Origin: Duganella sp. BuS-21
GTDB taxonomy: Bacteria; Pseudomonadota; Gammaproteobacteria; Burkholderiales; Burkholderiaceae_D
DNA: 64,000 bases
Assembly: GCA_041874725.1 (NCBI GenBank)
Contig: CP097466.1
Span: 1,798,001 to 1,862,000 of the forward strand
Direction: 5' to 3'
Shown here: positions 1 through 64,000 of the stretch, in pieces
Position numbering within the stretch: position 1 is the first letter of the stretch
How the letters are laid out: each line of letters begins with the position of its first letter
The notes under the pieces: model-generated
Databases searched by the model: none
What the model saw: the letters and a program-made list of their open reading frames with translations, nothing else
Told to the model about the DNA's origin: nothing
Program-made: the position numbers and the translations under genes

Positions 1-1214
1 TGGCCGGCCACGAACTGGCGATGGGCGTCGAGCTGGGCCAGCAGGGTGGCCGCGTCGGCCAGGCCCATCATTTCGGCCACGGTCTGGCGGTCGGCGTCGT
101 TGGCCGGCAGGGTGTGGGTCTGGGCGTCGTCCAGGTATTGCAGGCGGTGTTCCAGATTGCGCAGGAAGGTGTAGGAAGCCAGCAGTTGATAGACGATGGC
201 GTGGCTCAGCAAGCCTTTCTCGGCGATGATGCGCAGCGTGGTGCGGGTCGAGCGGTCGCGCAGGGCGGCGTCGCGGCCGCCGCGGATCAGCTGGAACACC
301 TGGGCCAGGAACTCGATTTCGCGGATGCCACCGCGCCCCAGCTTGACGTTGTTGCTGCGGTCCGGGTGCAGCCGCTCCTGGCGGTTGACCTCGGCGCGGA
401 TCTGCGCATGCATATTGCGGATGGCGTCAATCACGCCAAAGTCCAGGTAGCGGCGGAAGCAGAACGGCCGCACGATGCCATCCAGCGCGGCGATATCCTC
501 GGCGCGTCCAGTGATGGCGCGCGCCTTGACCCAGGCGTAGCGCTCCCACTCCCGTCCCTGCACGATCAGATAGTTTTCCACCATGCCCAGACTGGCGGCC
601 AGCGGGCCGGAGCCGCCATTCGGCCGCAAGGCCATATCGACGCGGAACGTGTAGCCATCTTCCGTGATCTCCGCCAGCGCGGCGATCAGCTTCTTGCCCA
701 GGCGGACGAAGAATTCATGGTTGGACAGGCTGCGCTGGCCCGATCCCGCGACGGCGGCGGTGTCGCCGTCCTCGGGATAGACAAAGATCAGGTCGATGTC
801 GGAAGAAACGTTGAGTTCGCCGCCGCCTTGCTTGCCCATGGCCAGCACGATCATTTCCTGCGCCGCGCCCGAATCGCGACCGATCGGTACGCCGTGCGAC
901 GCGACCATGTCGGCATACACCTCGGCCAGATGGCGCTGGATGGCGAAGTCGGCGAAGCGGGTCATGGTTTCCACCACCTCGGCCAGGTTGGCCTGGCCTT
1001 CGAGGTCGCGCCGGATCAGGGTGCACACCAGCAGGTTGCGCAAGCGGCGCATGCAGCGCACCAGCGGCAGTCCGCCTTCTGCTTCTTTTTGTAAATATTG
1101 TTCCAGATCGATCTGGGCAAGCGATAATTGCGCCAGTTGGTCGATCTTGGCGCTGCGGTCGGGTGCGGCGGCCAGCCAGCGCTGGTAGAAACGGGAGTCA
1201 GACGGTGAACTCAT
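1..1214 (-). CDS. glnE: Glutamine synthetase adenylyltransferase/deadenylase GlnE (5' part, cut by window edge)
   Basis: Reading the minus strand from the ATG at 1214 gives an open frame to the window edge with no stop. The protein begins MSSPSDSRFYQRWLAA and contains the nucleotidyltransferase signature VSSDIDLIFVYPEDG at about residues 130-144, with the paired acidic residues of the catalytic centre, followed by RVDMALRPNGGSGPL. This is the N-terminal deadenylylase half of GlnE, which removes and adds AMP on glutamine synthetase in response to PII state, so it sits in cytoplasmic nitrogen control. About 404 residues are visible of roughly 900 expected, so the C-terminal adenylylase half lies outside the window. 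No strong Shine-Dalgarno precedes the ATG. It diverges from yhdP with about 110 bp between them. The identification rests on the signature and is secure. Confidence 0.93.
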   Translation of the reverse strand, partial: MSSPSDSRFYQRWLAAAPDRSAKIDQLAQLSLAQIDLEQYLQKEAEGGLPLVRCMRRLRNLLVCTLIRRDLEGQANLAEVVETMTRFADFAIQRHLAEVYADMVASHGVPIGRDSGAAQEMIVLAMGKQGGGELNVSSDIDLIFVYPEDGDTAAVAGSGQRSLSNHEFFVRLGKKLIAALAEITEDGYTFRVDMALRPNGGSGPLAASLGMVENYLIVQGREWERYAWVKARAITGRAEDIAALDGIVRPFCFRRYLDFGVIDAIRNMHAQIRAEVNRQERLHPDRSNNVKLGRGGIREIEFLAQVFQLIRGGRDAALRDRSTRTTLRIIAEKGLLSHAIVYQLLASYTFLRNLEHRLQYLDDAQTHTLPANDADRQTVAEMMGLADAATLLAQLDAHRQFVAG

Positions 1215-1327
1215 AGAGGGATAAGGTAGAATTGCTCCGGAGACCGAGTTTAGCGCGACTTTAGACATTATTTGAACGTATGGCCTGATTTATTAGCGTA
1301 TTAATGCAAAAACCAGAGGAGGAGAGC

Positions 1328-4300
1328 GTGACAGGCGAGGGGCCATTGGCCGCGCGCTGGCATCGGCTTCGTGCGGCCTACCGCATCTGCAACCTGGCCA
1401 CCCACCACGTGCTCGGCTTCACCGTGAAGCTGGCGCTGCTGCTGTATTTTGTCTTCACCCTCCTGTTCCTGACGCTGCGTTACGCGGTGCTGCCGAATAT
1501 CGACCACTACAAGGGCGACATCGAGCGCGCCGCCAGCGACGCCGTCGGCAATCGCGTCACCATCTCCCGCGTGTATGCCGCGTGGAGCGGCTTCCGTCCC
1601 AACCTGTTCCTTGGCGACGTGGTGCTGCACGACCAGCAGGGCCGCCCGGCGCTGAGCCTGCCGAGCGTCTCGGCCACGCTGTCGTGGTGGACGGTGGTCA
1701 GCGCCAAGCTGCGTTTCCATGTACTGGAACTGAACCGTCCCGACCTGTCCATCCTGCGCGAGGCCGACGGCCGCCTGGTGGTGGCCGGCATCGCCATCGA
1801 CCCGAACCAGCCGGGCGACGGCAAGGGCCTCGAATGGCTGCTGCTGCAGCGCGAGATCGTGGTCCGCGAAGGCCGCCTGCAATGGACCGACCGCCAGCGC
1901 GCCGCCGCGCCGCTGGCCCTCGACAATGTGACGGTGGTGCTGCGCAACCAGTGGCTGCATCATCAACTGGCCCTGCGTGCCACGCCGCCGGCCGCGCTGG
2001 CGGCGCCGCTCGACGTACGCGCCGACTTCAGCCATCCCGCCTTCGGCGCCCGCATTGCCAATTTCTCGATGTGGAAGGGCGAGCTGTACGCCGACATCCG
2101 CAACACCGACCTGCTGGCCTGGAAAACCTGGGTCGACTATCCGTTCGAACTGAGCCGTGGCCAGGGCTCGCTGCGCGCCTGGGTCGGCATCGACCAGTCG
2201 CGCCTGACCGGCTTCACCGCCGATGTCGGCCTGGCCGACGTCACCGCCGTGCTCGGCAAGGAATTGCCGCTGCTGGACTTGCAGCAACTAAGCGGCCGCG
2301 TCGCCGTCCGCGAGGACCTCCGTCCGCCGGCGGCGCGCAAGGGCGCCGTCACGCCGGGCTTCGGCGCGCTGGCCCACAGCGTCGAACTGCAAAACCTGAC
2401 CCTGACCACGCGCGACGGCCTGGTGATGGCGCCGACCTCGCTGTCGGAAAGCTATGTGGCGGCGGCCGGCGCCAAGGCCGAAAAAGTGACGCTGCGCGCG
2501 CGCCAGCTCGATCTGCAAACCTTGGCCGGGCTGGCCGAGCGCCTGCCGCTGACCGAGCGCCAGCACAAGATGGTGGCCGGCTTCGCGCCGCGCGGCCTGC
2601 TGCAAGACTTTTCCGCCGAATGGCAGGGCACTTTCCCGGCCTTGCAGAGCTACCGCGTCAAGGGCGAGCTGGTCGGCCTGGGCCTGAAGCCGCAGCCGCC
2701 GCGCCTGGCGCAGCCCAAGTCCGGCAAGACCCCCGCCATCGCCGGCATGCCGGCGCTGCCGGGCTTCGACAACCTGAGCGGAGCTATCGACGCCACGGAA
2801 AAGGGCGGCAGCTTCAAGCTGCACTCGCAGCAACTGGTGCTGCAGATGCCGGATTATTTCGCCGAGGCGTCGATGCCGTTCGACCACCTCGACCTGAAGG
2901 CGCGCTGGTCGTTCGAAGCGGACAACCAGTTGCTGCTGCAGGTCGACAGCATGGACTTCGAGCAGGAAGGGCTGAGCGGCACGCTGCAAGGCACGCACAC
3001 CATTTCGCTGGCGGGCAAAGGACCGGGCACGGCCGACCTGAGCGGCACGCTGACCGGCTTTCAGATCAACCGCATAGGCCGCTACCTGCCGATGCAGACG
3101 CCGCCGCATTTGCAGCAATGGCTGAGCGGCGCGCTCGAAGGCGGCGTCGCCAGCGACGTCACGCTGCGCCTGCGCGGCGACCTGGCGCACTTCCCCTTCC
3201 ACGGCGACGGCAGCGCCGACAAGGCGCGCGGCGAATTCCGCGTGGCGGGCAAGCTCACCGACGCCAAACTGAACTACGAGCCCGGCCACTACCTGCGCGA
3301 CGGCAAGGAACTGGGCAAGGACGGCAAGCCGCTGCCGCTGTGGCCGCAAGCCGAGCACATCAAGGGCAGCTTCGTGTTCGAGCGCGCGCGCATGGAAATC
3401 CGCGGCGACACGGCCACCACCGGCGGCGTGGCGCTGAGCAATGTGAAAGCGGTGATCCCGGACCTGACCATCCACGATTCCATGCTGGAGATCGACGGCA
3501 GCGCCGCCGGGCCGATGCAGGAATTCCTCAAGTACGTGGCGGTTAGCCCGGTGCTGGAATGGATCTCGCACTTCACCGATGAAACCCAGGCCAGCGGCAA
3601 CGCCAAGCTGGGCCTGAGCCTGCGCATTCCGCTGGCGCACGCCATCGACACCAAGGTGCAGGGCGCGCTGCAATTGCAGAACAACGACATCACCCTGATG
3701 AACGACCTGCCGGTGGTGCAGGCGGCGCAGGGCAAGATCGAATTCAATGAACACGGCGTCAACCTGAACCAGCTGTCGGGCAACTTCCTCGGCGGTCCGG
3801 TGGCCATCAGCGGCGGCACGCAGAAGGACAACGCCATCATCGTCAAGCTGGGCGGGATGATGACGGCCGACGGCTTCCGCCAGACCTACGCGGCGCCGGC
3901 CATGCAGCGCCTGGCCGAGCACTTCTCCGGCGCCACCCGCTACAGCGGCAGCATCACCGTGCGCGATCACCAGGTGGTGGTGGCGGTCGACTCCAACCTG
4001 ACCGGACTGGGACTGGAACTGCCGGCGCCGCTCAGGAAGGCTGCGGTCGAGGCCATGCCGCTGCGCTTTGTGCTGACCAGCGGCCTGACGCCGGACGCCG
4101 GCGGCCTGCTGCACGACGAGATCCGCATCGCGCTCGGCAACGGCATCGCCGCGCGCTACCAGCGCCAGAAGCAAAGCAAGCAGCATTGGAAACTGGTGCG
4201 CGGCGGCATCGGCGTCAACACGCCGGCGCCGGAGCCGGACAGCGGGCTGGCCTTCAACATCAGCATGAACCAGCTGAACGTCGACAACTGGCTGGACTTC

Positions 4301-5497
4301 GGCGACGCCGTGGCCGGCAAGGGCGGCACACCAGCATCGGCGGCGGCATCGGCGGAAGGCTCGGACTTCACCCAATATGTGATCCCCGACGCCATCGCCG
4401 GGCGCGCCAGCGAACTGATCGTCGGCGACCGCAAGCTGGAAAACATCGTGGTCGGCGTCAGCCATCAAAAAGGCACGTGGCAGGCCAACATCGATTCGAC
4501 CCAGGCCAACGGCTACCTGACCTGGGCCGAACCGTCCACCGGCGCCGGCCTGGGCAAGGTGACGGCGCGCCTGTCCTCGCTGGTGATTCCTGAGTCGGCC
4601 AGCAGCGACGTCCAGGCCCTGCTCGACGGCAAGAGCGCGGCCGCCACCATCCCCGCGCTTGATGTCGTGGTCGATCGCTTCGAACTGTTCAACAAGCCGC
4701 TCGGCCGCCTGGAACTGCAGGCCAACAATGTGCAACTGCCCGGCGCGCGCGAATGGCGCGTCAACAAGCTGTCGCTGATCAACGCCGACGGTGCGCTGAA
4801 CGGCGCCGGCAAATGGGTCAGCAAGGACGGCGTGCACAACACCACGCTGAACTTCAACCTCGACATCGCCGACGCCGGCAAGCTGCTCGACCGCTTCGGT
4901 TTCGTCGACACGCTCAAGGGCGGCAAGGGCGCACTGAAGGGCGACATCGCCTGGAAAGGCTTGCCGTATTCGCTGGACCTGCCCAGCTTGTCCGGCCAGA
5001 TCGCCATGAATGTCGAGAAGGGCCAGTTCCTCAAGCAGGACCCGGGTGCGGCCAAGTTGCTGGGCGTGCTCAGCCTGCAAGCCTTGCCGCGCCTGCTCAA
5101 GCTCGATTTCCACGATGTCTTCTCGGAAGGCCTGGCGTTCGACGGCATCTCCGCCAGCGCCAGCATCAACCACGGCATCGCCAAGACCGACAACTTGAAA
5201 ATGCACGGCGTTGCCGCCACCGTATTGATGGACGGCAGCGCCGACATCGCCAACGAAACCACCAATCTGCACGTGGTGGTGATACCGGAGGTGAACCTGG
5301 GCACGGCGCCGCTGGTGTATGCGCTGGCCGTCAATCCCGTGATCGGGTTGGGCAGTTTCCTGGCGCAGCTGTTCCTCAGTGCACCAATGATGAAAGCATT
5401 GACCTATCATATGCAGGTGACCGGCCCGTGGAAAGCGCCGGTGGTCACCAAGCTGGACGCCGCCAAAATCGAACCGCCCGCCCCACCGAAAGGATAA
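1328..5497 (+). CDS. yhdP: YhdP family protein (AsmA-like, TIGR02099), inner-membrane anchored
   Basis: Long protein (1389 aa from this start) with one N-terminal membrane helix (about residues 30-56, TVKLALLLYFVFTLLFLTL) and a very long periplasmic portion rich in repeating beta-type segments, ending in an AsmA-like C-terminal domain (VPEVNLGTAPLVYALAVNPVIGLGSFLAQL). This matches YhdP, an AsmA-clan bridge protein implicated in moving phospholipid to the outer membrane. I chose GTG at 1328 because AGGAGG at 1317-1322 lies 5 bases upstream. An in-frame ATG at 1304 has no ribosome-binding site and would add 8 residues. The stop is 2 bases before the nitrilase-family gene, so they are probably co-transcribed. 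Length agrees with betaproteobacterial members. Confidence 0.9.
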   Translation: MTGEGPLAARWHRLRAAYRICNLATHHVLGFTVKLALLLYFVFTLLFLTLRYAVLPNIDHYKGDIERAASDAVGNRVTISRVYAAWSGFRPNLFLGDVVLHDQQGRPALSLPSVSATLSWWTVVSAKLRFHVLELNRPDLSILREADGRLVVAGIAIDPNQPGDGKGLEWLLLQREIVVREGRLQWTDRQRAAAPLALDNVTVVLRNQWLHHQLALRATPPAALAAPLDVRADFSHPAFGARIANFSMWKGELYADIRNTDLLAWKTWVDYPFELSRGQGSLRAWVGIDQSRLTGFTADVGLADVTAVLGKELPLLDLQQLSGRVAVREDLRPPAARKGAVTPGFGALAHSVELQNLTLTTRDGLVMAPTSLSESYVAAAGAKAEKVTLRARQLDLQTLAGLAERLPLTERQHKMVAGFAPRGLLQDFSAEWQGTFPALQSYRVKGELVGLGLKPQPPRLAQPKSGKTPAIAGMPALPGFDNLSGAIDATEKGGSFKLHSQQLVLQMPDYFAEASMPFDHLDLKARWSFEADNQLLLQVDSMDFEQEGLSGTLQGTHTISLAGKGPGTADLSGTLTGFQINRIGRYLPMQTPPHLQQWLSGALEGGVASDVTLRLRGDLAHFPFHGDGSADKARGEFRVAGKLTDAKLNYEPGHYLRDGKELGKDGKPLPLWPQAEHIKGSFVFERARMEIRGDTATTGGVALSNVKAVIPDLTIHDSMLEIDGSAAGPMQEFLKYVAVSPVLEWISHFTDETQASGNAKLGLSLRIPLAHAIDTKVQGALQLQNNDITLMNDLPVVQAAQGKIEFNEHGVNLNQLSGNFLGGPVAISGGTQKDNAIIVKLGGMMTADGFRQTYAAPAMQRLAEHFSGATRYSGSITVRDHQVVVAVDSNLTGLGLELPAPLRKAAVEAMPLRFVLTSGLTPDAGGLLHDEIRIALGNGIAARYQRQKQSKQHWKLVRGGIGVNTPAPEPDSGLAFNISMNQLNVDNWLDFGDAVAGKGGTPASAAASAEGSDFTQYVIPDAIAGRASELIVGDRKLENIVVGVSHQKGTWQANIDSTQANGYLTWAEPSTGAGLGKVTARLSSLVIPESASSDVQALLDGKSAAATIPALDVVVDRFELFNKPLGRLELQANNVQLPGAREWRVNKLSLINADGALNGAGKWVSKDGVHNTTLNFNLDIADAGKLLDRFGFVDTLKGGKGALKGDIAWKGLPYSLDLPSLSGQIAMNVEKGQFLKQDPGAAKLLGVLSLQALPRLLKLDFHDVFSEGLAFDGISASASINHGIAKTDNLKMHGVAATVLMDGSADIANETTNLHVVVIPEVNLGTAPLVYALAVNPVIGLGSFLAQLFLSAPMMKALTYHMQVTGPWKAPVVTKLDAAKIEPPAPPKG

Positions 5498-5499
5498 TC

Positions 5500-6297
5500 A
5501 TGCACACCGTCGCCGCCATCCAAATGATCTCCTCGCCGTCCGTGCCGGACAATATCGCCACCGCGCGCCGGCTGGTGGCGCAGGCCGCGAAGGGCGGCGC
5601 GCAGCTGGTGCTGCTGCCGGAATACTGGGCCATCATGGGCCTGGCCGACAGCGACAAGGTCAAGGTCGCCGAGCCGCTCGGCAGCGGGCCTATCCAGGAC
5701 TTCATGTCCGGCCTGGCGCGCGAGCTGGGCGTTTGGCTGATCGGCGGCACCTTGCCGCTGGCGTCGGACGATCCTGAAAAAGTCATCAACACCACGCTGG
5801 TGTACAACCCGCAGGGCGAGCACGTGGGCCGCTACGACAAGATCCACCTGTTCGGCTTCACCAAGGGCACGGAGTCGTACAACGAATCGAAGACCATCGT
5901 GCCGGGCCAGAACGTGGGCGTGTTCGAGGCGCCGTTCGGCAAGGTCGGCATGTCGGTCTGCTACGACCTGCGCTTCCCGGAACTGTACCGTGCCATGGGG
6001 CCGGTATCGCTGATCGTGGTGCCGGCCGCGTTCACCTACACCACCGGCATGGCGCACTGGGAAATCCTGCTGCGCGCGCGGGCGATCGAGAACCAGTGCT
6101 ACGTGCTGGCGGCGGCGCAGGGCGGCACCCATCCGAACGGCCGCCGCACCTGGGGCCACAGCATGCTGATCGACCCGTGGGGCGCGGTCAAGTCGGTGCT
6201 GGCCGAAGGCGAGGGCGTGGTGGCCGGCGAGATCGACCCGGCCTACATGCAAGGCGTGCGCGACAGCCTGCCGGCGCTGAAACACCGGACCATGTGA
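5500..6297 (+). CDS. Carbon-nitrogen hydrolase family protein (Nit1/Nit2-like amidase)
   Basis: 266-residue cytoplasmic nitrilase-superfamily protein. The catalytic triad can be read as Glu41 (LLPEYW), Lys114 (YDKIHLF) and Cys154 (SVCYDLRFPELYRA). The RFPELYR context is typical of the Nit/NitFhit branch, whose characterised members hydrolyse deaminated glutathione; that substrate is inference here. ATG 5500 follows the yhdP stop by 2 bases, with AAAGGA upstream as ribosome-binding site, so translation is probably coupled. The open frame extends far upstream inside yhdP, but that is a shadow. Placement between yhdP and tldD is a common betaproteobacterial arrangement. Confidence 0.9.
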   Translation: MHTVAAIQMISSPSVPDNIATARRLVAQAAKGGAQLVLLPEYWAIMGLADSDKVKVAEPLGSGPIQDFMSGLARELGVWLIGGTLPLASDDPEKVINTTLVYNPQGEHVGRYDKIHLFGFTKGTESYNESKTIVPGQNVGVFEAPFGKVGMSVCYDLRFPELYRAMGPVSLIVVPAAFTYTTGMAHWEILLRARAIENQCYVLAAAQGGTHPNGRRTWGHSMLIDPWGAVKSVLAEGEGVVAGEIDPAYMQGVRDSLPALKHRTM

Positions 6298-6339
6298 TAT
6301 CTACTACAATGCCGGTAACACCTAACAGAAAGCATCACC

Positions 6340-7800
6340 ATGAAGCCATTTGAACCGAATCTGTCCACCCTTGCCGTAGCGCGCGATATCCTGCTGACGC
6401 CGTTCGGGCTGGACGAAGGCAAGCTCATCAAGACGCTGGGCGCGATGTTCACCCACAAGGTCGACTATGCCGACCTGTATTTCCAGTTCACCAAGAACGA
6501 AGGCTGGAGCCTGGAAGAGGGCATCGTCAAGACCGGCAGTTTCTCCATCGACCAGGGCGTGGGCGTGCGCGCCGTGTCCGGCGACAAGACGGCGTTTTCG
6601 TATTCGGATGAAATCTCCGAAGCGGCGCTGCTGGATGCCGCCACCGCCACCCGCACCATCGCCCGCGCCGGTTCCGGCAAGATCAAGGTGGCCGGCGCCA
6701 TGAACCATGTGGGCGGACGTTCGCTGTACCTGCCGCACGACCCGCTGGTGTCGCTGGACGCCACCGCCAAGGTCAAACTGCTGGAGCGCATCGAAAAGAT
6801 GGCCCGCGCGAAAGACCCGCGCGTGGTGCAGGTGATGGCCAGCCTGGCCGGCGAATACGACGTGGTGCTGGTGGTGCGCAGCGACGGCGTGCTGGCGGCC
6901 GACATCCGGCCGCTGGTGCGCGTCTCGCTGACCGTGATCGTGGAACAGAACGGCCGCCGCGAAGTCGGCTCGTCGGGCGGCGGCGGCCGTTACGACTACG
7001 GCTACTTCAGCGACGCCCTGCTGGAAGAGTACGCCACCGACGCGGTCAATTCCGCGCTGGTGAATCTCGATGCGCGTCCGGCGCCGGCCGGCCCGATGAC
7101 CGTGGTGCTCGGACCTGGCTGGCCCGGCATCCTGCTGCACGAAGCGATCGGCCACGGCCTGGAGGGCGACTTCAACCGCAAGGGTTCCTCCACCTTCGCC
7201 GGCCGCATCGGCGACCGCGTGGCGGCCAAGGGCGTGACGGTGGTGGACGACGGCACGCTGGCGGATCGTCGCGGCTCGCTCAACATCGACGACGAAGGCA
7301 ATCCGACCCAGTGCACCACGCTGATCGAAGACGGCATCCTGAAAGGCTATATCCAGGACACCATGAACGCGCGCCTGATGAAGATGCCGGTGACCGGCAA
7401 CGCGCGCCGCGAATCGTTCGCGCACCTGCCGATGCCGCGCATGACCAACACCTACATGCTCGGTGGCGACAAAGATCCGGGCGAGATCCTGGCGTCGGTG
7501 AAGAATGGTTTGTACGCGGTGAACTTCGGCGGCGGCCAGGTCGACATCACCAACGGCAAATTCGTGTTCTCGGCCAGCGAGGCCTACATGATCGAAAATG
7601 GCAAGATCACCTATCCGGTAAAAGGCGCGACGCTGATCGGCAACGGTCCTGAAGTGCTGAACCGCGTGTCGATGATTGGCAACGACATGAAGCTCGATCC
7701 AGGCGTGGGCGTATGCGGCAAGGAAGGCCAGAGCGTGCCGGTAGGCGTCGGCCAGCCGACGCTGCGCATCGACGGCGTCACCGTCGGCGGCACCGCATAG
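6340..7800 (+). CDS. tldD: Metalloprotease TldD
   Basis: 486 aa, full length for TldD. The metal-binding HExxxH motif is present as HEAIGH at residues 267-272 ([13 protein letters not shown]), followed by [10 protein letters not shown] and a C-terminal [26 protein letters not shown] typical of the family. TldD pairs with PmbA/TldE to form a cytoplasmic zinc protease that matures microcin B17-like peptides and trims unfolded peptides; the tldE partner is not in this window. The gene follows the nitrilase-family gene by 42 bp. A TACAAT at 6305-6310 could be its own -10 box but lacks a clear -35. A palindromic repeat directly follows the stop. Confidence 0.95.
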
Positions 7801-7874
7801 TCGTCGCTCCCGCGCAGGCGGGAGCCCATACCACGCATGCTTAGCACGGGCTCCCGCTTGCGCGGGAGCAACGG
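7801..7874. repeat. REP-like palindromic repeat, copy 1
   Basis: Two GC-rich hairpins (CTCCCGCGCAGGCGGGAG and CTCCCGCTTGCGCGGGAG) face each other across about 30 bp, making the whole unit roughly palindromic. Related units occur at 25044-25129 and 26940-27024. It lies between convergent tldD and a TonB receptor gene and could serve as a two-way transcription stop. Confidence 0.8.
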
Positions 7875-7877
7875 CGC

Positions 7878-10517
7878 TTAGAACTTGTAGGTTGCTTTCA
7901 CGTAGAAGGTGCGGCCCAGCGGGTCCGTGTAGCGTGGATCGTAGCCGCTCTGGAACGTGGTGCCCTGATTGGTGTACGGCGGCGCGGTGTCGAACAGGTT
8001 CTTGATGCCGGCCGTCAGCTCCGTGTTCTTGAAGCCCGTGTAGCCGCCCGACAGCGAGTACGTCGAGTACGCGCGCACCTTGTTGCGATAGGCGTCGTCG
8101 ACGTCGTTCTCATCCACATAACCGCTCAGGTATTTGTTCGAGAAGCTCGCGCTCCACACCCCTTTTTTCCAGTTGATGGTGGCGTTGTGCTTCCAGCGGA
8201 ACACCGGCGCATTGTCGCCGTACACGCCGACGTTTTCAACAAACGCTCCGCCCGTTTCGTTCTGGTACTTGTAGCTGTGTACCCAGGTGCCGTCGAACTG
8301 GAAGCTGAAGTCGCCGGCCGCGCTGCGCGGCAGTTTCCAGCGCAGGCTGGTGTCGATGCCTGAAGTCTTGACCTCACCCAGATTGTCCAACACCGCGTTC
8401 ACGTACTGCAGCGTTTTGCCGTCGGCCGAGTAGACGAAGTAGCTCTTGTACTTCTCGTAGTTGTCGAAGATGGTGGACTCGGCCACCGTGCCGATCGAGT
8501 CGCGGATCTTGATGTTGAAGTAGTCCAGCGAAATGCTGACTGCATTGCTCGGCTCGAACACTGCACCCAGCGCGAAGGTCTTGGATTTCTCCGGCTTCAG
8601 GTTGGCGTTGCCGCCGCTGCGGATATATTGCTGCTGGTTGCAGGCCACGTTCGGATTGGCGCCGGTGGCCGCCGCGCCGCCCGGGCACAGCACCGGATCG
8701 TCGTAGGCATTGCTGGTGAAGGTGGAGGTGGCCGGGCCGTGCAGGTCGTACAGCGTCGGCGCGCGGAAGCCGGTGTTGTAGGAAGTACGGAACATCAGCT
8801 GCTTGCTGGCTTCCCAGCGCAGGCCGAGCTTGGGATTGAAGCTGCCGCCGACGTCGTTGTAGTGGTCGTAGCGGGCCGCCGCCGACAGTTCCAGCGACTT
8901 GGTCAGCGGTACGCTCAGCTCGGAATACAGCGCGGCGATGTTGCGCTGGCCGGATTGGTCCTTGGCGTCGGCATAACCGGAGCTCGATGCCTGCGAGGCC
9001 AGCGCCGTGTTGATGTCGTAGATGGCTTTGTCGTGGCGGAACTCGCTGCCGATGGCGAAGCCGACGCCGCCCGCCGGCAGTTGATAAATCTCGCGGCTGA
9101 CCTTGCCGTCGACGCCGATGCTGGTCATCTTGGCGGCCAGGTATTCGCCGCGCAGCTGCGCCGCATCGATGTAGGCCAGGCCGGCCGCCGATTGCTCGCC
9201 GAACGGATTCAGCACGCCGCTCAGCACGCCCGCTTTCATCAGCGAGTCGTTGGTGTAGCCGCCGGCGAAGGCGCTGCTGGCCTTGCTGATGCCGTAGGTC
9301 AGACCGACGTTGTAGTCCCAGCCGGCCACCAGGCCTTCCGAGGCCAGCACCAGGCGGTCGGAGATCGAGGTGTCGTAGCCCTGGCGTTTGCCGGCGGCGA
9401 CGGTGCGCCAGTTGATGCTGAGGTTCTCACCGGTCAGGCCGGCCACGGACGGCACGCCGGCGCTGCCGCCCGGATAGTAGGGACTGGCCGAGGTCATGGT
9501 GATGCCGGTCAGCGGCGACGGCGCGATGGCGCTGGCGTTGGTCGAGCGGCTGTGCAGGTATTCCACCGTGGCGATATTGTCCGCGCTCAGCTTGAAGCTG
9601 GCCTTGCCGAGGAAGGATTCCTGCTGCGTCTTCGGAATGTCCTGGATGTAGGCGATGGTGTCGGTGCGGCAGGTGCCGTTGGCGGTGTTGCGGATCAGGC
9701 CTTTGCCGGCGCAACCACTGGCGTAGTAGGGGTTGCCGGTGATGCCGTTGGCCGAGTAGAAGTTGCCTGGCTGCGAGGTGCCGCTGCTGTTGTTGATGCC
9801 GCGATCGGCGCGCACGCTGGTGCTGGAAAAGTCGCGCTCCACCGCATCGAGCGCGGTCTGCTTGTGCAGGTCGATGACGCCGAACAGGTTCCAGCCGTCC
9901 TGGTCCAGGTCGCCGTAGCCGCCCGAGAGGTTGAGGCGCGATTCGCCGCCGGCGCCGCTGGCCTGCGGCTGGTAGCGCTCGATGCTGACCGTGCCGCCCT
10001 GTACCGAACGCTTGGTGATGAAGTTGATGACGCCGCCGATGGCGTCGGTGCCGTAGATGGCCGAGGCGCCGTCGCGCAGCACTTCCACGCGGTCCAGCGC
10101 CGATAGCGGGATGATGTTGAGGTCGACCGAGGAGCCGTTGAACGGATGGCTGGCCAGGCGGCGGCCGTTGAGCAAGACCAAGGTCTTGTTGCTGCCCAGG
10201 CCGCGCAGGTCGGCGGTGGCGATGCCGCCGGTGCCGGACCCGACCGACTGGCTGCTGCCGGTCGAACTCTGGTTCATCGACAGTGTGTTCATCACTTCGG
10301 CGGCCGTGGTCAGGCCCTGCTTGGCGAAGTCCGAGGCCTTGATGCTGGTGATCGGCAAGGCCGTTTCAGTGGCCAGGCGCTTGATGCTGGAACCGGTCAC
10401 TTCTACGCGCTGAATGGCGCCGTCGTCGGTTTGCGCCACGGCTGCCTGCATGCCAACGGCCAAGCCGCCGGCGAACATTACACGCAGAGTCCGGGTAAGA
10501 GCTCTTTCTATCATCAT
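7878..10517 (-). CDS. TonB-dependent receptor (paralog 1)
   Basis: 879 aa outer-membrane receptor. N-terminal signal peptide (MMIERALTRTLRVMFAGGLAVGMQAAVAQ), then QRVEVTGSSIKRL leading into the plug domain (KTLVLLNGRRLAS, LDRVEVLRDGASAIYGTDAIGGVINFITKR), a 22-strand-type barrel, the conserved ARYDHYNDVGGSFNPKLGLRW and GFRAPTLYDL segments, and a C-terminal strand ending YVKATYKF. TonB-dependent receptors import large substrates (siderophores, vitamins, oligosaccharides or peptides); the ligand cannot be read from sequence. The ATG at 10517 follows an AGGAG at 11-base spacing. It is shorter than the three other paralogs in the cluster and diverges from the aroG leader across about 310 bp. Confidence 0.95.
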   Translation of the reverse strand: MMIERALTRTLRVMFAGGLAVGMQAAVAQTDDGAIQRVEVTGSSIKRLATETALPITSIKASDFAKQGLTTAAEVMNTLSMNQSSTGSSQSVGSGTGGIATADLRGLGSNKTLVLLNGRRLASHPFNGSSVDLNIIPLSALDRVEVLRDGASAIYGTDAIGGVINFITKRSVQGGTVSIERYQPQASGAGGESRLNLSGGYGDLDQDGWNLFGVIDLHKQTALDAVERDFSSTSVRADRGINNSSGTSQPGNFYSANGITGNPYYASGCAGKGLIRNTANGTCRTDTIAYIQDIPKTQQESFLGKASFKLSADNIATVEYLHSRSTNASAIAPSPLTGITMTSASPYYPGGSAGVPSVAGLTGENLSINWRTVAAGKRQGYDTSISDRLVLASEGLVAGWDYNVGLTYGISKASSAFAGGYTNDSLMKAGVLSGVLNPFGEQSAAGLAYIDAAQLRGEYLAAKMTSIGVDGKVSREIYQLPAGGVGFAIGSEFRHDKAIYDINTALASQASSSGYADAKDQSGQRNIAALYSELSVPLTKSLELSAAARYDHYNDVGGSFNPKLGLRWEASKQLMFRTSYNTGFRAPTLYDLHGPATSTFTSNAYDDPVLCPGGAAATGANPNVACNQQQYIRSGGNANLKPEKSKTFALGAVFEPSNAVSISLDYFNIKIRDSIGTVAESTIFDNYEKYKSYFVYSADGKTLQYVNAVLDNLGEVKTSGIDTSLRWKLPRSAAGDFSFQFDGTWVHSYKYQNETGGAFVENVGVYGDNAPVFRWKHNATINWKKGVWSASFSNKYLSGYVDENDVDDAYRNKVRAYSTYSLSGGYTGFKNTELTAGIKNLFDTAPPYTNQGTTFQSGYDPRYTDPLGRTFYVKATYKF

Positions 10518-10795
10518 GGGTGTGTCACTCCTGATTTTGTTTTGTGGTTAGGGAAAACCATCAAAACATTCAGTGACTATCCGAACAATGACCGAAAGAT
10601 AATTGTGTGTATATCCAACAGTAGCAAATAAAAGCACCTGTAAAGACGGGCCTTTGCATAAAGCGAGCGCCGGGTCGCCGGACGGCATTCTGCGGTCGCG
10701 GCAGCTTTACATCTGGACACAATGGATAAGATGTAAAGACAATTGTGGAGGGTGTAAAGTTTTGTTGAGAGGCGGTCTGACCGAAAAAAAATTGC
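10518..10795. promoter_or_regulatory. Divergent intergenic region with repeated TGTAAA half-sites
   Basis: There is no gene in this stretch between the receptor and the aroG leader. It holds TGTAAAGAC twice (10639-10647, 10732-10740), a third TGTAAAG at 10753-10759, and one inverted copy CTTTACATC at 10705-10713, which pairs with GATGTAAAG at 10730-10738 as a 9-bp inverted repeat. The two right-hand direct copies are 21 bp apart, two helical turns. TGTAAA/TTTACA is the half-site pair of the TyrR box, but the classical 6-bp spacing is not met. Binding by a dimeric regulator is inference. Confidence 0.4.
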
Positions 10796-10825
10796 TTGCC
10801 AAGCCCGGAACTATGGCGTTATAGT
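10796..10825 (+). promoter_or_regulatory. Predicted sigma-70 promoter for aroG leader
   Basis: TTGCCA at 10796-10801 and TATAGT at 10820-10825 are separated by 18 bp. The start of transcription would fall at about 10832, which is the ATG of the leader ORF, so the leader might be translated from a leaderless transcript. The alternative is that an unseen promoter lies further upstream. Confidence 0.5.
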
Positions 10826-10831
10826 CAACGC

Positions 10832-10912
10832 ATGACCAAATTCTTCTTTACCGGCTGGTTTTACTTTAGCTTTCCAACCCCTAGGCGGTGGATGAGCGGC
10901 CGGTGCACGTAG
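10832..10912 (+). CDS. Aromatic-rich leader peptide of aroG (attenuator control ORF)
   Basis: A 26-codon ORF starts ATG at 10832 and stops TAG at 10910. It begins MTKFFFTGWFYFSFPTP and holds six Phe, two Trp and one Tyr, nine aromatics in all, seven of them within residues 4-14. Such composition is the hallmark of attenuation leaders (E. coli PheL, TrpL). It lies 94 bp before the DAHP synthase gene and about 35 bp before an intrinsic terminator. A seven-base stretch at 10883-10889 (AGGCGGT) inside the ORF can pair with the terminator's 5' arm. No Shine-Dalgarno is visible before the ATG. The role as a charged tRNA-Phe/Trp/Tyr sensor is inference from composition and layout. Confidence 0.75.
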   Translation: MTKFFFTGWFYFSFPTPRRWMSGRCT

Positions 10913-10941
10913 CAGCAGAAAACGAGTCCCAGCAAATTCCT

Positions 10942-10972
10942 AAAAAACCGCCTCCTGAGGCGGTTTTTTTTT
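10942..10972 (+). terminator. Intrinsic terminator / attenuator hairpin before aroG
   Basis: The stem ACCGCCT (10947-10953) pairs with AGGCGGT (10958-10964) across a CCTG loop, flanked by A6 and followed by T9. It lies between the leader ORF and aroG, and its 5' arm can alternatively pair with 10883-10889, giving mutually exclusive terminator and antiterminator folds. Confidence 0.85.
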
Positions 10973-11005
10973 ACCCGTAATTTTTTAGATCAACTGGAGA
11001 ACAGC

Positions 11006-12085
11006 ATGCCCCGTACCGATGATTTGCGCATCCGCGAGATGAAGGAACTGACGCCACCGTCCCACCTGATCCGTGAGTATGCGTGCAGCGACGCTGCGGA
11101 GCAGACTGCCGCCAACGCCCGCGTGGCGTTGCACCGCATCCTGCACGGCCAGGACGACCGCCTGATGGTAGTGATCGGCCCGTGCTCGATCCATGACACC
11201 AAGGCCGCCATGGAGTATGCACGCCGCCTGGCGCCGCTGCGCAAGGAGCTGGCCGGCGACCTGGAGATCGTGATGCGCGTGTACTTCGAAAAGCCGCGCA
11301 CCACGGTGGGCTGGAAGGGCCTGATCAACGATCCCTACATGGACAACAGCTTCCGCATCAACGACGGCCTGCGCATGGCGCGCGAGCTGCTGCGCGACAT
11401 CAACGAGCTGGGCCTGCCGGCCGGCACCGAGTTCCTCGACGTCATCAGCCCGCAGTACATCGCCGACCTGATCTCCTGGGGCGCGATCGGCGCCCGTACC
11501 ACCGAGTCGCAGGTGCACCGCGAGCTGGCTTCTGGCCTGTCGTGCCCGGTCGGCTTCAAGAACGGCACCGATGGCAATGTGCGCATTGCGGTCGACGCCA
11601 TCAAGGCCGCTTCGCAGCCGCACCATTTCCTGTCGGTGACCAAGGGCGGCCACTCGGCCATCGTCTCGACCAACGGCAACGAGGATTGCCACATCATCCT
11701 GCGCGGCGGCAAGGCGCCGAACTATGACGCCGCCAGCGTGGAAGAAGCCTGCAAGGCGATCGCCGCACAAGGCCTGGCGCCGCGCCTGATGATCGACGCT
11801 TCCCACGCCAACAGCTCGAAGAAACCGGAAAACCAGGTGCCGGTGTGCGCCGACATCGCCGGCCAGGTGGCCGGCGGCGACAGCCGCATCGTCGGCGTGA
11901 TGGTGGAATCGCATCTGGTGGCGGGCCGCCAGGATCTGGTGCCGGGCAAGGAACTGACCTACGGCCAGTCGGTCACCGACGGCTGCATTGACTGGGACAG
12001 CAGCATCCAGGTGCTGCAAGGCCTGGCCGCCGCCGTGCGCCAGCGCCGCTTGGCCACTCAGGCGCGAGAGGCTGCCGCAAAGTAA
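11006..12085 (+). CDS. aroG: 3-deoxy-7-phosphoheptulonate (DAHP) synthase, class I
   Basis: 359 aa, the usual length for class I (AroF/AroG/AroH) DAHP synthases. They condense phosphoenolpyruvate with erythrose 4-phosphate, the first committed step of the shikimate pathway. Visible motifs: metal-binding Cys60 in GPCSIHD, EKPRTTVGWKGL, GARTTESQVHRE, PVGFKNGTDG, VTKGGHSAIV, and DASHANSSKKP near the C-terminus. The start is ATG 11006 with TGGAGA about 6 bases upstream. The upstream leader and terminator imply control by aromatic aminoacyl-tRNA supply in addition to feedback inhibition; which amino acid inhibits this isozyme cannot be told. Monocistronic, with its own terminator. Confidence 0.96.
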   Translation: MPRTDDLRIREMKELTPPSHLIREYACSDAAEQTAANARVALHRILHGQDDRLMVVIGPCSIHDTKAAMEYARRLAPLRKELAGDLEIVMRVYFEKPRTTVGWKGLINDPYMDNSFRINDGLRMARELLRDINELGLPAGTEFLDVISPQYIADLISWGAIGARTTESQVHRELASGLSCPVGFKNGTDGNVRIAVDAIKAASQPHHFLSVTKGGHSAIVSTNGNEDCHIILRGGKAPNYDAASVEEACKAIAAQGLAPRLMIDASHANSSKKPENQVPVCADIAGQVAGGDSRIVGVMVESHLVAGRQDLVPGKELTYGQSVTDGCIDWDSSIQVLQGLAAAVRQRRLATQAREAAAK

Positions 12086-12107
12086 GCACTAACGAGAGCC
12101 TGCTGAA

Positions 12108-12141
12108 GGACCCCAATGTCGCGTTGGGGCCTTTTTTTTTG
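12108..12141 (+). terminator. Rho-independent terminator of aroG
   Basis: CCCCAA and TTGGGG form a stem around TGTCGCG (12111-12129), followed by CC and ten T residues. It lies 22 bp after the aroG stop. Confidence 0.9.
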
Positions 12142-12193
12142 CATCAGACTAGCATGGCTGTTGTAAGGACGCCAAAATTGTATGTGGTTCGAT

Positions 12194-12233
12194 TGACAGT
12201 TGATTCTCCGCCATGTTGTTATATAAAACATGG
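12194..12233 (+). promoter_or_regulatory. Promoter/operator region of TonB receptor 2
   Basis: A perfect TTGACA stands at 12194-12199. The best -10 candidates (TTATAT at 12219 or TATATA at 12220) are 19-20 bp away, a long spacing. Overlapping them is an inverted repeat with arms CCATGTT (12211-12217) and AACATGG (12227-12233). A similar GTTG-ATATAAAACA string recurs at 15637-15656 upstream of the receptor relic, so it may be a shared receptor control element. Confidence 0.45.
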
Positions 12234-12355
12234 CCGGTGTCGTTGAACACCTTCCTAGAGTAGTTCCCCACAAGTGAACCGAATTCCCGTCCGCAGCCTA
12301 CCCGGCTACGGTCGTTGGATAGTTGCATCCTAAAAAAATTACCCGGAGGTTAGTC

Positions 12356-15259
12356 ATGATTCAAGAAAGAGTGCTGTCCCGTAGCTTACGCCTGATGTTC
12401 TCGGGCAGTGTGGTTGCCAGCCTGGGCATGCTGGCGCTGCCCGCCATGGCGCAAGACGTGACGCCCGATCAGCCCATACAACGCGTGGAGATCACGGGTT
12501 CGTCGATCAAGCGCATCCAGAAAGAGGGCTCGCTGCCGGTGCAGGTGCTGACCGCCGCCGAAATCAAGGCGACCGGCGCCGCATCCGCGACCGACCTGAT
12601 CCAGATGCTGCCGTCGATGCAGGGCTTCGTGCCGTCGTCGAGTTCGGTCAACGGCGGTGGCGCCGGCGTCACCACCGCGTCGCTGCACTCGCTGCCGTCG
12701 AAGTACACGCTGGTGCTGCTTGACGGCCAGCGCGTGGCGCCCAGCGCCATCGGCTCCGGCCAGGGCGGCGGCTACGCGGTCAACCTGTCCAGCATTCCGC
12801 TGGAGGCGGTGGAGCGCGTTGAAATCCTGACCGACGGTGCGTCCGCCCTGTACGGTTCGGATGCGATTGCCGGGGTGGTCAACTTCATCCTGAAGAAAAA
12901 CATGACCAAGGGCGAGGTGTACGCCACCTACGGCCAGCCGAAGAAAAACGGCGGCAAATGGAGCAGCGCCGGCATCACCAAAGGTTGGGGCGACCTGGAA
13001 ACCAATGGCTGGAACCTGCTGGCCTCGTACAGCCATGAAGAGCTGGAGCGCATCACCGCGTTGCAGCGTGACTTCTCGGCCAAGGGCGCGTTCTTCAAGT
13101 TCGGCGCCAACGGCAAGCAGTACTATTTCGACCAGCGCACCGGCAACACCGAGCCGGCCAACATCACCTTCAACGCCCGTCCGGTCGGATCGGGTGCCGA
13201 CACCACCGGCTACGCCATCAATCCCTACCTGGCCGCCAACGGCAATTGCGGCAGCGCGCTGGCCGGCCCGCTGGGCGCGCAGTGCCGCTTCAACTACGCC
13301 TCCACGGTGGAAGACGTACCGGGCAACCATCGCGACAGCGGCCTGCTGAAAGGCACGTTCAAGATCAATGAAGACACCACGGCGTGGGCCGAGCTGGTGC
13401 TGTCGCAATATGCGATGACCGCGCAATTCGCGCCGTCGGCGCAGCCGATGGGCGTCAATTCCACCACGCGCTTCCCGGCGCTGTACGCCAAATACGTGCA
13501 GCCTTACCTGGCGGCGAACGGCCTGGAAAATCCGACCAATGACGCCACGCTGGGCTACCGCTCGGTGCTGATCGGCGGCCGCGCCGATGAATATCAAACC
13601 ACCGCGCGCCACTTCGCCAGCGGCATCGACGGTTCGGCTTTCGGCTGGACCTACAATGCGTCGCTGATCCTGTCGCAGGCCAAACTGAAGGACACGGCGG
13701 CCGGCGGCTATTCCGACTTCACCATGCTGGAAAACCTGGTGGCGGCCGGCAAGTACGATCCCGTCACCGGCCAGGGGGCGGATCAGTTGAAAGGCGCCTT
13801 GCTGAACGGCACCGTGTTCTCGAATACCAAGTCGACCCTGAACACCGTGCACGCCGGCGCGCAGCACGACCTGTTCTCGCTGCCGGGCGGCACCTCCATC
13901 ATCTCCCTGGGCGGCGATTATTCGAAGACCAAGTACGAGATCGACTACAGCTCGCTGATCCTGTCCAACTCGGGCTTCTCGACCCAGCCGGCTTCGCCCA
14001 ACTATCCAGTGGGCGGCAGCTACGGTCAAGTGCCGTTCGGCGCCAAGCGCGACAACTGGGGTGTGTTCACCGAGGTGCTGCTGCCGGTTACCAAGACCTT
14101 CGAGGCGACCGTGTCGGGACGTTACGACAGCTATGACAAGGTGCACAGCGATTACATCTTCGCCTCGGTGCCGGACGCCTCCGGCCTGATCCCGCGCCTG
14201 GGCAGCGGCGACATCGGCAACACCTCCAGCGCCGGCACCTACAAGGTCAGCGTGAAGTGGACTCCGGTCGACACCCTGCTGTTGCGTGCCGCCTACGGCA
14301 CCGGCTTCAAGGCCCCCAACCTGAACGATATCGCCGGCGCCAACACCTTCAACGGCAGCACGGCCGGCAGCTATGCCTGCCCATTCCCTGGCTCGCCCGG
14401 TTGCCAGGTCGGCCAGGCGCAGTATGACCTGCTGACCGGCCCGAACGGCCAGAGCGGCGACGCCGGCCTGCAGCCGGAGAAATCCAAGCAATGGACCTTG
14501 GGCGGCCGTGTCGAACCGCTGCGTGGCTTGTCGCTGGGGCTGGACTTGTGGAACGTGCAGATCCGCAATCAGGTGCTGTCGGCCGGCGTGCCGGAGCAGG
14601 TGGGCTTCGCCAATCCGCAGACTTACAAAAACCTGTTCGTCAATCCCTATCCTGATCCTGCCGGCTACACCACCATTGCTTACCTGCTGGCGCCGATCAA
14701 CGGCGGTGTCGCCAACTACCGTGGGATCGATTGGGATTTCAGCTACCGCAACAAGACCGCCATCGGCGATCTGCGCGCGGCGTGGAACGGCACCTACATG
14801 CTCAAGCAAAACTACACCACCAGCGCTGGCGGTGTGGTGCAGTCCAACCTGGGCGCGTTTGGTCCCGACAATGGCGTGGTGTTCCGCGTGCAGAGTAATG
14901 TCAGCCTGAGCCTGACCAACGGCAAGCTGACCAACACCCTGACCGCGCACTACAAGTCGGGTTACCACGATCAGGCCTATCCAATCGACACCGCCGTGTT
15001 TGCGGTGAATCCGGACGGCAGCGTGGGCGACTCGGTGGCGTTTGGCGGGCTGTGGACGCCGTCTTACACCACCTTCGACTGGCAGGGTAAATACGACTTC
15101 GGCAAGTTCGCGCTGACGGCCGGTATCAAGAACCTGCTGGATCGCGATCCGCCGTTCACCTTGCAAAATGCCGGCGGTGGTAATCAGATTGGATACGATG
15201 GTCGTTATGCCGATCCGGCGGGACGTTCGTTCTACATCACTGGGAACTATAAGTTCTAA
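12356..15259 (+). CDS. TonB-dependent receptor (paralog 2)
   Basis: 967 aa from ATG 12356, chosen because GGAGG at 12345-12349 sits 6 bases upstream and MIQERVLSRSLRLMFSG aligns with the starts of the other paralogs. The frame also opens 11 codons earlier without a ribosome-binding site. Signal peptide ends at PAMAQ. The TonB-box region PIQRVEITGSSIKRI is followed by the plug (YTLVLLDGQRVAP, VERVEILTDGASALYGSDAIAGVVNFILKK), then barrel segments LRAAYGTGFKAPNLND and LQPEKSKQWTLGGRVEP and a terminal strand ending FYITGNYKF. It is an outer-membrane active transporter of unknown ligand, the only plus-strand receptor of the cluster. Confidence 0.95.
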   Translation: MIQERVLSRSLRLMFSGSVVASLGMLALPAMAQDVTPDQPIQRVEITGSSIKRIQKEGSLPVQVLTAAEIKATGAASATDLIQMLPSMQGFVPSSSSVNGGGAGVTTASLHSLPSKYTLVLLDGQRVAPSAIGSGQGGGYAVNLSSIPLEAVERVEILTDGASALYGSDAIAGVVNFILKKNMTKGEVYATYGQPKKNGGKWSSAGITKGWGDLETNGWNLLASYSHEELERITALQRDFSAKGAFFKFGANGKQYYFDQRTGNTEPANITFNARPVGSGADTTGYAINPYLAANGNCGSALAGPLGAQCRFNYASTVEDVPGNHRDSGLLKGTFKINEDTTAWAELVLSQYAMTAQFAPSAQPMGVNSTTRFPALYAKYVQPYLAANGLENPTNDATLGYRSVLIGGRADEYQTTARHFASGIDGSAFGWTYNASLILSQAKLKDTAAGGYSDFTMLENLVAAGKYDPVTGQGADQLKGALLNGTVFSNTKSTLNTVHAGAQHDLFSLPGGTSIISLGGDYSKTKYEIDYSSLILSNSGFSTQPASPNYPVGGSYGQVPFGAKRDNWGVFTEVLLPVTKTFEATVSGRYDSYDKVHSDYIFASVPDASGLIPRLGSGDIGNTSSAGTYKVSVKWTPVDTLLLRAAYGTGFKAPNLNDIAGANTFNGSTAGSYACPFPGSPGCQVGQAQYDLLTGPNGQSGDAGLQPEKSKQWTLGGRVEPLRGLSLGLDLWNVQIRNQVLSAGVPEQVGFANPQTYKNLFVNPYPDPAGYTTIAYLLAPINGGVANYRGIDWDFSYRNKTAIGDLRAAWNGTYMLKQNYTTSAGGVVQSNLGAFGPDNGVVFRVQSNVSLSLTNGKLTNTLTAHYKSGYHDQAYPIDTAVFAVNPDGSVGDSVAFGGLWTPSYTTFDWQGKYDFGKFALTAGIKNLLDRDPPFTLQNAGGGNQIGYDGRYADPAGRSFYITGNYKF

Positions 15260-15261
15260 GC

Positions 15262-15320
15262 AAAAATCCCGGCTGCACTGAGCGCGATCTCGAGCGCGTT
15301 CAGGCTGCCGGGCGTTTTTA
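15262..15320 (+). terminator. Predicted terminator of receptor 2
   Basis: Imperfect long hairpin just after the stop: CCCGGC with GCCGGG as outer arms (15267-15312) and GAGCGCG/CGCGTTC inside, followed by CGTTTTTA. AAAA precedes it, so it may also end the minus-strand relic. Confidence 0.65.
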
Positions 15321-15322
15321 CT

Positions 15323-15566
15323 TTAGAAGCTGCCGCAGCCCGGGTTGCCGGAGACGCCCGAGGTGGTATCGAAGAAGTTGCCGGGGAAGGTGGTGCCCGA
15401 GGTCAGGTTCAGGCCGCGCGACGGGATCACACCGGTCTTGGAGAACTCGCGCTGCTGCGAGGTCAGGATGTCGATCTTGTGGTGGTCGCACACGCCGACC
15501 ACGTTGCCGCCGACCACGTTGCCGGAGCTGAAGCTGGAAAGGGGACAGAATTGTTTCTTTCATCAT
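15323..15566 (-). pseudogene. Relic of a TonB-dependent receptor gene
   Basis: The minus strand starts with a normal receptor start, MMKETILS (compare MIKETILSRSLRVMF at 21808), and then within a few codons jumps into an internal receptor segment in another frame: GNVVGVCDHHKIDILTSQQREFSKTGVIPSRG, a stretch resembling the receptor region LQRDFS/QRDFAKTGMI seen in the intact paralogs. The frame ends GNPGCGSF then TAA at 15323. So the first eight codons are fused to a piece from about residue 230 onward, with a frameshift near 15541-15545, and everything downstream is lost. This is an internal deletion remnant, not a functional peptide gene, though 82 codons remain open in the first frame. Confidence 0.65.
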
Positions 15567-15678
15567 TGCTCTGCGCTCTTGGTCAGGGCCACGATAATTT
15601 CATTAGACGGGATGGAGTATCAATTGTGCAACATTGCCTGTTGATATAAAACAATAGGTCGTTACCGTTGTATAGACG

Positions 15679-15703
15679 AAAAAAGGGCTCCCGAAGGAGC
15701 CCT
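15679..15703 (-). terminator. Terminator of TonB receptor 3
   Basis: GGGCTCC-CGAA-GGAGCCC, preceded on the plus strand by A6, so on the minus strand it reads as a hairpin followed by a T-run, 30 bp after the receptor stop. Confidence 0.88.
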
Positions 15704-15732
15704 TGCAGCTGTTGCGCTTACCTTTTAACTGA

Positions 15733-18573
15733 TCAGAACTTGTAGGAGCCGGTCAGGTAGAAGGTGCGGCCCAGCGGATCGGCGTAGCGGCCGTCGTAGC
15801 CCGACTGGTTGCCGCCGCCGGCGTTGCGGATCGAGAACGGCGGGTCGATGTCGGCCAGGTTCTTGATGCCAGCGGTCAGCGTGACATTTTTGCCCAGCTG
15901 TGCCTTGGTCTGCCAGTCGAACGTGGTGTACGAGCTGACGCGGCGCTTGAACGGCACATAGTCGCCCAGCGTGCCGTTGGCCAGTACTTCACGCACCACC
16001 GAGTCGTCTTCGTTGTACACCTGGTCGGTGTAGCCCGAGTGATAGTTCGCGGTCAGGGCGTGTGTGAAGCGGCCGGTGTTCAGCGTCGCGGTCATTTTCG
16101 AGATCCAGCGGAACGTCACTTCGGCGTAGGAGTTGAAGCGGCCGATGTTGTTTTCCAGACCGGTGCCAGGGGTTTCCTGTTCAGCCTTGGTCATGTAGGT
16201 ACCGGTCCACTGCAGGCTGGCCTTGCCGAACGCGGTGCTGGTGCGATAGCTGTGGTCCCAGTCGATGCCCTGGTAGTGCGAGCTGGCCAGGTTGAATGGG
16301 GTCAGCGCGGCGACCAGGACGTTTTGCTTCTGGATAGGATCGAAGTAGGTGCGCAGCAGGCTGTCGTACACCGCCGGGTTGTTGAACACCAGGTCTTCCG
16401 ACAAGGTCTGGATCTGGTTACGCAGCTTCACGTCCCACATGTCCAGGCCCAGCGACAGGCCGGTGAACGGTTCGAAGCGCACGCCCAAGGTCGCTTGCTT
16501 GGACTCTTCCGGCTTCAGCGCGCCGGCGCCGGTGGCGGCGTTACCGCCGGACAGCAGGCCGTATTCCGACGAGCCAGGGTTGCACAGCTTGAAGCGCGGA
16601 TCGCTGGCCGAGGTGATCGGGCAAGCGTGGAACTGCGACGAACCGCCGTTGACCAGTGGCTTGACGATGTTCGACATGGTCGGCGCCTTGAAGCCGGTGC
16701 CGTAGGAACCGCGGATCAGCACCGATTCCACTGGATTCCAGCGCAGCGCCAGTTTGTAAGTGGCCTTGCTGGCCGCTTCGCCCTGTTTGCCGGCGGCGAT
16801 CAGGTTGCCGTCGGTGTCGAAGTTCTTGTCGTTGGTCACGGCGGTGAAATCGTCGTAACGGCCGGACACGGTCAGGTCCATGTTTTTCAACACCGGCAGC
16901 AACAGCTCGCCGTAGGTACCCCAGTTCTTGCGGCTGGCGTCGATCGGCAGCGCGCCGGCGCCACCACCGACGATGGCGTCGGTGAAGTCAGGCTGCTGCT
17001 TGTTCTGGCCTTGCGAGAACGCATCCGGTGCTTCCGAGTAAGCCTGGCGGGTGAAGTCGGCGCCGAGTGCCAGCTGGGCGGTACCGGCCGGCAGCTTGAA
17101 CACTTCGGTCGACGCGCTGGCCTGGACCATGTCGATCTTCGACTTGGTGACGCTGAACACATTATGCAGCACGGCTGGGGCCAGCACGGCCTGCGAGTTG
17201 CCCGGCGGCGCGAACGGATCGAATTTGCCGGCAGTGACCAGCGCATCGAATTGGTTCAAGCTCATGTAGCCGCCAGCGGCGGTGTCGGTTTGCTTGTTTT
17301 CCGAATGCGTGTAGGCAGCGCGGTAGTCGAAGGTTTTGAACGTACCGTCGACACCGAAGGCGGCGTGCTTGGCGATGGTTTTGTACTCGTCGGCACGGCC
17401 GCCGGCATCGACCAGGCGCAGATTCATGGCGACGCTGTCGACCTTGTCGCCGGGCGCGACGCCCAGGCGCGCCAGGTAAGGCGCGATCGATTTGGCATAC
17501 AGGGCGCTGCTCAGCGGCACGCCCAGCGGTTGTGCCGGCGCCGCGTATTGGGCGGTATTGCTGAACGACGAGATCAGCGCTTCGGCGAAGAAGTTGGTGT
17601 TCTCGTTGATCTTGAAGTTCAGGGAGCCGAAGCCGCTGTCGCGCTTCAGGCTAGGGGTGTTCTGGACGGTGGCGGCGTAGTCGTACAGGCAGCGGTTGCC
17701 GACGCGGAACAGGTTGGCGCCGTTGCATGAGCCGGTGGCGAACAGGTTAGGGCTGAAGGCGGCGCTGGTCGGCGTGCCGTTTGCCTTGGTGTACTTGACC
17801 GTGGCCACGCCAGGGATCGAGTTCGAGCTCAGTTGGTAGAGGCTGTAGGCCTTGCCGTTGTCATAGAACGGGATCACGCCGCTTTGGGAGAACGAGCGGT
17901 CCTTGGCCCACGAGGCTTTGGTTTCATCGTGCGAAACCGACAGCAGTACGTTGTAGCCGTCCTGATCGAGGTCGCCCCAGCCCTTGGACAGGGAGGCGGT
18001 CGAGGTGGAGCCCGGAGTGCTGCGTGGCTGGGTATAGGAGGCTTCGATGATGGCGTCTTGCTGGTTCTTCTTCAGGATGAAGTTGACCACGCCGGCGATC
18101 GCGTCCGAACCGTACAGGGTGTTGGCGCCGTCGGTCAGAATCTCGACGCGCTCAACGGCCGCCAGAGGGATGCTGGCCAGGTTGACGGTGGAACCGGAAG
18201 TCGAAGGCGCCAGGCGGCGGCCGTTCAACAGCACCAGGGTGTAGCCCTCGCCGATCGCGTGGATCGAGGCGGTTTGCAGACCGCCACCGCCACCGTTGAC
18301 CGACATCGACGACGTGGTGAAGCCTTGCATCGACGGCAGGGTGGCGATCAGGTCGGCCACATTGGACGCGCCGGATTGCTCGATTTGCAGTTTGGACAAG
18401 GTTTGCACTGGCAACGCGCCTTCAGCGGTAATCCGCTTAATGCTCGAACCGGTAATTTCCACGCGCTGGATCGGCGCGTCCGCGCTTTGTGCCATCGCGG
18501 TATGCATGCCCAGCGCCAGGCCACTGGCGCAGATCAGACGTACCGATCGCGACAATACGGTTTCAACCATCAT
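15733..18573 (-). CDS. TonB-dependent receptor (paralog 3)
   Basis: 946 aa from the ATG at 18573 (MMVETVLSRSVRLICASGLALGMHTAMAQ), preceded by GGGAG at 8-base spacing. A TTG start five codons upstream is possible but less likely. N-terminal signal peptide, then PIQRVEITGSSIKR, plug with YTLVLLNGRRLAPS and VERVEILTDGANTLYGSDAIAGVVNFILKK, barrel with SGRYDDFTAV, RGSYGTGFKAPTMSN and LKPEESKQATLGVRFEP, terminal strand FYLTGSYKF. It is closest in architecture to paralogs 2 and 4. An outer-membrane substrate importer powered by TonB; ligand unknown. Confidence 0.95.
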   Translation of the reverse strand: MMVETVLSRSVRLICASGLALGMHTAMAQSADAPIQRVEITGSSIKRITAEGALPVQTLSKLQIEQSGASNVADLIATLPSMQGFTTSSMSVNGGGGGLQTASIHAIGEGYTLVLLNGRRLAPSTSGSTVNLASIPLAAVERVEILTDGANTLYGSDAIAGVVNFILKKNQQDAIIEASYTQPRSTPGSTSTASLSKGWGDLDQDGYNVLLSVSHDETKASWAKDRSFSQSGVIPFYDNGKAYSLYQLSSNSIPGVATVKYTKANGTPTSAAFSPNLFATGSCNGANLFRVGNRCLYDYAATVQNTPSLKRDSGFGSLNFKINENTNFFAEALISSFSNTAQYAAPAQPLGVPLSSALYAKSIAPYLARLGVAPGDKVDSVAMNLRLVDAGGRADEYKTIAKHAAFGVDGTFKTFDYRAAYTHSENKQTDTAAGGYMSLNQFDALVTAGKFDPFAPPGNSQAVLAPAVLHNVFSVTKSKIDMVQASASTEVFKLPAGTAQLALGADFTRQAYSEAPDAFSQGQNKQQPDFTDAIVGGGAGALPIDASRKNWGTYGELLLPVLKNMDLTVSGRYDDFTAVTNDKNFDTDGNLIAAGKQGEAASKATYKLALRWNPVESVLIRGSYGTGFKAPTMSNIVKPLVNGGSSQFHACPITSASDPRFKLCNPGSSEYGLLSGGNAATGAGALKPEESKQATLGVRFEPFTGLSLGLDMWDVKLRNQIQTLSEDLVFNNPAVYDSLLRTYFDPIQKQNVLVAALTPFNLASSHYQGIDWDHSYRTSTAFGKASLQWTGTYMTKAEQETPGTGLENNIGRFNSYAEVTFRWISKMTATLNTGRFTHALTANYHSGYTDQVYNEDDSVVREVLANGTLGDYVPFKRRVSSYTTFDWQTKAQLGKNVTLTAGIKNLADIDPPFSIRNAGGGNQSGYDGRYADPLGRTFYLTGSYKF

Positions 18574-18950
18574 TATGTTAGCTCCCAAATTTAATGAACA
18601 ACGGGTGTGTTTAAGTTTTATTTTTTATCGGCGTACTTTGCCGGTGAAAAAAACATGTACGTTCTTTTCGTTTGGTCATCAGAGCATTTGGGCTGTTTTA
18701 CTGTCAATGTGGAAACCCTTATTACCATGTCCATTCAGCATCGTTACCGCGAAGTCAACAACGCGCTAAATTAGCGCCGAAAAACGCTCTAATTTGGTGC
18801 ATCGTGGTTTGGAAGTGACGGAAAAATTGATTTACTATCAAAAAAAAAGCAAAAATACGGAAGCTTCTTGGTTGCAATGCACCAATTTGGTGTTTGGTAA
18901 CTACTGTGAACCTTCATTAATACCGTAACAGAACGTTACATTTATGCGAC
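18574..18950. promoter_or_regulatory. Upstream region of receptor 3 with palindromes and an NtrC-like site
   Basis: No gene. It is AT-rich and holds three inverted structures. One is GCGCTAA-A-TTAGCGC at 18763-18777. The second, at 18877-18894, is ATGCACCAATTTGGTGTT, whose core TGCACC-N5-GGTGTT differs by two bases from the NtrC consensus TGCACC-N5-GGTGCA. The third is an inverted partial copy, AATTTGGTGCAT at 18791-18802. No sigma-54 -24/-12 pair was found between these and the ATG at 18573, so NtrC control is only a suggestion. Confidence 0.35.
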
Positions 18951-18990
18951 AAAAAAAAGCCCGGAAATGCCATATGGCAAGTCCGGGCTG
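18951..18990 (-). terminator. Terminator of TonB receptor 4
   Basis: Stem arms AGCCCGGA (18959-18966) and TCCGGGCT (18982-18989), with an inner GCCATATGGC; A8 on the plus-strand left side gives a T-run on the minus strand, 20 bp after the receptor stop. Confidence 0.88.
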
Positions 18991-19009
18991 AAACTACGTT
19001 AATTCGGCG

Positions 19010-21808
19010 TTAAAACTTATACGAGCCGCTCAGGTAGAAAGTGCGGCCGAGGGCGCTGGAGTAGGACGGGTTGTAGCCGATCTGGTGCGAACCGGTATTC
19101 CGCAGCGAGAACGGCGGATTGCGGTCGAACAGATTGTTGGCGCCGGCCGTGATTTCCACGTTCTTGAGCGGACGGAAAGCGGTCTGCAGGTCGAAGGTGG
19201 TGTAGCTCGGCACTTCCAGCGTGATGTCGTAGCAGGACTGGGCCGCATCGGCCGTGGTCACCGCGCAGTCGTCCGCGTTCTGGTGCTTGTCGGTGTAGCC
19301 GTTGCGGTAGTTCGCGCTCAGGGTGTGGGTCCACTTGGCGTTTTCCCACGAGCTGCTGGCCTTGATGATGTTGCGGAAGCTGACCTTGTCGTTCGAACCG
19401 TAGCGGTTCAGGCTGGTTTCCCACTGGTCATCGGTGCCCGGCGTGGTGTAGCGCGAGCGCAGCAGGTAGGTACCGGCCAGGCGGTTGGTCAGGCGGCCGT
19501 CGAACAGCTTGGTCTTCTGGGTGAAGTCGTAGTCGATGCCACGGTTTTCCACCTTGCCGATGTTAATCGGCAGCAGCTTGATGGCCAGCACGTCCAGGCC
19601 GGTCGAACCGATGTGCTTGGTCGTGAACAGCTTGGCATACTTGGCCGGGTTCTGGAAGATCAGGCCTTCCGAGACCGCGGTCACCTGGTCGCGGATTTCC
19701 ACGTTCCACAGGTCGATCGCCACGCTGGTGGTGCTGCTCGGCTCCCAGACGGCGCCGATCGACCATTGCCTGGATTTTTCCGGCTTCAGGTCGGGATTGC
19801 CACCCTGGAACACTTCAAACTGGCTGCGGCCGGACTCGCAGTAGCGGGCCAGCGGATGGCCGCCCAGGCCGTTGGCGGCGGTCAGCGGACAGTTGTAGGT
19901 GCCGCCGGTCACGCCGAACTCTTCCAGCGGGCCGGCGATTTCCTGCATGCTGGCGGCGCGGAAGCCGGTGCCGGTGGCGGCGCGCAGCATCAGGTTCTTG
20001 GCGGCCGAGTACTTGGTCGACACTTTGTAGGTGCCGGCGCTGGCGGAATCGCCCACTTCACGGCCGGCCAGCTGGTCCTTGACCGCGCCGATATTGTCGA
20101 AACGGCCCGACACGGTGGCTTCCCATTGCTTGGAGATCGGCAGCAGCAGCTCGGCGAAGGCGCCGGTGTTGGCGCGCTTGTAGTGGTTGTCGTAGACGGC
20201 GCTGTCGAACAGGATCAGGGCTTGCTCGGCCACGTCTTCCTGTTCGGTGCTGAAGCTGGTGACGCGGTAGTCGGCGCCGACGCTGATCATGGCGGCGCCG
20301 CCCGGCAGCTCGAACACCGGACGCGAGGCGTGGGCATCGGCGCCCTTCATGACCACGGTCTGGGTGTTGTACAGGCCGGTGAAGCCGGTGGCGTTCAGCT
20401 GCTCGCGCATGGCTTGCGGCATGGCGCCCTGGGCGTAGGCGAACGGGTCGAAGCTGCCGCTGTTGAGCAGGGCATCGAATTTGTCGGCCAGCGGGAAGCC
20501 GGACAGGTATTTTTGTTCCTGCTGGTTGCGCGACCAGGTCAGGGCGCCGTTGAGGTCCCAGCCGAAGGCGGCGCCGTCGATGCCGGCCACCAGGTGGGTG
20601 GCCTTGGTGCCGTACTCGTAGCCACGGTTGCCCATTTCGTACAGGCGGTATTTGACGGCCACCGAGCTGACGCCGGCGCGTTGTTCAGGCGTCAGGTAAG
20701 GCGACAGGTACTTGCTGAACAGCGGCGAGCTGGTCGACAGCGAGAAGTCGGCCGGATACGGCGCGATGCGCGCGGTGATCTTGGCTTCGGTGTAGGCGGC
20801 GTCGAAGAAGGCCTTGAAGCCGCTGCTGCCCAGTTTCAGGCTGCCCGAGCTGAAGATCGAATCGCGGCTCGATTCCGGATTGATCTCGATGGTCGAGGTG
20901 TAATCGTAGTAGCACTGGCCGTCGCCGAAGGCGTCGACGTTGTTGGTGGCGCACTTGCCGTTGATCAGGGCGTACGGGTTCAGGTTGACGGTTTGCGTCT
21001 CGCCCTTGGCGTCCTTGTACTTGATGGCGGCGTTGGCTGGAATGGCGCGCGAGGAGCCATTCAGGAATTGCAGCGCCTTGCCGGTCTTCGGGTCGGTGAA
21101 GTTGATCATGCCGGTCTTGGCGAAATCACGCTGCGAGGCTTTCAGCTGCTTTTGCTCGTCGTGGCTCAAGGAGACGAAGACGCTGTAGCCGTCGTCCTCG
21201 AGGTCGCCGAAGCCCTTGCTCAGGCTGACGGAGTTGCTCTTGCCGCCGGCTTTTTCAGGCGAGCTGTACTTGGCGTTGATTTCCCACGGCGCTGCGCCTT
21301 TTTTCAGGATGAAGTTGACCACGCCGGCGATGGCGTCGGCGCCGTACAGGGCCGAGGCGCCGTCGGTCAGCACTTCGACGCGTTCGATGGCCGACAGCGG
21401 GATCGAGTTCAGGTCGATGGTGGTGCCGGAGTTGGCCGGAGCGATGCGGCGGCCGTTCAGCAGCACCAGGGTGTAGGAAGCGCCGATGTCGTGGATCGAC
21501 GCGGTGGTCACGCCGCCGCCGCCGCCACCGACCGAGTCGGCCGCCACGGAGAAGCCTTGCATGGCCGGTAGTTGCTGGATGAAGTCGGTGACGGTGGTGA
21601 CGCCGGACTTCTTGATGTCTTTCTGGCTGAACGATTGCACCGGCAGCGAGGATTCGGCGGCGATGCGTTTGATGCTGGAACCGGTGATTTCGACCCGCTG
21701 CATCGGTGGTTCAGTTGCTTCCTGGGCGAAGGCATGGCCCAGGGTCATGGCCAGTCCGCCGGCGAACATGACGCGCAGGGAACGGGACAGGATGGTTTCT
21801 TTGATCAT
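19010..21808 (-). CDS. TonB-dependent receptor (paralog 4)
   Basis: 932 aa from the ATG at 21808 (MIKETILSRSLRVMFAGGLAMTLGHAFAQ), chosen by alignment with the starts of paralogs 2 and 3. The frame runs 18 codons further upstream without support. Signal peptide, then PMQRVEITGSSIKR, plug with YTLVLLNGRRIAPA and IERVEVLTDGASALYGADAIAGVVNFILKK, barrel with LRAATGTGFRAASMQE and LKPEKSRQWSIGAVWEP, end FYLSGSYKF. The Cys-containing loop VTGGTYNCPLTAANGLGGHPLARYC has counterparts in the other paralogs. Outer-membrane TonB-powered importer of unknown ligand; monocistronic with its own terminator. Confidence 0.95.
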   Translation of the reverse strand: MIKETILSRSLRVMFAGGLAMTLGHAFAQEATEPPMQRVEITGSSIKRIAAESSLPVQSFSQKDIKKSGVTTVTDFIQQLPAMQGFSVAADSVGGGGGGVTTASIHDIGASYTLVLLNGRRIAPANSGTTIDLNSIPLSAIERVEVLTDGASALYGADAIAGVVNFILKKGAAPWEINAKYSSPEKAGGKSNSVSLSKGFGDLEDDGYSVFVSLSHDEQKQLKASQRDFAKTGMINFTDPKTGKALQFLNGSSRAIPANAAIKYKDAKGETQTVNLNPYALINGKCATNNVDAFGDGQCYYDYTSTIEINPESSRDSIFSSGSLKLGSSGFKAFFDAAYTEAKITARIAPYPADFSLSTSSPLFSKYLSPYLTPEQRAGVSSVAVKYRLYEMGNRGYEYGTKATHLVAGIDGAAFGWDLNGALTWSRNQQEQKYLSGFPLADKFDALLNSGSFDPFAYAQGAMPQAMREQLNATGFTGLYNTQTVVMKGADAHASRPVFELPGGAAMISVGADYRVTSFSTEQEDVAEQALILFDSAVYDNHYKRANTGAFAELLLPISKQWEATVSGRFDNIGAVKDQLAGREVGDSASAGTYKVSTKYSAAKNLMLRAATGTGFRAASMQEIAGPLEEFGVTGGTYNCPLTAANGLGGHPLARYCESGRSQFEVFQGGNPDLKPEKSRQWSIGAVWEPSSTTSVAIDLWNVEIRDQVTAVSEGLIFQNPAKYAKLFTTKHIGSTGLDVLAIKLLPINIGKVENRGIDYDFTQKTKLFDGRLTNRLAGTYLLRSRYTTPGTDDQWETSLNRYGSNDKVSFRNIIKASSSWENAKWTHTLSANYRNGYTDKHQNADDCAVTTADAAQSCYDITLEVPSYTTFDLQTAFRPLKNVEITAGANNLFDRNPPFSLRNTGSHQIGYNPSYSSALGRTFYLSGSYKF

Positions 21809-22070
21809 GGTGCTTTGTGCTCTCTCAAGTGGTTCAAACTTGTGAGGATGGATGGTCACCAATTCTCACAAGGGCCGATATGAAACCACTTAAAGACCAC
21901 TCTTGTCAAATTTTATGCGGGTTTTTCTAAGGTTTGAATGGGTTTATGCTAAGAATAACGTGCAATTGCATTAATTATATTTAGTTAAGTTTGTAATTCG
22001 GGCTAATCTTCCTGTCAAGCAAAAAGTGCGGTATTGTTAAAGAAAGGGCATCCAGTACCCCAAACAAAGG
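21809..22070. other. Intergenic region between divergent receptor 4 and ABC transporter
   Basis: No gene or RNA recognised. The first about 150 bp are AT-rich and presumably hold the receptor promoter on the minus strand; no convincing -35/-10 pair stands out. The right end runs into a dispersed GC-rich repeat. Confidence 0.5.
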
Positions 22071-22140
22071 GGGCCGACCCCGCGCCGCAGCGGAGTGCGG
22101 GGTGGGGCGGTGCCGCGCGCCGTTACGGCGGCAGGCAACC
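22070..22140. repeat. Dispersed GC-rich repeat, copy A (partial)
   Basis: GACCCCGCGCCGCAGCGG followed by GTGCGGGGTGGGGCGGTG and ending GCGGCAGGCAAC. The same string, with small changes, occurs at 51606-51664 in this orientation and at 40202-40257 in reverse. This copy has lost the 28-30 bp palindrome found at the end of the other two. Confidence 0.7.
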
Positions 22141-22172
22141 TCAACCCCACATCGATTTCCAAGGACCGAGAG

Positions 22173-23111
22173 ATGGTGTCTTATAGTGTGCGCCGCCTGT
22201 GGCAGATGCTGCCGACCATGCTGGGTGTGGTGCTGCTGGTGTTCCTGCTGTTTAACTGGGTGGGCGGCGATCCGGCTTATATTTTGGCCGGCAAGATGGC
22301 CGACGCCGACAGCATCGCCAATATCCGCCGCCAGTTGGGCGTCGACCAGCCGGTGTATGTGCAGCTGTGGATCTTTATCCAGCAGATCGCCACCGGCGAT
22401 TTCGGTCTGAGCTGGGCTACCAGCGAGCCGGTGTCCCGTATCATTGCCACCCGCCTGGGGCCGTCGCTGACGGTGCTGGTGCCGCTGACGCTGCTTGAAA
22501 CCGCGATCGGTATTGCACTGGCCTTGGCGGTGGCCTTGGCGCGCGGTTCCTTGACCGACAGGCTGGTGATGATCGCTTGCACGGTGGGCATGTCGGTCAG
22601 TATTCTGGTCTACATCATTGCGTTTCAATATGGGCTGGCGTACCGGCTCGGCTGGTTTCCCGTGCAGGGCTGGGGCGAGCATGTCGGTGAGAACCTGTTG
22701 CGCTATGCGGCCTTGCCGATCCTGATCGGGCTGGCGGTGTCGATCGCGCCGACCTTGCGGCTGTTCCGCAGTTTCGTGCTGGACGAGGTGGGGCAGGATT
22801 ACGTGCGCACCGCGCGCGCCAAGGGCTTGAGCGAGCGGCGCGTGATGTGGGTGCATGTGCTGCGCAATGCGGCCATTCCGATCCTGACGCATGTGATGTC
22901 GAATCTGCCGGCCTTGCTGATCGGGGCCTTTCTGCTGGAACGCTTCTTCGGCATTCCCGGCATCGGGCGCGAGGTGATTCTGGCGGTGGAGCGCAGCGAT
23001 TTTCCGGTGATTAAGGCGATTACGGTATATGTGGCGGCGGCCACCATGGTGTTCAATCTGCTGACCGATCTGTTATATCAGGCGGTGGACCCGAGGGTGC
23101 AGCTGTCATGA
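22173..23111 (+). CDS. Oligopeptide/dipeptide-type ABC transporter permease (DppB/YejB-like)
   Basis: 312 aa with about six membrane helices, starting with the family's usual first helix (RRLWQMLPTMLGVVLLVFLLFNWVGGDPA). It carries the EAA-loop region DYVRTARAKGLSERRVMWVHVLRNAAIPIL that docks on the ATPase. Start ATG 22173 follows AAGGA at about 8 bases; the frame extends 26 codons upstream into a repeat. It overlaps the next permease gene by 4 bases. Inner-membrane half of a Dpp/Opp/Yej importer. No periplasmic binding protein gene is adjacent, so the substrate (peptides or similar) is unspecified. Confidence 0.93.
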   Translation: MVSYSVRRLWQMLPTMLGVVLLVFLLFNWVGGDPAYILAGKMADADSIANIRRQLGVDQPVYVQLWIFIQQIATGDFGLSWATSEPVSRIIATRLGPSLTVLVPLTLLETAIGIALALAVALARGSLTDRLVMIACTVGMSVSILVYIIAFQYGLAYRLGWFPVQGWGEHVGENLLRYAALPILIGLAVSIAPTLRLFRSFVLDEVGQDYVRTARAKGLSERRVMWVHVLRNAAIPILTHVMSNLPALLIGAFLLERFFGIPGIGREVILAVERSDFPVIKAITVYVAAATMVFNLLTDLLYQAVDPRVQLS

Positions 23112-24106
23112 GGGCGCAGGGCTTGTGGACCTTGGCCTGGCGACGCTTGCGCGCGGATCGGGTGGCGGTGTGGGCGCTGGCCGTGGTGGCGGCGTTCCTG
23201 CTGCTGGTGGTGCTGTCGGCCACCGGCCTGGTGGCGGCCGATTGGGAGGCGGAAGTCGGTGTGAGCTACGCGCCGCCGACGTTTGCCGGCGGCGCGGCCG
23301 CTGCGCCTGCTGCCGCAGCATTGCCGACCCAGGCCTTGCCGGACAATCCTTTCGATCCCATCGCCGACGACATCCGCGCCTTGCGCGCCGGCGGCGCGGG
23401 CGCGGCGCAGGGCGCGGCACGGCGTCCGACCCTACCGTTCGGCGCCGACAAGTGGGGCCACGACGTCATCAAGAAAACCATCAAGGCCTGCGAGACCTCC
23501 ATCGTGGTCGGTCTGGTGGCCGCCTCGCTGGCGGTCGGCATGGGCGTCCTGTTCGGCGCGCTGTCCGGCTATTGCGGCGGCGTGGTCGACGATTTCTTCA
23601 CCTGGTTCTACAGTGTCTTCACGGCCATTCCCTCCGTGCTGATGATATTGGCCGTGGCGGCCGTGCTGCAGCAGAAAGGGGTACTGACCATTGTGCTGAT
23701 TCTCGGCCTGACCGGCTGGACCGGCCCCTACCGCCTGATCCGCGCCGAATACATCCGCCACAAGGCGCGCGAGTACGTGCTGGCCGCCGACGCCATCGGT
23801 GCCTCCCACTGGCGCCGGATGTTTGCTCACATCTTCCCCAACGTCAGCCATGTGGCATTGGTGCAGTTGTCGATCCTGGTGGTCGGCTTCATCAAGGCCG
23901 AGGTCATCCTGAGCTTCCTCGGCTTCGGCGTGCCGGTCGGCGTGGTGTCGTGGGGCAGCATGTTGAACGAAGCGCAGGGCGAACTCATCCTTGGACGCTG
24001 GTGGCAACTAAGCGCCGCCGCTATCGCCATGGCGCTGCTGGTGACCGCCTTTTCCTTGTTCACCGACGCCCTGCGCGATGCCCTCGACCCCAAGGTGAGG
24101 CAATGA
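23108..24106 (+). CDS. Oligopeptide/dipeptide-type ABC transporter permease (DppC/YejE-like)
   Basis: 332 aa partner permease, ATGA overlap with the upstream gene and with the ATPase gene downstream. N-terminal helix (WALAVVAAFLLLVVLSATGLV), then an unusually long Ala/Pro-rich periplasmic stretch at about residues 45-110 (AAAAPAAAALPTQALPDNPF) before LPFGADKWGHDVIKKTIKACETS, and five further helices. The EAA loop is EYVLAADAIGASHWRRMFAHIFPNVSH. It forms the heterodimeric inner-membrane channel with the DppB-like protein. The extended periplasmic insert resembles that of YejE-type permeases; which Opp/Dpp subgroup it belongs to is uncertain. Confidence 0.92.
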   Translation: MRAQGLWTLAWRRLRADRVAVWALAVVAAFLLLVVLSATGLVAADWEAEVGVSYAPPTFAGGAAAAPAAAALPTQALPDNPFDPIADDIRALRAGGAGAAQGAARRPTLPFGADKWGHDVIKKTIKACETSIVVGLVAASLAVGMGVLFGALSGYCGGVVDDFFTWFYSVFTAIPSVLMILAVAAVLQQKGVLTIVLILGLTGWTGPYRLIRAEYIRHKAREYVLAADAIGASHWRRMFAHIFPNVSHVALVQLSILVVGFIKAEVILSFLGFGVPVGVVSWGSMLNEAQGELILGRWWQLSAAAIAMALLVTAFSLFTDALRDALDPKVRQ

Positions 24107-25920
24107 CATTGCTGGATGTCCGCTGCTTGCGCGTCGCCTTCCGGGGCGAGCGCGGCACTACCAGCGAGGCCGTCAAAGGCATCAGCTTTACCGTGCCGCG
24201 CAACGCCACCGTGGCGCTGGTGGGCGAGTCGGGCAGCGGCAAGTCGGTTAGCTCGCTGGCCGTGATGGGCTTGCTCGATCCGGCGGCGGCCATCGTCGAT
24301 CCGGCCAGCAGCATCCGCTTCGATGGCCGCGAGTTGCTGGCGCTGGACAGCAAGGACCGACGCGCGCTGTGCGGCAAGGATATCGCCATGATTTTCCAGG
24401 AGCCGATGTCGTCGCTGAACCCGGTGTTCACGGTCGGCGCGCAGATCGCCGAGGTGCTCAGGCTGCACCTGAAGATGAGCGCCGCGCAGGCGCGTCGCCG
24501 CACGCTGGAACTGCTGGAGGAGGTCGGCCTGCCCGAGCCCGCCGTTCGCGTCGACGCCTATCCGGGCCAGCTCTCCGGCGGCCAGCAGCAGCGCGTGATG
24601 ATCGCCATGGCCATCGCCTGCGAACCGAAGCTGCTGATCGCCGACGAGCCGACCACGGCGCTGGATGTCACGATCCAGAAGCAAATCCTGGAACTGATCG
24701 CGGGTCTGCAAAAGCGGCGTGCGATGTCGGTGCTATTTATTACCCACGACCTGGCGCTGGTGGCCGAGATTGCCGATCAGGTGATGGTGATGCGCAACGG
24801 TGAGATCCGCGAAGCGGGGCCGGCGCGAGAAGTGCTGACCGCGCCCACCGACGCCTACACCCGCGCGCTGCTGGCGTGCCGGCCGAGACTGGACGCGCGG
24901 CCATGGCGCCTGCCGGTGATCGCTGACTTCCTGGACCCCGTCACTCCGCATCACCCCGACATGCCGCCTCAGCCCGACATGCCGCCTCAGCCCGACATGC
25001 CGCCTCAGCCCGACATGCCGCCTCAGCCCGTCACTCCGCATCACCCCGTCATTCCCGCGCACGCGGGAATCCATGCTGAGCCACAGCATTTGCGAAGTAT
25101 GGGTTCCCGCTTGCGCGAGAACGACGGGGTGCTGCTGGAAGTACGCCAACTCAGCAAAAGCTTCACCACGCGCCACGGCTGGTTCGGCAAGCGCGAGTTT
25201 CACGCCGTCAAGGACGTGTCATTCACGCTGGCGCGCGGCAAGACCCTCGGCGTGGTGGGTGAATCCGGCTCCGGCAAAACCACCGTCGGCCTGACCCTGC
25301 TGCGCCTGCACCAGGCCAGCGGCGGCAGCGTCCTGTTCGAAGGCCGCGACCTCCTCGCCATGCCAGCGCGCGAATTCCAGGCCTACAAACGGCGCATCCA
25401 GATCATCTTCCAGAACCCCTACGCCTCGCTCAACCCGCGCTTCACGGTGGGCGACATCCTGCTGGAACCGATGCGCATCCACCGCATCGGCGCCGACGAC
25501 CGCGAGCGCACCATCATGGCGCTGGCGCTGCTGGACAAAGTCGGCCTGCCGGCGTCCGCCCTTTATCGCTACCCGCACGAGTTCTCCGGCGGCCAGCGGC
25601 AGCGCATCGCCATCGCCCGCTGCCTGGCCCTGCGGCCGGAAATCCTGGTGTGCGACGAATCGGTCTCCGCGCTGGACGTGTCGGTGCAAGCCCAGGTACT
25701 CAACCTTTTGCAGGATTTACAGGACGAGCTGGGCCTGTCATACCTCTTTATTTCGCACGACCTGTCAGTGGTGAAGTACATGGCCGACCAGGTCATGGTG
25801 ATGCGCCGGGGCGTAGTGGTGGAAATGGCCGATGCGGACGAGCTGTACCGCAACCCGCAGCAGCCCTACACCAAGGCGTTGCTGGACGCCATCCCCGCAC
25901 AGCGGTTAAGCGATTTTTAA
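24103..25920 (+). CDS. Fused ABC transporter ATP-binding protein (DppD-DppF / YejF type) with repeat-derived linker
   Basis: 605 aa holding two complete ATPase domains. Domain 1 (about residues 1-270) has Walker A GESGSGKS at 41-48, signature LSGGQQQR and Walker B LLIADEPTTALD. Domain 2 (about 345-605) has Walker A GESGSGKTT near 386, signature FSGGQRQR and ILVCDESVSALD. Both end with the peptide-transporter extension (TRALLACRP, TKALLDAIP). The linker at about 279-342 is odd: four copies of MPPQPD from an 18-bp tandem repeat, then VIPAHAGIHAEPQH and MGSRLREND, the translation of a REP-like palindrome. Start ATG 24103 overlaps the upstream stop (ATGA). It energises the two permeases; the fused form resembles YejF. 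Confidence 0.94.
   Translation: MTLLDVRCLRVAFRGERGTTSEAVKGISFTVPRNATVALVGESGSGKSVSSLAVMGLLDPAAAIVDPASSIRFDGRELLALDSKDRRALCGKDIAMIFQEPMSSLNPVFTVGAQIAEVLRLHLKMSAAQARRRTLELLEEVGLPEPAVRVDAYPGQLSGGQQQRVMIAMAIACEPKLLIADEPTTALDVTIQKQILELIAGLQKRRAMSVLFITHDLALVAEIADQVMVMRNGEIREAGPAREVLTAPTDAYTRALLACRPRLDARPWRLPVIADFLDPVTPHHPDMPPQPDMPPQPDMPPQPDMPPQPVTPHHPVIPAHAGIHAEPQHLRSMGSRLRENDGVLLEVRQLSKSFTTRHGWFGKREFHAVKDVSFTLARGKTLGVVGESGSGKTTVGLTLLRLHQASGGSVLFEGRDLLAMPAREFQAYKRRIQIIFQNPYASLNPRFTVGDILLEPMRIHRIGADDRERTIMALALLDKVGLPASALYRYPHEFSGGQRQRIAIARCLALRPEILVCDESVSALDVSVQAQVLNLLQDLQDELGLSYLFISHDLSVVKYMADQVMVMRRGVVVEMADADELYRNPQQPYTKALLDAIPAQRLSDF
24937..25047. repeat. 18-bp tandem repeat (x4) between 21-bp direct repeats inside the ATPase gene
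   Basis: ATGCCGCCTCAGCCCGAC is repeated at 24961, 24979, 24997 and 25015 (the last with one changed base). The array is bracketed by identical 21-bp copies at 24937-24957 and 25027-25047, exactly 90 bp apart. All units are multiples of three, so the reading frame stays open. Confidence 0.95.
25044..25129. repeat. REP-like palindromic repeat, copy 2, inside the coding sequence
   Basis: Outer arms CCCCGTC (25044-25050) and GACGGGG (25123-25129), inner hairpins ATTCCCGCGCACGCGGGAAT and GGTTCCCGCTTGCGCGAGAAC. It is read through in frame as VIPAHAGI...GSRLREND. Confidence 0.9.
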
Positions 25921-25934
25921 GTTAAGATATCTGT

Positions 25935-26891
25935 ATGGCGAATTTAATCCTCCTGCTTCAAGAATATGGCGTACTGATCGTGTTTGCGATCGTGCTGATC
26001 GAGCAGATCGGCATGCCGATTCCTGCCTTCCCGGTATTGATCGTGGCCGGCGCCATGTCGGTCGATGGCGGTAGCCATTGGTCTGCGGTACTGGCGGTGG
26101 CCATGCTGGCTTGCCTCATCAGCGACAGTTTCTGGTTCCGCGCAGGGCGCTTCTACGGCAAGCGCATCCTCAAGCTGCTGTGTAAAATTTCGCTGTCGCC
26201 CGATTACTGCGTCAGCCAGACGGAAGACAACTTCAACCGCTGGGGACCCAAGGCGCTGATCGTCGCCAAATTCATTCCGGGCTTTAACGTTATCGCGCCG
26301 CCGTTGGCCGGCGCCATGGGCACCAGCCGCAACAAATTCCTGTGCTTCAGCGTGATGGGCAGCTTCCTGTGGGCCGGCACCGGCATCGCGATCGGCTCCT
26401 TCTTCCACACCAGCGTGGACCAGCTGCTCGATATTCTGAGTACCATGGGCACCACCGCGCTGATCGTGCTGGGCGTGCTGCTGGCGCTGTTCGTGGCGTT
26501 TAAATATGTGGAACGCAAGCGTTTCCGCCAGTCGGTGGAAATCGAGCGCATCACCGTGGACGACTTGAAAGGGCTGCTGGAGCAGGGGCAGGAGCCGGTG
26601 CTGGTGGATGCGCGCAGCGTCACCGCGCAAATGCTGGACCCTGCCGTGCCGGGCGCTCTGCTGTTCAACGGCGGCGACCCGACGGTCGACCTGATTTCGC
26701 TGGACAAGGGCCGCCACATCATCGTCTATTGCAGCTGCCCGAACGACGTCACCGCCGCCCATGTGGCCAAGGCGCTGATCGGCAAGGGCTATCACCGCGC
26801 CCGTCCGCTGCATGGCGGGCTGGAGGCGTGGAACGCGGCGTTCCGGCCCGGCGAGGAAAATCTGCGGGAAGACCAGGCAGCTTCCGCCTGA
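25935..26891 (+). CDS. DedA-family membrane protein fused to a rhodanese-like domain
   Basis: 318 aa. Residues about 1-195 are a DedA/VTT-type membrane domain with four to five helices and the conserved re-entrant motif FIPGFNVIAPPLAGAMG. Residues about 205-310 are a rhodanese-like domain with VLVDARSVTAQM and a loop HIIVYCSCPNDVTAAHVAKAL carrying candidate active-site cysteines. DedA proteins are undecaprenyl-phosphate/phospholipid transport or membrane-homeostasis proteins; rhodaneses handle sulfane sulfur. What the pairing does is unknown. ATG 25935 lies 14 bp after the ABC gene stop, with GTTAAGATATC and no strong ribosome site between, so it may be a late gene of that operon. Confidence 0.88.
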   Translation: MANLILLLQEYGVLIVFAIVLIEQIGMPIPAFPVLIVAGAMSVDGGSHWSAVLAVAMLACLISDSFWFRAGRFYGKRILKLLCKISLSPDYCVSQTEDNFNRWGPKALIVAKFIPGFNVIAPPLAGAMGTSRNKFLCFSVMGSFLWAGTGIAIGSFFHTSVDQLLDILSTMGTTALIVLGVLLALFVAFKYVERKRFRQSVEIERITVDDLKGLLEQGQEPVLVDARSVTAQMLDPAVPGALLFNGGDPTVDLISLDKGRHIIVYCSCPNDVTAAHVAKALIGKGYHRARPLHGGLEAWNAAFRPGEENLREDQAASA

Positions 26892-26939
26892 TGTATTGCG
26901 CCGCCTTTGCGGTCATGTGTTCAGTTGAGTGTAAATGGC

Positions 26940-27024
26940 ACTTCGTCATTCCTGCGAAAGCGGGAATTCCGAGACGGCTTGCCCCGCAAAGTCAGTATGG
27001 GTTCCCGCTTTCGCGAGAACGACT
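26940..27024. repeat. REP-like palindromic repeat, copy 3
   Basis: CGTCATTCCTGCGAAAGCGG facing GGGTTCCCGCTTTCGCGAG, ending GAACGAC. Same family as copies 1 and 2; here it follows the DedA-rhodanese stop by about 45 bp and could act as a transcript end. Confidence 0.85.
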
Positions 27025-27075
27025 TCGCTTAGCTGAGCAGGATTTCCGCCTTCGCGGTACTTTTTAAGGCTAGAG

Positions 27076-27195
27076 TTGGAATCGTTTCCAAATTGAAGTG
27101 GGTAGTCATACTACGGACCAATCATCTCGTATTGCAAACTTGTGTGGCAAACTGTACTAAAACTACAAAACTTTGCTTGCCTGCCGTAGGCAATA
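27076..27195 (+). promoter_or_regulatory. Operator cluster upstream of glucokinase (LacI-type and HexR-like sites)
   Basis: In this otherwise gene-free stretch there are three operator-like sequences. TTGGAATCGTTTCCAA (27076-27091) is a 16-bp palindrome with a central CG, the LacI-family form. GTAGT-CAT-ACTAC lies at 27102-27114. TGTACTAAAACTACA (27153-27167) fits TGTA-N7-TACA, the form of HexR sites that control glucose catabolism genes. A further hairpin, TGCCT-GCCGT-AGGCA, lies near 27179-27193. The match to named regulators is by eye. Confidence 0.5.
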
Positions 27196-27232
27196 TACCT
27201 TAAGCTTAGGCCTCAACTAATTTTGATCCATC

Positions 27233-28258
27233 ATGACAGCTCAGTCCGTACAAACGCCTCCCTCCCTGACCACCGTCTTCCCTGGTGGCCCGCGTCTGCT
27301 GGCGGACATCGGCGGCACCAATGCGCGCTTTGCGCTGGAAACCGCTCCGGGCACGATTGAAGCGATCGAAGTGCTGGCCTGTGCCGCCTACCCGACCTTG
27401 GCCGCCGCCCTGGTCGCGTATCTGGCCTCGCCAACCGTAGCCCAGGCCGGCGTTACCGGCATCCGGAATGGCGCGATTGCGATTGCCAATCCGGTCACCG
27501 GCGACATGGTGCGCATGACCAACCACCACTGGGCATTCTCGATCGAGGCGCTGCGCCGCGAAGTCAATTTCGACACCCTGGTGGTGGTGAACGACTTCAC
27601 CGCGCTGGCCAGTTCGTTGCCGCAGCTGTCGGCAACGCAAAAACACCAGGTGGGTGGCGGCGTCGGTATTCCCGACACACCGCTGGGCCTGATCGGCGCC
27701 GGCACCGGCCTCGGCGTTTCCGGCCTGATTCCAGGCAAGGACGGTTGGACCGCGCTGCTGAGCGAGGGCGGCCATGTGACCTTCTCGCCAGCCAACGTCA
27801 GCGAAGTGGCGATCCTGCAATTCGCCTGGAAAGAATTCGAACACGTTTCGGCTGAACGCCTGATGTCTGGTGCAGGTATCGAACTGATCTACCGCGCACT
27901 GGCCGACCACAGCGGTCAGCCGGCGGAAAAGCTGAGCGCCGCCGAGATCTCCCGTCGCGCGCTGAGCGGTGAATGCAAACTGTGCGACGAAGTGATAGAA
28001 GCCTTCTGTTGCATGCTGGGCACCATTGCCGGCAATATCGCCGTGACCTTGGGTGCGCAGGGCGGCATCTATATCGGCGGCGGCATTGTGCCGAAACTGG
28101 GCGACCGTTTCGACCGTTCAGGCTTCCGCGCCCGCTTTGAAGCCAAGGGCCGTTTCGACAAATACCTGGCCGCCGTGCCGACCTGGGTGATCACCGCCGA
28201 GTACCCGGCCTTCGTTGGTGTTTCGGCAATTTTGTCCGACAGACTTTCCGCTGGGTAA
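27233..28258 (+). CDS. glk: Glucokinase
   Basis: 341 aa cytoplasmic ROK-unrelated Glk-family kinase that phosphorylates glucose with ATP to glucose 6-phosphate. Visible: ATP-binding LLADIGGTNARFAL near residues 23-36, TNHHWAFSIEAL, catalytic-region VVNDFTALASSLP, GAGTGLGVSGL, SEGGHVTFSP, and YIGGGIVPKLGDRF. Length is close to E. coli Glk plus a short N-terminal extension. ATG 27233 is the first codon of the frame. The upstream region carries sugar-regulator-like operators, consistent with control by glucose metabolism. No neighbouring zwf/edd genes, so it is monocistronic here. Confidence 0.94.
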   Translation: MTAQSVQTPPSLTTVFPGGPRLLADIGGTNARFALETAPGTIEAIEVLACAAYPTLAAALVAYLASPTVAQAGVTGIRNGAIAIANPVTGDMVRMTNHHWAFSIEALRREVNFDTLVVVNDFTALASSLPQLSATQKHQVGGGVGIPDTPLGLIGAGTGLGVSGLIPGKDGWTALLSEGGHVTFSPANVSEVAILQFAWKEFEHVSAERLMSGAGIELIYRALADHSGQPAEKLSAAEISRRALSGECKLCDEVIEAFCCMLGTIAGNIAVTLGAQGGIYIGGGIVPKLGDRFDRSGFRARFEAKGRFDKYLAAVPTWVITAEYPAFVGVSAILSDRLSAG

Positions 28259-28513
28259 GTTGAGTTACCGGGTCAGTTACATTTGAATGACAGCGAAATG
28301 CGCGTTTTGTGCTTTTATCAGGTACAATTCGCGGTGTTGAATGAAACGTCTGGCTTCCTGCCCACGTTTCACGTAGAAAGCAGCGGTCTTGGCCGCTGTC
28401 GGCATGTCCCTCTCTCCCGCCAGGTGCGCATAGACCTTGGCGTCGGAAAAGCAGCTTCAGCGAGTACTCCCACCAGCCTCACTGAATGTGATTGATTTCT
28501 TTCGATTTTGCTT
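28259..28513. other. Intergenic region upstream of scpB
   Basis: There is no supported gene. A TACAAT in an extended context (GGTACAATTCG, 28321-28331) could be a -10 box for scpB-rluB, but no matching -35 is seen. A 70-codon open frame at 28283-28495 has no ribosome site or recognisable protein features and is not called. Confidence 0.4.
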
Positions 28514-29236
28514 ATGGATAATCTTGAGGCTAAAAAAGTCCTCGAAACCGCCTTGCTATGCGCTCGTGAGCCGTTGTCGATTCACAGTCTGAAAAAGCTG
28601 TTTGTCGAACTGGATGACCAGGACCGGCCGCGCGGCCCCGGCGTAGGCGCCGATACGATCAAGGAATTGCTGGAAGAACTGCGGCTCGATTGGGCCGGCA
28701 AGGGCGTGGAAATTATTAGCCTGTCGAGCGGCTGGCGCTTCCAGAGCCGCCCTGAGATGAAGTTGTATCTGGAGCGATTGACTCCGGAAAAACCGCCCAG
28801 GTATTCGCGGGCCACGCTGGAAACGCTGGCGATCATTGCGTATCGCCAACCGGTGACGCGCGGCGATATCGAGGAGATACGCGGCGTCGCCGTTAATTCG
28901 CAGACGATCAAGATGCTGGAAGACCGTGGCTGGGTGGATGCCATCGGTTACCGCGATGTGGTTGGCCGCCCGGCCTTGCTGGGCACGACCAAGCAGTTTT
29001 TGGATGATTTGGGATTGAATTCGCTGTCCCAGTTGCCGCCGTTGCAGCAAATCAGCGATGGTCAGAACGCCATGGAAACCCTGGAAGCGGCCCTGCAAGA
29101 GAACTTTGAAAAAGCCGCACAGCAGGACCATGCTGAGCAAGCCACCGAGCAAGATATTGAGCACGAAACAGGCCCCGCGCCAGATTTAACGGTTGACGCT
29201 GAGCACAACCAAGAAACGAATAATGAACAAACCTAA
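28514..29236 (+). CDS. scpB: SMC-Scp complex subunit ScpB
   Basis: 240 aa. Two winged-helix domains are recognisable: residues about 1-85 ([25 protein letters not shown]) and 90-165 with the family signature [40 protein letters not shown]. ScpB binds the kleisin ScpA and helps the SMC condensin organise and segregate the chromosome. The acidic, Gln/Glu-rich tail after about residue 190 is probably disordered. ATG 28514 is preferred over a TTG two codons earlier. The 3' end overlaps rluB by 14 bp, so the two are translated together. ScpA is not in the window. Confidence 0.94.
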
Positions 29237-31559
29237 TACCCCAGAGACTGTCAACGACGCCGCCGCTCCTGAAGTGGCCGCCAAGCCCAAGCGCCGCACC
29301 AAAGCCCAGATCGAAGCTGCAGGCCAGGCGTCCGCGCCAGCCGCAGCCCCGACTGATGACGCACCGGTCGCCAAGCCGAAGCGCAAGACCAAGGCTGCAG
29401 CCGAAGGCGAGGCGATTGCGCCAGCCGCCGACGTTCCAGTCGCAGTGAAGAAACCGCGCGCCAAGAAGGCCGAGGCAGTGGCCGTTGCCGCCGATGCGCC
29501 AGCGCCAAGCGCCGCACCTGCCGCACCTGCCGCACCTGCCGCACCTGCCGCTTCGGTCGCAGCTGCTGAAACGCCTGCCGCCAAGCCCGTCAAGCCGCGC
29601 GCCAAGAAGGCTGCGCCAGCCGCCGAGCCGGTCGCAGCAGTGGCGGGCGTTGCGCCTGTCGCAGCCGCAGCGCCTTCCGCAACCGATACTGCAGCGCCAG
29701 CCGCCGGCGAGCGCGCCGAACGTGGTGAGCGTCAGCAGCGTCCACGCGGCCCGCGCCAGATGCGTGAGCAACGTGCACTGCGCGAAGCCAGCATGCCGCG
29801 CCCTGAGCCTGTCGCAGCGGTCGAGGGTGGTGAAAATCCTGCCGCGCCGGCGGAAGACGGCGCAGCGCCAGTGGTCCTCGGTCGCGACGGCAAGCCGCGC
29901 CACGAGCGCACCGGCCCGCGCAATGATCAGCGCAACGGCAAGCCGGCGCATGCCGGCAAGGGCAAGAACGGCAAGCCGCGCAACGGTCAGAACGCCGGTG
30001 GCAAAGGCAACGATGCCGACGCCGCGTTCTCCTACGTCACCTCGGACGCTTTCGACAGCGAAGACGGCAAAGGCCGCCAGCCGGCCAAGGCCGTGCGCCG
30101 CGACCTGACCTCGGACGACGACGCGCCAAAACTGCACAAAGTGCTGGCCGAAGCCGGTCTCGGTTCGCGTCGCGACATGGAAGACCTGATCGTTGCCGGC
30201 CGCGTGTCGGTCAACGGCGAGCCGGCCCACATCGGCCAGCGCATCCTGCCGACCGATGCCGTGCGCATCAACGGCAAGCTGATCCAGCGCCGCGTGAGCA
30301 AGAAGCCGCCACGCGTGCTGATCTATCACAAGCCGGCCGGCGAGATCGTCTCCACCGACGATCCCGATGGCCGTCCATCGGTGTTCGACCGCTTGCCGAC
30401 CATGAAGGCCGGCAAATGGCTGGCCGTCGGCCGCCTGGACTTCAACACCGAAGGCTTGCTGCTGTTCACCACCTCCGGTGACCTGGCCAACCGCCTGATG
30501 CACCCGCGCTACGGCATCGACCGTGAATACGCGGTGCGCACCCTGGGCGAGCTGGAGGAGGGCATGCGCCAGAAGCTGTTGGCCGGCGTTGAGCTGGAAG
30601 ACGGCGTGGCGCAGTTCTCCAAGATCGCCGACGGTGGTGGCGAGGGCGTCAACAAGTGGTATCGCGTGATCATCGGCGAAGGCCGTAACCGCGAGGTTCG
30701 CCGCATGTTCGAGGCTATCGGTCTGACCGTGTCGCGCCTGATTCGTACCCGTTATGGCGCGATGACCCTGCCAAGCAGCCTGAAACGCGGCCGCTGGGAA
30801 GAAATGGAAGAAAATGCGGTGCGCGGCCTGATGGCGGCGTACAGCATCGAGAAAAAAGGCGGCGCCGAAGCGCCTGCGCCGGCAGCGGCAGTTGCCGCTG
30901 CGCCAGGCGCCGGCGGTGCCGCGCGCGGCAAGGGTCAGCAGCAGCCCAAGCCGGTCCAGAACAAGGGGCCGGAAAAACGCGGCCGCAATGCCAATGGCCC
31001 GGTGTACGCCGAGCGCGGCAACCAGCGTGACGAGCGCGACTTCGACGATGATGACGAGGACGACGAAAACGAGCCGAACTTCAATCGCGCCGACACCAGC
31101 AACGCCAATGCGCTGCCGTTCGCCAAACAAGCGCGCGGCAACGGCCGTGGCCAGGGTGGTTTCGGTGGCGGTAATGGCGGTGGCGGTGGTGGTGGTGCCG
31201 GCAACCGTGGCGGCAAAGGCCGTCCGGGTGGTCCTGGCGGTGCCGGCGGCCAGGGCTCGACGTCCAGCCGCCCGGGCGGTCGCCCGCAGGGTATCGGTGC
31301 TTACGCCGGCGGTCGTCCGCTGGGCGAAGCACCGGCTCCGCGTGCGCAGGGCCAGGGCGGTCAGGGTGGTCAAGGCGGCCAGGGCGGCCAGGGGCAAGGC
31401 CGCAGCCAGCAGTCCAAGGGCCCGGCCCGCGGTCCGCGCCAGCCTGATCCACTGCAGACGACCTTCGGTTTCGGCGCTGCCGGTGGTGCGCCACGTCGTG
31501 GCCAGCCGCCACGCGGTGGCGCTGCCGATCATGGCATGCCGCGTCGTCGCAAGGGTTAA
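29223..31559 (+). CDS. rluB: 23S rRNA pseudouridine synthase RluB with very long low-complexity arms
   Basis: 778 aa, far longer than the about 290 aa of E. coli RluB. The enzyme core occupies roughly residues 300-545: S4 RNA-binding domain ([30 protein letters not shown]), then the RsuA-type catalytic motif with Asp406 in [14 protein letters not shown], and [26 protein letters not shown]. It makes pseudouridine 2605 in 23S rRNA. The N-terminal 300 residues are Ala/Lys/Pro-rich with four tandem APA units (29511-29550). The C-terminal 230 residues are Gly/Arg/Gln-rich with a DDDDEDDEN patch. Both arms look disordered and may bind RNA. ATG 29223 overlaps the scpB end. Confidence 0.93.
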
Positions 31560-31629
31560 AGGTTGCTTCAAAAAGCCCGCAGCTTCGTTGCGGCGCCGCG
31601 CCTCGCTGCGCGTATTTTGAGGCAACCTT
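31559..31629. repeat. Inverted repeat with internal hairpins after rluB
   Basis: Fifteen-base arms AAGGTTGCTTCAAAA (31559-31573) and TTTTGAGGCAACCTT (31615-31629) match at 14 of 15 positions. Between them are GC-rich hairpins such as CCGCA-GCTTCGT-TGCGG. It starts at the rluB stop, has no classical T-run, and may end the transcript or be a small mobile remnant. GCGTATTTTTGAGGCA near 48076 resembles its right arm. Confidence 0.6.
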
Positions 31630-31676
31630 AGGTATCTTTGACCTTGTTGTAAGTCTGCCATGGCGCCTGTGCGGCG

Positions 31677-31705
31677 TTGCGGCAAACTTCATATAAGGTT
31701 ATAAT
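31677..31705 (+). promoter_or_regulatory. Strong sigma-70 promoter of rimP-nusA-infB operon
   Basis: TTGCGG (31677-31682) and a perfect TATAAT (31700-31705) at the ideal 17-bp spacing. It lies 161 bp before the rimP start and is followed by a structured leader. Confidence 0.85.
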
Positions 31706-31707
31706 AT

Positions 31708-31803
31708 CCAGCCTAGTAGAAGTTCCAGTTGCACAACTGCTCCGGAACGCTTCATCTGGCTGGGTGTTTTAGAAAGATGGGCAGATGCCCATTTTTTTTT
31801 TGT
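31708..31803 (+). promoter_or_regulatory. Structured leader with terminator-like hairpin before rimP
   Basis: CCAGCC (about 31708) can pair with GGCTGG (about 31758), enclosing GTTCC/GGAAC and CAGTTG-CA-CAACTG arms. Immediately downstream ATGGGC-AGA-TGCCCAT (31777-31791) is followed by ten T residues, a full intrinsic terminator inside the leader. It sits between promoter and rimP, so the operon may be controlled by read-through, as known for the E. coli rimP-nusA leader. Confidence 0.6.
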
Positions 31804-31865
31804 TGAACCGTTTTGATCGGTCTGTTTTTGCAACGCATAAACAGGCCTTGAACTGGAGAATTTTC

Positions 31866-33916
<2,051 letters not shown>

Positions 33917-33962
33917 TTTGATTATTTTTATCATCTCCGCGACACATAGAAAAGAGGACTGA

Positions 33963-36836
<2,874 letters not shown>

Positions 36837-36862
36837 TTTCGGGGTGTAAAGCAGTATCTGGT

Positions 36863-36889
36863 AAAGTGGACGGGCCTTCCCGTCCACTT
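36863..36889. other. Intercistronic hairpin between infB and rbfA
   Basis: A perfect 11-bp stem, AAGTGGACGGG facing CCCGTCCACTT across CCTT, without a T-run. More likely an mRNA processing or stability element than a terminator, since rbfA-truB follow directly. Confidence 0.7.
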
Positions 36890-36898
36890 GCCGTTTAG

Positions 36899-37321
<423 letters not shown>

Positions 37322-38245
37322 ATGACTCAAGCCCGTACCAAGCGCGTCCGCGACCTGGTGGACGGCGTGCTGCTGCTCGACAAGCCGGTCGGCTTTTCCA
37401 GCAACGACGCCCTGATCAAAGCCAAGCGCGTGCTCAACGCCAAGAAGGCCGGCCACACCGGCACCCTCGACCCGTTCGCCACCGGCCTGCTGCCGCTGTG
37501 CTTCGGCGAGGCCACCAAGTTCTCGCAGGACTTGCTGGAAGCGGACAAGGCCTACGACACCACCGTGCACCTGGGCCAGACCACCGACACCGGCGATACC
37601 GAAGGTGAAGTGATCGACAGCCGCGACGTCAACGTCACGCTGGAGCAGATCCACGTCGTGCTGGAACGGTTCCGTGGCCCGATCGCGCAAGTGCCGCCGA
37701 TGTACTCGGCCTTGAAGCGCGACGGCAAGCCGCTGTACGAGTACGCCCGCGCCGGCATCACGCTGGAGCGCGAAGCGCGCAACGTCATCATCCACAAGCT
37801 GGAGCTGATCTCGTACCAGGCGCCGTTCCTCAAGCTGTCGGTCACCTGCAGCAAGGGCACGTATATCCGCGTGCTGGGCCAGGACATCGGCGAAGCGCTC
37901 GGCTGCGGCGCCCACCTGAACGCGCTGCGCCGCACCCAGGTCGGCGCGCTGACCACCGAGCACATGATCACGCTCGATGAACTGGTGGCGCACCAGGCGC
38001 CGCACAGCCTGCTGTCGCCGGTCGATGCGCTGCTGTCGAGCTTCCCGGCCGTGCAGCTGAACGCCGAGCTGGCGAAACGTTTCCTGAATGGCCAGCGCCT
38101 GGCGCTGGGCAAGGAAGCGATTGCCGTGCCGGCGCAGCAGGGCAGGGTGCGCGTCTACCTGGACGACAAGCTGCTCGGCACCGCTCACCTCGGCGAGTAC
38201 AGCATCCTCGCTCCTGAACGATTAATCGCATTTGTGGCGCAATAA
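37322..38245 (+). CDS. truB: tRNA pseudouridine(55) synthase TruB
   Basis: 307 aa, full length. Catalytic Asp50 lies in [36 protein letters not shown] and the thumb-region [28 protein letters not shown] are typical, and the PUA-like C-terminal domain ends near [14 protein letters not shown]. It forms pseudouridine 55 in the T-loop of tRNAs. ATG 37322 directly follows the rbfA TAA; last gene of the operon before typA, which starts 91 bp later with its own -10-like element. Confidence 0.96.
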
Positions 38246-38248
38246 AGA

Positions 38249-38277
38249 GATAAAGTTGCGCCGCAACATGCTATACT
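38249..38277 (+). promoter_or_regulatory. Possible promoter of typA
   Basis: TATACT at 38272-38277 is a good -10 box. The -35 position at 17 bp spacing (GATAAA) is poor, and a small GTTGCGCCGCAAC palindrome (38255-38267) fills the spacer. The 59 bases to the typA ATG would form the leader. Confidence 0.35.
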
Positions 38278-38335
38278 TGCCGGCTTTACGTACCTCCTGT
38301 ACGTACACCCGCAGTTTTTCCCCAAGATAACGACT

Positions 38336-40168
38336 ATGTCTACTACTAAACGCGCAATTCGCAATATTGCAATCATCGCCCACGTTGACCACGGCAAAAC
38401 CACGCTGGTTGACCAGCTGCTGCGCCAGTCCGGCACCTTCCGCGAAAACCAAGCGGTCGATACCCGCGTCATGGACTCGAACGACCTCGAAAAAGAGCGC
38501 GGTATTACGATTCTGTCGAAGAACTGCGCGGTTGAGTACGAAGGCACCCACATCAACATCGTCGACACCCCAGGCCACGCCGACTTCGGCGGCGAAGTGG
38601 AACGTGTGCTGTCGATGGTTGACTCGGTTCTGCTGCTGGTGGATGCCCAAGAAGGCCCAATGCCACAGACCCGTTTCGTGACCCGCAAGGCACTGGCCCT
38701 GGGCCTGAAGCCGATCGTGGTGGTCAACAAGGTCGACCGTCCTGGCGCGCGCGCCGACTGGGCGATCAACCAGACTTTCGAACTGTTCGACAAGCTGGGC
38801 GCTACCGATGAGCAGCTGGACTTCCCTATCGTTTACGCATCGGGCCTGAACGGCTACGCCGGCCTGACCGAAGACGTACGTGACGGCGACATGAAGCCGC
38901 TGTTCGACGCCATCCTGGAACACGTGCCAGTGCGCGACGACAATCCAGAAGGCCCGCTGCAAATGCAAATCACCTCGCTGGACTACTCGTCCTACGTGGG
39001 CAAGATCGGCATTGGCCGCGTTAATCGCGGCACCGTCAAGGTCGGCCAGGACGTTCTGGTCATCAATGGCCCAGGCGCCACCCCGATCAAAGGCCGCATC
39101 AACCAGGTGCTGAACTTCAAGGGCCTGGAGCGCGTGCTGGTGGACGAAGCTGTCGCCGGCGACATCTGCCTGATCAACGGTATCGATGAAATCGGCATCG
39201 GCTCGACCCTGTGCGCACCGGACACCCCGGAACCGCTGCCGATGCTGACCGTCGACGAGCCGACCCTGACCATGAACTTCATGGTCAACAACTCGCCGCT
39301 GGCTGGCCGCGAAGGCAAGTTCGTGACCTCGCGCCAGCTGCGCGATCGTCTGGACAAGGAACTGAAAGCCAACGTCGCGCTGCGCGTTGCACCAACCGAC
39401 GACGACACCGTGTTCGAAGTATCGGGTCGCGGCGAACTGCACCTGACCATCCTGATCGAAAACATGCGTCGCGAAGGTTTCGAGATGGCGGTATCGCGTC
39501 CACGCGTGGTGTTCAAAATGGTTGATGGCGTGCGCCATGAGCCGTTCGAACAACTGTCGGTTGACGTTGAAGAAGCCAACCAGGGCGGCGTGATGGAAGA
39601 ATTGGGCCGTCGTCGTGGCGACCTGCAGAACATGGAATCGGACGGCAAAGGCCGTGTGCGTCTGGAATACCGTATTCCAGCCCGTGGCCTGATCGGCTTC
39701 CAGGGCGAATTCATGACCCTGACCCGTGGTACCGGCCTGATGTCGCACGTGTTTGATGCCTACGCTCCAGTAGACAACACCAAAGGCGAATTGGGCGGCC
39801 GTCGCAACGGCGTGCTGATTTCGCAGGATGACGGCGCCGCCGTTGCCTACGCCATCTGGAAACTGCAGGATCGCGGCCGTATGTTCGTGGTCCACAACGA
39901 CCCGGTGTACGAAGGCATGATTATCGGTATCCACTCGCGTGACAATGATCTGGTGGTTAACCCGATCAAGGGCAAGCAGCTGACCAACGTGCGTTCGTCG
40001 GGTACCGACGAAGCCGTGCGCCTGGTGCCGCCGATCCAGATGTCGCTGGAATACGCAGTCGAATTCATCGACGACGACGAACTGGTGGAAATCACCCCGA
40101 AATCGATCCGTCTGCGCAAGCGCTTCTTGAAAGAGCACGAGCGTAAAAAAGCCTCGCGCGACGCGTAA
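38336..40168 (+). CDS. typA: GTPase TypA/BipA
   Basis: 610 aa translational GTPase. G1 [16 protein letters not shown] near residues 14-29, switch [31 protein letters not shown]; then EF-G-like domains and the BipA-specific C-terminal domain ([35 protein letters not shown]). It binds ribosomes and aids 50S assembly, with stress and low-temperature roles. Preceded by AAGATAACG without strong Shine-Dalgarno. Ends with [16 protein letters not shown] and a clear terminator. Codon use looks highly optimised, as expected for a highly expressed gene. Confidence 0.97.
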
Positions 40169-40171
40169 TCA

Positions 40172-40201
40172 GAAAAACCACCCCACGGGGTGGTTTTTTT
40201 T
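40172..40201 (+). terminator. Rho-independent terminator of typA
   Basis: AAAAACCACCCC-A-CGGGGTGGTTTTTTTT; the stem of CCACCCC with GGGGTGG is followed by T8, 4 bp after the stop. Confidence 0.95.
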
Positions 40202-40300
40202 GCCTGCCGCCTTAAAAGCGCGCGGCACCAACCCAACCCGCACACCGCTGCGGCGCAGGGACGGACCCCGTACGGGGTCCGTCCCTTTCGTTCGGGGTCA
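40202..40300. repeat. Dispersed GC-rich repeat, copy B (reverse orientation)
   Basis: Ends in a perfect 28-bp palindrome at 40258-40285 with arms GGGACGGACCCCGT / ACGGGGTCCGTCCC. The preceding CACCAACCCAACCCGCACAC (40227-40246) is the reverse complement of the body of copies A and C. It fills the gap between the typA terminator and the convergent LuxR-type gene. Confidence 0.8.
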
Positions 40301-40311
40301 GCGCTCGCAGC

Positions 40312-41454
40312 CTACGTGTCACCGCTGCGCTGATGCGAGAGGAAGTAGGCCGGGCTCGCCAGCAACACCGATACCAGGTCAGCCTGGCGGCTGGTGCCGG
40401 TCTTGGCGAAGATGCTTTTGAGCTGGGTGCGCACGGTGTTGAGCGAGGTGCCGCGCTCGACGCTGGCCGCTTCCGGCGTCAGGCCGCTGCAGATGGCTAC
40501 TGCCAGCTGCGCCTCCGCCTCGCTGAGGCCGAACAAGCGCTGTACCAGCTCGGTGCGGATGTGCGGCGCCGCTTCCGGGTCGAACACGAACAGCAGGGCG
40601 CCGCTACGCACATCGGGCCGCGCGGCCATGCGCATCGGCGAGATCAGCACCATTAAATCGCGCTGCGCCACGCGCGGCACCAGCACCACGCCGGGGATGT
40701 CGCCGGAGGTGCCCTGGCTGGCGTGGATGGCCTTGGTGATTTCCAGATTCAGCTGCTGGGTGACGATGCTGCTACGGCAAAACAAATGGGCCTCTTCCAG
40801 CCACAGGTCGCGCCGGCCTTGCAGCAGCGTGCCTGCGGCGCGGTTGCAATGGGCCACGCGGCAGAATTCGTCGATCAGGATGGCCGGCATGGCGATCACG
40901 TCCAGGCCGCTGATCAGCAGGTTCTGTCCCAGTTGCAGTTCGGCGAAGCGTTGCCGCATCTGGATCGCCCGCTGCAAGTGCGGCATGAGCAGGTTGAACA
41001 AGTCCAGTTCTTCGCGCGAGAACGGTGGTTGTTGCGGCGTCCGTTGCAACATCATCTGCGTCAGCCATGGTCCCTCGTTCAGCACGATGGCGCCGCTGGC
41101 CCACGCCACGCCCTGCGGTTCCACCCACTCGCGATAGAAGCGGCTGTCCTGCGCCTGCGCGGCGGGCAGGTCCAGGTTGCTGGCGTAGAAGGTGGCGATC
41201 GGGGAACTGCGGATGTGATGCGCCAGCACGTCTTCGGCTGCGTATTCCATCACATACATGGTCATCCACTTTTCCTGCAGGCCTTCCATCCATAGGCCCT
41301 TGACCTCCTGGGTCTGGCGGTTCACCGTCAGCAGCATGGCCGCTTTCAGTTGGAACAGTTCGATGAAGGCGCCGACAAAACGCTGGAAGCCATCGGGCGC
41401 CAGGACGGATTCGTAGACGTGGGTTAGCAGGGTATCGATGCGATTCGGGCTCAT
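40312..41454 (-). CDS. LuxR-family helix-turn-helix transcriptional regulator
   Basis: 380 aa from the ATG at 41454 (MSPNRIDTLLTHVYESVL). A TTG six codons upstream also opens the frame but lies inside a palindrome. Residues about 1-190 form an unrecognised sensor region beginning YESVLAPDGFQRFVGAFIELFQLKAAMLLTVNR; about 195-300 look PAS-like (DVIAMPAILIDEFCRVAHCNRAAGTLLQG). The C-terminal LuxR-type HTH is FGLSEAEAQLAVAICSGLTPEAASVERGTSLNTVRTQLKSIFAKTGTSRQADLVSVLL. No receiver or autoinducer domain is evident. It diverges from the DUF3141 gene, with a 24-bp near-palindrome at its 5' end that could be its operator. Confidence 0.88.
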   Translation of the reverse strand: MSPNRIDTLLTHVYESVLAPDGFQRFVGAFIELFQLKAAMLLTVNRQTQEVKGLWMEGLQEKWMTMYVMEYAAEDVLAHHIRSSPIATFYASNLDLPAAQAQDSRFYREWVEPQGVAWASGAIVLNEGPWLTQMMLQRTPQQPPFSREELDLFNLLMPHLQRAIQMRQRFAELQLGQNLLISGLDVIAMPAILIDEFCRVAHCNRAAGTLLQGRRDLWLEEAHLFCRSSIVTQQLNLEITKAIHASQGTSGDIPGVVLVPRVAQRDLMVLISPMRMAARPDVRSGALLFVFDPEAAPHIRTELVQRLFGLSEAEAQLAVAICSGLTPEAASVERGTSLNTVRTQLKSIFAKTGTSRQADLVSVLLASPAYFLSHQRSGDT

Positions 41455-41456
41455 GC

Positions 41457-41480
41457 GTTGATTATTGCGCAATGATCAAC
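41457..41480. promoter_or_regulatory. 24-bp near-perfect palindrome in the divergent LuxR/DUF3141 region
   Basis: Left arm GTTGATTATTGC and right arm GCAATGATCAAC match at all but one base pair. It lies just upstream of the LuxR-type regulator ATG, so binding would block or steer transcription in both directions. Autoregulation is inference. Confidence 0.55.
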
Positions 41481-41605
41481 CTATTACAAATTTAATAAAG
41501 AACTGGACAAGAAACCGGGCCGGCGCGTGTGGTTTTTTCGTTTGCGTTTTTTCTGTCGCTGCGGTACTTTGGTGCGAGGCAGCATTAACGCAACGGAGGA
41601 ACACG

Positions 41606-43855
41606 GTGAGCGACGACAAGAGCAACCCCTGGCTGAACTGGCCCGGTAATCCCTTCAACCTGGCCCAGCAAGCAAGCGATTACTGGATCGATGCGGCCCA
41701 GCGATCCATCCTGTTTATGGACGTGCTGCGCGAGCGCGGCGACGAGCGCAACCATCGCGCCGAACAGACCGCCCCCCACGTGCTGAGTTTTAAATTCGAG
41801 GTCGTGATGGACGGCCGCCATCTTGAGCGGCCGGTCAACTACGGCCTGCTGCACATCCTGCAGCCCGACGGTGTAGCGCCCGATCCCTCCAAGCGTCCCT
41901 TCATCGTGTTCGATCCGCGCGCCGGCCACGGCCCCGGCATCGGCGGCATGAAGCACGACAGCGAAATCGGCGTGGTGCTGAAGGCCGGCCATCCGTGCTA
42001 CTTCGTCGGCTTCCTGCCACATCCCTGTCCCGGCCAGACCATTGAAGACGTGTGCCGCGCCGAAGCGCAGTTCATCGCCAAGGTGGCCGCGCTGCATCCC
42101 CAGGCCGACGGCAAGCCGGCCCTGATCGGCAACTGCCAGGCCGGCTGGCAGATCATGATGACCAGCGCCCTCAATCCCGACCTGGTCGGCCCGCTGGTGC
42201 TGGCCGGTGCGCCGCTGTCCTACTGGGCCGGTGTGCGCGGCAAGAACCCCTTGCGCTACCTGGGCGGCGTGCTTGGCGGCACCTGGATGACGGCGCTCGC
42301 GGGCGACCTCGGCAACGGCATCTTCGACGGCGCGCAGCTGGTGGAAAATTTCGAGAAGATGAATCCGTCCAACACGCTGTGGAGCAAGAACTACAACGTC
42401 TACTCCAAGATCGACACCGAGGCGCAGCGCTTCCTGGAGTTTGAAAAATGGTGGGGCAACCCGGTGCTGCTGAACGCCGGCGAAATGCAGTACATCGCCG
42501 ATTCGCTATTCGTCGGTAACCGCTTGAGCGACGCCGCGCTGATGGACAGCAACGGCCACCGCATCGACCTGCGCAACATCAAGTCGCCGATCGTGGTGTT
42601 CTGTTCGTGGGGCGACGACATCACGCCGCCGCAGCAGGCGCTGGGCTGGGTGCTCGACCTGTACGAGGACGATGCGGCGCTGGTGGCCGGCGGCCAGACC
42701 ATCATCTACTCCATGCACCAGAGCATAGGCCACCTGGGCATCTTCGTCTCGGCGTCGGTGGCGAACAAGGAACACGAGGAATTCACGGCGGCGATGGACA
42801 TGATCGACATCATGCCGCCGGGCTTGTACGAAGCGGTGTTCCTCGACAAGGACGAGGAAATGCTGCAGGCGGAAATCGCCGCCGGCGACCTGGCCGCAGG
42901 CGACTATGTGATGCGCTTCGAGCGCCGCAATCTGGAGTCGTTGCGTGCGCTGGGCGGCAACGACGTCGAGGATGAACGCCGCTTTGCCACCGTGGCGCGG
43001 CTGTCGGAAATCAACAAGGGCTTGTATCAGACCTTTGCCAGCCCGCTGGTGAAAAGCCTGGTGACCGAAGCGAGCGCCGAGCGCCAGCGCGAATCGCATC
43101 CACTGCGCCTGCGCTACACCGCGTTCTCCAGCAAGAACCCGCTGCTCAACAGCATTCCGGCGTTGGCCGAGAAGGTGCGTGCCGAGCGCCGGCCGGTGGC
43201 CAAGGACAATGTGTTCCTGCAAATGCAGGAGGCGTGGTCCAAGCAGATCGTCGACGCGCTGGACCGCTATCGCGATGCGCGCGACCAGGCCACCGAGAAC
43301 ATCTTCCTGGGCGTGTATGGCTCGCCGCTGCTGCAGGCGCTGGTGGGCCTGAGCACCGATGGCGGCAAGCCGCGCCGCATCGGCCGCGACATCGCGCGCG
43401 AGGCGGCCGGCAGCGCCACCCGCGCCGCGCTGGCGCTGCGCACCAAGGAGGGCGGCGTGACCGAGGGCATTATCCGCGCCTTGCTGTACATCTTCCGCAG
43501 CCCGGAAATGAGCGCGGCGGACGAGCGCGCCTTTGCCGCCATGCGCCAGCTGCGCTTGCGCACCTCCGACGACAAGGAGATGAGCGTCACGCTGCTGAAG
43601 ACCATCCTGCGCGAGCAGTACCTGATGCTGCAGGTGGACGAGGAAGCGGCGCTGGCCGATCTGCCGCTGCTGCTGCCGGAGGCGCCGGAGGCGCGCGCGA
43701 CGGCGCTGGGCATCGTGCGTCAGGTGGCGGGCGCCACCGGCACGCTGGCCGGCGACGCCGCCACGCGCCTGGAGCGCATCGCCACCATGTTCGGCCCGCA
43801 GGCGCCGACGCTGGCGGTGGTGCGCAAGAAGAAGCGGAGCTCTTCGGCAGCCTAG
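41606..43855 (+). CDS. DUF3141 domain protein (PHA synthase-like alpha/beta hydrolase)
   Basis: 749 aa from GTG 41606, chosen because GGAGGA lies 6 bases upstream. The open frame reaches 47 codons further back into the promoter region. The N-terminal half is an alpha/beta-hydrolase with a nucleophile box GNCQAGWQ, where Cys177 takes the place of serine as in polyhydroxyalkanoate synthases. Later come FCSWGDDITPPQQ and HQSIGHLGIF as likely Asp and His. The first 60 residues (NPWLNWPGNPFNLAQQASDYWIDAAQRSILFMDVLRERG) also resemble PHA synthase. Function is uncharacterised, probably acyl-CoA or polyester related by homology. Convergent with, and overlapping by 4 bases, the GNAT gene. Confidence 0.88.
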   Translation: MSDDKSNPWLNWPGNPFNLAQQASDYWIDAAQRSILFMDVLRERGDERNHRAEQTAPHVLSFKFEVVMDGRHLERPVNYGLLHILQPDGVAPDPSKRPFIVFDPRAGHGPGIGGMKHDSEIGVVLKAGHPCYFVGFLPHPCPGQTIEDVCRAEAQFIAKVAALHPQADGKPALIGNCQAGWQIMMTSALNPDLVGPLVLAGAPLSYWAGVRGKNPLRYLGGVLGGTWMTALAGDLGNGIFDGAQLVENFEKMNPSNTLWSKNYNVYSKIDTEAQRFLEFEKWWGNPVLLNAGEMQYIADSLFVGNRLSDAALMDSNGHRIDLRNIKSPIVVFCSWGDDITPPQQALGWVLDLYEDDAALVAGGQTIIYSMHQSIGHLGIFVSASVANKEHEEFTAAMDMIDIMPPGLYEAVFLDKDEEMLQAEIAAGDLAAGDYVMRFERRNLESLRALGGNDVEDERRFATVARLSEINKGLYQTFASPLVKSLVTEASAERQRESHPLRLRYTAFSSKNPLLNSIPALAEKVRAERRPVAKDNVFLQMQEAWSKQIVDALDRYRDARDQATENIFLGVYGSPLLQALVGLSTDGGKPRRIGRDIAREAAGSATRAALALRTKEGGVTEGIIRALLYIFRSPEMSAADERAFAAMRQLRLRTSDDKEMSVTLLKTILREQYLMLQVDEEAALADLPLLLPEAPEARATALGIVRQVAGATGTLAGDAATRLERIATMFGPQAPTLAVVRKKKRSSSAA

Positions 43856-44313
43856 TCGGGCGCCTTCAGCGGCTTGCGCATGAACACGCTGAGCGGATGG
43901 TCCGGGTAGTCGCCGTAGGGGCCGCAGCGCTCGAAGCCTTGGCGGGCGTACAGCGCTAGCGCCTCGTGCATGTCGGGGCCGGTTTCCAGCATCAGCTGCG
44001 GGCAGCCGGCGCCGCGTCCGGTTTGTTCCAGCAGCGCCATCAGCTGCCGCGCGGTGCCAGCGCCGCGCGCGGCGGGACGCACATACATGCGCTTGATCTC
44101 GCCATACTCGCCGCACAGCACCATGGCGGCGCAGCCGATCGCCGCGCCGGCCGCATCGCGCGCCACGGCGAACTGGATATTCGGCTGCAGCAGCGCCTGC
44201 ACATCAAGCGCGTACACCGATTCCGGCGGATACAGGCCGAGCAGGTACTCATCCAGCTCGGTGATCAGCGCGTGGACTTCGGGCTGGTCGGGCGTTTCAA
44301 AGGCGATAGGCAT
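43852..44313 (-). CDS. GNAT family N-acetyltransferase
   Basis: 153 aa from the ATG at 44313 (MPIAFETPDQPEVHALITELDEYLLGLYPPES). The acetyl-CoA-binding signature is the region KRMYVRPAARGAGTARQLMALLEQTGRGAGC, with the RxxGxG/A pattern, followed by LETGPDMHEALALYARQGFERCGPYGDY. The acceptor substrate is unknown. An extended frame upstream runs into the operator of the divergent XRE gene and is rejected. Its stop overlaps the end of the DUF3141 gene by 4 bases on the opposite strand. Confidence 0.9.
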   Translation of the reverse strand: MPIAFETPDQPEVHALITELDEYLLGLYPPESVYALDVQALLQPNIQFAVARDAAGAAIGCAAMVLCGEYGEIKRMYVRPAARGAGTARQLMALLEQTGRGAGCPQLMLETGPDMHEALALYARQGFERCGPYGDYPDHPLSVFMRKPLKAPD

Positions 44314-44332
44314 GGTGTCATTTTGCTGGATG

Positions 44333-44355
44333 AAAAATCCAGTATAATGGATTTC
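44333..44355. promoter_or_regulatory. Promoter and inverted-repeat operator of XRE-cupin regulator
   Basis: AAATCC and GGATTT flank a TATAAT -10 box (44343-44348) symmetrically. Transcription would start near the ATG at 44356, suggesting a leaderless message. The placement of the repeat on the -10 box suggests repression, probably by the regulator itself and affecting the divergent GNAT gene. Confidence 0.5.
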
Positions 44356-44922
44356 ATGGACATCAATCAACTTATTGCCAGCCGCGTGCTGAATTTGCGC
44401 AATGCGCGCGGGCTATCGCTGGCGGCGCTGGCCGAACGCAGCGGCGTCAGCCGCTCCAATATTTCCCTGATCGAACGCGGCGAAAGCAGCGCCACCGCCA
44501 CCGTGCTGGACAAGCTGGCCGGCGCGCTGGGCGTGACCATGGCCTCGCTGTTCGCGGCGCAGGACGCGGCGCCGTCTCCGCTCAGCCCGCGCGCCGAACA
44601 AGCCGTGTGGACCGATCCCGCTTCCGGCTACACGCGGCGCCAGTTGTCGCCCGGCGTGCGCTCGCCGATGCAGCTGGTGGAAGTGGAATTTCCGCCCGGC
44701 CGGCGGGTCGCCTACGACCAATCGCCGCACGGCGCCGACATTCACCAGCAGGTGTGGCTGCTGGCAGGCGAGATCGTGGTCACTGCGGGAGACCAGCAAT
44801 GGCATCTGCAAGCAGGCGACTGCGTCGCCTTCCGCGAAGGCCAGCCCATCGCCTACGAAAACCCCGGCACCACCCCGGCCCGCTACCTGGTCGGCCTGGT
44901 GACCCTGCCATTCGCGCCCTAA
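44356..44922 (+). CDS. XRE-family transcriptional regulator with cupin sensor domain
   Basis: 188 aa. The N-terminal HTH_3 domain (residues about 5-62: ASRVLNLRNARGLSLAALAERSGVSRSNISLIERGESSATATVLDKLAGALGVTMASLF) is followed by a cupin_2 fold at about 105-180 (VEVEFPPGRRVAYDQ, HQQVWLLAGEIVVTAGDQQWHLQAGDCVAFREGQPIAYENPG). Such proteins sense small ligands and often govern an adjacent enzyme; the divergent GNAT is the natural candidate. ATG 44356 is preferred; an ATG three codons earlier overlaps the -10 box. Confidence 0.9.
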   Translation: MDINQLIASRVLNLRNARGLSLAALAERSGVSRSNISLIERGESSATATVLDKLAGALGVTMASLFAAQDAAPSPLSPRAEQAVWTDPASGYTRRQLSPGVRSPMQLVEVEFPPGRRVAYDQSPHGADIHQQVWLLAGEIVVTAGDQQWHLQAGDCVAFREGQPIAYENPGTTPARYLVGLVTLPFAP

Positions 44923-44964
44923 AAGGCGTTTGACCATTTTTAGTTTACTGTGCATACTGTGTAT

Positions 44965-45333
44965 ATGAAGAGCGGCTTTGTATTTTCCCAGACAGACACC
45001 AGCCCCATGTATCAGCAGATCATGGAGCAGATCAAGCAGCGCATCGCTGTGGGGGATTGGCCGCCTCAAACGCCGTTGCCATCGGTACGGGAGCTGGCCA
45101 GCGAGATCAAGGTGAGCATCATCACGATCAAGCGCGCCTACCTGGAGCTGGGCCGTGAGGGCGTCATCATCACCCAGCAGGGCAAAGGCAGCTGGGTCAG
45201 CGATGCGCTCGACATGAAGCTGCTTCAGCGGCAGGAGTTGATGCAGCATCTGGAGCAGGCGGGCAAGCTGGCGCACTCTCTGTCCCTGTCGGAGGAGAAG
45301 ATACTGCAGATGCTCAAGCCGTACATGGAATAG
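44965..45333 (+). CDS. GntR-family transcriptional regulator (YtrA type)
   Basis: 122 aa. Winged helix at about residues 10-75 (SPMYQQIMEQIKQRIAVGDWPPQTPLPSVRELASEIKVSIITIKRAYLELGREGVIITQQGKGSWV), then a short helical tail without a large effector domain, typical of the YtrA subfamily that represses its own ABC operon. ATG 44965 lies in the repeated ACTGTG-CATACTGTGTATATG context, which may include the operator; no Shine-Dalgarno is seen. A GTG five codons upstream is the alternative start. It is followed after 9 bp by the ABC ATPase. Confidence 0.9.
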   Translation: MKSGFVFSQTDTSPMYQQIMEQIKQRIAVGDWPPQTPLPSVRELASEIKVSIITIKRAYLELGREGVIITQQGKGSWVSDALDMKLLQRQELMQHLEQAGKLAHSLSLSEEKILQMLKPYME

Positions 45334-45342
45334 GGGACTGGA

Positions 45343-46254
45343 ATGGATTTGCCATTGGCAGTAGAGTGCACGGGAATCAGCAAGCGCTATCCGCATTTCG
45401 CGCTGGAGGCGGCCGACCTGCTTGTTGAGCAGGGTACCGTGATGGGCCTGGTCGGCCCCAACGGCGCCGGCAAGTCGACCATGCTGCGCATGGTGATGGG
45501 GCTGCTGGCGCCGGATGCCGGTACCGTCAAGGTGCTGGGCTACGCCATGCCGGAACAGCAGGTGGCCGCCAAGCGCAACATCGGCTTCATCGCCGAGGAC
45601 ATGCGGCTGTACGACAGCGAGACCATCGGCTTTCACATGGCCTTCATCAAGTCCATCTTCGCCAGCTGGGACGCGGACTATGCCAGGCTGCTGCTGCGCC
45701 GCTTTGACTTGAATGAACGCCAGAAGGTCAAAGGCCTGTCGCACGGCCAGCGCGTCAAGGCCACGCTGCTGCTGGCGCTCGCGCGCCGGCCGTCCCTGCT
45801 GGTGTTCGACGAACCGACCACCGGCCTCGATCCCGCCGTGCGCAAGGAAGTGCTCGATGAAATGATGTCGGCCCTGGCGGACGAGACGCGCTCGATCCTG
45901 TTTTCGTCGCACAACACGGCGGACGTCGAACAGATTTCCGATTACATCACCTTCATCTATGGCGGCCGCATCGTCGAAAGCCGCAACAAGGAAGACTTCA
46001 TCGATGGCTGGCGCAGGCTGCGCCTGACCCGGCAACCGGACCAGCCCTTGCCGGAACTGGTCAACATCATGGATGTTCAGCAGAGCGGCCGGCTGTGCGC
46101 CGTCACCGTCAATGATTACGACGATGCCGTCGCCGCGCGCTTTGCCGGCGCCGGCCTGGCCGTCGGCGCGGTGGAACGGTTGACGCTGGAAGAAATCTTC
46201 CTCGCCCACGTCAAGTGCGCCAAAGCCGACACCTTGATGGCGCTGACGTCATGA
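45343..46254 (+). CDS. ABC transporter ATP-binding protein (YtrB-like)
   Basis: 303 aa. Walker A GPNGAGKST near residues 39-47, a signature region GLSHGQRVKATLLLALAR, Walker B LLVFDEPTTGLD and switch SSHNTADVEQ, followed by a C-terminal extension of about 80 residues usual in ABC-2 type systems (GGRIVESRNKEDFIDGWRRLRL). ATG 45343 is 9 bp after the GntR gene; it overlaps the permease gene by ATGA. Probably an exporter or membrane-stress ABC system under YtrA-type control. The transported compound is unknown. Confidence 0.93.
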   Translation: MDLPLAVECTGISKRYPHFALEAADLLVEQGTVMGLVGPNGAGKSTMLRMVMGLLAPDAGTVKVLGYAMPEQQVAAKRNIGFIAEDMRLYDSETIGFHMAFIKSIFASWDADYARLLLRRFDLNERQKVKGLSHGQRVKATLLLALARRPSLLVFDEPTTGLDPAVRKEVLDEMMSALADETRSILFSSHNTADVEQISDYITFIYGGRIVESRNKEDFIDGWRRLRLTRQPDQPLPELVNIMDVQQSGRLCAVTVNDYDDAVAARFAGAGLAVGAVERLTLEEIFLAHVKCAKADTLMALTS

Positions 46255-46940
46255 GTACCTCGATCATCCCGCAACTGGTGCGCAAGGATCTGCGCCTGGC
46301 GCGCGGCGCCATCCTGACCTTCGGCCTGGTGAGCCTGGCTGCTATGCTGCTCGTGCCGCTGCTGCACGGACACATACCGGACTGGGCGCTGATCAACCTC
46401 GGCTTCATCCTGCTGGTCGGCCCCGCCGCCACCTGCGGCATCGTGCTGGCGATGAAGACCAATGTCTTTGAGCGGGAAAAGTCGACCCAGGCCTTCATCA
46501 TGAGCCTGCCGGTGACGATGCGCGAATACACGCACGCCAAGCTGCTGGTCAACCTGCCGGTGTTTGTCGTGTTCTGGCTGGCGGTCAGCGCGGTGGCGTT
46601 CTACCTGGCTTTCGGCCTCGGGCTGTTTCCACCCGGCGCGGCGCCGTTCATCACCATGGTCTTCCTCGGCGTGTTGGTGGCCTACTGCTGCATCCTGAGC
46701 GCCAGCCTGGTGTTCCAGTCGCTGGGGGCGACGGTGCTGGCTATCCTGTTATTCGAGCTGGCCACGTCGGCCTATTTGTGGACCGTCGCCTACAGCGAGC
46801 CGATCGCACGCCATGTCTACGGCGCGACGGCAACCTGGAATGCAACGGCGCTGTCCATCGTGGCGGTGCAGGTGGTGGTGGCGGTTGCCGTCATCGCGGC
46901 AACGGTGCATATTCAAGGGGCAAAGCGGGACTGCATCTGA
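46251..46940 (+). CDS. ABC-2-like integral membrane subunit
   Basis: 229 aa with about six hydrophobic helices (AILTFGLVSLAAMLLVPLL, LINLGFILLVGPAATCGIVLAM, LLVNLPVFVVFWLAVSAVAFYLAFGLGLF, PFITMVFLGVLVAYCCILSASLVF, and two more). The segment NVFEREKSTQAFIMSLPVTMREYTHAKLL is the usual cytoplasmic loop of ABC-2 permeases where the ATPase docks. Start ATG 46251 overlaps the ATPase stop. Permease assignment rests on topology and operon position. Confidence 0.85.
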   Translation: MSTSIIPQLVRKDLRLARGAILTFGLVSLAAMLLVPLLHGHIPDWALINLGFILLVGPAATCGIVLAMKTNVFEREKSTQAFIMSLPVTMREYTHAKLLVNLPVFVVFWLAVSAVAFYLAFGLGLFPPGAAPFITMVFLGVLVAYCCILSASLVFQSLGATVLAILLFELATSAYLWTVAYSEPIARHVYGATATWNATALSIVAVQVVVAVAVIAATVHIQGAKRDCI

Positions 46941-46947
46941 TTCGCTG

Positions 46948-46953
46948 TATAAT
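46948..46953 (+). promoter_or_regulatory. Possible -10 box for dusA
   Basis: A perfect TATAAT, 35 bp before the dusA ATG. No convincing -35 at 16-18 bp, so only the -10 is reported. Confidence 0.4.
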
Positions 46954-46988
46954 GACGGCCCCCAATCGATTCCCGTAGTGGCCACCCC

Positions 46989-48014
46989 ATGACCATCATC
47001 ACCTTGCCGACCGCCGACCAAGCACCTGTAGTGCCTAGCCGCCGCCTGTCCGTGGCGCCGATGATGGACTGGTCGGACCGCCACTGCCGCATGTTCCATC
47101 GCCATATCAGCAAGCACACCTGGCTGTACACGGAGATGGTGACCACCGGCGCGTTGGTCTATGGCGACGTCGAACGCCACCTGCGCTTCAACGAGGAAGA
47201 GCATCCGGTCGCCCTGCAGCTGGGCGGCAGCGACCCGGCCGACTTGGCCACCAGCGCCAAGCTGGGCGAGAAGTGGGGCTACGACGAGATCAACCTGAAC
47301 TGCGGCTGCCCGTCCGAGCGCGTGCAGAAGGGCGCTTTCGGCGCCTGCCTGATGGCCGAGCCGCAACTGGTGGCCGATTGCGTGAAGGCCATGCGCGACG
47401 CCGTCTCGATCGACGTCACCGTCAAGCACCGCATCGGCATCGACGATGTGCAAAGCTACGATTTCGTGCGCGACTTCGTGGGCAAGGTGGCGGACGCCGG
47501 CTGCACTACGTTCATCGTGCACGCGCGCAACGCCATCCTCAAGGGCCTGTCGCCCAAGGAAAACCGCGAAATCCCGCCGCTGAAGTATGCATACGCCTAC
47601 CAGCTCAAGCGCGATTTCCCTGACTTCGAAATCATTATCAACGGCGGCATCAAGACCGAAGCCGACATCGACGAGCATTTGCAGCATCTCGACGGCGTGA
47701 TGCTGGGCCGCGAGGCATACCACAATCCGTTCGTGATGGCCAACTTCGACCAGCGCTACTACGGCGACCACAGCGCGCCGAAGACCCGCGAACAGGTGCT
47801 TGAAGCCATGATTCCCTACATCCAGGCGCAGCTGGCCCAGTACGGCCCGCTCGGCCTGAAGCTCAATTCCATCACCCGCCACATGCTCGGCATCATGACC
47901 GGCCTGCCCGGCGCCCGTGCCTTCCGTCAGACTTTGTCCGACTCCAAAAAGCTCGCCCTCGGCGACGCCAATTTGCTCCTTGAAGCCGCAGCCCGCCTGC
48001 GTATTGCTGCTTAG
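46989..48014 (+). CDS. dusA: tRNA dihydrouridine(20/20a) synthase DusA
   Basis: 341 aa flavoenzyme that reduces U20/U20a in tRNA. SVAPMMDWSDRHCRMFHR at the start, the catalytic cysteine in NLNCGCPSERVQKGAFGACLM, the FMN-binding VKHRIGIDD and INGGIKTEADI, and the DusA tail ITRHMLGIMTGLPGARAFRQTLSD. ATG 46989 is the first codon of the frame; stop at 48014, followed by a complex hairpin. Confidence 0.95.
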   Translation: MTIITLPTADQAPVVPSRRLSVAPMMDWSDRHCRMFHRHISKHTWLYTEMVTTGALVYGDVERHLRFNEEEHPVALQLGGSDPADLATSAKLGEKWGYDEINLNCGCPSERVQKGAFGACLMAEPQLVADCVKAMRDAVSIDVTVKHRIGIDDVQSYDFVRDFVGKVADAGCTTFIVHARNAILKGLSPKENREIPPLKYAYAYQLKRDFPDFEIIINGGIKTEADIDEHLQHLDGVMLGREAYHNPFVMANFDQRYYGDHSAPKTREQVLEAMIPYIQAQLAQYGPLGLKLNSITRHMLGIMTGLPGARAFRQTLSDSKKLALGDANLLLEAAARLRIAA

Positions 48015-48029
48015 GAAACTCAATTTCGG

Positions 48030-48085
48030 CGAACTTTCAATGGGTGTGGTTAAATTTCCACGCAGAAAGTTCGCTTGCGTATTTT
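48030..48085 (+). terminator. Bipartite hairpin terminator after dusA
   Basis: Outer arms GCGAACTTTC and GAAAGTTCGC enclose an inner GTGTGG/CCACGC hairpin; ATTTTTG follows the right arm. The remainder of the 337-bp gap holds the chemoreceptor promoter and no gene. Confidence 0.6.
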
Positions 48086-48100
48086 TGAGGCAGTAATTGC

Positions 48101-48130
48101 TTGCTTTGAGGCAAAATTTGCATCTATAAT
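48101..48130 (+). promoter_or_regulatory. Promoter of the methyl-accepting chemotaxis gene
   Basis: TTGCTT (48101-48106) and TATAAT (48125-48130) with an 18-bp spacer, leaving a 5' leader of over 200 bases before the ATG in which I see nothing else. Confidence 0.6.
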
Positions 48131-48351
48131 TCCGTAATATACACACATATCCACCGACCTTCGTTGTGTGTTGCGGCCCAAAAAACTACATGCAAGTTGC
48201 TGGTGGAGCGTCAAATTTTGCATTCGCAGTCATTGTTTGCTACTGTCATAGCTTATTACTTAGCAGCAAGGGTTTTGTTTGAATGACGCGACCACAAGAC
48301 GTGTTATTCGGGGCAACTTCTATCAACAGTGTCACTTAAGAAGACGACGAA

Positions 48352-50100
48352 ATGAATTTAGCAAAAATGAAAGTCGGTACGCGCCTCGGCCTTGGATTCG
48401 CCCTGGTGTTGCTGTTCCTGGTGGCAGTGACTGCCGTGGGTATCGTGCGCATGGCGCAGATCCAGGACCGCCTGGATCACGTGATTAGTGTCAACAACGT
48501 CGTGTCGCGTCTGGTAGTCGACATGCGCAACAACGTGAGCGAGCGTATCAATTCGCTGAAAGTCCTGACCATGATCGCCGACCCGGCCGACATGGAAACC
48601 GACATGAACCGCATCAAGGAACTGGCCGGCAAGTACGCCGAAGCCCAGGGCAAGCTGAGCGCACAGTTCGCGCTGGAAGCCACGCCTGAAGAAAAAGCCC
48701 TGCTGGCGACCGTCAAGGAAAGCGAAGCGATCGCCATGCCGGCCATCGCCAAGGCGTCGGAATTGTGGCTGGCGGCCAAGCCTGAAGAGGCGACCCGCGT
48801 GCTGGTCAAGGAAATCCGTCCAGCCCAGAAAAAATGGATGGCCGCCCTGGATCAACTGGGCGCGCTGGAAGATCAGATGAACGCGCAGATGCAGGTTGAC
48901 GCCGCTGCCGGCTTCTCCAGCGCCCGCAACTTCATGATCATCATGGGCCTGCTGGCCGTGGTGATTTCGGTGGCTGCCGCACTGGTGATCACCCGTGGCC
49001 TGCTCAAGCAGCTGGGCGGCGAGCCGGATTACACCGCTTCGATTGCCGGTTCGATCGCCAATGGCGACCTGTCGATCTCGATCAACACCAGCGGCGCCGC
49101 ACCGGACAGCCTGGTGTCGGAAATGCGTGAAATGCGCAATAGCTTGCGCGATATCGTGAGTCAGGTGCGCACCGGTACCGAAACCATCGGCACCGCCTCG
49201 CGTGAAATCGCCGCCGGTAACGTCGATCTGTCCTCGCGTACTGAAATGCAGGCATCGTCGCTGGAAAAAACCGCGTCGGCCATGGATCAGCTGACCTCGA
49301 CCGTTAAGCAGAACGCCGACAATGCCCGTGAAGCCAACCAGCTGGCATCGGCCGCATCGGACGTCGCCGTCAAGGGCGGCCAGGTGGTGTCGCAAGTGGT
49401 TGACACCATGAGCTCGATCGACGCATCGGCCAAGAAGATTGTGGACATCATCGGCGTGATCGATGGCATCGCCTTCCAGACCAACATCCTGGCGCTGAAC
49501 GCCGCTGTTGAAGCGGCCCGTGCCGGCGAACAAGGCCGCGGCTTTGCGGTGGTGGCGTCGGAAGTGCGCAACCTGGCCCAGCGTTCGGCCGGTGCGGCTA
49601 AAGAAATCAAGATGCTGATCGACGACTCGGTGGAAAAAGTCGGCGCCGGCACCAAGCTGGTCGGCCAGGCCGGCGTGACCATGGAAGAAGTGGTGTCCTC
49701 GGTCCGTCGCGTCACCGACATCATGAGCGAAATTGCCAACGCCAGCCAGGAACAGAGCGCTGGTATTGCCCAGGTCAACCAGTCCATCATCGAGATGGAC
49801 AGCATGACCCAACAGAATGCCGCGCTGGTGGAAGAAGCCGCCGCCGCAGCACAAAGCTTGCAGGATCAGGCTGGCGAGTTGTCTCGCGTGGTCAGCATCT
49901 TCAAGCTGGTGGAAGGTGAAGAGCGCGCAGTAGTTGCCGCGCCTGCATTCGCCACCAAAGCAGCCGTGGTCAAGCCGATCGCAGCCGCCCGCGCTCCAGT
50001 GAAGAAACTGGCTGCACAGCCAGCGGCCGCACCGGCAGCCAAACCGAAGAAAGTCGCCGCAGCCAGCACCGCCGGCAGCGACGAATGGGAAGAGTTCTAA
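48352..50100 (+). CDS. Methyl-accepting chemotaxis protein
   Basis: 582 aa. First membrane helix at about residues 10-32 ([20 protein letters not shown]), a periplasmic four-helix-bundle sensor, second helix near 195-218 ([25 protein letters not shown]), HAMP, then the signalling domain with the hairpin tip [46 protein letters not shown]. The last residues DEWEEF match the xWxxF-type tether that recruits CheR/CheB. It relays ligand occupancy to CheA; ligand unknown. ATG 48352 is the first codon of the frame and has only a weak purine-rich site. Confidence 0.95.
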
Positions 50101-50212
50101 GTCGTCTTGAAAATTTTATTGCCGCAGTCTGCCGTCCGCTTTTGTGGACGCATGGTCCGCTGTGGAGTTCGTTTAATCAGTCGTTAATAACAATTCATTG
50201 GGAAATCGCATT

Positions 50213-50542
50213 ATGAACAAGTCTGTATTCGCCGCCGTCCTCCTGTCCGCCGCCACCTCGGCCTTCGCCGCTGAAGTGCCAGCCTCGCTGAACGACAAAA
50301 ACTGCAAAGCAGAGTATCCAAAAGCCTCGCTGATGAACGAAGAGCAAGGCGATGTCACCATGGCCTTCCTGGTCGGCGCCGACGGCAACGTGGTCGAGTC
50401 GAAAGTCGAGAAGTCGAGCGGCTTCAAAAACCTGGACAAGGCAGCCCTGAAAGCCCTGAGCGCCTGCAAGTTCAAACCGGGCACCAAGGACGGTTCCGTG
50501 GCCCAGACCTGGACCAAGGTCGACTATAGCTGGAAGCTGTAA
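50213..50542 (+). CDS. Secreted TonB C-terminal-domain protein (copy 1)
   Basis: 109 aa. Cleavable signal peptide (MNKSVFAAVLLSAATSAFA|AEV) and then a lone TonB_C-type fold: CKAEYPKASLMNEEQGDVTMAFLVGADGNVVESKVEKSSGFKNLDKAALKALSACKFKPGTKDG. It lacks the membrane anchor and Pro-rich spanner of true TonB, so it cannot couple to ExbBD by itself. Two cysteines (near 33 and 86) could form a disulfide. ATG 50213. About 75% identical by eye to the next gene, which suggests tandem duplication. Whether it modulates the TonB receptors nearby is unknown. Confidence 0.85.
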   Translation: MNKSVFAAVLLSAATSAFAAEVPASLNDKNCKAEYPKASLMNEEQGDVTMAFLVGADGNVVESKVEKSSGFKNLDKAALKALSACKFKPGTKDGSVAQTWTKVDYSWKL

Positions 50543-50614
50543 TCAGCCTCACCTAGGCCGTGTGCGAGCACGGCCGGCAAAGCCGGATAGATACACCACT
50601 TTTGGGGAAATCAG

Positions 50615-50962
50615 ATGTCTACAAATAAGCGTTGGTTGAGTGTGTTCGCAGCAGTGCTCGTGTCGAGCGCCCCGGCAGTTTTTGCAGCCGAAGTACCAGC
50701 TAGTTTCGATGCGAAAAATTGCAAGGCTGAATACCCGAAAGCCTCCCTGATGAATGAAGAGCAGGGTACGGTCTCGATGTCCTTCCTGGTCAAGCCGGAT
50801 GGCAGCGTGGCCGATTCCAAAGTGGATAAGAGCAGCGGCTTCAAGAATCTGGACAAGGCGGCCGTCAAAGCCCTGAGCGCTTGCAAGTTCAAGCCGGGCA
50901 CCAAGGACGGCGCACCTGCCGAAACCTGGACCAAGGTCGACTATGCCTGGAAGCTGGACTGA
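50615..50962 (+). CDS. Secreted TonB C-terminal-domain protein (copy 2)
   Basis: 115 aa. Signal peptide MSTNKRWLSVFAAVLVSSAPAVFA followed by AEVPASFDAKNCKAEYPKASLMNEEQGTVSMSFLVKPDGSVADSKVDKSSGFKNLDKAAVKALSACKFKPGTKDG, the same TonB_C-like domain as its upstream neighbour, with both cysteines kept. ATG 50615, with GGGGA at 7 bases. It ends in a strong terminator, so the pair probably forms one transcript. Periplasmic location inferred. Confidence 0.85.
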   Translation: MSTNKRWLSVFAAVLVSSAPAVFAAEVPASFDAKNCKAEYPKASLMNEEQGTVSMSFLVKPDGSVADSKVDKSSGFKNLDKAAVKALSACKFKPGTKDGAPAETWTKVDYAWKLD

Positions 50963-50981
50963 TATCCGGTGATGCCATAGC

Positions 50982-51014
50982 AAAAAAAGGAACCGCGCGC
51001 GGTTCCTTTTTTTT
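50982..51014 (+). terminator. Rho-independent terminator of the TonB-domain gene pair
   Basis: AAAAAAAGGAACCGCG facing CGCGGTTCCTTTTTTTT; stem GGAACCGCG/CGCGGTTCC followed by T8, 20 bp after the stop. Confidence 0.95.
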
Positions 51015-51105
51015 CGGCTGTCGCAACGGTTGTAATAAACTGTAATGGCGAGCGAAACGTGCCGGACTTCCTTATATAGTACGATCTGGATAGAGGAGAA
51101 TCGTC

Positions 51106-51486
51106 ATGAAGACCATCGTTGTTGCAGTTGTCGCCTTGGCGGCGTTGACCGGCTGTGCGACGCAGCGTCCGAATTACTACGCGCCCGCCGCCGTGCAAGA
51201 CCCTTACCAGTGGCACACCGTGGCCGTGATGCCGTCCGGTTCGGAAACGCGCTCGGGCACCTGGACCGAGGAGTTGCCGGCCCAGCAAGCTGCGCGCGTG
51301 GCGTATGGCAGTCAGCCGGTGTACACCACCACTTATGTGGCGCCGCCGGCCTATTACGCACCAGCGCCCGTGTATTACGCGCCGGCGCCGTCGTACTACT
51401 ATCCGCCGGTGGCATTGGGCCTGAACTTTTCGTTCGGTCGTTGGTGCTGCGGTGGTCGTGGTGGGCGCGGCTACCGCCACCGCTGA
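51106..51486 (+). CDS. Small putative lipoprotein, Tyr/Pro-rich
   Basis: 126 aa. Signal peptide ending in a lipobox, MKTIVVAVVALAALTGC, with Cys17 as the predicted lipid-bearing residue. The mature part has a Tyr/Pro/Ala-rich repeat (YYAPAPVYYAPAPSYYYPP) and a Gly/Arg-rich end with a CC pair. No family recognised. ATG 51106 follows AGAGGAG at about 7 bases. Probably envelope-associated, exposed or periplasmic. Confidence 0.75.
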   Translation: MKTIVVAVVALAALTGCATQRPNYYAPAAVQDPYQWHTVAVMPSGSETRSGTWTEELPAQQAARVAYGSQPVYTTTYVAPPAYYAPAPVYYAPAPSYYYPPVALGLNFSFGRWCCGGRGGRGYRHR

Positions 51487-51575
51487 GCGGACGGCAAGCG
51501 CCAATTTTTATTTTGGGGGAGAAGGCGCTAGGTAGTTGGCGTCAACGCCATGCAACTTCATGTACCCCAGGCAGA

Positions 51576-51664
51576 AGGGTCGGACCCCGTACGGGGTCCG
51601 ACCCTGAGCTTTAGCGGTGTGCGGGTTGGGGTGGTGCCGCATGCAGTTACGGCGACCTGCAACG
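51576..51664. repeat. Dispersed GC-rich repeat, copy C
   Basis: Begins with a perfect 30-bp palindrome at 51576-51605 with arms AGGGTCGGACCCCGT / ACGGGGTCCGACCCT, then the body TAGCGGTGTGCGGGTTGGGG (51612-51631) shared with copies A and B. Confidence 0.85.
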
Positions 51665-51676
51665 TCCACCCATTTC

Positions 51677-51796
51677 TTACCGCAGCACGTAGATGGAAGC
51701 CGTGTGCAGCACGTTCTCGGAGCACAGTTCGTAAGCGGAGGCGCCTGCAACGGTGATCAGCAAAGCGCCAAATGCGATATGAAGATAGCGTGCCAT
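51677..51796 (-). CDS. Very small secreted or membrane peptide (39 aa)
   Basis: An ORF of 40 codons on the minus strand starts ATG at 51796 with a strong AGGAG site 6 bases upstream (CAGGAGCACGTCATG). It reads MARYLHIAFGALLITVAGAS then AYELCSENVLHTASIYVLR, giving one hydrophobic N-terminal segment that could be a signal peptide or single helix with a short Cys-containing tail. No homolog recognised. It sits directly beside repeat copy C. The ribosome site and hydrophobic start are the only support. Confidence 0.5.
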   Translation of the reverse strand: MARYLHIAFGALLITVAGASAYELCSENVLHTASIYVLR

Positions 51797-51927
51797 GACG
51801 TGCTCCTGATAAGAAAGGTTGGGTAACTGGAATGACTCCAGAATAGTCCACAGCCTGTCTTTCCGGCATCAGCCAAATGTCCATCGCAGTGTAGGACAAC
51901 TGCTTGTCTTCTATCCTTTCAACAACT

Positions 51928-52377
51928 TTATTTGGTTTTCCAGAGCGTGATCGGGCTGACTGGCGCGGTGTCGAGCGCGTTGGCGGTTGCCAGCCATTGC
52001 TGCAGGCGTTCCGGCTGCTTGAGGTGGATGCCCATGCCGTCGATGACGCCGATCTGTTCCAGCATGCTGGCGTTGATTTTAGCTTTGGACACGGTGGGTG
52101 CGCCCATCACCATGCGGTCGTAGGCCTTGCGCGCCTTGTTCTCCCACTTGTGCAGGCTGCTGTCTTCGAAGCGGTTGCTTTCGAAGTACACGGTCAGCGT
52201 GCCGTCGGGATTGCCGAAGCCGACAATGCCCGCACCCATGCGGATGTTGGCGTTGGTGCCGGCGTCGAAAGTTTGGGTAGGGACGAAGACGGCCGCGCGG
52301 CCGTCGATGTCAGGGCGACCGATGGGCGTATCTTTGCCATAGGTGCTGACTTCGGTGATGGTTTTTTCTGATGACAT
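51928..52377 (-). CDS. Hypothetical protein, 149 aa
   Basis: Starts ATG 52377 (MSSEKTITEVSTYGKDTPIGRPDIDGRAAVFVPTQTFDAGTNANIRMGAGIVGFGNPDGTLTVYFESNRFEDSSLHKWENKARKAYDRM). Soluble, no signal peptide or membrane helix, mixed alpha/beta composition; ends PVSPITLWKTK. No family recognised. The frame is long, uses ordinary GC-rich codons and has a good start, so it is very likely real. It may be the last gene of the minus-strand group that includes the three tail-anchored proteins, 164 bp away. Confidence 0.7.
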   Translation of the reverse strand: MSSEKTITEVSTYGKDTPIGRPDIDGRAAVFVPTQTFDAGTNANIRMGAGIVGFGNPDGTLTVYFESNRFEDSSLHKWENKARKAYDRMVMGAPTVSKAKINASMLEQIGVIDGMGIHLKQPERLQQWLATANALDTAPVSPITLWKTK

Positions 52378-52541
52378 GACTTCTAGGATTCAGGGGAGGC
52401 AGGCAGGGTGCTGCGGCTTTGCATGGGAATGCAAACAATGTTCATTGTAGCGTCAATCTAGTTCCAACGGGCAATGGCCCAGCTTAAAAATTTGTAACGA
52501 CTAGCGGAGCAGGGCAAGCCAACGCGCTGTCGCCGGCCAGG

Positions 52542-52889
52542 TTAGAGAAAGCGCGCGAAGGCGAAGCCGGCGCTGAGGAGGAGGGCGGTGAATCCGGCCA
52601 TGCGCCACGTCAGCTGATACACCGCAGTTGAAAGTTCGGCCTTGGTGGCGAAGGTCTGCAGCGCGTGGGTTTGAAACGCCAGCAGGCTGGCTTGAAACGC
52701 CTGCTGGTTGGCGGCGAGGACGTCCAGCTTGCCCGCAAGGAGTGCGATCTCCTCCTTGGTCACATAGTTGGACTTGATGACCTCGACTGCGGTGTACAGT
52801 TCGTTCATTGTCGCGGGCGTTGCTGTTGACGGTGGAGGGCCATCCTCCGGCTGTCCGGAATCCAGGTCAAGCAGGCTCTGATTTGTCAT
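52542..52889 (-). CDS. Small tail-anchored coiled-coil protein, copy 1
   Basis: 115 aa from the ATG at 52889, with GGAGG 5 bases upstream. An extended frame exists but does not match the paralogs. Disordered N-terminus (MTNQSLLDLDSGQPEDGPPPSTATPAT), a helical segment with heptad-like spacing (LYTAVEVIKSNYVTKEEIALLAGKLDVLAANQQAFQA, then TFATKAELSTAVYQL), and a C-terminal membrane helix WRMAGFTALLLSAGFAFARFL. Nearly identical to copy 2 but with 7 extra residues in the coiled coil. Resembles DUF1640-type small coiled-coil membrane proteins in architecture only; function unknown. Confidence 0.75.
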   Translation of the reverse strand: MTNQSLLDLDSGQPEDGPPPSTATPATMNELYTAVEVIKSNYVTKEEIALLAGKLDVLAANQQAFQASLLAFQTHALQTFATKAELSTAVYQLTWRMAGFTALLLSAGFAFARFL

Positions 52890-52903
52890 GGCGGCCTCCG
52901 CTG

Positions 52904-53230
52904 TCAAAGAAAGCGCGCGAAGGCGAAGCCGGCGCTGAGGAGGAGGGCGGTGAATCCGGCCATGCGCCAAGTCAGCTGATATACCGCGTTTGAAAGCTCC
53001 GCCTTGGTGGCGAAGGTCTGCAGCGCTTGGGCCTGAAACGCCTGCTGGTTGGCGGCGAGGACGTCCAGCTTGCCCGCAAGGAGTGCGATCTCCTCCTTGG
53101 TCACATAGTTGGACTTGATGACCTCGACTGCGGTGTACAGTTCGTTCAATGTCGCGGGCGTTGCTGTTGACGGTGGAGGGCCATCCTCCGGCTGTCCGGA
53201 ATCCAGGTCAAGCAGGCTCTGATTTGTCAT
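52904..53230 (-). CDS. Small tail-anchored coiled-coil protein, copy 2
   Basis: 108 aa from the ATG at 53230, preceded by the same GGAGGCCGCC ribosome site as the other copies. Protein is almost identical to copy 1 (one change, ATLNEL for ATMNEL, a 7-residue deletion, and N for T in AELSNAVY). Same layout: disordered start, coiled coil, C-terminal membrane helix. Recent tandem duplication; the repeat unit is about 340-362 bp. Confidence 0.75.
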   Translation of the reverse strand: MTNQSLLDLDSGQPEDGPPPSTATPATLNELYTAVEVIKSNYVTKEEIALLAGKLDVLAANQQAFQAQALQTFATKAELSNAVYQLTWRMAGFTALLLSAGFAFARFL

Positions 53231-53244
53231 GGCGGCCTCCGCTG

Positions 53245-53634
53245 TCAAAGAAAGCGCGCGAAGGCGACGCCGGCGCTGAGGAGGAGGCTGCCAAATGCGG
53301 CTACGCGCCAGGTTTGCAGGTTGATGGCGGTGCTCGGTTCTTCTTTGGTGGCGAAAACTTTGTACATCATCTCGGTATGCGTCTTGAATGCCTGATCGAT
53401 GTGGGTCTTGAGGGCGAGTTCGATTTGTGCCGGCATTGCATCCAGCTTGCCGGTCAATACGTTGACGGTGCCGTTCAGGACGGCAAGCTCCTCCTTGCTA
53501 GCATAGTTGGACGCCATGACCTTCACCGTTAGCGTGAGTTCATTGAGTGCTGCGCTATCGGATTCAGATTGGGGAGTCATGGCTTTATCCTCCGGTTGCT
53601 TCGATTGCTTGTCAAGCAAGCTCATGGGGCGCAT
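53245..53634 (-). CDS. Small tail-anchored coiled-coil protein, copy 3 (divergent)
   Basis: 129 aa from the ATG at 53634 with GGAGGCCGCC upstream. More diverged: MRPMSLLDKQSKQPEDKAMTPQSESDSAALNELTLTVKVMASNYASKEELAVLNGTVNVLTGKLDAMPAQIELALKTHIDQAFKTHTEMMYKVFATKEEPSTAINLQTWRVAAFGSLLLSAGVAFARFL. The coiled coil is longer, but the YASKEELAVL and RVAAFGSLLLSAG segments align with copies 1 and 2. First gene of the minus-strand array, probably the ancestral type. Confidence 0.75.
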   Translation of the reverse strand: MRPMSLLDKQSKQPEDKAMTPQSESDSAALNELTLTVKVMASNYASKEELAVLNGTVNVLTGKLDAMPAQIELALKTHIDQAFKTHTEMMYKVFATKEEPSTAINLQTWRVAAFGSLLLSAGVAFARFL

Positions 53635-53722
53635 GGCGGCCTCCTTGCTGGGTATTCAGGAAGCGTAGCGGTGCAACAGGGGGAGGACTAGAGGTGGATC
53701 AACGGTGGGAGGCTTAAAACGC

Positions 53723-53750
53723 AAAAAGCCCAGTCGGAGACTGGGCTTTT
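53723..53750 (-). terminator. Native tRNA-His terminator, now separated from its tRNA
   Basis: AAAAAGCCCAGTC-GGA-GACTGGGCTTTT, bidirectional. It lies 8 bp outside the left attachment repeat, at the position where the tRNA-His transcript would have ended before the element inserted. Confidence 0.8.
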
Positions 53751-53757
53751 CACTTCA

Positions 53758-53779
53758 TTCTTTGGGGTGGCTGATGGGG
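53758..53779. repeat. Left attachment site (attL)
   Basis: 22 bp, ending TTGGGGTGGCTGATGGGG, identical to 63658-63679, which forms the 3' end of tRNA-His. The exact spacing of the two copies is 9,900 bp. Confidence 0.9.
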
Positions 53780-53841
53780 GACCATTTGCCACCTATGAAC
53801 CCTAGTGCTCACAAGGCTTTGCACTGGATGAAACACAGGTC

Positions 53842-53863
53842 TGTGTGACGCATTGTGTAACAA
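53842..53863. promoter_or_regulatory. Candidate integrase arm site, left
   Basis: TGTGTGAC-N5-GTGTAACAA; the same pattern, TGTGTGAC-N5-GTGTATCAA, occurs at 63566-63587 near the right end in the same orientation. Arms about 60-70 bp inside each att repeat are typical of tyrosine integrase elements; the role is inference. Confidence 0.45.
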
Positions 53864-53883
53864 CGGACGCTTGCACGCAAGGG

Positions 53884-54255
53884 CTATTGATAGCCCTTAC
53901 TCTTCGTCCAAAGTGTCCAAACTCCGAGCAGGATTGTGAAAATCCCCCAGCCGATGAAGATTCGACGTCGGGAACTCGGGTTGCGCATACTCTTGAAGCA
54001 CGAAGCAATTCCTAAGTGGATTACTGGAAATAAAAGGCTTGCCCCTATAGACTGGGCTATTATTTCACTCAGCGCCTGTGGGTGGTCGATAGAAACGGCG
54101 ATTTGTGGGAGCGCCCGTAGTCCAAAATTTTGAACCCACGTTTGAAAAAATGCGAAAAAAAACGATACTAGCGAAATTGCAACAGCAAGCGCTAGCGAGG
54201 TGTGCTTTGTTAGGTTTGGTTCATGACTTGCCGTCATTGTCTTTAAATCTTCCAT
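53884..54255 (-). CDS. Unrecognised membrane protein, element cargo
   Basis: 123 aa from the ATG at 54255, 2 bases after the stop of the upstream cargo gene, so the two are coupled. Three hydrophobic segments: LALAVAISLVSFFFAFFQTWV, IIAQSIGASLLFPVIHLGIA and RIFIGWGIFTILLGVWTLW, with a short loop between. No family recognised. Its stop lies in a perfect hairpin, AAGGGCTA-TTGA-TAGCCCTT (53879-53898), which may end the transcript. It lies next to attL, the usual place for accessory cargo. Confidence 0.65.
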   Translation of the reverse strand: MEDLKTMTASHEPNLTKHTSLALAVAISLVSFFFAFFQTWVQNFGLRALPQIAVSIDHPQALSEIIAQSIGASLLFPVIHLGIASCFKSMRNPSSRRRIFIGWGIFTILLGVWTLWTKSKGYQ

Positions 54256-54257
54256 TC

Positions 54258-54791
54258 TCAATCCCTATCTGTCAATGACCCGCCGGGTCCTAGCCACATA
54301 CCGTCATTAAGGTAGACGGACTCTCCATCGTTGTTGCTTAGAGCTTGGTAAATCGAGGACAAACTGTCGTCGTCCCTCGCTCTGTCCCGCGCTTCTGCCT
54401 TGGCTCCATGCTTACTGGCCCATTCTGAGCGACCAATGCCAACTTTCTGGAAATACGAATCGTCTATTGGCTGCTGAGTGACAAACAGAGTTGCTGCGGA
54501 AAGCGTATTCCAATGGATAGATGTTTCGCTTTCCGTATAGTTGTATTCGACAAACTTGTCGGCCTCGCGATGCATGCTGACGCTTAATCTCCCATCGGAA
54601 TTGAGCATCTCTCCTACGGCCAAGGGTGTGATAAGCAAGTCAATGCCCCGTGCGCGAACTAGTACAAGCATTGTGTGTGATTCGGTTGACTTGGCCAAGG
54701 CAAGTCGCCATTTCTTTGATGCGGTTGGTCCTATGCGAAAGCCAAGAGCTGTTAGTTCCGCTATCAGCTCTTCCCGTGTTAGCGCTTTCAA
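54258..54791 (-). CDS. Unrecognised soluble protein, element cargo
   Basis: 177 aa from a TTG at 54791, chosen because AGGGAG lies 5 bases upstream. The frame opens 21 codons earlier without support. Begins MKALTREELIAELTALGFRIGPTASKKWRLALAKS, a helical start, followed by beta-rich sequence (HTMLVLVRARGIDLLITPLAVG) and an acidic, polar C-terminus ending DGMWLGPGGSLTDRD. No signal peptide or membrane helix; no family recognised. The codon use is AT-rich compared with the chromosome. It is coupled to the membrane protein gene, suggesting that they act together, but how is unknown. Confidence 0.65.
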   Translation of the reverse strand: MKALTREELIAELTALGFRIGPTASKKWRLALAKSTESHTMLVLVRARGIDLLITPLAVGEMLNSDGRLSVSMHREADKFVEYNYTESETSIHWNTLSAATLFVTQQPIDDSYFQKVGIGRSEWASKHGAKAEARDRARDDDSLSSIYQALSNNDGESVYLNDGMWLGPGGSLTDRD

Positions 54792-54848
54792 TTTATCTCC
54801 CTTCCTAAATGCCGATAATTGCCAGTAAGTAAATTGTAACCGCAAAGC

Positions 54849-54933
54849 GACCACAGTGGTCCGAGCTTCGGGCGCGTTCAGATAAAAAGCATGTAGCTAT
54901 ACGGCTCATCCATCAACCCTTTGGAGAAGCCGA
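54849..54933. other. Candidate oriT/regulatory zone between cargo and mobilization genes
   Basis: Divergent gap upstream of the accessory gene, the usual site of oriT in MobF systems. It contains the palindrome GACCAC-A-GTGGTC (54849-54861) and a short AT-rich stretch CAGATAAAAAGCATGTAGC. No exact match to a known nic core is present, so this is placement-based inference. Confidence 0.3.
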
Positions 54934-55140
54934 ATGAATCCATCAATCCTGCCGACGCAGGGCAATAGAACGATACACACCCCTGCAATCTTCGATAGCG
55001 AGGCGCAACGCGCCGAAACCCGCATCAACACTCGCATTGGCCGGTCCACGGTGCCGATTGAGGCGGTCCACGTTTGTGTCCCCCTCTCCCAGCAGCCCAA
55101 TGTAGACGAGGGTTTGGGCCGAGGAGGTAACCATGACTGA
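54934..55140 (+). CDS. Possible small leading ORF of the mobilization operon (68 aa)
   Basis: ATG 54934 has GGAG 7 bases upstream, and the ORF ends by overlapping the next start by 8 bases (ATGACTGA), the usual sign of translational coupling. Begins MNPSILPTQGNRTIHTPAIF. No family recognised; composition is not strongly protein-like, so it could be a chance frame. Confidence 0.4.
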   Translation: MNPSILPTQGNRTIHTPAIFDSEAQRAETRINTRIGRSTVPIEAVHVCVPLSQQPNVDEGLGRGGNHD

Positions 55141-55498
55141 ACGTAGCCGATTTATTAAGGTTCGCGTTAGTGATGGTGAATATGCGCAACTGCGCCTGCG
55201 AGCCGATTCTCACGGAGTGACTATGTCCGAACATGTGCGCGCGACCGTTGCGACGGTGCACCAGTCGGTGGATGTGGTCGCTGAATTGGCCGCTCTACGT
55301 CAACAGATTCATCAAGCCACTAGCCCTACGACGACCTTTGATAAACACGCTGACACCGAGCAGCGAGAGATGCTATTGCTGCTGCGTGAGCTGGCAGCAG
55401 CACGCGATGCGCAGATTCTTGCGCGCGTCCGTGCACAGCTTTCTTCACGTGATTCAGGCGGGCAACAGCGTGGAGTGTCAGCAGCGGTTGTAAACTGA
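55133..55498 (+). CDS. Ribbon-helix-helix relaxosome accessory protein (MobC/TrwA-like), C-terminus altered by IS insertion
   Basis: 121 aa. N-terminal RHH DNA-binding pattern RFIKVRVSDGEYAQLRLRADSHGVTMSEHVRATVATV, then a helical region (LAALRQQIHQ, EQREMLLLLRELAAARDAQILARVRAQL). Start ATG 55133 with a perfect GAGGAGG site. Such proteins bind oriT and recruit the relaxase. The IS21 element enters at codon 115; the last residues (VSAAVVN) come from the IS end. Joining across the 5-bp duplication restores GGV-A then TGA overlapping the ATG of the next gene (57544). The protein has lost only about three native residues and is probably still functional. Confidence 0.75.
   Translation: MTERSRFIKVRVSDGEYAQLRLRADSHGVTMSEHVRATVATVHQSVDVVAELAALRQQIHQATSPTTTFDKHADTEQREMLLLLRELAAARDAQILARVRAQLSSRDSGGQQRGVSAAVVN
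55471..55475. repeat. IS21 target-site duplication, left copy
   Basis: TGGAG, repeated at 57532-57536 on the other side of the element. Confidence 0.9.
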
Positions 55499-55582
55499 TA
55501 CACAGCAGCGATTGAAAACTGATACACCGATTTGAGAAGATGGCTGCTTTGCGGAGCAGCCTTGAAACCCAACGAGGTGTGT

Positions 55583-57423
<1,841 letters not shown>

Positions 57424-57531
57424 AAGGGTTATGAAAAGAGATAAAATCCAGCGTGTGCTGGTGACGGAGGTGTATCAGTTTTAAATCGCTGCGGGCGTCA
57501 AAACTGTATCAGTTTTCAATCGCTGTTGACA

Positions 57532-57536
57532 TGGAG
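57532..57536. repeat. IS21 target-site duplication, right copy
   Basis: TGGAG. With the following GTGTGGC it restores a GGAGG ribosome site for the gene starting at 57544. Confidence 0.9.
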
Positions 57537-57543
57537 GTGTGGC

Positions 57544-57879
57544 ATGAAGACACACGACCCATTCCTGCGTTATCTCCTCAGTGCGGTGGACCGCGCCCTA
57601 GTCTGGGCGGTGCTTGCCATTATTTTGACGGCCTTGGCATGGAGCGCTGCATGGGGGCGAGGCCTCGGTATGCCTGTGTTAAATGGATGGCATGTACTCG
57701 GCTTGGCAATGCTTGGACGAGAGGTTGACCGGACAACGTTGACACTGCTGTTCCTATGCGGGGCATTTGGTGTGACTTCCGCTAGCTTGGTCTGTGGCTG
57801 GCTCTTTCGTCGCTGGAGGCGTCAGGCGGCTTTTGATTTGATGCCCTTGCGTGGTGCGCGCTGGGAGGGAGACAAATGA
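57544..57879 (+). CDS. Small membrane subunit of the coupling protein
   Basis: 111 aa from ATG 57544 (GGAGG 7 bases upstream). MKTHDPFLRYLLSAVDRALVWAVLAIILTALAWSAAW, then a second helix LTLLFLCGAFGVTSASLVCGWLF and a basic cytoplasmic end RRWRRQAAFDLMPLRGARW. In TrwB/TraD coupling proteins two N-terminal helices are fused to the ATPase. Here they seem to be encoded separately, as the next gene lacks any membrane helix and overlaps this stop by ATGA. The role as anchor is inference. Confidence 0.65.
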   Translation: MKTHDPFLRYLLSAVDRALVWAVLAIILTALAWSAAWGRGLGMPVLNGWHVLGLAMLGREVDRTTLTLLFLCGAFGVTSASLVCGWLFRRWRRQAAFDLMPLRGARWEGDK

Positions 57880-59150
57880 TGCCAGTAACTTGGCAGCGCT
57901 TCCGCTTATGGCGAGCGAAAATGCAGTATGCAAAGTCGAATTCCGGCGGGCGTCGGTTCTTGACTCTTGGTGGCCATCGCTGGCCTGTCGAACTGGAGAC
58001 GCTGCACCTTCTTGTCGCCGGAACTACTGGGGCAGGCAAGAGCACACTCATCGAAGAGCTGCTGGACGGTATTGTGGCACGTGGCGAAAAGGCCATTGTG
58101 TGTGACCCGAACGGCGGCTACTTGCGTCGCTTTGCACGAAGTGGCGACCGATTGTTGAACCCCTTTGACGCCCGTTCGGAAGGCTGGTGTGTATTCAATG
58201 AAATGCGCGCAGACTTTGACGCAGATCGCCTAGCGGCGAGCTGCGTCCCTGCCGGACATGGAGAGTCGGCACCTTGGCATCATTATGCCCAAGTGCTGCT
58301 GGCTGAGGTGTTGCGCGCATTGGTGCGCAACGGCGATACCACTACCGAACGCCTTCTGCACTGGTGTACAAGCGCACCAGCTCGGGAATTAGCTGCACTG
58401 CTCGCTGGTACGCCTGCGGCGGGTCTATTTGATGAGGGGGCAGATAAGGCATTGGCAAGCACACGATTTGTGCTGACAGCTCATTTATCGCAACATCGAT
58501 TCATCAAGCCCGGAAATTTTAGCCTGCGTAGATGGCTTGAGCAGGAGGAGGGAAGTCTCTTTATGACTTGGCGTGCAGATATGCAAACCGCCCTCGCGCC
58601 ACTTCTTGCTGCGTGGGTCGACATCGCGACCAATGCTGTACTGACATTACCACCTGCCCCTACTCGGCGCGTGTGGCTTGTGCTTGATGAGTTGGCCGCG
58701 CTAGGTAAGGTGAACGGTTTGGAGGGAGGGCTGACGCTGGGGAGAAAGCACGGCCTCGTTGTGGTAGCTGGGTTGCAAAGTACGGCGCAATTGGAGCGGT
58801 TGTATGGGCGTGAGTCAGCCACGGTATTGAGGTCGTGCTTCCGCAATTTGGTGGTGTTGGCTATTGCAAGGAGCGACCCCATGACAGCTGACGAACTTTC
58901 GCGTGCTCTCGGCGAGCGCGAAGTGTTGCGCCGGGAGGTTAGCCGCAGTAATGGCGCGAACGGCCTAGGCGAATCGCAAAGCCTGCGGCATGCGCAAGAG
59001 CGCCTAGTGCTCGGGAGCGAGGTTGCCGGGTTGCCGAATTTGGAGGGGTATCTCGCACTGGCGGGTGACCAACCCGTGCGCAGGCTGCGATTGACGCCCC
59101 GAGAGCGGGTGGAAGTTATTGATGCCTTTATCCCGGAGGAGGCATGCTAA
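57876..59150 (+). CDS. TraD/TrwB-like type IV coupling ATPase (soluble part)
   Basis: 424 aa. Walker A GTTGAGKST at residues 49-57 and Walker B RRVWLVLDELAAL near 265-277, plus the family motifs KAIVCDPNGGYLRRF, SLFMTWRAD and VAGLQSTAQLERLYG. Such hexameric ATPases hand the relaxase-DNA complex to a type IV channel. No membrane helices, shorter than TrwB (507 aa), consistent with the split from the preceding small gene. Overlaps both neighbours (ATGA upstream, 7 bp downstream). Confidence 0.88.
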   Translation: MMPVTWQRFRLWRAKMQYAKSNSGGRRFLTLGGHRWPVELETLHLLVAGTTGAGKSTLIEELLDGIVARGEKAIVCDPNGGYLRRFARSGDRLLNPFDARSEGWCVFNEMRADFDADRLAASCVPAGHGESAPWHHYAQVLLAEVLRALVRNGDTTTERLLHWCTSAPARELAALLAGTPAAGLFDEGADKALASTRFVLTAHLSQHRFIKPGNFSLRRWLEQEEGSLFMTWRADMQTALAPLLAAWVDIATNAVLTLPPAPTRRVWLVLDELAALGKVNGLEGGLTLGRKHGLVVVAGLQSTAQLERLYGRESATVLRSCFRNLVVLAIARSDPMTADELSRALGEREVLRREVSRSNGANGLGESQSLRHAQERLVLGSEVAGLPNLEGYLALAGDQPVRRLRLTPRERVEVIDAFIPEEAC

Positions 59151-61777
59151 CGCTCGCAAAGGTTGTTTCGGCACAGTCAGCGGCCAGTTATTATGAGGGG
59201 GCTGATGATTATTATGCCGAGGACGGACGAGCGCCGTCGTTATGGTGGGGCGCGGGTGCCAAGACGTTCGGATTGCGCGGAGAGATAGACAGTTCCGACT
59301 TTCGCGCGTTGCTGGAAGGGACCCTCCCCAGCGGACAGGTGATGCACCACGGCGGCGAGGGACGTACGGCCGGTTTTGATTTGACTTTTAGCGCTCCCAA
59401 GTCGCTGAGTATGCAAGCGCTCATCGGCGGTTCGACGGATTTATTGGAGGCGCATCGGCAAGCTGTGGATAGCGTGTTGTCCTATGTTCAGGACGAGCTG
59501 ACTGCCTATCGCGCCACGCAAAATGGAGAAACGACTTCCATACTTAGCCACAATTTGATTGCTGCGCGATTCGACCATGACCTTAGTAGGGACCTCGACC
59601 CTCAAGTTCACACGCACTCGGTGCTTTTGAATATGACGCAACGGCCAGATGGCGAGTGGAGGGCGCTCGATGCACAGCCACTTTTTGAGCGGCAAAAATT
59701 CCTTGGCGTGTTGTATCGAGCAGAGCTGGCAAGGAATGTTCAAGAGTTAGGTTATAGCATTCGCCGTACACACATGGACGGGCGGTTCGAGCTTGCACAT
59801 ATTACGCGGCATCAGGTCGAGGCTTTCAGTACACGTAGCCACGCCATTGATGCCGCGCTGGCCGAGAAGGGGAAAAGCCGCGCAACTGCCACTGCGAAGA
59901 TGCGCGAAATCGCTGGTTTGAGTACTCGACGGGCAAAAGACAATAGTGTACATCGGGGCGAGCTGCGTGATTTTTGGAATGCAAAGTCCGTGGCACTTGA
60001 GGTAAATTGGAAGCCAGACTTGCGTCCCAGTCTGCTGCCGGACAATCAGGGGGCGAAAGCAAGCGCTCGCGATGCTGTTGACTTTGGTATCGCTCACTTG
60101 ACCGAGCGTAGCGCCATCATTAGGCGGCTTGCCATTGTTCAGGAAGCGCTGGCGTACGGCATCGGCAGCGTGAAATTCGACGATGTGCAGGCCGAAATAG
60201 AGCACAAGATTGCGAGTGGCGAATTACTGGCGTCAGATGATGGTCGGCGTCTTACTACTCCGAAAGCGCAGGCAATGGAGAGGGATATTCTGAACATTGA
60301 GCTGCGCGGAAAAGAGGCAATGAGTGGGGCAATCTGTGAGACACGCCAGCGTGGGCTCTTTCAAGAGCCGGATTCTCTCGCTCGCTCGACACCGGCCATC
60401 GGCGCGCATCTGACGGTAGGCCAACGTTGCGCGGTGGAGCTGGTGCTGTCCACACGTAACCGAGTAGTTGGTGTACAGGGTCTGGCCGGAACAGGCAAGA
60501 CGGCGATGCTACGCACCGTCTCTGAGAATCTGGGTGATAGATTCGATGCTATCGGTTTGGCTCCCTCCGCCTCGGCAGCGGGCGAGTTGTCGGCAGCGGG
60601 TTTCGAGTCAATGACTATCGCGGCATTCCTTGCTAGGGGCCGGAGCTTGAGTGAGCGGACAGTCGTTGTCGTGGATGAGGCCGGGATGGTGAGCTTGCGA
60701 GATATGCACGCTTTGTTGAGGGCGGTTGAGGACGCGGGCGCACGTGTAGTGCTGGTCGGCGATACAAGACAACTCAAAGCCGTCGAAGCTGGCGCGCCGT
60801 TCCGTCAGCTTCAGGAGCAGGGGATGGTCACGGTTCGGATGGCGGATATTTTGCGGCAGCAGAGTGAGCAGCTGAAAGCCGCCGTGACCGATGCAGCGGA
60901 AGGTAAAGTTGATGCTTCATTGAAAAAGTTGGCAGCGATGGTTGTTGAGGTGCCGTATGCCATCGAGCGCTATGAACGGATTGCCAAGGACTACGCTGCC
61001 CTGTCACCGGATGAGCGGTTGCAGACATTGGCGGTGGCGGGGACGAATCGCGCCCGGCAGGCTATCAACGAACGCGTGCGCCAGCGACTCGGTTTAGCAG
61101 GCACCGGTGTAATGTTAACAGTGCTGGAAGGCCGTGACCTGACCCGGGCTCAAATGCAAAGCTCGCTTAGCTACGGCCACGGCGACATAGTTGAAATGCT
61201 GCGGCATTACGATAGTATTGGATTGCGGCGTGGTGATATAGCAGAAGTCGTCGAAGTTGCTCCAGGGTGCATTACACTGCGCCGGCAAGATGGCCAGACG
61301 GTGCGATGGCGACCGACCGCGATGCCCCATGTAAACGTACATCGTGCTGAGCAGCGCGAATTAGCAGTTGGTGACCATATACGGTTCACTGCTAACAATT
61401 ATCGGCTTGGGGTCATCAACGGGCAGGAGGGTACGATCAAAGCCATCGACCATACAGCCCGTGAGTTGACTGTTTGCATAAATCCTGAGCATACGCTAAC
61501 GCTAAATTTGAGTCAGCCATTGCGGCTGGACCACGCTTACTGCACCACAGTACATGCTGCCCAAGGGCAGACATGTGACCGCGTCCTAGTGGACGCGGAC
61601 GTGAGCGGGGCGATGGCCAATCAATCTCTTTACTATGTGGCTATCAGCCGCGCTCGCCAAGGCGTGGCGTTATACACTGACGACCGAGAGTTGCTGTGTG
61701 GTGCCATGTCGCGTCTGGACATCAAACACGCCGCCCTTGACCTACAGCGCCCGCCTCGCCGTAGTTTAGCGCTATAA
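59144..61777 (+). CDS. MobF-family conjugative relaxase-helicase (TrwC/TraI-like)
   Basis: 877 aa. Residues 1-about 290 are the TrwC relaxase: paired tyrosines Tyr16/Tyr17 and Tyr23/Tyr24 (AASYYEGADDYYAEDG) and a metal-binding His triad at 145, 156 and 158 (FDHDLSRDLDPQVHTH), the same 11-and-2 spacing as R388 TrwC. Residues about 410-870 are a RecD-like helicase with Walker A GLAGTGKT (about 446-453), VVVDEAGMV and the C-terminal VHAAQGQTCDRVLVD and YYVAISRARQGVALYTDD. It nicks oriT, stays linked to DNA and unwinds it. ATG 59144 has GGAGGAGG upstream and overlaps the TraD-like stop. Confidence 0.95.
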   Translation: MLTLAKVVSAQSAASYYEGADDYYAEDGRAPSLWWGAGAKTFGLRGEIDSSDFRALLEGTLPSGQVMHHGGEGRTAGFDLTFSAPKSLSMQALIGGSTDLLEAHRQAVDSVLSYVQDELTAYRATQNGETTSILSHNLIAARFDHDLSRDLDPQVHTHSVLLNMTQRPDGEWRALDAQPLFERQKFLGVLYRAELARNVQELGYSIRRTHMDGRFELAHITRHQVEAFSTRSHAIDAALAEKGKSRATATAKMREIAGLSTRRAKDNSVHRGELRDFWNAKSVALEVNWKPDLRPSLLPDNQGAKASARDAVDFGIAHLTERSAIIRRLAIVQEALAYGIGSVKFDDVQAEIEHKIASGELLASDDGRRLTTPKAQAMERDILNIELRGKEAMSGAICETRQRGLFQEPDSLARSTPAIGAHLTVGQRCAVELVLSTRNRVVGVQGLAGTGKTAMLRTVSENLGDRFDAIGLAPSASAAGELSAAGFESMTIAAFLARGRSLSERTVVVVDEAGMVSLRDMHALLRAVEDAGARVVLVGDTRQLKAVEAGAPFRQLQEQGMVTVRMADILRQQSEQLKAAVTDAAEGKVDASLKKLAAMVVEVPYAIERYERIAKDYAALSPDERLQTLAVAGTNRARQAINERVRQRLGLAGTGVMLTVLEGRDLTRAQMQSSLSYGHGDIVEMLRHYDSIGLRRGDIAEVVEVAPGCITLRRQDGQTVRWRPTAMPHVNVHRAEQRELAVGDHIRFTANNYRLGVINGQEGTIKAIDHTARELTVCINPEHTLTLNLSQPLRLDHAYCTTVHAAQGQTCDRVLVDADVSGAMANQSLYYVAISRARQGVALYTDDRELLCGAMSRLDIKHAALDLQRPPRRSLAL

Positions 61778-61781
61778 AATT

Positions 61782-61810
61782 CCGGCCCGTCAAAAAAACT
61801 GACGGGCCGG
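61782..61810. terminator. Bidirectional terminator between relaxase and integrase
   Basis: CCGGCCCGTCA and TGACGGGCCGG, an 11-bp perfect stem with an A-rich loop. It lies between convergent genes; T-runs are poor on both sides, so strength is uncertain. Confidence 0.75.
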
Positions 61811-61816
61811 TTAGTT

Positions 61817-63547
61817 TCAGGAGTCGGCGGTTTTTAGACTGACTATTCCTTGTCCTACTTGCCACGGCAGCGCAGGGATGGCAGGAAACTTAACCTGAGA
61901 GAAGTGCATGGACAATCGGTCGTATGGTAAGTCTGTACCGTAGCCATCTGTAACTCGACCATCACCGGTAGTGTGCCCTAGGATTCGTTGCAAGTATTTG
62001 GATGGCACGCCAGCTACCTCTAGCAGGTCTTTCATGCAGTGACGGAACGAGTATAGAACCTTGCGACTATTGGTTATTCCGATAGCTCGTTTGTAGCGAC
62101 CAAAGAACTTTGAGAATGAACCTGATAGTTTGCCGTGAAAATCCTTGGTAAGTGTCGGGAAAAAGACGGTTTCCCCACTTTCACGCAGCCATTCGACATA
62201 GCGCATAAGTCCTAACTCTATGAGTTCAGATGCAACAGGAACACGGCGGATAGACATAGCATTCTTCAAAGTTCGGCGATGGCTTTCAGGTACGTCATCA
62301 TCGTTGAAGAGTTCGCGGTCCTCGTCGCAAGGCCGGTCTACGATATTTAAATACCACCCTGATGCGGGGTCTTGGCTTAGGTCGCCCAGAGCCAACCCGG
62401 CAATTTCTTCTGGACGAGCACCGGTATAAAACATCATCAAGGGAATCCAATAACTTGCTTCGCCAGATTGCCCTCGCGAACGTTTGTGCTGCGTGAACAC
62501 CTCCGAAGAAAACAGTGTCGAGAGGTCTGCATTATCAAAGGGTAGGCGGCGCTTCTTGCGTTGTTTGACCCCGTTTTCTTTGAACCCAAGCGTACTGGCA
62601 GCGGGATTTGTTTTCAGAACATGCTTTCCTACGGCAATTTTGTAGATGGCGCGGATTTTTGAAATACGCTCGTTGATGGTCACGACCTGCAATCCTCTGT
62701 CAAGCATGTGATGAGCAAAAGAGGTCATCAGTTCTGGCGTAACCTCATTTGGCATATGTACACCCGCATTTTCTGCAAATTTGCGTAAGTCACGCCAAGG
62801 TGTTTGCGATGCAATGGTGGTTGATATGGGCCGCTCTCTCACATAGTCGCGCCAAGTTTCAAAGACTTTTTCCCAGTTGGGGAGCATAAGGTCTTGTGGA
62901 GCTCGTTCAGGAGCGACGACATATAGCGGGTGAGTGTTTGCCGGGGCGACTTTGTCTGTTTCAACGAGGCCGCCGGATTGTCGCGTGAGTTGATAGTCCA
63001 GAGCCTCAATAACCGAACGCAGGAATACGTGGGTTGCGCGCTTCGCCTCGTCTTTTTCGGGAACATAGTTTAGTCCGCACAAGTGTAGGAAGCCATGAAG
63101 TGCAGGAAACACGCCTTGGCTTTTTCCTTGGGCTAGCATTCGACCTAACTCAGCGCGTTGAACTGTAAGTTTGGCGCCAAGCTCATCGAAGTCGTCGTCA
63201 TCAAGCCCATTTTGGCGGCAATGATCATCCGCCAACAGAACATTCCGCACCCAAAAACCAGCAACACTTTGAAGTTGTTCGTCATCGAGCTTAGTAACCC
63301 GTTTGGGATTTAGCGACGCTCGGTTGAGGTCTAGACTCTGGCGCTTCATACGGAACTCGGCGTCGATACGGGATAGTTCAGTGCGCGCACGTTCCTTGGC
63401 TTCCCTCAGGTCGGTGGTGCCAAGACTGCGTACGATGTGTTCTTGTTTCTCAGGGTAGGCCAATCGAAGGTCGGCAGGGATACGGCGACGCACATATTTA
63501 ATGCCATGCTTGCCGCGCTCGTAGATGTTTTCAGCAATTGCTTTCAT
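61817..63547 (-). CDS. Tyrosine-type site-specific integrase
   Basis: 576 aa from the ATG at 63547, with GGAG 6 bases upstream. N-terminal part (MKAIAENIYERGKHGIKYVRRRIPADLRLAYPEKQEHIVRSLGTTDLREAKERA) is the DUF6538-like arm domain, followed by a core-binding segment (about 225-320) and a catalytic domain with Arg in MMFYTGARPEEIAGLAL, H-x-x-K in YSFRHCMKDLL, His in RILGHTTGD and Tyr near VTDGYG. It sits 111 bp from the attachment repeat in tRNA-His, transcribed away from it, the usual layout for such elements. It catalyses integration and excision; no excisionase gene was seen. Confidence 0.93.
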   Translation of the reverse strand: MKAIAENIYERGKHGIKYVRRRIPADLRLAYPEKQEHIVRSLGTTDLREAKERARTELSRIDAEFRMKRQSLDLNRASLNPKRVTKLDDEQLQSVAGFWVRNVLLADDHCRQNGLDDDDFDELGAKLTVQRAELGRMLAQGKSQGVFPALHGFLHLCGLNYVPEKDEAKRATHVFLRSVIEALDYQLTRQSGGLVETDKVAPANTHPLYVVAPERAPQDLMLPNWEKVFETWRDYVRERPISTTIASQTPWRDLRKFAENAGVHMPNEVTPELMTSFAHHMLDRGLQVVTINERISKIRAIYKIAVGKHVLKTNPAASTLGFKENGVKQRKKRRLPFDNADLSTLFSSEVFTQHKRSRGQSGEASYWIPLMMFYTGARPEEIAGLALGDLSQDPASGWYLNIVDRPCDEDRELFNDDDVPESHRRTLKNAMSIRRVPVASELIELGLMRYVEWLRESGETVFFPTLTKDFHGKLSGSFSKFFGRYKRAIGITNSRKVLYSFRHCMKDLLEVAGVPSKYLQRILGHTTGDGRVTDGYGTDLPYDRLSMHFSQVKFPAIPALPWQVGQGIVSLKTADS

Positions 63548-63565
63548 AGTCTGCTCCACTAAGGT

Positions 63566-63587
63566 TGTGTGACAGACCGTGTATCAA
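63566..63587. promoter_or_regulatory. Candidate integrase arm site, right
   Basis: TGTGTGAC-N5-GTGTATCAA, matching the left motif at 53842-53863. Placed between the integrase start and the right attachment repeat, it may also serve for autoregulation. Confidence 0.45.
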
Positions 63588-63610
63588 TTATTGTTTAGCC
63601 ATATACGACA

Positions 63611-63642
63611 AAGGCCTTGATTTCTATAGAAATCAAGGCCTT
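63611..63642. terminator. 32-bp perfect palindrome acting as replacement tRNA-His terminator
   Basis: Arms AAGGCCTTGATTTCTA / TAGAAATCAAGGCCTT are perfectly complementary. It lies 20 bp past the 3' end of tRNA-His, inside the element, and would terminate the tRNA transcript in place of the native hairpin displaced to 53723. No long T-run follows. Confidence 0.6.
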
Positions 63643-63657
63643 GCGTGTACTTCGGTG

Positions 63658-63679
63658 TTCTTTGGGGTGGCTGATGGGG
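63658..63679. repeat. Right attachment site (attR) in tRNA-His
   Basis: 22 bp identical to 53758-53779; its right 17 bases are the 3' end of tRNA-His, which stays intact. Confidence 0.9.
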
Positions 63680-63739
63680 CTCGAACCCACGACAACAGGA
63701 ATCACAATCCTGGACTCTACCAACTGAGCTACAGCCACC
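63663..63739 (-). tRNA. tRNA-His (GTG anticodon)
   Basis: 77 nt on the minus strand with the encoded extra G at -1 (GGTGGCTG), D-loop TAGCTCAGTTGGTAGAG, anticodon stem-loop CAGGA-TTGTGAT-TCCTG with anticodon GTG, T-arm GTGGGTTCGAGCCCCAT and acceptor CAGCCAC-C-CCA with encoded CCA. All four arms pair. Confidence 0.97.
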
Positions 63740-63842
63740 ACTGTCTTACTTCCGCTTTTCAACTAGTGCTGAACAACGAGCCAGAATTATACAAGCCGTT
63801 GTGCAATCCTGCAAATTTAAATTGAAGATTTTTTTCGTTTGC

Positions 63843-64000
63843 CTAAACGGCAATTTTTTCCACCGGCGTAGACAGGCCCAGCAAGCTGGCGAACGCCCGC
63901 GTCAGCGCGGCCACCTCGCCGCTGGTGCAGCCTTTCAGCGTGGCCTGATCGCCATCCGCCGACTGCAGCAGGCCACCGGCTTCCAGCAAACGCCCCAGCT
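63843..64000 (-). CDS. C-terminal end of an unidentified protein (cut by window edge)
   Basis: Open frame entering from the right edge and ending at a TAG (63843-63845): the visible 51 or so residues end EVAALTRAFASLLGLSTPVEKIAV, preceded by RLLEAGGLLQSADGDQATLKGC. GC-rich with codon use like the chromosome, so it is very likely a real gene. Too little is visible to name it; helical, soluble. Confidence 0.6.
   Translation of the reverse strand, partial: LGRLLEAGGLLQSADGDQATLKGCTSGEVAALTRAFASLLGLSTPVEKIAV

Follow-up and report, generated by a model that had tools for sequence, protein, structure and literature searches.

The locus raises the question of why a short reading frame crowded with aromatic codons should lie directly upstream of aroG, and whether it governs transcription of that gene. 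The window (the whole 64 kb stretch of DNA that was analysed) was compared with related genomes, and the RNA between promoter and gene was modelled in the presence and absence of a ribosome. The region is very probably a ribosome-mediated transcription attenuator before aroG. In many Burkholderiales, entry into the shikimate pathway would then be controlled directly by charged tRNA-Phe and tRNA-Tyr, whereas in Escherichia coli aroF, aroG and aroH are controlled mainly by TyrR and TrpR.

The aroG gene (11006–12085, plus strand) encodes a class I DAHP synthase of the AroG/AroF/AroH type with 359 residues, assigned by NCBIfam model NF006723 (AroG; 590.8 bits, cut-off 568), and GGAG is found ahead of it at 10996–10999 on the same strand. 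Among relatives with solved structures, the best carry the names DAHP synthetase and Phe-regulated or Phe-sensitive DAHP synthase, the E. coli enzyme. The putatively regulated gene, an AroG-type DAHP synthase by sequence, serves to make the amino acids encoded by the leader codons. Downstream of aroG, CCCCAA (12111–12116) and TTGGGG (12124–12129) followed by CC and nine T were seen by eye, and this region (12111–12140) is probably the terminator of aroG. The gene upstream of the leader (7878–10517) is on the minus strand and its product looks like a TonB-dependent receptor. With a divergent neighbour, the terminator described below cannot be required by any plus-strand gene immediately upstream.

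The leader ORF was located at 10832–10912 on the plus strand from the ORF list and the sequence (26 codons, MTKFFFTGWFYFSFPTPRRWMSGRCT, stop codon TAG at 10910–10912). Its translation contains six Phe, two Trp and one Tyr residues, exactly as given in the first-pass annotation, which had been made from the DNA letters alone. Aromatic density was ranked over both strands of the 64 kb window among 793 ORFs of 14–40 codons, no two sharing a stop; in this set the leader was represented by the ORF ending at its stop codon, a longer form started by TTG. It was the densest aromatic cluster of the set and the only one with eight aromatics in 12 residues, the runner-up having six. The leader pattern occurs once in its own genome, and no second exact copy was found there. 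A promoter-like site, TTGCCA-18 nt-TATAGT, is present at 10796–10825 on the plus strand (10 of 12 positions matching), and TATAGT is also found upstream of the leader in relatives. In the window this −10 element ends 6 nt before the leader ATG, and the transcript is expected to start at or adjacent to the ATG.

Beyond the stop codon lies a 12 bp terminator hairpin, AAAAAACCGCCT-CCTG-AGGCGGTTTTTT, at 10942–10969, with nine T at 10964–10972. Its arms, both on the plus strand, were defined from sequence and conservation as segment D (5′ arm, AAAAAACCGCCT, 10942–10953) and segment E (3′ arm, AGGCGGTTTTTT, plus the nine T that it runs into, 10958–10972). Segment B (AGGCGGT, 10883–10889, plus strand), within the leader ORF, duplicates part of the terminator 3′ arm and is therefore complementary to the 5′ arm (ACCGCCT); as the putative 5′ arm of an antiterminator, it has a CCGCC partner in 98 of the 101 distinct sequences compared. 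The first-pass annotation had proposed just this alternative pairing of ACCGCCT with AGGCGGT; both sites were located, and their arms are kept in relatives. An extra copy of AGGCGGT at 10770–10776 precedes the promoter and is not expected to be transcribed with the leader.

Further pairings are possible within the same RNA. Alignment pairing counts gave segment A (ACCGGC, 10850–10855, leader codons 7–8) as the partner of segment C (GCCGGT, 10899–10904), both on the plus strand; segment C is inside the ORF here and 3′ of the stop codon in relatives with a close stop. Segment A was recognized in 91 of the 101 sequences, 34 of which lacked C by the first pattern used; with a slightly wider pattern both segments were recognized in 58 sequences. 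In these, 321 of 348 cells were paired, with T–A instead of G–C at pair 4 in 11 sequences and a break at pair 5 in 12 and at pair 4 in seven. At pair 4 the aroG tree shows no more than about two changes in segment C, and the test for independent pairs returned one to two pairs only, so that the A:C helix is suggestive, its covariation resting on few events. From the sequence and alignment, TCCA (10873–10876, plus strand) may be the 5′ side of a small inner hairpin with TGGA (10889–10892). TTCC (10937–10940, plus strand), which precedes an A-run and recurs in many aligned sequences, may give a second short antiterminator helix with GGA (10890–10892). A simple terminator scan of the window did not list the hairpin at 10942–10969, and the folding energy of the whole leader RNA did not stand out from that of shuffled sequences (z = −0.64, with 49 of 200 shuffles folding equally well or better). 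The case consequently rests on conservation and not on folding energy.

Conservation was assessed in a set of close relatives comprising 110 orthologous aroG loci: the best 80 of 590 relatives, 29 loci added from 29 of 35 relatives in the genus (some of them duplicating loci among the 80) and the window. A leader was accepted if it had an ATG start, 14–34 codons and at least four aromatics in 12 residues. By this rule a leader was found in 108 of the 110 loci, which yielded 101 distinct leader-to-gene sequences. Two loci did not pass: the sequence examined for L030 contains no leader, and in L064 (Candidatus Burkholderia humilis) a leader-like sequence, the terminator and the arm are visible and no ORF satisfies the rule. 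Typical leaders are of the form M..FFFTGYFYFSNSNPKAVE in the Massilia/Duganella type and MSAKFYFYFFWHLRPLADREG in the Burkholderia type. CCGCC in segment D with its copy in the leader was present in 98 of the 101 distinct sequences, as was CCGCC...GGCGG before the T-run; the remaining three (L058, L075 and L076) have a variant D arm. The alignment of relatives that had been suggested as a check on the first-pass annotation was thus carried out, and both the aromatic codons (in leaders at 108 of 110 loci) and the terminator and antiterminator arms (98 of 101 sequences) proved to be conserved.

For the codon alignment, we used the 82 of 101 leaders with a Phe that precedes Ser or Cys and follows Tyr, Trp or Thr. 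This anchoring fixes position 0 as Phe and limits position −1 to Tyr, Trp or Thr, and position 0 was not taken as evidence. Aromatic residues were found in 79 of the 82 leaders at position −2 (Phe 78, Thr 2, Ala 1, Tyr 1), in 78 at position −6 (Phe 77, Ala 3, Tyr 1, His 1) and in 67 at position −3 (Tyr 44, His 14, Phe 12, Trp 11, Glu 1). The codons at position −1 were TAC in 67 leaders, TAT in nine and TGG in six; since a Tyr-to-Trp swap takes two base changes, it is the aromatic residue itself that is kept. Among the 101 distinct leaders none lacks Phe, two lack Tyr and 62 lack Trp. The leader rule demanded aromatics without specifying which, and these absences therefore support control by Phe and Tyr better than control by Trp. 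Leaders use TTT 357 times and TTC 121 times for Phe, compared with 97 and 524 times, respectively, in the 101 aroG genes and five and 72 times in three genes of the window; the preference for TTT may reflect a rarer codon that sharpens the response. The attenuator most likely senses charged tRNA-Phe and tRNA-Tyr and, less clearly, tRNA-Trp. The first-pass annotation, which invoked attenuation by charged tRNA-Phe and perhaps tRNA-Tyr and tRNA-Trp, is supported for attenuation and, through the conserved residues, for Phe and Tyr; for Trp, absent from those 62 leaders, its suggestion is less clear.

Across the 101 sequences, RNA is conserved more than peptide in the second half of the leader. Segment B (GGCGGT) occurs in each of the three reading frames (for example ..AVE, ..RRW and ..GGG), with about six changes of frame on a quick aroG tree and four sequences in each of the two minority frames. 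The leader therefore appears to split into a coding half, with the aromatic codons, and a structural half, with the antiterminator arm, as attenuation requires. The stop codon is no more than 13 nt from B in 83 of the 101 distinct sequences and is displaced by at least 19 nt in the other 18, a state that accounts for about ten changes on the same tree. In the window the stop codon is 20 nt past B, and a ribosome terminating there would leave the antiterminator arm uncovered. The textbook masking step is weakened in the window by this distance, and a close stop was treated as usual in the family and not as defining it.

The switch was modelled with the 98 sequences that have CCGCC in D, folded to the end of D (i.e. 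with E not yet made). When folding was restricted to RNA beyond a stalled ribosome, B:D pairing had P > 0.5 in 94 of the 98 sequences for a stall at the last aromatic codon and in 81 for a stall at the first; without a ribosome it did so in only 19 of the 98. With the ribosome treated as a mask in the full leader, P exceeded 0.5 for at least one aromatic codon in all 98. In all 98 real sequences segment D had an upstream partner with P > 0.9, as against 14% of shuffled tails. A ribosome at the stop codon left B:D with P > 0.5 in none of the 80 close-stop leaders, which follows directly from the masking of B, and in 14 of the 18 displaced-stop leaders. With E included, D:E prevails over B:D at equilibrium (median P of 1.0); the exceptions are four of the 98 sequences for a first-codon stall (L067, L069, L072 and L080) and one for a last-codon stall (L074). 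As the terminator wins at equilibrium as soon as E is present, the switch must be kinetic. For the window, P(B:D) was 0.44 and 0.78 for stalls at the first and last aromatic codons (medians of relatives 0.95 and 1.0, respectively) and, in the masked model, 1.0 for stalls on Trp9 to Phe12. It was 0.41 with a ribosome at the stop codon, where B is left free, and 0.06 without a ribosome, when upstream RNA takes up B. In these models antiterminator pairing is predicted to be mutually exclusive with that of the terminator and to depend on ribosome position before E is transcribed.

The anatomy, the conservation and the constraint on the aromatic residues are observed and the alternative pairing is modelled; from them we infer the kinetics, the dependence on tRNA and the physiological effect as follows. 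Transcription would begin near the leader ATG and a ribosome would translate the leader. Were charged tRNA-Phe or tRNA-Tyr (perhaps also tRNA-Trp) scarce, the ribosome would stall in FFFTGWFYFSF, B (AGGCGGT) would pair with D (ACCGCCT) before E is made, the terminator would not form in time and aroG would be transcribed. With plentiful aromatic amino acids the ribosome would reach the end of the leader. There, in most relatives, it would mask B and allow D:E to form, whereas in the window, with its displaced stop, its release would let upstream RNA recapture B, again allowing D:E to form. In both cases D:E would stop transcription before aroG.

The start of the leader also varies between clades. 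In 71 of the 108 loci a TATAGT occurs no more than 70 nt ahead of the leader, the other 37 giving no measurable spacing. The distance from the −10 element to the ATG is 6–7 nt in nine of the 71 loci and 22–51 nt in 62; the former represent seven distinct sequences, all in the part of the genus to which the window belongs. Leaderless initiation is thus a probable clade-specific state that fits only the clade of the window, which is not the best example of the system. The earlier suggestion that the leader is translated leaderless fits this clade (6–7 nt) and does not fit the relatives with longer spacings (22–51 nt).

These two departures, a leaderless start and a slipped stop, leave some room for a variant of the attenuator in which regulation is relaxing in the clade of the window and aroG is largely read through regardless of amino acid supply; we regard this as possible, though rather unlikely. 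It would accord with the leaderless spacing, with the repeated displacement of the stop codon by at least 19 nt and with the persistence of B:D pairing at the stop in 14 of 18 displaced-stop leaders against none of 80. Against it, the aromatic block, B, D, E and the T-run are all intact in the window, and the fall in P(B:D) from 0.41 to 0.06 on removal of the ribosome means that release could still give termination. A tentative proposal of similar standing is that the attenuator of this clade has been rewired by leaderless initiation and by repeated indels shifting the stop past the antiterminator arm. Termination at high Phe would then no longer occur via masking by the ribosome but through rapid departure of the ribosome, after which upstream RNA would recapture the arm. 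If true, the clade would provide a natural experiment on which of the textbook steps attenuation cannot do without.

The trpL leader of Sinorhizobium meliloti is a Trp leader. In PMC7298713 it is described as an attenuator leader ORF at the 5′ end of its transcript, with reported activity in trans. The leader ORF in the clade of the window would likewise be at the very 5′ end, as expected from the probable leaderless start, and this likeness is what would favour an additional action in trans of the terminated leader RNA or peptide, as reported for peTrpL/rnTrpL of S. meliloti (PMC7298713). S. meliloti differs in being an alphaproteobacterium in which the target is trpE(G). We consider such an action improbable for the present leader; in different species three different reading frames encode the C-terminal half of the peptide, which speaks against a role for this half. 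Attenuation in cis is a far better account of the locus than a plain end-of-transcript or roadblock terminator with an aromatic ORF that is a chance frame. That reading, although helped by the unremarkable folding energy and by the absence of the hairpin from the simple scan, is very improbable given the divergent upstream gene, the retention of aromatics through swaps among Phe, Tyr and Trp codons and the top aromatic density among the 793 ORFs. The position of the terminator before an aromatic biosynthesis gene would also suit a T-box or metabolite riboswitch that needs no translation and itself binds uncharged tRNA or an aromatic compound, but this is the least probable reading and can scarcely be entertained, as no Rfam family reached its gathering score in 9800–12300 or in six relatives and conservation falls on codons and on an arm copying the terminator. 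Among the candidates tried against Rfam, a T-box leader was rejected (the T-box model was not among the four matches up to an E value of 1 in 9800–12300), as were the known leader families (the best, Leu_leader, scored 24.3 bits with a gathering score of 50, and six relatives had none at gathering).

The breadth of the attenuator was surveyed with a stricter threshold of at least six aromatics in 12 residues. In other families of the order 24 were sampled with one genome each, of which 20 matched and 19 were compared. A leader at this threshold was found upstream of an aroG-like gene in six of these 19 genomes, five of which also had a CCGCC/GGCGG terminator by scan, and was absent from 13. 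Three of the 19 (G042, G050 and G057) matched at only 49–54% identity and may carry another type of DAHP synthase. From the rest of the class 40 genomes matched, of which 19 were compared (20 loci), and 18 of the 19 were without a leader at the threshold. The single genome that reached it has a GTG start and no terminator was found after the ORF; in a further genome a Trp-rich ORF narrowly misses the threshold.

Attenuators of proteobacteria were reportedly the subject of comparative studies by Panina in 2001 and Vitreschak in 2004. Leader-peptide attenuation is already known, and pheA attenuation as well as TyrR/TrpR control of DAHP synthases is described for gammaproteobacteria in PMC5343134. 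The present leader shares with the pheA leader of E. coli and other gammaproteobacteria (mentioned in PMC5343134) a Phe-rich short ORF, an alternative antiterminator, an intrinsic terminator and an aromatic biosynthesis gene. The pheA leader controls the phenylalanine branch, whereas the leader described here precedes a DAHP synthase gene, has almost constant Tyr codons and belongs to a betaproteobacterial host. A candidate Phe-containing uORF adjoining a terminator upstream of aroF, uORFC-13-1, is described for Acholeplasma in PMC8632094, which also cites an earlier attenuation hypothesis for E. coli aroF. By description it is similar in having a candidate Phe uORF and a terminator before a DAHP synthase gene, and differs in being given there for Acholeplasma and unassigned environmental sequences only, with at least one Phe codon described (PMC8632094). 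Two candidate uORFs with Phe and Tyr codons at shikimate genes are given in PMC6429828 (legend to Fig. 6b) and resemble the present leader in these codons and in their association with shikimate genes. The genomes named there, some of five, include HIMB5, Arcobacter sp. L and T. lienii, and the word ‘Burkholderia’ is absent from the main text (PMC6429828); ‘aroG’ is likewise absent from the main texts of PMC2965389 and PMC3766115. No betaproteobacterial aroG leader was found in the open-access literature, judged mostly from titles and the openings of abstracts, and aroG as a target is unreported for this lineage as far as that literature was searched. The alignment is deep enough for a new RNA family. 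It also includes natural variants, differing in whether the stop is near or far and in whether a 5′ UTR is present, through which the contributions of the stop codon and of ribosome release could be tested directly.

Other aromatic genes of the same genome were also inspected. A second DAHP synthase copy (L002, G000:C1:5789328-5790335) is 52% identical, and no aromatic leader was found upstream of it by the rule of ATG start, 14–34 codons and at least four aromatics in 12; each of the 35 genus relatives likewise has two DAHP synthase matches. At the prephenate dehydratase gene no leader was seen on its strand within the locus examined. Upstream of trpE (locus L133) there is a short ORF, MSLTKKHTVNQTGSIEAWLWRRWQSWHH, with four Trp codons at approximately 1241–1327 on the reverse strand, followed by a hairpin and six T (seen by eye) just before the trpE start, and this is likely to be a trp leader attenuator.
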